Notes under the pieces: model-generated
What the model was told of the DNA's origin: nothing
Databases searched by the model: none
Seen by the model: only the letters and a program-made list of their open reading frames with translations
In this document: positions 1 to 40,777 of the stretch, one piece after another
Layout: every line of letters starts with the position of its first letter
Position numbering within the stretch: the first letter of the stretch is position 1
Origin: Methanothrix sp.
Lineage (GTDB): Archaea > Halobacteriota > Methanosarcinia > Methanotrichales > Methanotrichaceae
Length of the DNA stretch: 40,777 nucleotides
Direction of reading: 5' to 3'
NCBI GenBank assembly: GCA_025361645.1
Contig: JANYKI010000107.1
Location: 1 to 40,777, forward strand
Position numbers and translations under genes: made by a program

Positions 1-533
1 GCAACATATATCACTATTACTAACCAACACCCGATTATTATCCTTGCAGCCCAGATGAAAATTCCTTTTGCTTCTTTTATTTCATTTGTATCATGTTGGA
101 ACAGACATGTATCGAATTTATCCGTCAGTTGTCCTTTAATAATGCCTTCTTCCTTGTATTTTTTTCTCTCATGAATTGATCTCCAATATTGTGGATGCTT
201 TCCATCCAGTAATTTAGATAACTCCAATTCCAAAGTAATACATCGCTTTCTCAGTGCTACTTTGCAGCTAGAAACCGACTCTAAACCCAGCAAAAGGGAG
301 AACATTGATAGAAAGCCTATTGCACCAATGATAAGGCAGCAAAACCAATGATATTTTTCAAGCTGACTGACTAGTGCACTAGTAAATGCTATAATTATTA
401 AAAACATTTGGAATGAATGTATTAGCTTATAAAACAACTCATTTGCCATTTTGTCCCGAGAATTGTACCCATCTAAACATGCATTATATTCAAACAAAAT
501 AATATCAATGTTGTTTTTTGAGCTATCGCCCAT
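1..533 (-). CDS. Membrane protein, C-terminus truncated by window edge (two adjacent TM helices plus a later TM; SLATT/RipA-like architecture)
   Basis: Open minus-strand frame from ATG at 533..531 to the window edge: MGDSSKNNIDIILFEYNACLDGYNSRDKMANELFYKLIHSFQMFLIIIAFTSALVSQLEKYHWFCCLIIGAIGFLSMFSLLLG...; missing from the ORF track because it has no stop in the window. Confidence 0.65.
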   Translation of the reverse strand, partial: MGDSSKNNIDIILFEYNACLDGYNSRDKMANELFYKLIHSFQMFLIIIAFTSALVSQLEKYHWFCCLIIGAIGFLSMFSLLLGLESVSSCKVALRKRCITLELELSKLLDGKHPQYWRSIHERKKYKEEGIIKGQLTDKFDTCLFQHDTNEIKEAKGIFIWAARIIIGCWLVIVIYV

Positions 534-598
534 AGTGCAATTCCCTCTCATTTTATAGCAAAGCCTTTCTTATAAAAAGCTTATCTCTGCAATTGATT

Positions 599-751
599 CT
601 AACCCACAGTTCGTAACTCGCCCCGAAAGGCCCGCTCCAGCACAGCCGGAAGGAGAGCGTCCAGCTCGGCGGCGGTCTCCGCTTGGTGGCGCTTGAGGGC
701 GCCGAGCTTGGCTTGTAGCACATCGAGGCACATAATGATTTGATCGCCCAT
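599..751 (-). pseudogene. C-terminal fragment of type I restriction specificity subunit (HsdS)
   Basis: Minus-strand 50-aa frame MGDQIIMCLDVLQAKLGALKRHQAETAAELDALLPAVLERAFRGELRTVG* matches the typical HsdS C-terminal coiled coil (…LKRLQAETAAELDALLPAVLDRAFRGEL). Confidence 0.7.
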
Positions 752-793
752 CCAGAACAATATTTAATGTAGGAGGCTCCAGGGTTTAGCCCG

Positions 794-1978
794 ATGACCG
801 AGATCCGAGACCCCGTGCACGGCTATGTTTTGCTGGAGGGCCTGGCCCTGGAAATCGCGGACACGCCCCAGATGCAGCGGCTGCGCTGGATCAAGCAGCT
901 CGGCTTGGCCAGCTTAGTCTATCCCGGCGCCAATCATACTCGCTTCGAGCACAGCCTGGGGGCCTACCATCTGGCTGATCTTCTCGCGAACCATCTCGGC
1001 CTGCCAGAAGAGGATAAGATGCTGGTAGGCGCCGCAGCGCTTCTGCACGACGTGGGCCACGGGCCGCTCTCCCATGCCACCGAGTCAGCCCTTGCTCCAT
1101 ACCTACGCAAGGATCACGAGAGCATCATTGATCTACTGAAGAAGGGCGAGCTTCGGGCGGTTTTAGACAATTACGGCCTGAAGGCCTCCGATATCCAGTC
1201 CGCCATAAATGGAGTTGGTCTGGGGCAGATCGTGAGCGGCGAGATCGACGTGGATAGGATGGACTACCTGATCCGGGATGCTCACTACACCGGCGTAGCC
1301 TACGGAGTGATCGATCGATTGCGTCTACTGCAAAAGATGACCCTTCACCAGGGAGAGCTGGTGGTGGAGGCAGGAGGCGTGCAGGCGGCGACTTCCTTGC
1401 TCATCTCCCGGCTGCTCATGCATCCATCCGTTTATTATCATCATGTCTGCCGCATCTCGGAGTGCATGATCTCTGCCGGAATCCGGCGCATGATTGAGGA
1501 AGGGGCTAGTGCCGGCGCCGTAAAAGAGATGGATGACATCCAGCTCTTTACTTCCCTGGAAAGGTCGGGCGGCTATGCGGCTGAGATGGCGTCCCGCATC
1601 AAATCTCGGAGAATTTTTAAGCGCGCCGTTTACGTCGGCCTGGAGTGCCTGGACCCTTCCGTTCTCAAGGTAAGCGAAAAGATGCTGGCCCAGGAGATTG
1701 CCCGTGAGGCGGGAGTAGAGGCAGATTACATTCTGGTAGACAACCCCACGCTTCCTGATACGCCGGAGGGCAACTTTCCCGCTCTCGTCGAGGGTGAGGT
1801 CAGACCCCTGCGGGAGGTGTCGCCTCTGGTCAGCATCCTGGAAAGAGCGCACCGGGCTACCTGGCGTTTCGGCATCTACTGTCGGGAGGAAGATCGAGAG
1901 AATGTGGCCCAGGCGGCCCGCAGGTGTCTGAATCTCAAGAAAAATAGACTGATTTATCGATATATAAATACGTTTTAA
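794..1978 (+). CDS. HD superfamily phosphohydrolase (COG1078-like)
   Basis: 394 aa; MTEIRDPVHGYVLLEG..., HTRFEHSLG, LLHDVGHGPLSH, DVDRMDYLIRDAHYTG HD-domain motifs. Confidence 0.9.
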   Translation: MTEIRDPVHGYVLLEGLALEIADTPQMQRLRWIKQLGLASLVYPGANHTRFEHSLGAYHLADLLANHLGLPEEDKMLVGAAALLHDVGHGPLSHATESALAPYLRKDHESIIDLLKKGELRAVLDNYGLKASDIQSAINGVGLGQIVSGEIDVDRMDYLIRDAHYTGVAYGVIDRLRLLQKMTLHQGELVVEAGGVQAATSLLISRLLMHPSVYYHHVCRISECMISAGIRRMIEEGASAGAVKEMDDIQLFTSLERSGGYAAEMASRIKSRRIFKRAVYVGLECLDPSVLKVSEKMLAQEIAREAGVEADYILVDNPTLPDTPEGNFPALVEGEVRPLREVSPLVSILERAHRATWRFGIYCREEDRENVAQAARRCLNLKKNRLIYRYINTF

Positions 1979-2128
1979 TGGGAACCCTTGTCTGGTTCTA
2001 TTCTAGGCCAGTGAAACGGATGCGGTGCATTCGCACAGCAAGCAGAACTAGCCCAAAGAAAATATAGTAGTATTGAAATCCTGTTATTGAAGTGTAAGAT
2101 AATGGTAAGAGGAAGGAGCAGCAACAAG

Positions 2129-2230
2129 TCCGGGTTCGTTGACTATGATCTCGTGCGCGCGCGGGCGGAGGGGCGGGCACCCGCGGGCATGGACGCAGGG
2201 ACGACGGCGCTGTTTCCGGATGGGTTTGAG
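2129..2230 (+). pseudogene. Internal fragment of HsdS (type I restriction specificity subunit)
   Basis: SGFVDYDLVRARAEGRAPAGMDAGTTALFPDGFE resembles the conserved HsdS inter-TRD segment (SWFVDFDPVRAKAEGR.P.GMD..TAALFPDSFE); the similarity stops abruptly afterwards. Part of ORF 2087..2272. Confidence 0.7.
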
Positions 2231-2281
2231 AGACGGAGAGATATAAGAGCAAAATGTGCAATGACGATTTAGGGATAAAAT

Positions 2282-3439
2282 ATGATGCCAATAAAATACG
2301 AACAACATTTTCTCTATTTTAATAGATCAGTATTGGCTCAGTATAGAGCTTCGCCTCACATCTACGGTTTAAAAGAAGATGATATGGGTGGCATCCTTGA
2401 AACAGCATTAGATGATGTTGACTTAGATAATGACTTATCTGAGAATCAATATGTACGAGTACGATTTGGATTCAGAAAACTTAAAGATAATTGCGTTTGT
2501 ATTGCAGGACTACGTTATGACGTCCAAGAGTTGCCAGAAAAAGATCAATTCATATGGCGCGGAAATATGCTCAATAATCCTCTATTTGCCCAAGACGACC
2601 TCGCCTTTGAACGATGGGTTCATCGATATATTGAAGGCTCTTGGGATGTTGAAGATGGCCCAAGGATTCAGATTGATCAATATGTGAAATTGATCAGATC
2701 TCTGACACTTCAGATTCTAGGAAGGCCCCTCTTTCGATTTGAAGAAAACGCTTTGATAAATTTTCCGATAACAGAAAACACAGATGCCTACGATAAAGCA
2801 CATTTGGAACTTTATCGCCTCATAATAGATGGTCTGGACAACAATGCATTAGTTCTTCTTGCGGATAAACTAAAAATTCCTCTTTCTGATCCCAAAAAGA
2901 CCCTAAATAGCCTCAAGGAACTCTTGCCCGAAGACTTAATAAAGATTATTCATAAACCACTGAAGAAATGCTCCAATGAACGCAGCGATATTCATGGTGT
3001 TCCCTCAGAATTGGGATCGTTTCCTGCGTTTGATACGTTTCGCAGAGACTTAATTGAGATAGCTAAATCGCTTGAGGAATTGAATAAATGGCTAGAGATC
3101 TCACTATCTGTAGATTCAAAGGCGTGTCTGGAGAGAGAAGAATGGATGAAAGGACTATCACCTAAATTCATAGGTCCTCCTAGACCGGAGTTTAAATTGA
3201 ATGAGCTGAGGAAGGCTGAAGGCAAGACCATAAAGTCAGTAGAGTTCGGTGAAGAAGCTGAGATGAAAGGAGTGCATGGAAGAGAAGGAATGATTTTTCA
3301 CTTTTCTGACGGCACCTCTATGTCAATTCTTGTTGGATCAAATATAAGTAATTTAGCACATAAATTCAAGGATATGAAGCAGGAAGAGTTCCAAACAGAT
3401 TTGATGGTCTTTTGGGCACCGTCTATTCAAAAGGAATGA
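2282..3439 (+). CDS. Hypothetical protein, AT-rich, no family recognised
   Basis: 385-aa ORF, no overlap with other credible genes; lies between hsd-like fragments. Confidence 0.7.
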   Translation: MMPIKYEQHFLYFNRSVLAQYRASPHIYGLKEDDMGGILETALDDVDLDNDLSENQYVRVRFGFRKLKDNCVCIAGLRYDVQELPEKDQFIWRGNMLNNPLFAQDDLAFERWVHRYIEGSWDVEDGPRIQIDQYVKLIRSLTLQILGRPLFRFEENALINFPITENTDAYDKAHLELYRLIIDGLDNNALVLLADKLKIPLSDPKKTLNSLKELLPEDLIKIIHKPLKKCSNERSDIHGVPSELGSFPAFDTFRRDLIEIAKSLEELNKWLEISLSVDSKACLEREEWMKGLSPKFIGPPRPEFKLNELRKAEGKTIKSVEFGEEAEMKGVHGREGMIFHFSDGTSMSILVGSNISNLAHKFKDMKQEEFQTDLMVFWAPSIQKE

Positions 3440-3495
3440 TTAATCTTTAAAATAGTATAATTCACCTCTTTAGATGCAAAAGGTGAATCAGATCC

Positions 3496-3540
3496 TTGAC
3501 CCTTACAGAATCCCTCGTCGAAGAAGCCGCCATCTATCTC
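3496..3540 (+). pseudogene. Possible HsdR N-terminal fragment
   Basis: LTLTESLVEEAAIYL resembles the N-terminus of many HsdR proteins (M.LTES.VEEAAL.WL); only 15 aa, placed downstream of an HsdS fragment. Confidence 0.35.
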
Positions 3541-3610
3541 GTGCCACTGCCAAGGGTATTTCCTGTGAGATCATGATAAATAATGTGAAAAATCCGTAGG
3601 AGATCAAGAT

Positions 3611-4870
3611 ATGATTGAAGGAGACCGCGCCAGGCAATCGGTTCCAAGAATCGAATATCTAAAAATAAAGAACTATAGAGCCCTTCGTAACCTTGAGCTG
3701 AGAGGCATCACCCCGTTGACGGTCTTCCTTGGACCAAACGGCAGCGGAAAATCGACCATCTTCGATGTTTTTGCCTTCCTCTCAGAATGCTTTTCAGTGG
3801 GCCTGCGTAAAGCTCTGGATAAACGGGGTCGGTTCAAAGAGCTTCGCACCCGTGGGTCCAGCGGTCCTATCGAGATCGAGCTGAAATACCGCGAGAGAAG
3901 CGACATGCCCCTCATCACCTATCACCTCTCCCTTGACGAAGGCATCAGCGGCCCTTATGTAGCCGAGGAATGGCTGCAATGGAGGAGAGGACAGCAAGGA
4001 AAACCCTTTAAGTTTCTCGTTTTTAAAAATGGAGAGGGACAGGTAATTGCCGGAGAAAAGCCGGTCGAGATGGGCGAGAGGATTCATGAGATGCTGACGT
4101 CTTCTGATATGCTTGCCGTCAACGCATTGGGCCAGCTTGCTAAAAATCCAAGAGTTAGTGCTCTGCGCCAGTTCATAACCGGATGGTATCTTTCATATCT
4201 TACCGCAGATAGCACGCGGGGATTCTCTGAGGCGGGTCCTCAGGAGCGACTGTCAGCAAACGGCGATAACCTGCCTAATGTTATTCAATATCTTAAAGAA
4301 CAGCATGAGGACCGTTTGAACCAGATTTTGAATACATTATCTCATCGTGTTCCAAGATTGGAGAAAGTTGAGTCCGAATTCATGCCTGACGGCCGGCTTC
4401 TCTTGCAGATTAAGGATGCTCCTTTTGAGCAGCCGATACTGGCGAAATTCGCATCTGACGGCACCCTTAAAATGCTGGCCTACTTGACTTTGCTCTATGA
4501 TCCACAGCCGCCTCAGCTCATAGGAATTGAAGAGCCGGAAAACCAGCTTCATCCCAGGCTCTTGCCGGAACTCGCCGAAGAGTGCAGACATGCGGCAGCC
4601 AAAACCCAGCTTATGGTCACAACCCATTCGCCTTTTTTTGTAAACGGTCTCCGGCCGGAGGAGCTTTGGGTTCTCTACAGAGATGAACAGGGTTACACTC
4701 AGGCGCGGCGTGCTGCGGATATGCAAGGCATCAAAGAGTTCATGGATGAAGGTGCACAGCTTGGTTACCTCTGGATGGAGGGTCACTTTGAGGTAGGCGA
4801 CCCTTTGACGGCATCAGGCGGCCCAAAACGCCCCTCATTAATCCAGGCTGCAAGGCTTCAAGCGGAGTAA
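3611..4870 (+). CDS. AAA family ATPase (AAA15/AAA21, OLD-like ABC-type ATPase)
   Basis: N-terminal [14 protein letters not shown]..., Walker [12 protein letters not shown] signature-like region, Walker [24 protein letters not shown]. Confidence 0.9.
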
Positions 4871-4877
4871 TGATCTT

Positions 4878-5507
4878 ATGCATATTGTATTTTTAGTGGA
4901 AGAGATCTCTGCAGAAGCCGCCCTGCTCAATCTTGTGCCGAAGATTCTGGGCGCAAGTGCATCTTTCGAGATTCACCCCTATCAGTGCAAAAACGATCTT
5001 CTATCAAAACTACCACAGGTTATGCGAAGTTATGCCAAATGGTTGCATGACGACTGGCGCATTGTTGTCTTGGTCGATGAAGATCGGAGCAATTGCAAAT
5101 CACTCAAAGATCGACTGGAGAACGCAGCGAAAGATGCTGGGCTGATTACCCGTACTATGTCCGATAAAACAAGTAGTTGCTCAAGATTTCAAGTTATGAA
5201 CAGGATAGCAGTAGAGGAGCTGGAGGCGTGGTTTTTCGGAGATGCAAGCGCAATCAATCAGGCTTACCCTAAAGTTCCTAGGACTCTTGGAAGCAGATCA
5301 AAATATCATGATCCAGATTCAATTAAAGGAGGAACATGGGAGTCCCTGGAGCGTGAGCTAAAAAAGTCAGGGTACTTTAAGGGCGGTCTACGTAAAATAG
5401 AGGCTGCAAAGACTATTTCTGCATTCATGGAACCGGAAAGAAATAATTCCAAAAGCTTTCGAGTATTTAGAGACGGCCTGCGAGAGATGGTTAGATGGGG
5501 GATATAA
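4878..5507 (+). CDS. DUF4276 family protein (TOPRIM-like fold)
   Basis: IVFLVEEISAEAALLNLVPKIL..., WRIVVLVDEDRSNC, NRIAVEELEAWFFGD, YFKGGLRKIEAAKTI motifs; 7 nt after the AAA ATPase. Confidence 0.85.
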   Translation: MHIVFLVEEISAEAALLNLVPKILGASASFEIHPYQCKNDLLSKLPQVMRSYAKWLHDDWRIVVLVDEDRSNCKSLKDRLENAAKDAGLITRTMSDKTSSCSRFQVMNRIAVEELEAWFFGDASAINQAYPKVPRTLGSRSKYHDPDSIKGGTWESLERELKKSGYFKGGLRKIEAAKTISAFMEPERNNSKSFRVFRDGLREMVRWGI

Positions 5508-5608
5508 CGGAATTCGAATGCGACGCAAAAGATACTCGATAACGGTTACCTTTAAGTCACAAGAGAGCATAAAAGACAGGAATGGCATTTTCCGATGACG
5601 GACAGGCG

Positions 5609-6034
5609 ATGAACAAGAATATTCTGGTCAAGACCATTCAGACTATGAACCAGCACCTGCCCAGTAAGCGAACCAATTTGGCCGAACTTATGATCATGGA
5701 GAAGCCCGGCGTCAAGGGAAAGGATAATACTTTTTTCATCATGGACAAAGCCGAGCTGAATCTGATCTCCGAGAGCCTGCCCAGATTTCTCTGGAGCCGC
5801 CTGCGACTGCCCATGCTAATTGAGATGTCTCCCGACTACGGCAGCGGCGCCGCCCGGGTGCAGGGCGAGCCGGAAGTGGAGCTTGTAGCTAAGATCCTGG
5901 GAAAAGAAAGGCCTCCCGCTCAAACAAGGCAGATAATAATCTATCTTGCCGAGGTAAGGGAGCTACGACGAAAGCTTCCCACCACCACCCAGTATGCTTT
6001 TGTAGCCAATCTCCGGGAGAGGATAGAGGACTGA
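5609..6034 (+). CDS. UPF0216 family protein
   Basis: MNKNILVKTIQTMNQHLPSKRTNLAELM..GKDNTFFIMDKAELNLISE; ORF 5582..6034, internal ATG at 5609 preferred. Confidence 0.8.
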   Translation: MNKNILVKTIQTMNQHLPSKRTNLAELMIMEKPGVKGKDNTFFIMDKAELNLISESLPRFLWSRLRLPMLIEMSPDYGSGAARVQGEPEVELVAKILGKERPPAQTRQIIIYLAEVRELRRKLPTTTQYAFVANLRERIED

Positions 6035-6098
6035 TAGGTTCTTATTCCTGGGGCAACAATAATAATAGTAATTGTAATAGTATTTATGGAGGATTTCT

Positions 6099-6650
6099 AT
6101 GGCTGATAGTAATCTGGCCGAAGCTGCGAGGCAGTTTACCATAAAGATGAACCTGGGTGCCTACCAGGAGGCGGCAAAGATCAAGTCCGATTTCGGTCTG
6201 CCCAGTGATATGCTAATGGAAGCTGTCCGCAAAGCCTACGATGCCAATATGAAGAAAGGCGACTACTCCTTGGCCGCTGACCTGGCCAGGAAGTACGACC
6301 TTCCAGATGATCTCCGCCTGCAAGCGGCAGAGCGGTCATTCAACCGAAAAATCGACAGCGAGTTTTACCGGGCGGCTGCCGATTATGCCAAGGACTATGG
6401 CCTTCCCCAGGATCTGGTCCGGCAGGCGGCGGTTCAGGCTTATAATAAGAGCATGAGCTTTGGTCTGGTCAAGAACGCGGCCGAGATCGCCGAGGAGTTT
6501 GAGCTTCCCCCAGAGATGCTGCTGCAAGCGGCCACTAAGTCCTATGAGTTGTATATGCAAGCTGGCCTTTACCGCAAGGCTTTGAAGATCGCGCAAAAGT
6601 ACAGGCTTCCGCCGGAAATGGTGGCGGCAGCCGAGAAGAAGATCTCTTAA
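6099..6650 (+). CDS. Helical tandem-repeat protein (~5 repeats of ~34 aa)
   Basis: Repeating pattern A..AY...M..G.Y..AA.IA..Y.LP.DM; GGAGG upstream of ATG. Confidence 0.8.
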
Positions 6651-7450
6651 TGCCACAAGTCGTGCTTACCATCGGCGGCTCTGACTCGGGAGGCGGGGCC
6701 GGCATCCAGGCGGACCTTAAGACGTTCTGCGTGCTCGGATTGCATGGAACCTGTGCCGTCACTGCCATTACTGCCCAAAACACCCTGGGAGTGCAACGGG
6801 TCTATGGCCTGCAGCCCGAGATAGTAGTAGAGCAGATGAGGTCGATCACTGATGATTTCTCCATTGCCTTTGCCAAAACGGGCATGCTCCACTCCGTTGA
6901 GATTGTGACTGCGGTGGCCCATCACCTGCAAAAGATGGATATCCCCTTCGTCTTAGACCCGGTGATCGAGGCGGAAGCGGGCGGCAGGCTGCTTCGACCT
7001 GAGGCGGTAGAGGCGCTAAAAGCATATCTCATTCCACTGGCAACGGTTGTAACTCCCAACATCTTCGAGGCCCAGGCTCTGACGGGAATAGAAGTTCGCG
7101 ATAGAGACAGTGCAAAACTCGCCGCTCAAAAGATCTTGCAGCTTGGGCCGAAAGCGGTAATCGTTAAGGGCGGCCATCTGGACTGCACCGATCTCCTGGC
7201 GACAGGTGTTGAGGTCATCCTTTTGCCGGGGGAGAGGGTGGCAGGGGGCAACCATGGCGTAGGATGCACCTACTCTGCCGCATTAACCTCATTTCTGGCC
7301 CTGGGCCTCACCCTTAAAGAAGCGGCCAGCCAGGCCAAGAGGTTCGCAGAAAGGGCGCTTCTCGGCAGCATGCGGGTGGGAAAGGGCGTGGGGCCGGTCA
7401 ACCAGGCAGCAGCAGGCGCGGCGAATTGCAGTGGCCATGAACTTCGCTAG
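6650..7450 (+). CDS. thiD: Hydroxymethylpyrimidine/phosphomethylpyrimidine kinase
   Basis: [54 protein letters not shown]. Confidence 0.9.
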
Positions 7451-7552
7451 ACAAGCGATAAAGAAGCGATAGGACAGAACCTGGGGGGACGGGAAGATAT
7501 AAATTGGTGAGGCAAGGATGCACAAAGAATTGCTCTAGCTGGAGTGTTGATT

Positions 7553-7774
7553 ATGGGAAGTGTAAAACCTAGTTATATCAAGAATTTCGCAATGGATCTG
7601 TTGAGGACCTACGAAAGCTCATTTAGCCCTGACTTTGAACAAAATAAACTGGTGGTATCAGAGTACACCGACATCAAAAATAAGACCATACGAAATCGTG
7701 TTGCAGGATATATTTCCAATGTGATGCGGCAGAGACGAACTCGCCGAGGCGAGGTCGAGATCGATGCTGCTTAA
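7553..7774 (+). CDS. rps17e: 30S ribosomal protein S17e
   Basis: MGSVKPSYIKNFAMDLLRTYESSFSPDFEQNKLVVSEYTDIKNKTIRNRVAGYISN; start at 7553 rather than 7544. Confidence 0.93.
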   Translation: MGSVKPSYIKNFAMDLLRTYESSFSPDFEQNKLVVSEYTDIKNKTIRNRVAGYISNVMRQRRTRRGEVEIDAA

Positions 7775-8642
7775 AGGCGTGTTTCCCGCTTTAATTACGC
7801 CGTTTTTAGAAGATGAGAGCCTGGATGAGGAGGGACTGAGGAAGAACATTGAGTACCTGAATAAAACCGGCATAGCAGGCATTGTTCCCTGCGGCACAAC
7901 TGGTGAGTCGGCCACATTAACCTTTGAGGAGCATAAAAGGGTAGTGGAGATTGCCGTGGAATCTTCCAAGGTACCAGTAATTGCAGGCACGGGCTCAAAC
8001 AATACCCGTGAGGCTTTGGAGCTGACGCGCCATGCGGCTAAAGCCGGTGCATCTGCTGCTTTATTGATCACGCCGTACTACAACAAGCCCAATGATCGGG
8101 GTATGTTCGAGCATTTCAAGACGATCGCCGAGAAGTGCGACATCCCAATTGTGCTCTATAATGTTCCCAAGAGAACCGGAATCGATCTCAAGCCGGAATT
8201 GGTCGCGAAACTGTCCAAGGTAAAGAACATCGTGGCCATAAAGGAAGCCAGTGGAAGCCTTTCTCAGCAATCTCAGATCATCGAGCTGACTAGGGACAGC
8301 GATTTTGTCCTTCTCTCGGGAGATGATGATCTGACCCTGCCTACCATGTCTCTGGGTGCCAAAGGTGTGGTTTCTGTGGTGGCCAATGTGGCTCCTAGAA
8401 AAACAGTGGCCATGGTGGACGCTATTTTGAAGGGCGACTTCGAGAAAGCGAGAGCACTGCACTATGAGCTTGCCCCCCTGGTGCGAGCCATGTTCCTGGA
8501 GACTAATCCTATTCCGGTGAAGACGGCTCAAAAATATCTGGGGCGGGCTGGCGGACCAATGCGCCTACCTCTGGCAGCAATGGCTCCTGAGAAAGAACTC
8601 TTCTTAAAAGAGATACTGGAAAGGCTAGGCGAGAGAGCATGA
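7764..8642 (+). CDS. dapA: 4-hydroxy-tetrahydrodipicolinate synthase
   Basis: GVFPALITPFLEDESLDEEG, GTTGESATL, YNVPKRTG, IKEASG; 292 aa. Confidence 0.95.
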   Translation: MLLKGVFPALITPFLEDESLDEEGLRKNIEYLNKTGIAGIVPCGTTGESATLTFEEHKRVVEIAVESSKVPVIAGTGSNNTREALELTRHAAKAGASAALLITPYYNKPNDRGMFEHFKTIAEKCDIPIVLYNVPKRTGIDLKPELVAKLSKVKNIVAIKEASGSLSQQSQIIELTRDSDFVLLSGDDDLTLPTMSLGAKGVVSVVANVAPRKTVAMVDAILKGDFEKARALHYELAPLVRAMFLETNPIPVKTAQKYLGRAGGPMRLPLAAMAPEKELFLKEILERLGERA

Positions 8643-9409
8643 CAAAGATCGCCATTACCGGCGCCCTGGGGCGCATGGGCACTTTGATCATCCAGGAGGC
8701 GGCCAAGGTAAAAGACATGCAGCTAGTGGCCGGATTGGATGCTGTTGGGGCAGGAGCGGTTCTCCCTGGCGGCATCATCGTCAAAGACGCGGCGGCGCTG
8801 GAGTTTGTCTTAAGGGAGAGCAAACCGGATGTGCTCATCGACTTTACCATTGCCAAGGCGGCGGTAAATAACGTATGCATGGCGGCAAACCTTGGAATTG
8901 ATCTTGTGGTGGGAACTACGGGCTTTTCAACAGAGCAGCATTCTTTGATGAAAAAAGCCATTGATGGCCATGTGGCTGCAGTCATAACGCCCAACTTCTC
9001 CTTAGGCGTAAATGTATTCTGGAAGCTGGTAGCCGATGCGGCGGTGGCCCTCAAGGACTACGACATCGAGATCATTGAAGCCCATCATAATCAGAAGAAA
9101 GATGCCCCCAGCGGCACGGCTCTGGCCACAGTGCAGGCGATAAAGATGGCACTGGGCGAAAAGGAGGTCGTGTATGGCCGGGAAGGCATCATGCCGCGAG
9201 GAAAAGAGATTGGAGTGCATGCGGTGCGTGGTGGAGACATTGTAGGAGATCACACTGTGCTCCTGGCGGGAGCAGGCGAGCGCCTCGAGATAAAACATCA
9301 GGCCCACAGCAGAACTGCATTTGCCAGCGGCGCCGTGCGGGCGGCAGAGTGGGTAGTCGGTAAGGAGCCTGGAATTTACAGCATGGCGGACGTCTTAAAG
9401 TCAAGATGA
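8639..9409 (+). CDS. dapB: 4-hydroxy-tetrahydrodipicolinate reductase
   Basis: KIAITGALGRMG, DFTIAKA, GTTGFS, EAHHNQKKDAPSGTA. Confidence 0.95.
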   Translation: MTKIAITGALGRMGTLIIQEAAKVKDMQLVAGLDAVGAGAVLPGGIIVKDAAALEFVLRESKPDVLIDFTIAKAAVNNVCMAANLGIDLVVGTTGFSTEQHSLMKKAIDGHVAAVITPNFSLGVNVFWKLVADAAVALKDYDIEIIEAHHNQKKDAPSGTALATVQAIKMALGEKEVVYGREGIMPRGKEIGVHAVRGGDIVGDHTVLLAGAGERLEIKHQAHSRTAFASGAVRAAEWVVGKEPGIYSMADVLKSR

Positions 9410-9831
9410 ACCAACTTGATGAGAAAAGTTGTAATCTCATTTTTGAAGGAAGAAGGCTGGAACCGGTCTCATTAGAGTGTAATATGGTGGGATTTTGCAG
9501 CAAGTGTGACCTGGACCTGGAGAGCCTGGCATATCATTGCACAGAATCGAACTGGCTGGTCAGTGTTCATTGCAAGAATGAGCACCTTATTCTGATGCGC
9601 TATGATCGGCAGTGGAACTGGCAAGGCGACTATGATCTGGAGATATACACGGAAAAAGTGAGTGTATCCTCAATTGCCAAAGAGAAGCTAGAAACGGTCT
9701 TCACCCAGGCCGAGATCAGAGACATGTTGGCCTGCGAACTGAGCGCGCCCTATACCCGGCAAAACCTCTATCGGGCCCGGGCCAAGTATGAGAAATTCGA
9801 GAAGCTCTTCGGCATAAAGATTGAGGTTTAG
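9406..9831 (+). CDS. Hypothetical protein, 4-nt overlap with dapB
   Basis: 141 aa, start overlaps the dapB stop; CSKC motif and additional Cys residues. Confidence 0.7.
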   Translation: MNQLDEKSCNLIFEGRRLEPVSLECNMVGFCSKCDLDLESLAYHCTESNWLVSVHCKNEHLILMRYDRQWNWQGDYDLEIYTEKVSVSSIAKEKLETVFTQAEIRDMLACELSAPYTRQNLYRARAKYEKFEKLFGIKIEV

Positions 9832-9848
9832 CAATTGTTAGTTAGTCG

Positions 9849-9960
9849 CTCTGTGCGTCCTTTGTGAGCTTTATGTCTCTGTGGTGGAAACGTCGTTAGC
9901 CGCTGGTTATAACCAATGGCTACCAACCATTCACTACAGAGACCCGAGAAGCGCACAGAG
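9849..9960. repeat. Imperfect long inverted repeat between convergent genes
   Basis: CTCTGTGCG (9849-9857)/CGCACAGAG (9952-9960), GTCTCTGT (9875-9882)/ACAGAGAC (9936-9943), central perfect palindrome TGGTTATAACCA (9904-9915). Confidence 0.75.
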
Positions 9961-9999
9961 AACTCCCAGAGGACTCTATTATTCTATTGCCCAAGAACC

Positions 10000-10854
10000 T
10001 TAAGCATTCTTATGGCTTTCCACCAACTCTTTGGTGGTGACAAAGCTGGCGCCTTTGCTTGCTGCATATTCTACGAACTTCTTGTAGGCATCCAGGTATT
10101 CATCTGATCCGGAGACCGTATTGGTGAAGACCACGACCATTGGTTCACCCTTGCCGGCTGACTCATCGAATTTGCCGGCAAGTTGGTTATACCACTGCGT
10201 ACCGTTCAAGCCGGCCGTTTTTGCCGACGCGTCCATCATGCGAAATGCTTGCCCCTCGCTCACAGGAACCACATAAAAGGCAGACCCGTTCATGAGATAG
10301 GGCAAAGCTTTGCCCTGGCTTTCCGGCAATCCCATTTCGTCTACCAGATACAATATTGCCAGATCATCCAGGATCTTGTATTGGCTCTGGTTAAAGGAAT
10401 TGGGCACTGGCAGGTAGCCGGCCACTTTGAGCTGCTCTACTCCGCAGATATAGTCATTCTCAACGTATCTCTTGGTCTTACGAAGCCTGGCATCCTGATC
10501 CTCGAAGGAGACCAATTCGTCGCCTCCGTTCATACCCCCCATCATCAGTTCATGATTACTTTTGGAGCCGAGCATAGTGACATATAGCGGATAAATACTA
10601 TTGGCAATATCTCCCGTGACGGATATCGAGACGACAAGTCCTTTGGAGTCCGCCTCATTGAGCAGATTTGTGGTGGAGTTCATCTCTAAGTCCTCCTTTT
10701 CTGCCAGACTCTTTCCCTCAGCTTGTGGGGACTGCTGCATTTTTACAATCAGATTCACGACGCCGGTTCCATTCTGTGCACACGCGCCTGCAAAAATAAG
10801 CTGTGCCATTAATATGGCCAGTCCTACATAAAACAACATTCTCTTTAGATACAT
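10000..10854 (-). CDS. Secreted/lipoprotein-like hypothetical protein, polysaccharide-deacetylase-like C-terminus
   Basis: Signal peptide MYLKRMLFYVGLAILMAQLIFAGACAQ; C-terminal YLDAYKKFVEYAASKGASFVTTKELVE resembles NodB-fold proteins. ORF 10000..10896. Confidence 0.7.
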   Translation of the reverse strand: MYLKRMLFYVGLAILMAQLIFAGACAQNGTGVVNLIVKMQQSPQAEGKSLAEKEDLEMNSTTNLLNEADSKGLVVSISVTGDIANSIYPLYVTMLGSKSNHELMMGGMNGGDELVSFEDQDARLRKTKRYVENDYICGVEQLKVAGYLPVPNSFNQSQYKILDDLAILYLVDEMGLPESQGKALPYLMNGSAFYVVPVSEGQAFRMMDASAKTAGLNGTQWYNQLAGKFDESAGKGEPMVVVFTNTVSGSDEYLDAYKKFVEYAASKGASFVTTKELVESHKNA

Positions 10855-11408
10855 TTTCCTTTCACCTCTCCTGTTTATTTTAGGCATAGTATACATACAA
10901 TTGCGAATTACTGCAAATCTTCTAAATTATTTGTGCTTTTCATGCTAATAATACTTGTGGTTGTCAAAAATTTAAACCGTCGCGCATAAAATTTAATGAA
11001 AAATTAATATCGTTATATTATCATATTGCTCGATATCTGTATAAAATAAATATAAAACTTTTGTTTTGCTAATTGCATGCCGTATACAAATACAAATTGA
11101 ACTTTGGGCGTTTAGATATTAAATTATATAATATTGTAATTAAGAGTAAATAGCAATATTTTAAACAAGTAATTTCCGAAAAATGGTGAAAAACTTCAAA
11201 TAGATAAGCTGATGACCAATTATATGTTTATCTGAATTTGGTCTTGGAAAGGATGTATCTAATGCTATTGCCGGTATGGATAAAAGCAAGATAGTTATTA
11301 CAATAATAGGTCTGTTCGAAAAAAATCTATCTGATAGCAAGAGACGAGATGCCTCTGATTAAGATAACCCGACACAGGCCGAATAATTGGGATATAGGAG
11401 GAAAAATC

Positions 11409-14400
11409 ATGTCATATCATAGCAAAGCGATAACTTTAGTAATGCTATTATCGCTGGTTTACCTGCTGACGGGATCATCGCTGGGCGCGGCTGCGCCCGG
11501 TCTCGCCGTAAATCAGCTCGTAACCTCTGGACAGACTGTGACCTTGCAAGCTCCTTCTGGAGATTACCTCTATCAATGGACCGCTGTGACTGGCGGCGCT
11601 ACCATTGGCCAGGGGGCGGCGCGGAGTTTTTCATTTAAAGCTCCCCTGGTATCTCAGGATGAGAGCTCGAAGGCGGTCACAATCTCGCTGTTCATAAGAA
11701 CCAAAGAGGGAGGTTGTGTCAACCAAACGAGTACAGATATTAGTGTCTATTCCCTGCCGGTTTGCGGCATAAGCGGACCCGCACAAGTCGGTCCCTATGA
11801 AACCGCCGCGTACAGTTATACGGGCGGCACAGGCGGCAAACTGACATTTGTGTGGAATGTGGACGGCAAGAAGATAGATGGAGCCACCGGGCCAAATGTC
11901 AACATAGATTGGACCCAATACAGTCCCGTCAATCACACCATCGGCATGACCTTAACCAAGGATTACTCTGATGTGGCCCCCGGCTCAACTAATCCATTCC
12001 GCAGCATAACCTGTACTTATAGGACTAATGTTACCTACACCACGGGAATGGAGGTAGTTAAGACCGCTTCGGCAACTACAGCATCAGTCGGCCAGGCCGT
12101 TACCTATACCTATACGGTCCGAAATACAGGAACAATAGGCATAAACGCTCTGACCCTGGTGGATGACAAACTCGGCACGCTTGTGCCCGCTGCAAGGACT
12201 ATTCTGCCGGGAGTTTCAACAACTGCAACCAGCATTTACACCATCAAAGAGAGCGATCTGCTTGGGCCCCTTAACAATACTGCAGTTGCTTCCGGCGTTG
12301 AGGATAGAACTAAGAAACCAGTAAGTGCCACAGCCAGTGCCACCGTGGCTCTGACCTATAACGCAGCCTTAAGTCTGACTAAAGTGCCCTCCTCTACCAC
12401 TGCCAAGGTGGGAGATACGGTGACTTACAGGTTCACTGTGACAAACACCGGCAATGTCACAATAAAGGGCTTGAACCTGACGGATGACAAGCTCGGAACC
12501 ATAAAGACCGACAAGAATGAACTGGCTCCAGGAGCGGTAGCATCAGCATCTGCAACCCATGTCATATTGGAGAGCGATCTGCCTGGACCTCTGACCAATT
12601 TGGCCACTATCCAGGGTACGGATAGCCAGAACAAGCCGGTTACGGCGACAGCTACAGCAACTATTGCTCTGACCTATACCGCTGGTCTCGCCGTAACTAA
12701 GACACCGTCTTCTAATAATGCCAAAGTAGGAGATACGGTAACTTACCAGTTCAGCGTGAAGAACAACGGTTCTGTCACAATAAACGGACTGGCTCTTAAC
12801 GATGACAAGCTAGGCGTCATCACCCTGGACAAGAATTCTCTGCCACCAGGCGAGACGGCCACGGGGTCAGCCACGCACTTGGTCGTTGAGACGGAACTGC
12901 CCGGACCTTTGACCAATGTGGCCACAGCAACAGGCACAGACAGTCAGAACGTTCCGGTTACTGGCCGGGCGACTGCATCGGTCGTGCTTACCTACACTGC
13001 CACTCTGCAAGTAACCAAGACTCCTTCCGCCCAAACGGCCAACGTGGGCGAGACTGTAACCTATCAATTCCAGGTAAAGAACACGGGATCGGTTACTATC
13101 AATACACTGGCTCTCGTGGACGATAAGCTCGGCACCGTCGCCCTGGACAGGACTTCTCTGCCACCAGGCGAGACGGCCAATGGATCGGCAACGCACACCG
13201 TTATCGAGACGGATCTGCCTGGACCCTTGACCAATGCCGCATCGGTCTCGGGCACTGATAGCCAGGGCAAGCCGGTTGCAGGCCAAGCTACTGCTTCGGT
13301 CAAGCTTACCTACGTCGCCGCTCTGCAAGTGACCAAAACACCATCTTTGAAGACGGCTGCCGTGGGAGAGACCGTCACCTACCAGTACTCCGTGATGAAC
13401 ACAGGAAAGGTGACAATCAATGCTCTGATCCTGACGGATGACAAGCTCGGCGATATCAAACTGAATATAGCCCTGCTGGCTCCGGGCGAGACAGCCACGG
13501 GATCCACTGCACACACAGTCGTCGAGACTGATCTGCCTGGACCTTTGACCAACGTCGCCACTGCCAGAGGCACAGACAGCCAGAATAAGCCGGTTACAAC
13601 TACAGCCAGAGCCTCAGTAGCGCTTACATACACAGCCACGATGGAATTTACCGAGTCTCCATCTGCTACTACGGCCAAAGTAGGAGAGAGCGTAACCTAC
13701 ACCTACACTGTGAAAAACACGGGAACGGTTGCCATCAAAGGGCTGACCCTGAAGGACAACAAGCAGAATAACATCAAAGTGGACAAAGACACACTGGCTC
13801 CAGGCGAGACTGCCACCGGATCGGCAGCGCACCTTGTAGTCGAGGCTGATCTGCCCGGACCATTGACCAATGTCGACACTGCTGCGGCAACGGACAGCAT
13901 CGGCAAAGCAATTACAGCGCAGGCCGGTTCCACTGTGCCGTTGAGCTATTCTGCAGGCATGGAGATAATCAAAACCCCATCGACTACTGCGGCCAAAGTG
14001 GGAGAGACTGTAACCTACTCCTACACAGTGAGAAACACAGGAACGGTTGCTATCAATGATCTTGCTCTCAAAGACGATAAGCTGGGTGAGATCAAGATAA
14101 GCAATAAAAAGCTGGCCGTAGGCGAGACTGCCACCGGATCGGCAACGCACCTTGTAGTCGAGGCTGATCTGCCCGGACCATTGACCAACGTCGTCACAGG
14201 CACGGCTACTGACAGACAGGGACGACCGATTACAGCCTCGGCAACGGCATCTGTAACGTTAACCTACACTGCCGCCCTGACAGTTACCAAAGAGCCCTCA
14301 GCCAAATCCACGGGCGTTGGTGACACTGTAACCTACAAGTTCACTGTGAAGAACACAGGAACCGTTACCGTCCTTGGATTGACCCTCAGTGACGACAAGC

Positions 14401-15488
14401 TCGGAGCTATCAAGTCGGATAAGGATACACTCGCACCTGGCGAGACCACGACAGCTTCGATTGGACACATCATTGTAGAGTCGGATCTGCCAAGCCCCCT
14501 GACCAACGTGGTTACTGCTGCTGCTACGGACCGCCAGAAACAGCCGGTAAAAGCTACAGCCACAGCCTCAGTAGTGTTGACCTACACCACTGCTTTGGAG
14601 ATGACTAAGGTTGCAACGCCCGCTTCTGCAAAAGTTGGTGAGACGGTAACTTACACCTATACCATAAAGAACAACGGAAAGGTCACAGTCAAGGCTTTGA
14701 GCCTGACGGACGATAAGCTGGGACCAGTCAAATTAGACAAAGACTCTGTAGCACCGGGAGGGACAGTTACAGGAAAAGCAAGTTACGCCATCGTTGTAGG
14801 AGACGCACCTGGACCTGAAATCAAGAGAGCTCTCGTCAAGGGCAATGATCCAGTGGGCGTCGGCGTCAGCGCCGATGCATCTGCAACTGTAACCATAACC
14901 AGAGATGCCATCACTCCAGTGGTGACATGCGTTTCAGAAAACAAAGACGGCACTTACACCGCATTCTTTGGCTACAGCAACACGAACAGCTATCCAGTCA
15001 CCATCAATGTAGGAAAGAATAATCAATTTACTCCGCCCCCAGACGGCCAGGGACAGCCCACCAGCTTTGAACCGGGAAGCCAGGCGGCTGTCTTTGCAGT
15101 CGTATCAAAGGGAGACTCTTTAGTCTGGCATCTGGAGGAAAAGACAGCAGAGGCCAACAAGAACTCAGGCGGATGCGCCCAGGCGGCTTGCGGATTGGAT
15201 GGCCCCGCTGCGCTATGCAAGAATAAGGAGGAAACCTATAGCTACACTGTAAAAGAGGATGCCCAGTTCAAGCAAAGCTATGACTGGTCGATGGATGAGA
15301 AACCTGTGGGCTCCGGCAAGAGCATTAGCCTCTCCGGAAGCAACTTCGATTTGGGTGAACACAAACTCAAAGTGCTGGTAACCAGGAATTACAAAGAAAT
15401 GTTCTGGTCCAGCAAAGAATGCAGCATGGATATAAAGGTCATACCCGAACCATCTGCGGATATATCCATGGCGGAGGAGGCAAGTTAA
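11409..15488 (+). CDS. Large surface protein with nine DUF11-like tandem domains and flanking Ig-like domains
   Basis: Signal peptide; repeated TYTA.L.VTKTPS...AKVGETVTYTYTVKNTG...DDKLG...L.PGETATGSATH.VVE.DLPGPLTN. ORF 11349..15488; ATG at 11409 follows GGAGG. Confidence 0.9.
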   Translation: MSYHSKAITLVMLLSLVYLLTGSSLGAAAPGLAVNQLVTSGQTVTLQAPSGDYLYQWTAVTGGATIGQGAARSFSFKAPLVSQDESSKAVTISLFIRTKEGGCVNQTSTDISVYSLPVCGISGPAQVGPYETAAYSYTGGTGGKLTFVWNVDGKKIDGATGPNVNIDWTQYSPVNHTIGMTLTKDYSDVAPGSTNPFRSITCTYRTNVTYTTGMEVVKTASATTASVGQAVTYTYTVRNTGTIGINALTLVDDKLGTLVPAARTILPGVSTTATSIYTIKESDLLGPLNNTAVASGVEDRTKKPVSATASATVALTYNAALSLTKVPSSTTAKVGDTVTYRFTVTNTGNVTIKGLNLTDDKLGTIKTDKNELAPGAVASASATHVILESDLPGPLTNLATIQGTDSQNKPVTATATATIALTYTAGLAVTKTPSSNNAKVGDTVTYQFSVKNNGSVTINGLALNDDKLGVITLDKNSLPPGETATGSATHLVVETELPGPLTNVATATGTDSQNVPVTGRATASVVLTYTATLQVTKTPSAQTANVGETVTYQFQVKNTGSVTINTLALVDDKLGTVALDRTSLPPGETANGSATHTVIETDLPGPLTNAASVSGTDSQGKPVAGQATASVKLTYVAALQVTKTPSLKTAAVGETVTYQYSVMNTGKVTINALILTDDKLGDIKLNIALLAPGETATGSTAHTVVETDLPGPLTNVATARGTDSQNKPVTTTARASVALTYTATMEFTESPSATTAKVGESVTYTYTVKNTGTVAIKGLTLKDNKQNNIKVDKDTLAPGETATGSAAHLVVEADLPGPLTNVDTAAATDSIGKAITAQAGSTVPLSYSAGMEIIKTPSTTAAKVGETVTYSYTVRNTGTVAINDLALKDDKLGEIKISNKKLAVGETATGSATHLVVEADLPGPLTNVVTGTATDRQGRPITASATASVTLTYTAALTVTKEPSAKSTGVGDTVTYKFTVKNTGTVTVLGLTLSDDKLGAIKSDKDTLAPGETTTASIGHIIVESDLPSPLTNVVTAAATDRQKQPVKATATASVVLTYTTALEMTKVATPASAKVGETVTYTYTIKNNGKVTVKALSLTDDKLGPVKLDKDSVAPGGTVTGKASYAIVVGDAPGPEIKRALVKGNDPVGVGVSADASATVTITRDAITPVVTCVSENKDGTYTAFFGYSNTNSYPVTINVGKNNQFTPPPDGQGQPTSFEPGSQAAVFAVVSKGDSLVWHLEEKTAEANKNSGGCAQAACGLDGPAALCKNKEETYSYTVKEDAQFKQSYDWSMDEKPVGSGKSISLSGSNFDLGEHKLKVLVTRNYKEMFWSSKECSMDIKVIPEPSADISMAEEAS
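12045..14900 (+). repeat. Nine ~310-330 bp coding tandem repeats (DUF11-like domains)
   Basis: Nine occurrences of the (V/T)TYT.(A/T/G)..(V/M)TK.P..AKVGETVTY start motif. Confidence 0.85.
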
Positions 15489-15637
15489 AAAGGAGCCGAT
15501 GATGCTACTATGCACCTGAGCCATTTCGCCCAGGTGCAAATCTTTTCTTTATTTGAATAATAAATATATAATAAATATATAACTTAAATAGAAATATATA
15601 GGAGTATATACCATAATGAGTAAACGTAAGGAGAATC

Positions 15638-16720
15638 TTGCATAGGTGGATTATGACTATGATTTGGGCCAGCGTCTTGGGTCTCATGCTTCTTGCTCTG
15701 ATCATGCAGCCGGCCCTATCCGAGGACTGGCCGGACTGCAAATTCCAATGCCAGGCCAATGATGTAACCATATCCAGGCTTTGGCTGGGCGATGATCGGG
15801 GGGCAGATCTGTTTTCGGCAGTGTCGGGTGAAAAGCAATCCTGTTATCTATGGGCTACATTTCGTAATAATGCCAATGCGCCTCGATATGCAGTCATCCT
15901 GCTGGCCGATCTGTACTACAATGGCACATTAAGCCGATCTTTTTATAACGATGGCCTTTGCGTCCTGGACAAAATAGAAGCAAAGACCACATTGAACTAT
16001 CCCATCTACGGTATGATCTGGACGAGAGGAGAAGAGGTTGAGCTCAAAAGGCTAGTGCTGAGCTGGGAGACGGCCAAAGGTACAAGCTGCAGCCAGGCAT
16101 TTCGCAAGTGCAGCAATCGCAATACAAAGTGCTACGGAGGACCGGAAGCTGTGTTTTCGGCAGAGATGCCTCTTTCTGCCTTCTTCGCCGGGGACCCACA
16201 GGATTGCTCTGGTATTGTCAAATTCATAGACCAGACGACCGGAGGAATTGGACCATATGCCTACGATTGGGATTTTGGCGACGGATTTCATAACCCGACG
16301 AAGAATCCGACTCACACTTATGACCGTCCAGGAACCTACACAGTGAGATTGCAGACGAGAGATCGATCCGGCAAGGTGGCTTTCGTCAGCCGGCAGATCG
16401 TCGTTAATGTCTGTCCTTGCACTATTGTCGGGCAGGATAACGCCTGTCTGAGCAAGACCGAGACCTACAAAGTCACTTTGACCGGCTTTATTCCGGGCTC
16501 AATTCAATGGCAATTGGACGGAAAGGAGATCGATGGGGGTGAGTCACATGAAGGAGAAAGCATAGACATTGATTGGCAGAAATTTGGACTGGGCCAACAT
16601 GATCTACAGGTTCATGTGACCGATGAAAATGCCGAGAACGGCCCGAAGCAGTGGGCCGCGTGTAATATGACCATAACCGTTACACCTGAGCCTATGGCGA
16701 TTATTAGCTGGGTAGTGTGA
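15638..16720 (+). CDS. Secreted PKD-domain protein with C-terminal Ig-like domain (TTG start)
   Basis: Signal peptide; PKD motif YDWDFGDGFHNPTKNPTHTYDRPGTYTVRL; C-terminal CNMTITVTPEPMAIIS. Confidence 0.8.
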   Translation: MHRWIMTMIWASVLGLMLLALIMQPALSEDWPDCKFQCQANDVTISRLWLGDDRGADLFSAVSGEKQSCYLWATFRNNANAPRYAVILLADLYYNGTLSRSFYNDGLCVLDKIEAKTTLNYPIYGMIWTRGEEVELKRLVLSWETAKGTSCSQAFRKCSNRNTKCYGGPEAVFSAEMPLSAFFAGDPQDCSGIVKFIDQTTGGIGPYAYDWDFGDGFHNPTKNPTHTYDRPGTYTVRLQTRDRSGKVAFVSRQIVVNVCPCTIVGQDNACLSKTETYKVTLTGFIPGSIQWQLDGKEIDGGESHEGESIDIDWQKFGLGQHDLQVHVTDENAENGPKQWAACNMTITVTPEPMAIISWVV

Positions 16721-16726
16721 GATTGA

Positions 16727-19700
16727 TTGAAGAAATGTTCTAATTCATTGAGACATTTTGCTCGGTCATGCCCCCTGGTGAAGATATTTGTCACCTTAGT
16801 GAGCACTGCTCTGATTTTAGCTTTTTTAAATATCGCTCCCGTTTTGGCCGCCCTGGAAAAAGAGGTGCAGTCGGGGAGCATTTTCAACTTTGTTGCCAAT
16901 AACGTATCTCAAGAAGGTGTCTCTTTTCAGTGGAGCGCATCTGATGGAAGCCCAACGAGCTCCACGGAAAGATCTTTTCGATGGACGGCACCTGTTGTCG
17001 ATTCACCCCAGAATGTGGTCATATCGCTAAATATAACTAACTCCTATGGTTGCTGTAAATATTATAATGATACTTATAATATTCGTGTGGTCCCTAAATC
17101 AGTGGCCAAGATCGTCTTGAAAAAAGATTGCTTATTCACGGCACCCGTCCGAATAGGGGACCATGTATTATACACTTATAACGTAACAAACCAGGGAACT
17201 TTGCCTCTTGTGGACTTGAATCTCACTGACTTGCAGAACTGGGGACCGGATTGCCTGCCCGTTTACAGAAGGGGTGATGATGGAAACGGGGTGCTTGATC
17301 CGGGAGAATCATGGTGGTATGAATACGATTATCGGGTTTTAGATCCTTCCGACTATCCTATACTTCGCATCATGCAAAGCAAGATGGGTTCCACACAGTT
17401 GTCAGAGACTATACAACGACTGATGGAAAAGAAGGTTCGCCTCGTGATTGTGATGGAGAACTTACGTCGATTTGCAGGTCAATTCGACATGCAGGCCGCT
17501 ACGCTGGTCACAAGTCAGCAAATCCTAAACTATACATATTACAATTACAGCAATGAAGTGACAGGAGAATCCTTTTGCAAGATCGTTGATCTTAAAGGCA
17601 ATCTGAATAGAACCATCTACCTGGATCCCATATCCGGTGCCGTGTTAACGGTGCGTTTTACGGCATTTGGCAAGATACTCTCCGAAGAACTCTACTATCC
17701 TCCGCCCGGAACTAGAGAGTACTTCAAAATAGAGTATGATTTGCCAGCGAAGGGATATAATACTATCACTATCATTGATTATAAATCCGGCGATACACTA
17801 ATTCTGATTGTAGACAGCCGGGGAAATATTTTGAGCAAGGAGTATCGAAGAACTCCTGGATATCAGCTCTACATAGAGAGATTTTTACTCAAGAATAAGG
17901 CCCGCGTGACTGCTAAAACCAGAGACGGAAAAGATGTGTCCGATTCGGATTCATTCACTTTGGAGGTCTTCCGGCCCATGCCCAATTTACGAGTGACAAA
18001 GACCGCCCAGCCGGAACCGGTAAGCTCAGGAGGTCTCCTGAACTATTCCATCGTTTATGAAAACACTGGTGGTTCAGATGCCCATGATGTTGTGATCAAG
18101 GAGACTTACAATAAGAGCATCACCTTCCTCACGGCAGACCCTGCCCCGGATACGGGGACTGTGAATAGGTGGAGCCAGGGAGATCTCAAGATAGGGGAGT
18201 CGGGCCGGATACAAATCCAGGCCAGGGTCAGTGCCCTTGCCTTGCCCGGATCGGTAATTACCAATCAGGTAGTTCTGACGTGCAAGGAAAACTCCACTGC
18301 AATTAGTATCATCAATACCACTGTGGGTGGCAATGATTTGAATATTACCAAGATCGCTTCTGCAAATTTCGTGTCTCCCGGCAAGAACCTGACCTATATG
18401 ATAATGTATCGAAATAATGGTTCAATAAAGCAGACCAATGTGACGATTCAAGATTGGCTGGACCAATACGTCGATCTGGTCAACGGCAGCTCCCAAAAAT
18501 ATCTCTTGTGGCGGCTGGGAGATTTGAATCCGGGCGAGGGGGGCACAATAACCATAACGGTGAAGGTAAAGAATGCGATTCCAGTGAATGCTTCTAAAAT
18601 CATAAATAAATATAGAATAAATTCCCACCTGTTTGCCGGGAAAACTGCGACATTAGTGACAGGGTTGATTCACGGCGGATTGAATATTACCAAGAGAGCT
18701 TCCTCAGATTTCGTGCCCCCCGGCAGGGAGCTGACCTATACCATAACCTATCGAAATGAGGGCTCTGTAAACCAGACCAATGTGACGATTCACGATTGGC
18801 TGGACCAATACGTCGATCTGGTCAACGGCAGCTCCCAAAGATATCTCATGTGGCGCCTGGGAGATTTGAAATCGAACGATAGTGGCACAATAACCATAAA
18901 GGTGAAGGCAAATATTACTATTCCCAAGGATGTTTCTAAAATCATCAATACATATGGAATAAATTCTACTCTGGTTGCATTGAAAAAAGCGACATTAGAA
19001 ACGGATGTGGTCCATTCCCTCTGGATCCGGAAGAAGGCTGATAAGAGCATCTACAACAGGGAAGATAACATAACTTATACTATTAATTACGGGAATACGG
19101 AAAACCGTTCTGCCTATAATGTGACGGTCACCGACCTTCTTCCCAAGGTGATTCTCCTCAGTGTGTCTCCTCCACCCAGTACTATGAGCGGCAATAACCT
19201 GACCTGGATAGTTGGAACTTTAGGCAATAATTCATCTAGAACCATTCAAATAATGGTACAGATCCCGAAGAAAGCGAAGGCGAATTTTTATGAGACCTCT
19301 CTGGTGCAAGGCAATGGCTATGCTTATGTCCGGAAAGGATTTGACACCCTGGAAAAGAAAGAGGCACTCATAAACAGAGCAAGGATATCAGGATACTATG
19401 GAATATATCTATATAAAGTCATCAGCAATTCAACCGTCACTATTCTCGGCTCGCCCGGCACCAGTATTTCCAGTCTGGAGCATGGAAGCGGTTACTACAA
19501 AGAGGAGGCAAAGAGCAGCCTGCATCAAGAAAATAAGAGCATCAGCCTGGAAAAGAATCTGTTTGCCAAATACGGGAAGACTGCCTTTCTCCTGCCTGGG
19601 AATCGAAGCCTTAATTACGATTCATTGTGGTCGGATCGAACTCGCATTGAGAACCGGATCCTGGGCGATTCCCTCAGTGAAAAATATCTATACGCCGATA

Positions 19701-20938
19701 CTCTGAGCCAGAACAGCACTTATGTGGCGGATATGAACCAGACCGTTTACAGTTCTGAGGCCGATTTCAGCTCCGGCATGGCTCAGATAAGCTATAAAAA
19801 GCGCGTCCCTGACGAAAGAGCTGTTATCCAGGAGATCGATGAAAACTACCACGGCAGCTTCCGGATAAAAGAGGCCGTGGACTCTTACGGAGAGAGCGTC
19901 AAATTCACCAAATCTGCCAAAGGCAAAGGATTTGTCTCCACTGATAAAAGGGCAAAAGGGCTGCAAAGATCCTATGAGTCGGGCAGCGGTTACTACTCAT
20001 CCCAGGAGTCATCGGAGCTTGGCTCAGTCAACAAATACACGAAGATGCAATATGCTCCTGTCCTTCTTCGGGCCGGATCCCAAAACCAGAGCTATGCGAG
20101 TTTATGGGATGAAGGCATGCTGACCAAAGATGAGGTGGCAGGGGTCCTAATTAGCAAGGATATCCGTTATGCCTCATCCGTCGATATGGAGGCCATGATG
20201 GAGAAATCCTCCCTCTCCCTTCTCGGTAAGTTCAATGGAACCCTTGATATAAATATGGAAAACGGGCCGCGCATCGGTCTGGATCAGACGCTCCTCGGAA
20301 GCTTTCAGATCGATACGGCGATAAGCATCCACGAGACGCCCAAGCATCTATATCCCCATGTGAATATCAGCAAGACGGCAGTCATGCTGGATGAAAATAC
20401 CGTCCTCTTTCTCATCAATGTCAGCAACGACGGCAACAAGTTGCTCAAACCACTGAATGTAACCGACATTCTTCCCAAAGGCTGCAGCTACATCAACTCC
20501 AGCATCAGAGCGAAGACGAACGGCAGTATGGTCAATTGGACCCTTCCCTCCCTTGATATCGGCAGAACGCTGACCATAAAGATGAGGGCCAAGGTGGATG
20601 GCGGGCGCGCCTATTATACGAATACCGTGCAGGTCAGGGCTGTCTCTAAGGAGAGCATAGTTCTGGCCAAGAACAGCACCACCTTTGAGGCTTACTATCA
20701 GCCGCTGCCCTGCTGCCCGGGAGTGGGCACAGGCGCGGGTGCGGACAACAAGATCAATGCCACCCGTCTCTTTAATGCGACGCCTGTCATTGGATATTGG
20801 GGTGCATGGAATCCGTCCCCCTGTTTCAATATCACCGGCAATATGACGGAATGTTCAGCGGAGTCGGAAGCCTATTATGATGAGCTGGAAAAGAATGCGG
20901 TCCTGTGCAGTTGTGCATCCAATTACGAGGTACCGTGA
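16727..20938 (+). CDS. Large surface protein with DUF11-like repeats and an unclassified duplicated internal domain (TTG start)
   Basis: Signal peptide; repeats (LNITKIAS..F.PPGKNLTYMI.YRNNGS..QTNVTI.DWLDQYVDLVNGSSQ); N-terminal region similar to the 11409 gene. Confidence 0.85.
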   Translation: MKKCSNSLRHFARSCPLVKIFVTLVSTALILAFLNIAPVLAALEKEVQSGSIFNFVANNVSQEGVSFQWSASDGSPTSSTERSFRWTAPVVDSPQNVVISLNITNSYGCCKYYNDTYNIRVVPKSVAKIVLKKDCLFTAPVRIGDHVLYTYNVTNQGTLPLVDLNLTDLQNWGPDCLPVYRRGDDGNGVLDPGESWWYEYDYRVLDPSDYPILRIMQSKMGSTQLSETIQRLMEKKVRLVIVMENLRRFAGQFDMQAATLVTSQQILNYTYYNYSNEVTGESFCKIVDLKGNLNRTIYLDPISGAVLTVRFTAFGKILSEELYYPPPGTREYFKIEYDLPAKGYNTITIIDYKSGDTLILIVDSRGNILSKEYRRTPGYQLYIERFLLKNKARVTAKTRDGKDVSDSDSFTLEVFRPMPNLRVTKTAQPEPVSSGGLLNYSIVYENTGGSDAHDVVIKETYNKSITFLTADPAPDTGTVNRWSQGDLKIGESGRIQIQARVSALALPGSVITNQVVLTCKENSTAISIINTTVGGNDLNITKIASANFVSPGKNLTYMIMYRNNGSIKQTNVTIQDWLDQYVDLVNGSSQKYLLWRLGDLNPGEGGTITITVKVKNAIPVNASKIINKYRINSHLFAGKTATLVTGLIHGGLNITKRASSDFVPPGRELTYTITYRNEGSVNQTNVTIHDWLDQYVDLVNGSSQRYLMWRLGDLKSNDSGTITIKVKANITIPKDVSKIINTYGINSTLVALKKATLETDVVHSLWIRKKADKSIYNREDNITYTINYGNTENRSAYNVTVTDLLPKVILLSVSPPPSTMSGNNLTWIVGTLGNNSSRTIQIMVQIPKKAKANFYETSLVQGNGYAYVRKGFDTLEKKEALINRARISGYYGIYLYKVISNSTVTILGSPGTSISSLEHGSGYYKEEAKSSLHQENKSISLEKNLFAKYGKTAFLLPGNRSLNYDSLWSDRTRIENRILGDSLSEKYLYADTLSQNSTYVADMNQTVYSSEADFSSGMAQISYKKRVPDERAVIQEIDENYHGSFRIKEAVDSYGESVKFTKSAKGKGFVSTDKRAKGLQRSYESGSGYYSSQESSELGSVNKYTKMQYAPVLLRAGSQNQSYASLWDEGMLTKDEVAGVLISKDIRYASSVDMEAMMEKSSLSLLGKFNGTLDINMENGPRIGLDQTLLGSFQIDTAISIHETPKHLYPHVNISKTAVMLDENTVLFLINVSNDGNKLLKPLNVTDILPKGCSYINSSIRAKTNGSMVNWTLPSLDIGRTLTIKMRAKVDGGRAYYTNTVQVRAVSKESIVLAKNSTTFEAYYQPLPCCPGVGTGAGADNKINATRLFNATPVIGYWGAWNPSPCFNITGNMTECSAESEAYYDELEKNAVLCSCASNYEVP

Positions 20939-21042
20939 GCTTAACCTCTCGGATCAAGTAGAAACATTACCTTGTCGGCCTAAATTTTATTTTTATAGAA
21001 ATACAGCTATGCGACTTGAGCTGGACTGAATCGGTTATATAG

Positions 21043-21786
21043 CTAAAGTCGCTTAGGCATATTTCTAATGTGGATGAACATCGCCAGAGCCATGAAGATC
21101 ACCGTAAATATGGCAATTGCAGCGAAATCCAGCAGAATAGGATGATAGCTGTTCCCCTGAATCGAATATCGCATCAGATCTGTCATATAGGTTAACGGGG
21201 AGAACAGGGAGATTGTCCTTCCCCAGGGGGGCATTTGTTCAATAGGTATGAATACCCCGCTTATGAAAACTAAAGGAAATTTGACCAGGTTCGTGATCAT
21301 CATTATATTCGAAGGCACATTTGTTGGCGGAGTGGAGAATAACATTCCAAGGTAAGAGGCGCAGAATGCAGATAATAAAATAGCTGCCACCAGTACGACT
21401 GGGCTAAAGACGCGAACTCCCACAACTAACCCGAAGGCAATCGGAACGGTAGAAATGATGATCCCGAAGATAAAGGAAGCCAAGGCATCGCCCAGAAGAA
21501 TTGCCGGTATTGAGACGGGTGCAGATATCAGCCTCTCCAGTGTCCTCATGCTTCCTTCCCATGGAAGGATGACCGGCGAGACTGCTGTTGCCGTGAAGAA
21601 GAGCGTCATACTGATCAGCCCAGAGATCAGGAAGTCCACAGACATGCCTCTTCCCAGGAAGAAAGCAAGAAATAGAAACATGGGAAAAAGAATGCCATAG
21701 ATAAGCACGGGACCTTTCAAATAGTAAATTCTGATATCCTTCTCGGCTATTGCAAGGGCTCGACTAAGCTGGCTTCCTGACATCAT
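21043..21786 (-). CDS. ABC-2 type transporter permease
   Basis: 247 aa, multiple TM helices, MFLFLAFFLGRGMS..., FPLVFISGVFIPIEQMPPWGRTISLFSPLTYMTDLMRY. Confidence 0.88.
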   Translation of the reverse strand: MMSGSQLSRALAIAEKDIRIYYLKGPVLIYGILFPMFLFLAFFLGRGMSVDFLISGLISMTLFFTATAVSPVILPWEGSMRTLERLISAPVSIPAILLGDALASFIFGIIISTVPIAFGLVVGVRVFSPVVLVAAILLSAFCASYLGMLFSTPPTNVPSNIMMITNLVKFPLVFISGVFIPIEQMPPWGRTISLFSPLTYMTDLMRYSIQGNSYHPILLDFAAIAIFTVIFMALAMFIHIRNMPKRL

Positions 21787-22715
21787 CGTCCCTCGGTATA
21801 AGCAACAAACACGTCCTCTAACGTAGGCGATATTGTAGCCAGACTCACAATCTCGACTTTTTTCGATCTTGTGTAATCAACTAGCGTAGAGATAGCTCTG
21901 GCTGGTTCTTCTGCATATAACCTGAACTTGTCTCCCATCTTCTCGACGGATTCTATCCCCTGGAGCGCGGATAGATCGCCCTGAGGCACATCTTTGTTAA
22001 AAGATACCTCGACAGAGTGCAGACTTTCAATACGTCTCTTCAGCACTTCGGGCCTGTCGATGGCCACAACCTTACCCTTATTGATTATGGCTATTCTGCT
22101 GCAGAGCTGGTTGGCCTCTTCCATATTGTGGGTCGTCAGAAGAAATGTTACTCCTTTGGTATTTAGATCTGCAACCATGCTTCGAATCAAGCGAGAGCTC
22201 TGCACATCCAGCCCGGATGTCGGTTCATCCATTATCAGAACCTGTGGTTCGCTTATCAAGGCCATGCATATCTGAAGACGCTGTTTCATTCCTTTGGAAA
22301 AGCCTTTCACGGCAACATCTTTCTTCTCATAGAGGTCGAACCGCTTCAGCAGATCCTCCGCCCTACTCTGTCTCTCCATCTTTTCAAGCCCGTAAAGCTT
22401 GCCCATGAGCATCAAGTTCTGCCAGGCGGAGAGATCGATGTAGGCATTGGATGTTTCAGGGAGAACTCCCGTCACCTGTTTTGCATTTAAGCCATCCTTC
22501 TCAACATCATGACCCATTATGCTGGCCCTACCGGCATCGGGTTTGATCAGACCTGTGATCATCCGCACAGTGGTAGTCTTGCCGGCTCCATTGGGACCTA
22601 GAAAGCCAAATAACTCACCCTGCTCCACCGTGAAGTTTACGTGGTCCACGGCAGTAAAATTGCCGAATCGCTTGGTCAGGTCTTCAACAACAATTGCGTT
22701 CATGAACTTCCCCAT
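21783..22715 (-). CDS. ABC transporter ATP-binding protein
   Basis: Walker A GPNGAGKTT, signature FSKGMKQRL, Walker B VLIMDEPTSGLD; overlaps permease by 4 nt. Confidence 0.93.
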   Translation of the reverse strand: MGKFMNAIVVEDLTKRFGNFTAVDHVNFTVEQGELFGFLGPNGAGKTTTVRMITGLIKPDAGRASIMGHDVEKDGLNAKQVTGVLPETSNAYIDLSAWQNLMLMGKLYGLEKMERQSRAEDLLKRFDLYEKKDVAVKGFSKGMKQRLQICMALISEPQVLIMDEPTSGLDVQSSRLIRSMVADLNTKGVTFLLTTHNMEEANQLCSRIAIINKGKVVAIDRPEVLKRRIESLHSVEVSFNKDVPQGDLSALQGIESVEKMGDKFRLYAEEPARAISTLVDYTRSKKVEIVSLATISPTLEDVFVAYTEGR

Positions 22716-22742
22716 CCAGGTCCTAACAGACAGATACCGTTG

Positions 22743-23031
22743 CTAAGCTTCTCCGTTGATCTCTTTCAATTCTTCTTCGACCCCCATCCAGCTCGCACTT
22801 CAGCGATTCCCTGTACTCCTCCAGCATCTCTATTCTTTCCTTTTTGCTCAAGAACTTGCGTTCTCCACAGCCGCATGTTCCATGAGCGTCGGAATGATGG
22901 ATTCCGTGGCGCATGGGCATAGCATGATGACCATGTTTTTCTTCGCAGCCGCACATTTCACGCGCGCCGGATTGACAGACGCCTTGGGTCACAGTCACAG
23001 ATTGATGACCTTGTTTTTCTCCGCAGCACAT
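22743..23031 (-). CDS. Cys/His-rich small protein (putative metal binding); apparent frameshift at a G5 run (22781-22785)
   Basis: MCCGEKQGHQ...CGCEEKHGHHAMPMRHGIHHSDAHGTCGCGERKFLSKKERIEMLEEYRESLKCELDG; removing one G restores ...ELDGVEEELKEINGEA*. Uncorrected ORF is 22723..23031. Confidence 0.65.
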
Positions 23032-23355
23032 TTATTCCACCTCTTTTTCTTCCAACAAATCAATAACAATTCTACGGGTCTTTAGCTTCCACACTTTCTC
23101 AGGCGAGCCGCCCTTGACCTCTCTATAAGAGGCCAGCTCGATGATTCCAGCACCCTTGAGGGCAGAAAGATGATAGTAAAGCCCGGCTAAGGTCATCCCT
23201 GCCTCGCCCAGCTTGAGTTCCTCATAGATCTCTTTCGAGCTTTTCTCGCCCGTGCCTATGCAATCGATGATAGCCCACCGTGTCGGGCAATGCAGAGCCT
23301 GAATGTACTTTCGAATGCTCTTCATCCGTTTGGGGATATTCTGACCTTCGCACAT
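23032..23355 (-). CDS. Winged-helix (ArsR/PadR-like) transcriptional regulator
   Basis: HCPTRWAIIDCIGTGEKSSKEIYEEL...GLYYHLSALKGAGIIELASYREVKGGSPEKVWKL. Confidence 0.85.
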   Translation of the reverse strand: MCEGQNIPKRMKSIRKYIQALHCPTRWAIIDCIGTGEKSSKEIYEELKLGEAGMTLAGLYYHLSALKGAGIIELASYREVKGGSPEKVWKLKTRRIVIDLLEEKEVE

Positions 23356-23660
23356 TATCTTTGCCTTGAATAGTTAAGTCCTACACTTTAGTATAGCAGC
23401 TTTCTACTATAAAACATTTTGGCTGGGGCGTGTCGGGCATCCTCTACTTGCATCAAGCTAAGCGCCAGGAGGAACTGGGTCAGGATTAGCTGGAAGCCCG
23501 AGCCGATGGTCTTTTCTTGAACGTGGAGCAGATGAAGCATTTCCACGTTGAAGAAGGAAATCACGGATGCTAAATTGCCCATGCAGTCGATGATAGATGT
23601 CAACGCTGGCCAGGATAGTAAGGAGAATAGGCATTAAGCCCATCTCCTTAAATATTTCTG

Positions 23661-24839
23661 TTATAGGCTTCTTAAGTTCTCTGATGGTTTAACTGCTGCA
23701 ATTTTATTCGTTAAGAGGTATGACACAAGAAGAGAGATCACAATAGTCAAGCCGAAATATTCCGCCACAACGACTGGTGAGAGGGTCAAGGGCATAGTTA
23801 TCGTCGTAGGGGTGCTTTCCAGGCCCGTAGATGTGCCCTGAATGGTGACGGTGCCAATGAAGGCTATAACTGCAAGACTGGCGATCGCTCCCAGAACAAA
23901 ACCTAGCATAGTCTGCAAAGAGGTCTCAAACAGGATCTGCCTGGTGATATCTCTCTTTGTCCACCCCACCGATTGCAGTATCGCGATATCCCTCCTCCTT
24001 TCGAGGAGGGCCAGGGCATTTACTTTAAACAGGACTAAAACAGTGACCAGGGCCATAACGCCCACGCCGACCCAGTAAAAAGTGCCGTATATGTCCACCA
24101 CATTTTTGATCGATGCCGAGATGTAGTTCCCTGAGACCGCATTTATCCTTGGGTTGATCTGGCTGACATCCTCTTTTACCGCTTCCTCATTGGATAGGTC
24201 GTCTACCTTTAAATATATCTGATCATATTCTTTTATGCCGCTGATGCTTTGGGCCTCTGATGATTTTATGTAGACGTTCGACGAGAAGATAGGGCTTCCT
24301 TCTCCTATCTTTAGGATGCCCGTGATCTTGAAGACATTGCTTCCCAGGGATATGTTATCCCCCACCTTCATGCGATTGAACTTGGCGAAGTGGCTTTCGA
24401 GTACAGCCTTTCCGTCATCGCCGCCAGTTATGAACCTGCCCTGATTGGTCCATGAGCTGAGCTTCTTGCCTACCGCGCTATCTACATCAATGCCTTCAAT
24501 CGAGGTAAAACCTGTTTTATTGAAATTCCATAATATGAGAGATCCTGAAACGTCCCTCACGTGGTTCAAGGAAGAGATCTTAATCACTTCGTCATCATTG
24601 AAAGTTCCTCTCCCAAAGGGCAATCTTATATCTGAAGTCAGGTCAGTTGTGTTATCCGATTTCTGGAGTATTATGTCGGAATCAACGTCTTTGAACGGAA
24701 GATAGATGGCAGAGGTATAAGCGCTCATGATGGCAGTAACGGAGATGAGCATTGTAATGATGACCGCAATGGTTAGCACATTAGTCAACGTCCTGGACTT
24801 TCTCCGAAATACCTCCTTAAAAATATATGGGATATACAT
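23661..24839 (-). CDS. FtsX/MacB-type ABC transporter permease
   Basis: N-terminal TM, extracytoplasmic domain, ALLERRRDIAILQSVGWTKRDITRQILFETSLQTMLGFVLG. Confidence 0.9.
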   Translation of the reverse strand: MYIPYIFKEVFRRKSRTLTNVLTIAVIITMLISVTAIMSAYTSAIYLPFKDVDSDIILQKSDNTTDLTSDIRLPFGRGTFNDDEVIKISSLNHVRDVSGSLILWNFNKTGFTSIEGIDVDSAVGKKLSSWTNQGRFITGGDDGKAVLESHFAKFNRMKVGDNISLGSNVFKITGILKIGEGSPIFSSNVYIKSSEAQSISGIKEYDQIYLKVDDLSNEEAVKEDVSQINPRINAVSGNYISASIKNVVDIYGTFYWVGVGVMALVTVLVLFKVNALALLERRRDIAILQSVGWTKRDITRQILFETSLQTMLGFVLGAIASLAVIAFIGTVTIQGTSTGLESTPTTITMPLTLSPVVVAEYFGLTIVISLLVSYLLTNKIAAVKPSENLRSL

Positions 24840-24849
24840 TGTGTTCCTC

Positions 24850-25257
24850 TTACTCGTTCACAGGCACTGCCTTGCCGTTGTTATCTATCATATCGCTGAT
24901 CACAGCATCCAAATCGTCTTTAGTCCAGGTTCCGCCCTCCATCCACAGGAAGTTTACATCTTTTCCATCTAGATTAAATCTGTAATTCTCATTTATGAGG
25001 ATGTTCAGGTGTGCAGAGAGGCCGTGATCCTGGAGGTATTTCTGACCATCCTCGGTCGTCGTGTCAATCCAGTTCACTGTCACCTTATCTCCAAACTTGG
25101 ATGTAACTTCTTTTATCGCTTTGACCGTCGGCTGCATCGGACCATGATTAATCATGCCCGCTACATCGATATTCACTTTATCTGTCGAGGCCGCAAATGC
25201 GCCATATGCCAAGGATATTAGGCATAGAGTACAAACTGCTTGAAATATTTTACTCAT
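24850..25257 (-). CDS. Secreted thioredoxin-fold-like protein lacking CXXC
   Basis: Signal peptide; GPMQPTVKAIKEVTSKFGDKVTVNWIDTTTEDGQKYLQDHGLSAHLNILIN resembles a thioredoxin β-α-β layout with GPMQ where CxxC would sit. Confidence 0.6.
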   Translation of the reverse strand: MSKIFQAVCTLCLISLAYGAFAASTDKVNIDVAGMINHGPMQPTVKAIKEVTSKFGDKVTVNWIDTTTEDGQKYLQDHGLSAHLNILINENYRFNLDGKDVNFLWMEGGTWTKDDLDAVISDMIDNNGKAVPVNE

Positions 25258-25915
25258 TTGTCACCACTCCGTCTTTTATTTTGATCAACTTATCAGCTTC
25301 TTTCGCCAGGCCGTCGTCATGGGTCACCATGACAATTGTCAAGCCCTTCTCTTTGTTGAGGCTCTTCAGGAGATCAACGATCATCCGGCCTGTCTCAGTG
25401 TCGAGATTTCCCGTGGGCTCATCTGCGAAGATGACCTTGGGCTCGTTAATCAATGCTCTAGCTATCGCCACTCTCTGCTGCTCACCTCCAGACAGTTCAT
25501 TAGGATAATGATTGAGACGATGAGCCAACCCTACGCTCTCGGCTGCATGCGTTGCCTTTTCGAACATCTCCTCCTTGCTGCTGCTCTCCGGAAACAGAGG
25601 CAGAGCGATGTTCTCAAGGACGTTCAGGGTCGGTATAAGGTTGTAATACTGGAAAACGATCCCCACGTTTTTTCTTCTGAACAAGGCGAGATCATCCTCG
25701 TTCATGGAGGTGATATCTTCTCCTACGAATTTGATCTCTCCAGAATCTGTCTTATCTAGCCCTGACAAAAGACTCAACAAAGTGGTCTTCCCCGATCCCG
25801 ATGACCCCTGGATTGCCAGGAACTCGCCCTTTTTCACGTCGAGGGAGACGGAGCTGACCGCTTTAACATTGCCCAGCGTTTTGGATAAGTTTCTCGCAAT
25901 AATTATCTCATTCAT
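25250..25915 (-). CDS. ABC transporter ATP-binding protein (LolD/MacB type)
   Basis: GSSGSGKTTLLSLLSGLDK, NELSGGEQQRVAIARALINEPKVIFADEPTGNLD. Confidence 0.95.
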   Translation of the reverse strand: MNEIIIARNLSKTLGNVKAVSSVSLDVKKGEFLAIQGSSGSGKTTLLSLLSGLDKTDSGEIKFVGEDITSMNEDDLALFRRKNVGIVFQYYNLIPTLNVLENIALPLFPESSSKEEMFEKATHAAESVGLAHRLNHYPNELSGGEQQRVAIARALINEPKVIFADEPTGNLDTETGRMIVDLLKSLNKEKGLTIVMVTHDDGLAKEADKLIKIKDGVVTNE

Positions 25916-27245
25916 ATCTCAGCACCTCCATGGCATTAAGCCCATTTATATACCTCATCAAGACCAATACTGTCAGAAGGCTGAGCGCAAAGACTGCAAT
26001 CAATACTTCTGCCGAATACACTGCCTCGAACTTGATTGGAAAGGGGTACGTCTGTACCGGAGCTATGAGGTTCGGGTTCGATGTGAGAAAATGTGGATAA
26101 GGGCTCATTTCCCAGGGTATAGCTATTGACACGGTAGTTTTCGCCAGTGCAAATATCGCGACTAAAGACATAGCAACCCCTAAGCTATACCCTATTATGG
26201 CCTGAAGGAGCGTTTCAGCCGCGACCTCTCTTTGTATGTCCTTGCTCCGGAAGCCAACTGCCTTCATTATGCCGAACTCTTTCCTCCGCTCCATGAGCGT
26301 ATGACTCATGCTTTTAATGACGATCAGCACAGCGCCGATCAAAGCCACCAGCGAAACAGTCAATATCAGCCTGTCCGACATCAGGAAAAGCGATGAGATC
26401 TGGCTCTCGAAGGACTCGGGCGTGTAAATGCTGTAAGCACCTGTGGTCTGGCCCGTAGGCGTCTTCCCGCCGTTCGAGGTGGGCGAGCTGAAAAGCGCCT
26501 TCAGGTTATCCGTCACTTCCTTTACCTTCGTCTGGTCTGCGTCTACGAAGATTATATTAATGTCATTTCTATTAAATTTCTCAGTATCCTGGAGGTTCTT
26601 GGAGTTGTAAGCCAGGCTTTGAGCAGAGCTCAGGTTGACATAAACGTCAGAGGATACAACGTCTTTTCCTGATGTCTCGACGATGCCCGATATGGTAAAA
26701 TCGGTTCCAGATACTTTCACTTTTTGGTCAAGTTTCAATCCGTGCTGCTGCGCATATTCCCTCTCGGCTAATGCGTCCGTGTCCGACTGTGGCAATGATC
26801 CTTCAATCAGCTCCGACCCGATTATTTTGCCTCGATCATCATTCCAGTTCACGCCGAGGGTGCGCTTGAAGCTGTCTTTATCGAATACCCACAGAAACAG
26901 CCCGTAGGACATCCCCTTCACCCCATCAATCTTGTTTATCTGCGATAGGTACTCGCTTTTTATGGGCGCAAGTGAACAGGGGGTGACTGCGCCAGATGTA
27001 TTCTCCGGGACGTTCCCGTTCCTCTGGACTATTATGCTGCTGTGGATGTTCTCAAACGGAAGTCTCGACGCCTCTTTAAACGCGATACCCAACGAGTTTA
27101 GAGTAATGAGCAAAACCACAACAAGACCGATAACCAATATATTCAGGAGATATTTTCTATTCCTCTTCCTAAGTTCTTTGAGTGCATATCCGATCATGTA
27201 CTTGTAGACTCCTGCTTGTATCCACCTTTTTATATTGGGATACAA
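25908..27245 (-). CDS. FtsX/MacB-type ABC transporter permease
   Basis: 445 aa; LMERRKEFGIMKAVGFRSKDIQREVAAETLLQAIIGYSLG; start could be the later Met (MIGYALKEL). Confidence 0.9.
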   Translation of the reverse strand: MYPNIKRWIQAGVYKYMIGYALKELRKRNRKYLLNILVIGLVVVLLITLNSLGIAFKEASRLPFENIHSSIIVQRNGNVPENTSGAVTPCSLAPIKSEYLSQINKIDGVKGMSYGLFLWVFDKDSFKRTLGVNWNDDRGKIIGSELIEGSLPQSDTDALAEREYAQQHGLKLDQKVKVSGTDFTISGIVETSGKDVVSSDVYVNLSSAQSLAYNSKNLQDTEKFNRNDINIIFVDADQTKVKEVTDNLKALFSSPTSNGGKTPTGQTTGAYSIYTPESFESQISSLFLMSDRLILTVSLVALIGAVLIVIKSMSHTLMERRKEFGIMKAVGFRSKDIQREVAAETLLQAIIGYSLGVAMSLVAIFALAKTTVSIAIPWEMSPYPHFLTSNPNLIAPVQTYPFPIKFEAVYSAEVLIAVFALSLLTVLVLMRYINGLNAMEVLRYE

Positions 27246-27532
27246 TACCTACCAGCATATGACGATTTGGGTTTGGACAAATGCCGATGTTTTTTTAAGA
27301 CCGATTAAGGCAAATCTTGAAAAATTACATTTTTTATAGTTGCGTTCTTGTGGTGATTTCGTCCTTGATAAAATACAGTTATTTTTTGGGGGCAGAGTGC
27401 CTTTTGGAATGAACTAGTCGAGAGATATTATGGGGTACCAATCCTGACGAACCCCGCGATTTTCGCTCTGGTTTCCGGGGGTGGGGCAGGACGCAGCTTA
27501 CATATATAATGACGACTCCTCGTATACTAAGG

Positions 27533-28144
27533 ATGAATATTATAAAATGGCTTGCAGCATTAGCAGTTCTTGGCTTTCTAGTAGCTCTAGGCCCCGCCCT
27601 TCCATTACAATCAGTCCATATCGAAAAGGTCTGCCCGCTCATGTCAGGGGGCTGTAATGGTTCCCATGCAATGAAATGCGCTGGCAAATGCCCTAACGAT
27701 TCCGGTCGTTCTCAAGGAAGCACCTGCCAGATATCGTTGTTCACCTCCATAGAGGTATCTGATGCGGGCTATTCTTACTTCGGCAAGGGCAGCTCAAGTC
27801 CTTTTGACAAGGAAAGCTTCTCGGCAAGTTCTTCGCGCTCTGTTAATGGAAGTACATTTTCGAGTCCTTCTCAGGTCAATACCGATGGTATAGGACCCCC
27901 TGATTTGGATGTGATAGAATATTTGCCTCCTTCGGCGAGGCTCATCTTCGATGTCCTAGAGTCCAACGGTCCTCAGACGCAGAAGGAGATCATAAGCAAG
28001 ACCGATCTCCCTCCCACAACGGTTCGATACGCCTTGGGCAAGCTCAAAGATGAAAGTGTAATCAAGGAATGCTTTTACTTTCCGGATGCTCGTCAGAGTC
28101 TGTACGGACTGAACACTGCAACCTGTAAAGCTGGGCGAAAGTAA
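27533..28144 (+). CDS. Protein with N-terminal TM/signal segment, Cys-rich segment and C-terminal winged-helix domain
   Basis: MNIIKWLAALAVLGFLVALGPALPL...VCPLMSGGCNGSHAMKCAGKCPND...LPPSARLIFDVLESNGPQTQKEIISKTDLPPTTVRYALGKLKDESVIKE. ORF 27509..28144; the 27533 start fits a TATA-like CATATATAAT at 27501-27510. Confidence 0.75.
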   Translation: MNIIKWLAALAVLGFLVALGPALPLQSVHIEKVCPLMSGGCNGSHAMKCAGKCPNDSGRSQGSTCQISLFTSIEVSDAGYSYFGKGSSSPFDKESFSASSSRSVNGSTFSSPSQVNTDGIGPPDLDVIEYLPPSARLIFDVLESNGPQTQKEIISKTDLPPTTVRYALGKLKDESVIKECFYFPDARQSLYGLNTATCKAGRK

Positions 28145-28390
28145 ATAGGCATCTTAAATTGCAGTCAGATTACAGGCAAAGTGATTATTGGCGTTTGTAG
28201 GCTCCCAAGCCGTCGGCCCGCGGGAAAAAGTGCAACAATATCTAGATTATGATTTTGATTTGATGAAGCTGCCAACAGACGGTCGTGATCCAAAAATATG
28301 TTGGCGTTTTTTTGGAACTCGATTGAGGATAGCGATACTGTGATGCTTCGCGGGGAATCATCCTGAGACAATCATTATTCAGCAATGCAG

Positions 28391-28422
28391 AAATCCAGGA
28401 AAGCGATATATTTCCTGGATTT
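28391..28422. terminator. Perfect 12-bp stem / 8-nt loop hairpin downstream of the acetate-CoA ligase gene
   Basis: AAATCCAGGAAA gcgatata TTTCCTGGATTT, 29 nt beyond the stop of the minus-strand gene. Confidence 0.5.
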
Positions 28423-28450
28423 GCCCAATCTTTACTTCCTGGATATCGTC

Positions 28451-30517
28451 CTAGGACTTCTCTTTCGCGACTCTCTTCTGGTGGCGGTACATAATGCCCA
28501 GAGCGTCCGCAACCTGTTCGGGCGTGCCAAAGACAGGAATGCCGGCATTTTCCATTTTAATGACATCTGTTTGGGCAAACTCCTTTCCCGCCACGCAGGC
28601 GATGATGGGCTTGCCCTGGTAATCGATATTCTTGAGAGTATCCACGTAGCTGCCCAGGATCTCCGCCTGCAAGACGACGATAAAGCTGCCCACGTCCTGG
28701 CTATCCACACCGATCTCAATAGTTTTCTTCACAGTTTCAGCATCCTGGCTGAAGGTGTAGTCCACGGGGTTCATGCCGCAGACATAATCTGGCAGCAGGC
28801 TCTTCAGCCGTTCTTTTAAGGGCGGCTCCAGTTCGGAGAGGCGCATGCCGTTATCGGTGATGGCGTCGGCGGCAATGACGCCCAGGGAGCCCGCATAGGT
28901 TATTATGAATACGCCTTCCCTTGTTGGCAGCGGCTGCTTGGAGATGGCACGGGCTAAGTTGAACATGTGCTCATAATCGCGGGCCCGGATGATCCCGGAC
29001 TGGCGAAAGGCGGCGCTGAAGATCAGATCGTTGCCGGCTAGGGATGCCGTGTGGGAGGCCACCGCCTTTTTGCCGGCATCCGTTCGGCCGGACTTGAGAA
29101 CGACTATGGGCTTTTCCTGAGTGATACGCCGGGCCACATCTATGAAACGCCGCCCGCCTTTCACGGACTCAAGATACATGCAGATGACATTGATGTTCTC
29201 GTCTTTGCTCACCGCCTCCAGAATATCGGTCTCGTTGATGTCCAGCTTGTTGCCGATGGTAGCGATAATGCCGAAATCCATGATATGACGCAGTCCCCAG
29301 AGCATGCCGGCCGCGCACACTCCTGCCTGCGAGACCAGGCCGATATTGCCCATGGATAGAGCATCCACAATGCCTATGGATTGGACCATGCTACAGTGGG
29401 TGTTGATGATGCCTGAGCAGTTGGGGCCGAGCAGCCGCACGCCGTACCTATCGGCGATATCCTTCATCAGCAGCTCAATCTTCTTGCCGTCCTCGCCTAA
29501 TTCCGCGAAGCCGGCCGACTCAACCACGATGTAGCGCACGCCGCACTTGCAGCATTCCTCAACAACATCCGCGGTCACCCCGGCCGAGACGAGGACGATG
29601 GCCACATCCACCGATTTCGGCACGGCGCTGATGCAGGGGTAAGCCTTCAGACCGTGAATTTCGTCGGCCTTGGGATTGATGGGATAGAGCATACCCCGGA
29701 ATTTGTGGCTTACGAGATTGGTAAAGACGTTCCAGCCCAGCTTTCCCGGCGTGCCGGAGGCACCAATGACGGCAATGCTCCGGGGATAAAACAGGTCGTG
29801 CAAGTCCTGTTCGACGGCAGCCTGCGGGGCGGGTCGTGGCTCTCCCAGGATTATGCGAGCATCAACCACCATATAGCCATCCGGATAGAGGAACACGGGA
29901 TTGATATCCATCTCCGAGATGACGGGATTCTTTATGACAAAGTCCGAAATGGCCATCAATAGCTTCTCCAGTGCCTCAATATCGGAAGAGTAGCCGCGAT
30001 ACCCTCGCAAAAGAGCATAGCCTTTGATCTCCTCAATCATATCTTTGGCATCGGAGGCATAGATAGGAATGGAGCGGAAGGAGACATCTTTTAAAACCTC
30101 TACGAAGACTCCGCCCAGACCAAACATCAAGATCGGCCCGAAAGTGGCGTCATTGGCCACTCCCACGATGGCCTCCACCCCCGGCCGGGCCATCTTCTGC
30201 ACCGAGATGCCCGCGACCTTTTTGTCCAGGAATGCCTGGGTGATTTCCCGATAGGCGGCTCTCACTTCGTCGGCGTCCCTTAAATTTAGCTTAACTCCGC
30301 CTGCATCGGATTTGTGGACTACATCCAAAGAGAGCACCTTCATGGCCACGGGAGCGGCCAGGGATTGGAATATCTCTACAGCTTCGTCCTCTGACTTTGC
30401 TACCCCGGCTCCGGTGGTGGTGATGCCCAGGCTTTCCAGAACGGCTTTGCTCTCATGCTCCATCAGGTAGGTTCTTCCTTCGGCCAATGCCCTATCAATA
30501 ACTTCTTGCTTTGCCAT
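28451..30517 (-). CDS. Acetate--CoA ligase (ADP-forming), fused β(ATP-grasp)-α(CoA-binding) subunits
   Basis: ATP-grasp-like N-terminus (VAMKVLSLDVVHKSDAGGVKLNL), CoA-binding (LFYPRSIAVIGASGTPGKLGWNVFTNL), ligase domain (LLGPNCSGIIN, VSQAGVCAAGML). Confidence 0.9.
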   Translation of the reverse strand: MAKQEVIDRALAEGRTYLMEHESKAVLESLGITTTGAGVAKSEDEAVEIFQSLAAPVAMKVLSLDVVHKSDAGGVKLNLRDADEVRAAYREITQAFLDKKVAGISVQKMARPGVEAIVGVANDATFGPILMFGLGGVFVEVLKDVSFRSIPIYASDAKDMIEEIKGYALLRGYRGYSSDIEALEKLLMAISDFVIKNPVISEMDINPVFLYPDGYMVVDARIILGEPRPAPQAAVEQDLHDLFYPRSIAVIGASGTPGKLGWNVFTNLVSHKFRGMLYPINPKADEIHGLKAYPCISAVPKSVDVAIVLVSAGVTADVVEECCKCGVRYIVVESAGFAELGEDGKKIELLMKDIADRYGVRLLGPNCSGIINTHCSMVQSIGIVDALSMGNIGLVSQAGVCAAGMLWGLRHIMDFGIIATIGNKLDINETDILEAVSKDENINVICMYLESVKGGRRFIDVARRITQEKPIVVLKSGRTDAGKKAVASHTASLAGNDLIFSAAFRQSGIIRARDYEHMFNLARAISKQPLPTREGVFIITYAGSLGVIAADAITDNGMRLSELEPPLKERLKSLLPDYVCGMNPVDYTFSQDAETVKKTIEIGVDSQDVGSFIVVLQAEILGSYVDTLKNIDYQGKPIIACVAGKEFAQTDVIKMENAGIPVFGTPEQVADALGIMYRHQKRVAKEKS

Positions 30518-30732
30518 TTTGACCCCATAATTGCATGTTCTCGATTGCAGCTATGCATTTGTTTAGCAGGGTTTTGTCCTTAAAAAGCTTGCCCGACTTG
30601 TGGCTTTGCATGTAAAGTCAGTTCTGCAAATCAGGTCTCGCGTCTGCAAATAAAGTATCTTAATGTAAAAGAAACGATCCATGGAATTATCGCAATCTGT
30701 ACCCGCAAAGCAAAACTTTATCTTGTTGGGGT

Positions 30733-30785
30733 ACAGGGGTAGAGAAGACCCCAGACTTCAGGCTGGGGATGAATCGTACCCCTGT
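30733..30785. repeat. Nested hairpin upstream of tnpB (probable IS200/IS605-type left-end structure)
   Basis: ACAGGGGTA (30733-30741)/TACCCCTGT (30777-30785) enclosing CCCCAG (30749-30754)/CTGGGG (30763-30768). Confidence 0.6.
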
Positions 30786-30849
30786 CATGATTACTTTCGC
30801 TGCGCACTAATTGACTTAATATAGCATGGAACGACCACATTAAGTTAAT

Positions 30850-31749
30850 ATGAAAACGGCCTACAAGTTCCGGCTATACCCAAACAGGCAACAAGAAGCA
30901 CAATTGGCCTTAACGCTGGATACCTGCAGGCATCTTTGGAATAAAGCACTTGCGGATCGCAAAAATGCCTGGGAAAGCGAAGGCATAACCCGATCTTACG
31001 AAGATCAGGCAGCTTTGCTGGTCTTTGAGAAACAGTCTAATCCATACCTCAATGCCGTCCATTCTCAGGTCGAACAGGATGTCTTGAGGAGGCTTCAGAA
31101 ATCTTTTGATAACTTCTTTCGAAGAGTTCGCGAAGGGGCTCGAAAAAAAGGCTACCCCCGGTTCAAGTCCATTAACCGTTATAGCTCGATTACCTATCCA
31201 CAGTCAGGGTTCAAATTGAACGGCTCTCGACTGATACTCTCAAAAATTTCCGGCGGCATTAGAACCTTTGTGCATAGGCCGATTGTGGGCAGGATCAAAA
31301 CCTGTTCCATCAAGCGAGATAAGACAAATTCATGGTATGTCATATTTACGACCGAGCTTGAGAATCCAACCAAGCTGAAGCCCAAGACCACGATCGGAGT
31401 AGACCTTGGCATCACTCATGCAGCCGTAACTTCGGACGGTCAGTACTTCGACTATCCAAAGTACCATATTCAGGATGTCTCATGGGGAAAGCTAATACGC
31501 TTCACGGTGAGCAAGGCTGAAAGAGCTGGCAAAACCGTGGTATTGGTTAATCCCTATAACACTAGCCAGAGATGTTCCGCTTGTGGCGAGATCGTGTCCA
31601 AGAAGCTAAAAGATAGGGTGCATATCTGCTCTCGGTGTGGTCTAATAATTTGTAGAGATCTCAACGCAAGCATGGGAATCAGAACCCTCGGACTGAGGGG
31701 GATAGCCTGTGGAGAACCGACCTCCGGCTTTGGCCTATGCCCAAAGTAA
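30850..31749 (+). pseudogene. tnpB: IS200/IS605-family TnpB/OrfB with internal deletion and probable C-terminal frameshift
   Basis: MKTAYKFRLYPNRQQEAQLALTLDTCRHLWNKALADR; RuvC-I GVDLGITH; CSACG...CSRCG zinc ribbon; RDLNAS RuvC-III. The segment bearing the RuvC-II (E-D-L-N) motif is missing. Confidence 0.85.
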
Positions 31750-31773
31750 GCGTCGGTTCGTCGAAGCAGGAAG

Positions 31774-31793
31774 CCCCATCCTTTAGGGTGGGG
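31774..31793. repeat. Right-end hairpin of the IS605-type element / reRNA-like region
   Basis: CCCCATCC ttta GGGTGGGG in the GAAGCCCCATCCTTTAGGGTGGGGAGGAAGTCAC context common at IS605-type right ends. Confidence 0.6.
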
Positions 31794-31890
31794 AGGAAGT
31801 CACAAAACGGCACAACCTCGTGTCTCGTCAACTATTTAATGTCGGATAAAGGCGAGATAGTTTTACCATGGCATCCTTAGTTGTGAAATG

Positions 31891-32169
31891 CTATCGATAT
31901 AGTTGAGCTCGACAACCTTGTCGGCTAATAACCTCAAAGAATCGCTTCTTGACGCGGTCAATTTTTCTCATGCTTATTTGTAGCACGCGGGCGATCTCTT
32001 CATTAGTCGAACGTCCTGTCTGGTACTCGCCTTCATCGCACCCAAGCAGAATCAGTGCGTTGAGAAATTTTTGTGATTTTTGGTTGCCCTTGGATGTAAG
32101 CTCGCTAAGAGTTTTCCGCTCGTCTTCAGAAAGCGTCACAATGTACTTCTTCATATTCTGACGAGACAC
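31891..32169 (-). pseudogene. IS630-like transposase N-terminal fragment (HTH)
   Basis: MKKYIVTLSEDERKTLSELTSKGNQKSQKFLNALILLGCDEG...STNEEIARVLQISMRKIDRVKKRFFE resembles IS630 N-termini; no DDE catalytic domain follows. Confidence 0.65.
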
Positions 32170-32262
32170 TAGAGCTGTCTTCGAGCTGCTAGTCTAGCAC
32201 ATGACATTCGCACGAGTGCCAAAGGGGAAGAGTTATATTAGGGAATTCGTTTATCACCTTTC

Positions 32263-32739
32263 ATGAAACGTTTAATTTCTACTGTTGTGGTGCTCATTCT
32301 CTCGTTATCCGCATCATGCGCAGTGGACTTAAATAACCTGCAAAGTTACGTAGATTTATACAATAACAAAATCGAAGATGCTCCAATAGTTCTTAGGGGT
32401 ATGCTAGGTTCCGAGAACGTGGACTTCACGATACTCTTGAATAACAGCAGTACCTTGAGATGGGGAATGAAGATGGAGAACGCCAAGATCGTCATGTCCG
32501 CTTACGGCGGTCTGGAGAACCCTACAATAGAAGCTTATACCACAGAGAGTGCCATAAATAAAGTGCTGGACGCCGAGGATCCTGTGGCAGCATACCAGGA
32601 GGCCGAAAAGTCTGGCCTGATGAGAATAGAAGGCAAGACCGTCGGAGCAAAGATGAAAATAGCGGTAGCTTTGTCCTTGGGAGGAGCAGTCAAGCCTTTT
32701 CTTAGCTCACTAAGGTCTACCCCACATTCCGCACTTTGA
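32263..32739 (+). CDS. Secreted hypothetical protein
   Basis: Signal peptide MKRLISTVVVLILSLSASCAVD; 158 aa. Confidence 0.65.
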   Translation: MKRLISTVVVLILSLSASCAVDLNNLQSYVDLYNNKIEDAPIVLRGMLGSENVDFTILLNNSSTLRWGMKMENAKIVMSAYGGLENPTIEAYTTESAINKVLDAEDPVAAYQEAEKSGLMRIEGKTVGAKMKIAVALSLGGAVKPFLSSLRSTPHSAL

Positions 32740-32792
32740 CTTCCTATCTCGAAGCTAACCTGAACAAATTGCGTCCGCCAGAGTTCCCTCCA

Positions 32793-33128
32793 CTAGTGGT
32801 AGAATTGTCTGAAAGGCTTTCTGTACTCATCTAAGAACTCGTATTTTATTACCATCTTATCTGGCATAATTTGAATCTCTCTTACCGACTGGGTGAAGAG
32901 GTACCAGATAAAACCTCTGTCAGGGAGCCTGTACCGATCCGGCAAGGTAGTAGTAAACTCAGATTCGCCCATGATATAAGTCCTGAGCAGCTCGCTTCCT
33001 GAGGCAAAGAGGAAGGGAAAGCTTACGTTTTCAATCTCACGCTGGCAGTAGCCCTGCAGACGCAGGCGCTGGGCCAGGAACTCCAGGTAATCTTCTTTGG
33101 TTACTACCAGCTCTTTGTACTCGCTCAT
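32793..33128 (-). CDS. Hypothetical protein
   Basis: MSEYKELVVTKEDYLEFLAQRLRLQGYCQREIENV...; ORF 32793..33137 with later Met preferred. Confidence 0.65.
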   Translation of the reverse strand: MSEYKELVVTKEDYLEFLAQRLRLQGYCQREIENVSFPFLFASGSELLRTYIMGESEFTTTLPDRYRLPDRGFIWYLFTQSVREIQIMPDKMVIKYEFLDEYRKPFRQFYH

Positions 33129-33196
33129 TGCAATCACACGCGATAAACTGGCAGAGGGTGAGATAAAAGTTATCGTCGGTAAATCTCATCATTTAT

Positions 33197-33847
33197 TCAC
33201 AAGATCAGCTTTCTTGCCAGGCATAGCTCAGCCAGGCTCATCTGTCCGGGAGCCGTGCTCTGTGTGACAAAGCAGTAGGTAAGAGCGGAGCCATAGAGGG
33301 GAGCTACGACGCGCAGATGCCTGCCCATCCGACCCATGGCGATCATGCAAAGAGGCGTATCTGCATCCAGCAAAAACTGCAAGATCCTTAAATTATCGTG
33401 GAGGCTTTTGGGCGTCACGGCGATCTTGGCAATGGCAGCTTTTGTCTTCTTCATCTCCTCGTAGATGCCGGTCAGCTGCAAATCATCCGGCATGCCCTGG
33501 AAGTCGTGATAGGAAACGATCACCGGTTTCATCATTCTGGCAATGGCATTATCTCTTTGATCCGCTAAGAGCTCCACATCCACGTAGTCGGCATAGTAGG
33601 CAGCCTTGATGAGCAGATCGATTCTCTCTCTTTCGCTGCCCTGAAACATTCCCCCCTCCGTCCTGAGACGAGCCGTGGCGATGATCGGCTTGGCGGTGGC
33701 CTTTCGCACAGCCTTTATGGTTTGAAGAGGATCATCCGGGCCGAGCAGGTCCAGTCGCAGTTCGATCAGATCTGCGTCGCCCGTGGCCTGAACATCTTTT
33801 TCAGCATCCTTTCCCAAGACGGCTACTATGCGCGACTTGTAATTCAT
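33197..33847 (-). CDS. aroD: 3-dehydroquinate dehydratase, type I
   Basis: DLIELRLDLLGP, PIIATARLRTEGGMFQGSERERIDLL, VIVSYHDF, KIAVTPKS; start at MNYKSRIVAVLG. Confidence 0.92.
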   Translation of the reverse strand: MNYKSRIVAVLGKDAEKDVQATGDADLIELRLDLLGPDDPLQTIKAVRKATAKPIIATARLRTEGGMFQGSERERIDLLIKAAYYADYVDVELLADQRDNAIARMMKPVIVSYHDFQGMPDDLQLTGIYEEMKKTKAAIAKIAVTPKSLHDNLRILQFLLDADTPLCMIAMGRMGRHLRVVAPLYGSALTYCFVTQSTAPGQMSLAELCLARKLIL

Positions 33848-33851
33848 GATT

Positions 33852-34973
33852 TTATTGCTCCACAATGCTCTCCTCAATCTTCATGCCGAAATGGCGGGCC
33901 ATCTCTTCCAGATGCACCAGCACCTCGTTCCCGGCTTTCAGATCGGTCACCGGTCTGAGTATGCCGTCGGAGCCGACCAGCTTTATGGTCTCGGCATTTT
34001 GCAAGAGAGTGCTTATCCTCTGCCCATTGGCCTCCGCCTCGATGAGGATCATGGGCCTCTTCTCGATCTTGGCGCGGCCAACTATGGCCGTTCTGGCCAG
34101 GCCATCCTTGCTGACGATGGTAACCTCATCACCCGATTTTAGCTCGGAGAGGTAGCGCGTCTTCTCTCCCACTCGAATGTAAGCGTGCACCGCGCCGGCA
34201 TTCACCCGGAAGGGCCGAGCTGCCACGTAGGGGCTCTCTTCAGACTCACTGTGGACCAGGAAGAATCCTTTGGCCTGGGAACCGATGAGCATGCCCTCTC
34301 CAAAAGACATCATGCTGGCCGTGTCCACGCAGACCCGATCGCCCATGCCCACGGCTTTGACCGCAGTCACCGTGGCTGAAACCAGCTCTATCTGGCCTTT
34401 TTCCGACTGCTCGACCACGCCCATGACCCTCTTGATCTCAGAAGGATCATTGCTGTCCAGCAGCACTCCATCGGCCCCCTTTTCCAGTGTGGCCAATGCC
34501 AGGCGCGCCTCCTCCGCCGTCTTGACGCCGCTGATGATCATAACTGGCGCGCCCTGCAGTCCAGCAATCATGTTCTCCAGGGGAATGACCTTCCAGTCCG
34601 TGCCTATGACGAGAAGATAGTCTACAATCCGGCCCATCTCCACGGCGAACTCTTCGTACTTCTTGTTGGCAATGACCACCAAAGCTGCCTTTGTCCCGGA
34701 AACTGTTTTGGCGAGAGCCCCGTCCAGGGAGCTGCTCTGCTCTTTCGGCATAGCCACGGTTCCATCGCCTTCGCCGCCCTTGCCCACAACGAAAATATCC
34801 TCCGTCCCTCTTTCTGCACCAAAGCAGGCCACCTTGATCTTGCCCAGCTCCCTCACGCGTTCGATGTTCTCTCTGTCCACCAGCACGCAATCAAAGCCAG
34901 ACTCGAGAGCGGTGGTGACCATGGGCTTGATCTCCTGCCACGACCCTTCGGCCATGAGCCACTTCTCTTTCAT
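33852..34973 (-). CDS. 3-dehydroquinate synthase II (archaeal type)
   Basis: KEKWLMAEGSWQEIKPMVTTALESGFDCVLVD..., GVLLDSNDPSEIK, ADRVCVDT-like GDRVCVDTASMMSFGEGMLIGSQAKGFFLVHSES. Confidence 0.92.
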   Translation of the reverse strand: MKEKWLMAEGSWQEIKPMVTTALESGFDCVLVDRENIERVRELGKIKVACFGAERGTEDIFVVGKGGEGDGTVAMPKEQSSSLDGALAKTVSGTKAALVVIANKKYEEFAVEMGRIVDYLLVIGTDWKVIPLENMIAGLQGAPVMIISGVKTAEEARLALATLEKGADGVLLDSNDPSEIKRVMGVVEQSEKGQIELVSATVTAVKAVGMGDRVCVDTASMMSFGEGMLIGSQAKGFFLVHSESEESPYVAARPFRVNAGAVHAYIRVGEKTRYLSELKSGDEVTIVSKDGLARTAIVGRAKIEKRPMILIEAEANGQRISTLLQNAETIKLVGSDGILRPVTDLKAGNEVLVHLEEMARHFGMKIEESIVEQ

Positions 34974-35054
34974 GTGTTACACCATAACATACCATTACTA
35001 ATCTCTTTTGCCGGTTAAGCTAAAAAATTTATACCAGGAGAAAAGAATGAGTCT

Positions 35055-35762
35055 ATGGGTAATCGGTTGGTTTATAGCCCTTTAAGCTTGCTTTTTATGC
35101 TCATACTTGCATTCTTGCTCTTTGCCGTGGTGGGCTTTCTATTTCTGGACCTGGCCAGGACGGCCTTCACCAAGATCGGTTTTTCTTGGGGCCAGGCGCT
35201 CTTTGTCCTGCTCGCCTCCCTTTTAGGCAGCAGCATCAATATACCTCTGACCAATTTGCAGTGCAGCACTCCTCTGGTACGGGAGCGGCAGGTTCGGGCC
35301 TTTGGCATCGCTTACCGGGTGCCTGTGGTGGATATCGTGAGCTGCCATACCCTGCTGGCTGTCAACGTGGGCGGAGCGGTGATACCGGCACTCATCTCCA
35401 CGGCGCTGATCTACCGGTTCCCTGAATCTCTGAATTATGCCTTTGTCGCCATCGCAATCGTAGCCATTTTAACCAACCTTGTAGCCAGACCGGTGCAGGG
35501 TTTGGGAATTGTCACTCCTGCCCTTCTTCCACCCCTGGGTGCGGCAATAGCCGCGATCCTCCTGGTCTATGTAGGGGGAGCCCCGCATGATCTCATCTTT
35601 CTCATCGCCTATGTGAGTGGAACTTTGGGTACGCTCCTTGGCGCAGATATCCTGAACCTGAACAAGATTCGGGATCTTGGGGCGCCCGTAGCCAGCATAG
35701 GCGGAGCCGGAACCTTTGATGGTGTCTTTCTATCCGGCCTGATCGCGGTGCTCCTTGTATGA
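35055..35762 (+). CDS. DUF1614 family membrane protein
   Basis: Multi-TM; LLASLLGSSINIPLTNLQ, LLAVNVGGAVIPALISTALI, VGGAGTFDGVFLSGLIAVLL. Confidence 0.8.
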   Translation: MGNRLVYSPLSLLFMLILAFLLFAVVGFLFLDLARTAFTKIGFSWGQALFVLLASLLGSSINIPLTNLQCSTPLVRERQVRAFGIAYRVPVVDIVSCHTLLAVNVGGAVIPALISTALIYRFPESLNYAFVAIAIVAILTNLVARPVQGLGIVTPALLPPLGAAIAAILLVYVGGAPHDLIFLIAYVSGTLGTLLGADILNLNKIRDLGAPVASIGGAGTFDGVFLSGLIAVLLV

Positions 35763-35830
35763 GCGAAAAGACAGGGGTGAAATGGAACGAATGGAAAAGA
35801 GCTTTAAGATAAACGCTAAGTGGCTTAAGC

Positions 35831-37090
35831 ATGAGCTTTAGGGGTTTCCTCGCGAATCTAAAGAAGGACGGACTGCTAAAAGAGGTGCATGAATCCGTAT
35901 CTCCCGTGCTCGAGGTTACGGATCGTGCCTGGGGAAAAGGCCCCATATTATTTGATAATGTGGATGGTCATAAGTGCTGCCTGAACATATTGGGAACGCG
36001 CCGTCTACTGGCCAGAGCCCTGGGGATTTCAGCTCAAGATATGGTCTCTCATTTGGCCGGCATCGGCTACGAGGGTCCCGTTCGCGAGGTGAACTCTTCG
36101 CCCTTTATGGAGTGCGTCTCCACGCCCGATCTATCCCGGTTGCCCATTCTCACTCATTTCAAGGGCGACGGCGGCCCTTACATCACCTCAGCAATAGTCG
36201 TAAGCCAGTTTGAGGGAAAACTCAATGCCTGCGTGCACCGGCTCATGGTCTTAGGCAAAGACCGGCTGGCGGTGCGTCTCGTTCCCGGAAGGCATACTCA
36301 TCAGTTCTATCAGGCCGCACAGGCCAAAGGAGAAGAAGTGCCTGTGGCCATTGCCATCGGCGTGGACCCGCTGCTGCTCATGGCCGCTTCCACGCGCGTT
36401 CCCCCGGAGAAGGAGTTTTCCTATGCTGCCGCTCTGCGGGGCTCTCCTGTAGAGCTGGTGCGTCTGGAGAACGGCGTTCTCGCTCCCCATGCCGAGATCG
36501 TGCTGGAGGGCTACATCACCGGCCAAAAGGCCAGCGAGGGGCCTTTCGTGGACATCACCGGCACCTCTGATCTTGTCCGGCAGGAGCCCGTTATCCGGCT
36601 CACCAGGATGATGACCTGCGAAGATCCCATCTACCACGGGCTCTTGCCAGGGGGAGGCGAGCACAAGATGCTCATGGGCGTGCCCTACGAGCCGCTGATT
36701 TACAAAGCAGCTTCAAAGGTTGCAAAGGTCAAGAACGTCATCCTGACGGATGGCGGATGCAATTACTTCCACGCCGTGGTGCAGATCGAGAAGGAGACGG
36801 AAGAGGATGCGAGAAGGGTCATCGAGGCGGCCTTCCAGGCGCACGGCTCGCTTAAGCACGTCCTGGTGGTCGATACGGACATAGACATCTACGACCCGTG
36901 CGACCTGGAGTTTGCCATTGCCACGCGCATGCGAGCCGATGAGGATCTCGTCATCCACCCCAATGTGCGGGGCAGCACCCTTGATCCCAGGAGCGTGAAT
37001 GGGATCACGACCAAGGTGGGAGTAGACGCCACAGCCCGACTGGACAAGCTATGGAAGTTTCAGAGGGTCACACCCCCGGGGCAGGGCTAA
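35831..37090 (+). CDS. UbiD family decarboxylase (possibly anhydromevalonate phosphate decarboxylase)
   Basis: UbiD motifs GGPYITSAIVVSQ, PVAIAIGVDPLLLMAAS, GLLPGGGEHKMLMG, NVILTDGGCNYFHAVVQIEK. Confidence 0.88.
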   Translation: MSFRGFLANLKKDGLLKEVHESVSPVLEVTDRAWGKGPILFDNVDGHKCCLNILGTRRLLARALGISAQDMVSHLAGIGYEGPVREVNSSPFMECVSTPDLSRLPILTHFKGDGGPYITSAIVVSQFEGKLNACVHRLMVLGKDRLAVRLVPGRHTHQFYQAAQAKGEEVPVAIAIGVDPLLLMAASTRVPPEKEFSYAAALRGSPVELVRLENGVLAPHAEIVLEGYITGQKASEGPFVDITGTSDLVRQEPVIRLTRMMTCEDPIYHGLLPGGGEHKMLMGVPYEPLIYKAASKVAKVKNVILTDGGCNYFHAVVQIEKETEEDARRVIEAAFQAHGSLKHVLVVDTDIDIYDPCDLEFAIATRMRADEDLVIHPNVRGSTLDPRSVNGITTKVGVDATARLDKLWKFQRVTPPGQG

Positions 37091-37109
37091 AGCCCCTTTG
37101 CTTTTCAGT

Positions 37110-37205
37110 TCAAATCTCCAGGTAGAGGCGTATACTAAAGACGACGCCCACCGCCAGGATTACTGAAAGCATAAGGGCCAGGATCTGTAACATAATCTCG
37201 CTCAT
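37110..37205 (-). CDS. 31-aa single-pass membrane microprotein, ATGA overlap with ftsZ stop
   Basis: ATG at 37205..37203 overlaps the ftsZ TGA (37204..37202); MSEIMLQILALMLSVILAVGVVFSIRLYLEI*. Confidence 0.6.
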   Translation of the reverse strand: MSEIMLQILALMLSVILAVGVVFSIRLYLEI

Positions 37206-38239
37206 TTTATCACATCTATCTGTTTTTCTCTTTGCGGCCGAAATCGCCGGGACTGGGATGGCGCCAGAACCTGGGCCGATTTCACGCCCGTAATTATGGC
37301 CATCAGTCTCACCTTTCCGGTAAATTCGGGACGAATTCTTGCTCCCCAGATGACGTTGGCCTTGGGGTCCAGTTCTTGAGTAAGCGCCCCGGCTATGGCG
37401 GCTGCCTCTTTCATGGTCATATCCGGCCCGCCGGTCATGTGCAGAAGGCAGGCCCCAGCACCGCGATAGTCTACGTCGAGCAGGGGATTTTTCAAAGCTG
37501 CGCGCACTATCTTCTCCGGGCTGCTTTTTATCTTACTTTCGCCCACAAACATGAAGGATGCCCCACCGGCGCCCATAACGGTGCAAACGTCGGCAAAGTC
37601 CAGATTGATGAGGGAGGGACTTGTCAGGGTCTCGCAGATGCCCTGCACGATCTCGGCGATGATCTGATCGACAAACGAAAAGGCGTGCAAAAAGGGCAGA
37701 TGGGGCGCGCATTCTAAAAGGCGGTTGTTATCCATGACGATTGAGGTATCGGCGTAGCCAGACAGCGCCTCCAACCCCTCCTCGGCCACAAAGATGCGTG
37801 CCCTCTCCAGGTGAAAGGGCGTGGTCACCATGGCCACCACAATTGCGCCCCGCTCTTTGGCCAGGCGGGCCACGACCGGGGCCGATCCCGTGCCCGTGCC
37901 GCCGCCCAAGCCCGCGATCACGAAAACCAGGTCGGCTCCCCGCAGCATGCTCTCCAGCTCGGCTGCGGCCAGTTCGGCGGCCTTTCGGCCCACCTTGGGA
38001 TCGCCGCCCGCGCCCATGCCCCTGGTGAGCTTTTGCCCAATCAGGATCTTCTCATCCGCCTGGGCCGTTTTCAGTTGCTGGTTGTCTGTGTTGATGGCTA
38101 TGGTCTTTGCCCCGGTTAGATTCATCCTGGCCAGCCGGCTCACGGTGTTATTGCCTGCACCCCCGCAGCCGACGACCAGGATCTTGGGCATGCCAAAACC
38201 GTCTTCGTATTCTTTAGACTCACGTAGATCTGACTGCAA
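37202..38239 (-). CDS. ftsZ: Cell division protein FtsZ (archaeal)
   Basis: ILVVGCGGAGNNTVSRL, tubulin signature GLGGGTGTGSAPVVA, NTDNQQL, RGMGAGGDPKVGRKAAE. Confidence 0.95.
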   Translation of the reverse strand: MQSDLRESKEYEDGFGMPKILVVGCGGAGNNTVSRLARMNLTGAKTIAINTDNQQLKTAQADEKILIGQKLTRGMGAGGDPKVGRKAAELAAAELESMLRGADLVFVIAGLGGGTGTGSAPVVARLAKERGAIVVAMVTTPFHLERARIFVAEEGLEALSGYADTSIVMDNNRLLECAPHLPFLHAFSFVDQIIAEIVQGICETLTSPSLINLDFADVCTVMGAGGASFMFVGESKIKSSPEKIVRAALKNPLLDVDYRGAGACLLHMTGGPDMTMKEAAAIAGALTQELDPKANVIWGARIRPEFTGKVRLMAIITGVKSAQVLAPSQSRRFRPQREKQIDVIK

Positions 38240-38432
38240 TTGCCTTTTTCCCCCTCATTGCTTAGCATAACTAAATAGCGATATATGTTAATAATTATTG
38301 CGGATAAGTGCTTGAACGCTTTAAAGTCGTTTGTAGACAATTGAGACAACGACCCATCTACGCCCCTCAGCACTCCAATTGCTTCTCCAATCCCTAGGTT
38401 TAAATCTTTTGAAGATTCAATATATACCTGAC

Positions 38433-38687
38433 ATGTTCTGTGAATATATTCATGCGGCGCTGTCCAAAGCAACTTATGAGATCATTGAAGACGAAGAACC
38501 ATTTTACGGAGAGATTTCAGAACTGCGAGGTGTCTGGGCAATCGGAAAAAACCTGGAAGAATGCCGTGAAAATTTAAAAGGCGTTGTCGAAGGCTGGATC
38601 GCTTTGAGGTTGAGGTTGGGGCTGGCAATCCCTCCTGTCGGCGGGCATACCATAGAAACACCCAGCAGGGTTGAAGCAGTTGTCTAG
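38433..38687 (+). CDS. HicB-like antitoxin-family protein, no adjacent HicA
   Basis: ATYEIIEDEEPFYGEISELRGVWAIGKNLEECRENLKGVVEGWIALRLRLGLAIPPVGG; ORF 38379..38687. Confidence 0.8.
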   Translation: MFCEYIHAALSKATYEIIEDEEPFYGEISELRGVWAIGKNLEECRENLKGVVEGWIALRLRLGLAIPPVGGHTIETPSRVEAVV

Positions 38688-38695
38688 GATTACAA

Positions 38696-39106
38696 ATGTC
38701 ATTACTACGGGGCGCAGATGATCTGACAGAGTTCATCGCCGAGAACTACATCGGTCGCGTGGTCGAGGTGGGGGTGGGCTACTTTGCCGATGTGGCCCTG
38801 GGCCTGCAAGCGCGGGGCCTGGATGTGGTGCTCACCGATAAAGAGGAGCGGCTCTTGGGCAGCCTGCGGGTGGAAAAAGACGACATATTCTCGCCCCGGT
38901 TGGAGCTGTACCGGGGGGCAAGCCTGCTCTACTCCATCCGCCCGCCTCTGGAGCTGCAACTGGCCATGGGCCTGCTGGCCTTGAAATTGGGTGCGGATGT
39001 CCTGGTCCGGCCGCTGATGGACGAGGTGGCAGAGCTGCCGGGCTTCACCCGGCGGCTGGTCAATCGCGGGGAAGCGAGGTTCTATCTGTTTTCGGCGAAG
39101 GCATAG
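38696..39106 (+). CDS. UPF0146 family protein
   Basis: FIAENYIGRVVEVGVGYFADVALGL...VVLTDKE...YSIRPPLELQ. Confidence 0.88.
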   Translation: MSLLRGADDLTEFIAENYIGRVVEVGVGYFADVALGLQARGLDVVLTDKEERLLGSLRVEKDDIFSPRLELYRGASLLYSIRPPLELQLAMGLLALKLGADVLVRPLMDEVAELPGFTRRLVNRGEARFYLFSAKA

Positions 39107-39751
39107 CGTGGGCGAGCCTTTTGGGGGCATCCCTCTTGAACTACTTTCCGTGACCTGCTGCCCTCGCCCGCCCTGTCCGGGCTGCGCATGCACGAGAGGC
39201 CACGTGGGCCAAAGGCCGTCCTGCTGCAAAGCTTCAGAAGAGCTAGGAGCGGTTGAGGCACGCATACCTGGGCAGAAAAAAAAGGCAACAAGAGATACGA
39301 TGCAGAAAAACCCGATTAGAGAACCCAAAGAATGTATGGGAGAGCCTTTAAGATGTATCTAACCGGTACGATTTGATGCTTCTCGGAGGCTCCTATAAAT
39401 TGATAGTATTTTAAATTTAATTAAATCTGCAGAGTGCCATTAATGATGAAGGATATGATCCATAGAATAACCCTCTGCAAGGAATTCTCGCGAAATAGCC
39501 GCATGCTCTCCCAGCCGGATAGAAGACCGCCATCCATCCACCCTTGGCCGGCAGCTCGATAGAGTGCACAGAAGGCTGCTAGGGGAATGGGAGTGTATCG
39601 AAAGATAGATATCTAATATGTGCAAAAAGATATGATTCAAGACCTGAACCTCGCTTCCCCAATTGCAGTGTACTCGGGCTTTTTAGTTCAAAAAGCGGCA
39701 TTTTTTGGGGGCCTGACAAGTCCATAGATTTACGCAAAGAGGTGTTAAGAC

Positions 39752-40252
39752 ATGAAAAAAGCAAACGCGTTTCTGGTCGTTATTGTATTGCTTATCGTTG
39801 CAATAAGTATGGTTAATGCAGCTCAACCAGTTATCCGTCCTGGTAAATCGATTGAATCAATGCAAAACCCACAGCTAAATGCACCCACTATCAACATCAT
39901 TTTAATAAAAATAGCACCAGCTTCACCTGGCAACAGCGAGCCAGTAAATGTCGGTGTCAAGGTTATATCCGGTGCGACTCACCAGGATATTTGTGGATTG
40001 GATGCATCCAATTTTAATTTGGACACGCTTACAGTACCGCCTGGCGGTCCGGCTATCGTTATAAAAAATGTCTTCCCCACATCTTCAGTCGCTATAAACC
40101 AACCAGTAAGCTGTGACTATTGGCTCTACCTAGTCCCAACCTCGTACCAGGGTAACCAATATACCTGGTTAACAGGAACGTATACGCTTAAATTATATTA
40201 TGTAGCTAATGGGCAACAACTCGCTAATAGAACGTTTAGCTTTAGAGTTTAA
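39752..40252 (+). CDS. Secreted hypothetical protein
   Basis: Signal peptide MKKANAFLVVIVLLIVAISMVNA; β-rich, 166 aa. Confidence 0.7.
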   Translation: MKKANAFLVVIVLLIVAISMVNAAQPVIRPGKSIESMQNPQLNAPTINIILIKIAPASPGNSEPVNVGVKVISGATHQDICGLDASNFNLDTLTVPPGGPAIVIKNVFPTSSVAINQPVSCDYWLYLVPTSYQGNQYTWLTGTYTLKLYYVANGQQLANRTFSFRV

Positions 40253-40381
40253 AATGTGCCGATCCCAAGTATTACGTGATGAGGGACAAAAATTGGTAGG
40301 GTTAGCTGAGCCGGCACAGCGTGCGGGCTCAAGCCGTAATCTTGGTCTTGGCGATGTACTACCATCGTCCCAACGCCGGAC

Positions 40382-40390
40382 TTTATAAAG
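40382..40390 (+). promoter_or_regulatory. Putative TATA box upstream of TBP gene
   Basis: TTTATAAAG about 25-30 nt before the ATG at 40414. Confidence 0.55.
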
Positions 40391-40413
40391 AGTGATTTGG
40401 AATACACTTGCTT

Positions 40414-40777
40414 ATGGAGTCCACAATAAACATCGAGAACGTGGTGGCATCCACCAAGCTGGCAGAAGCGTTCGACCTGCACAAGATCGACGCCGAGCTG
40501 GAGGGGGCCGAGTACAACAAGAAGAAGTTCCCCGGTCTTGTCTACAGAGTCAAGGTCCCTAAAGCTGCATTTCTCATATTCACTTCCGGCAAGGTAGTAT
40601 GCACCGGATCCAAGAACGTCGAGGATGTTAGCACGGCTATCATCAATCTGGCCAAAATGCTCAAGTCCATCGGCTTCGAGAATATCAATATGGAGCCCGA
40701 GATCCACATTCAGAATGTTGTGGCTTCTGCCGACCTGAAGACCCGTTTGAACATGAACGCCGTCGCCCTGGGCCTGG
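40414..40777 (+). CDS. tbp: TATA-box-binding protein (truncated by window end)
   Basis: [72 protein letters not shown]...[10 protein letters not shown]; open to window edge. Confidence 0.95.

Follow-up and report, generated by a model that had tools for sequence, protein, structure and literature searches.

An ATPase–DUF4276 pair of the HEC-01 type, a likely split OLD-type defence module, among the relics of a type I restriction operon in Methanothrix

The locus and its borders

The window, as we call the whole 40,777-nucleotide stretch of DNA analysed here, comes from a Methanothrix-genus MAG (2.43 Mb, 97% complete). The same contig carries thiD-like, dapA-like and S17e-like ORFs, which we take to be such from reading their translations, and the presence of these core genes makes the locus part of an archaeal genome. 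Its features, collected in Table 1, are bracketed by two core genes. An HD-domain gene, matched in all 50 genomes of the family, is the left border of the insertion and lies outside the module, while a DUF61 gene, found in 48 of the 50, is the right border. In insertion-free relatives (G031 and others) these two genes are adjacent, and in G031 the junction between them is short.

Table 1. Features of the locus, in positions of the window.
Feature	Position	Strand	Evidence
HsdS C-terminal-end remnant, divergent from the HD gene	599..760	-	PADLOC Specificity_I, E 1.9e-5
HD-domain (HD_assoc_2) gene	794..1978	+	PF19276, 4e-73
Central hsdS remnant	2087..2272	+	PADLOC Specificity_I, E 2.2e-11
ORFx, 385 aa	2282..3439	+	Between hsdS and hsdR relics
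hsdR 5'-end remnant (TLTESLVEEAA...)	3497..3540	+	DNA alignment to G030
Leader ahead of the ATPase gene	3526..3610	+	Alignments
HEC-01A, OLD/ABC-type ATPase	3611..4870	+	PADLOC HEC-01A, E 2.4e-172
HEC-01B, DUF4276, TOPRIM-fold nuclease-like (predicted)	4878..5507	+	PADLOC HEC-01B, E 8.5e-90
DUF4276 codons E8; D67; D69; E116; K173	4899; 5076; 5082; 5223; 5394	+	Alignment
Relic, probably of a second hsdR start (MGDITEFE); runs across the DUF4276 stop	5495..5521	+	Comparison with relatives
DUF61 gene, core	5582..6034	+	PF01886, 3e-41

A preliminary description had read this interval as the debris of a type I restriction-modification (R-M) locus, and only fragments are indeed found there, where a functional type I system would have intact hsdM, hsdS and hsdR. 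The two HsdS-like fragments that it had noticed (599-751, minus strand, and 2129-2230, plus strand) both match the Specificity_I profile of PADLOC. The former, covering profile positions 349-391 of 391, is shared with the related genome G030 and is not seen at the same place in G031, G025 or G034. The latter is 84% identical to L019:211-360 and 72% identical to the full HsdS of G004, and its place is held in G029 by a 232-aa hsdS fragment. The possible HsdR N-terminus (3496-3540) is the more delicate case, as its 12-14 codons do not reach significance by themselves (6 bits; no match at E<=0.01). At the DNA level, the alignment to G030 scores 24, where 1000 shuffles reach no more than 14.6, and in G030 the corresponding place, just ahead of the same ATPase, retains 29 codons of the HsdR N-terminus (E 6.9e-15). 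It is this longer homologous stretch in a sister species, and not the window by itself, that bears out the assignment despite its shortness. Elsewhere in the genome of the window, there is no PF01420 (HsdS) match and no match to the HsdR profile used here.

The second hsdR start, probable on comparison with relatives, had escaped the preliminary description, and it is recognisable solely when set beside G022, G030, G037 and G004. The window reads MGDITEFE where G022 reads MGDITEFDIE, and G037 has a decayed hsdR of ~100 codons in that position.

Between the hsdS and hsdR relics lies ORFx, which the preliminary description had left as an unknown ORF, and which indeed matches no family in Pfam, PADLOC or NCBIfam. 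A single homologue (56%) is seen among the 238 genomes of the class; plasmids carry only partial-length relatives, and the search of viral contigs returned none. The AlphaFold model, built from two sequences, has a pLDDT of 35, too poor to be of use. ORFx is probably an accessory cargo gene.

The ATPase–DUF4276 pair

The ATPase and DUF4276 genes are both intact and stand 7 bp apart, with the ATPase first, just as expected of the tight AAA15/21 ATPase–DUF4276 operon, intact beside broken hsd genes, that had been described. A PADLOC search, proposed in the preliminary description along with DefenseFinder, returns HEC-01A and HEC-01B, and by these profile matches the pair is HEC-01, a catalogued candidate defence system. 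A scan of GTDB genomes yielded 367 encoding stretches, the best 80 of which were kept as loci. Among these 80, the ATPase lies directly upstream of DUF4276 in all 77 loci with enough contig to tell, and the pairing is obligate. Within the family, the pair is patchy, present in 16 of 50 genomes, and some of its copies are decayed; DUF4276 is so in G029, where it carries a stop, and in G018. Relatives turn up in 10 plasmid records and in none of 50,697 phage records; DUF4276 itself is seen at two loci in viral contigs.

The ATPase matches the PADLOC model PDLC04182 over residues 12-397 of 419, as well as PF13304/PF13175 (AAA_21/AAA_15) of Pfam. It features a Walker A motif, GPNGSGKS (3731-3754), a signature-like motif, SDGTLKM, a Walker B motif, GIEEPEN, and a switch, THSP, all of which are invariant or nearly so in 36 aligned sequences. 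In a profile search of the PDB, the closest proteins are PtuA, OLD (TsOLD), retron ATPases, AriA and GajA.

DUF4276 matches PDLC04202 over residues 1-205 of 209 and PF14103 at 4.8e-31; a sequence-profile search of the PDB gave no significant match. Its structure model, built on 69 sequences, has a pLDDT of 92.1, and the top Foldseek match is to the C-terminal TOPRIM region of XccOLD, the Xanthomonas OLD protein (6njv), at a probability of 1.00 and E 1.1e-3, a modest match at a TM of 0.48; none of the other matches listed exceeds a probability of 0.8. Five residues, E8, D67, D69, E116 and K173, are invariant across the 69 sequences. In the model, E8 ends strand 1, D67 and D69 end strand 3, and E116 follows strand 4. 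Residues so placed are what one expects of a TOPRIM nuclease, with its acidic E / DxD site. As modelled, then, DUF4276 has an OLD-type TOPRIM fold and is a predicted nuclease, with the TOPRIM-like active site that the preliminary description had anticipated. An OLD-type ATPase together with a separate TOPRIM-like DUF4276 makes a split OLD-type module.

The pair is under purifying selection. For the ATPase, dN/dS is 0.05-0.08, and 0.06-0.08 among the window genome (G000), G030 and G029, and for DUF4276 it is about 0.15 between G000 and G030, values that fall in the range of the neighbouring core genes (0.05-0.3). Taken together with the lack of an HsdS or HsdR match in its own genome, this selection suggests that the pair is kept without a type I partner there, as it appears to be.

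Type I operons and hsdR scraps around the pair

The earlier suggestion that the pair has outlived an R-M system fits well with its relatives, some of which hold the pair inside type I operons. Among the best 80 of the 367 stretches, hsdR lies within 3.5 kb downstream of DUF4276 in 12 loci, abutting or overlapping it (-48 to +68 bp) in 11 of these 12, with the stop and start codons of DUF4276 and hsdR overlapping in some operons; upstream of the pair, these hsdR-bearing loci have hsdS in 9 and hsdM in 6. When only those of the 80 are counted that have 5 kb or more upstream and 3.5 kb or more downstream, 6 of 38 pairs are embedded. Embedded loci are found in Methanotrichaceae, Syntrophaceae, Elusimicrobia, WOR-3, Chloroflexi, Planctomycetota and Poribacteria. 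The related archaeon G004 gives the full arrangement: M78 peptidase, DUF4411, hsdS, SLFN_AlbA_2, ATPase, DUF4276, DUF1828/1829 and an hsdR of 1040 aa. Mapped on the ATPase tree, embedding requires 10 changes, at least 4 of them forced by well-supported branches, a count in which some “alone” labels may be contig-end artefacts. As judged from these comparisons, HEC-01-type cassettes enter and survive type I operons repeatedly.

Between the same HD and DUF61 genes, the window has an HsdS fragment, ORFx, an hsdR scrap and the pair; G029 has an HsdS fragment, DUF3800, an hsdR scrap and the pair; and G030 has an hsdR scrap and the pair. The leader is kept in G000, G030, G029, G022 and G037 at differing genomic sites, and it travels with the cassette.

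Scraps of the 5' end of hsdR adjoin the pair in G000, G030, G029, G037, G022, G004, L075 and L099. They are found in R-M-embedded copies and in five Methanothrix copies whose operon has been lost, the window among them. Directly 5' of the ATPase, an HsdR N-terminal profile detects them in L075, G030, G029 and G037, and weakly in the window, while that of G022 is seen by alignment. In L075, the scrap of ~36 codons lies upstream of the pair and an intact hsdR follows DUF4276. In a control of this profile, the same score was reached in 5 of 1790 tiles, 3 of them in L078, a locus with real extra hsdR starts; it has three starts, one after each cargo. Across the 50 family genomes, every HsdR N-terminal match in a frame of fewer than 100 aa (G030, G037, G004 and G029) adjoins the pair. 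On the other side, directly 3' of DUF4276, the hsdR-start pattern occurs in 8 of the best 80 of 367 loci, as opposed to 5 of 792 other gene ends, and two of these eight, L058 (G022) and L099, are stand-alone pairs. Given that stand-alone cassettes at different sites carry pieces of hsdR, an origin inside type I operons would be the best explanation.

These scraps can be arranged in layers. G004 has a weak scrap upstream of the pair, a scrap downstream, the DUF1828 cargo and then the intact hsdR, and G037 has a scrap, the pair and a decayed hsdR. We tentatively entertain a model, more doubtful than the identity of the module itself, in which each new cargo enters a type I operon at the 5' end of hsdR, in successive layers, leaving a scrap of the previous hsdR, its first 20-40 codons, with an intact hsdR brought in or restored downstream. 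HEC-01 would then be a habitual passenger that leaves as a stand-alone cassette still carrying its hsdR scraps. The layered entry is drawn from few loci (G004, L075 and L078). Those literature passages that were available, an incomplete coverage that leaves novelty unproven, nowhere mention scraps of hsdR next to cargo. What would be new here is the hsdR footprint; the module itself is of a known kind.

Function, rival explanations and known systems

We think it likely that the pair is a HEC-01 split OLD-type defence module, in which the ATPase gates a TOPRIM nuclease, and that it was the cargo of a now decayed type I operon. The ATPase would serve as sensor or gatekeeper for the separate nuclease, most likely keeping it inactive and freeing or positioning it on sensing infection, whereupon the DUF4276 nuclease would cut nucleic acid (DNA or tRNA) and so stop the phage or the cell. 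Such gating, in which a trigger sensed by the ATPase would lead to release or activation of the TOPRIM nuclease, is proposed by analogy with PARIS (PMC12409363). As for the history of the locus, a type I operon would have inserted between the HD and DUF61 genes with the pair as cargo between hsdS and hsdR, and the hsd genes would then have decayed by deletion while selection kept the pair. A defence role is suggested by the match to HEC-01, together with the OLD-type plan, the embedding in R-M operons and the patchy occurrence.

The neighbourhoods bear on this in two ways. The preliminary description had held that homologues lying mostly outside defence islands would count against defence. This is so for the stand-alone copies, which sit mostly among housekeeping genes (sigma factors, transporter components, thioredoxin and pyridine-nucleotide oxidoreductases) and, in related cyanobacteria, beside the same neighbours; it is not so for the R-M-embedded copies. 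Around stand-alone copies, 110 near neighbour ORFs showed no clear enrichment of defence genes over 110 distant ones, counted as families rather than distinct proteins. With the stand-alone copies so placed, it is the R-M-embedded copies and the assignment to HEC-01 that tie the pair to defence. Those same stable housekeeping neighbourhoods, along with purifying selection as strong as that on core genes, would suit a domesticated cellular OLD-type ATPase/nuclease, working in DNA repair, the chromosome or the cell cycle and touching type I systems only incidentally, and there is an archaeal precedent in the OLD protein Cran1, which is not defensive and works in cell-cycle progression (PMC12796447). 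We nonetheless regard a cellular role as unlikely, for the pair is present in only 16 of the family's genomes, with decayed copies, the slot exactly between hsdS and hsdR recurs in several phyla, and the embedded state is scattered over the tree.

The tight coupling to hsdR, down to overlapping codons, could instead mark a functional accessory of type I restriction, either a modulator or a back-up for when restriction is inhibited, with the window copy a passenger on its way out, as the decayed DUF4276 of G029 and G018 might illustrate. Against this stand the low dN/dS between species without intact R-M genes at the locus, the lack of HsdS or a matching HsdR elsewhere in the window's own genome, and the many stand-alone copies, all of which make such a role quite improbable. 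The Pfam description of AAA_21, which names AbiEii/type IV toxin-antitoxin, and the relatives on plasmid records might bring to mind a toxin-antitoxin-like or plasmid-stabilising element with no specific anti-phage action. We give this very little credence, as DUF4276 has a nuclease-like TOPRIM site and not the AbiEii nucleotidyltransferase, and the pair is rare on plasmids and absent from the phage records.

If the split OLD-type defence module is the right reading, HEC-01 is no longer just an “Hma-embedded candidate” but a widespread module of archaea and bacteria whose two genes are obligately paired, and which is also met repeatedly within type I R-M operons and outlasts them; DUF4276 gains a concrete predicted activity, that of a TOPRIM nuclease gated by an ATPase. 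Should the hsdR scraps turn out to be an insertion footprint in general, they would reveal how accessory defence genes enter restriction operons and make further such genes easy to find. In the literature searched, the scope of which is incomplete, DUF4276 was not found by name and no report was found of HEC-01 itself being tested.

The preliminary description had likened the pair to RloA/RloB, OLD/Gabija and PARIS. The OLD-type plan, split or fused, is indeed common to all of these, and is all that they share; the pair as RloAB, PARIS or Gabija is rejected. Like PARIS (AriA/AriB), a class 4 OLD system, it places ATPase and TOPRIM nuclease in two adjacent genes, and the AriA model matches the window ATPase at 3.9e-29. 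HEC-01A matches it far better, however, and DUF4276 has no AriB match, only HEC-01 models in PADLOC. With OLD class 1 and class 2 (Gabija GajA), the pair shares OLD-type ATPase motifs and, through XccOLD, the top structural match of the DUF4276 model, but its ATPase and TOPRIM are split over two ORFs, unlike classes 1-3 and as in class 4; nor is there a GajB UvrD-like helicase among the ORFs scanned around it. MADS differs as well, the MAD3 ATPase model NF047739 scoring 117.5 bits against a cut-off of 420.

In its setting, the pair resembles two cases in PMC11411939 of a defence pair placed among type I hsd genes: TgvAB, which lies within the type I operon of Vibrio cholerae VPI-2, and the Campylobacter genes that stand between hsdR and hsdS. 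TgvAB, however, is of an unrelated, GmrSD-like (type IV restriction) family, and its host R-M is intact and active. That defence genes can be embedded in other systems is already known from the preprint of Payne et al., as cited in PMC12988326 and PMC11411939, the preprint being also the source of HEC-01, Hma-embedded candidate 1; HEC-01 has been reported by annotation in a Desulfovibrio paper as well. The window pair, whose neighbours are hsd relics and core genes, differs from HEC-01 as so named in having no Hma gene beside it, the context here and in relatives being type I R-M or none. It agrees with HEC-01 in matching both models nearly full length, with the two genes adjacent and in the same order.

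An insertion hotspot between the HD and DUF61 genes

When the junction between the HD and DUF61 core genes (1978-5582 in the window) is compared across relatives, its content proves to vary: in G025 (locus L037) it holds roughly 10 kb of ORFs that resemble sensor kinases and response regulators, smaller inserts are found in the genomes G026, G027, G021, and G006, and the junction is short in G031, G020, and G033. Methanothrix has a hotspot for insertions here.

The HEC-01 pair and its surroundings

An ~85-bp leader (3526-3610) ahead of the ATPase gene is conserved in the window, G030, G029, G022, and G037, although the genomic sites differ among them. Because the window copy has a broken reading frame, this leader may be regulatory.

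Decayed copies of the pair occur in G018 (C153:2028-2231), beside an AMMECR1-like gene, and in G014 (C1:1507389-1507619), near a CTP-synthase-like gene; relatives carry an intact pair at these sites. In an Elusimicrobia locus (L078), a single operon holds three hsdR starts, each behind one cargo gene, the cargo being a TIR-like ORF, a DUF3800-like ORF, and the HEC-01 pair. The middle start is apparently a frameshifted longer hsdR.

Other ORFs and model labels

ORFs of the window
ORF	Position	Content
ORFx	2282-3439	
Very large ORF, about 1400 aa	11349-15488	DUF7507/DUF11 repeats
Very large ORF, about 1400 aa	16727-20938	

The repeat-bearing ORF looks like it encodes a surface protein. ORFx is possibly a multidomain orphan. 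Its N-terminal half resembles a Paraburkholderia plasmid protein. Over the C-terminal ~80 residues it is similar to a small hypothetical protein on E. coli plasmids, located near repA/yacA on pSE11-2.

In PADLOC, the model labelled “HEC-01A” (PDLC04143) matches the DUF4276 protein of the window and that labelled “HEC-01B” (PDLC04144) the ATPase; the two labels look to be swapped.
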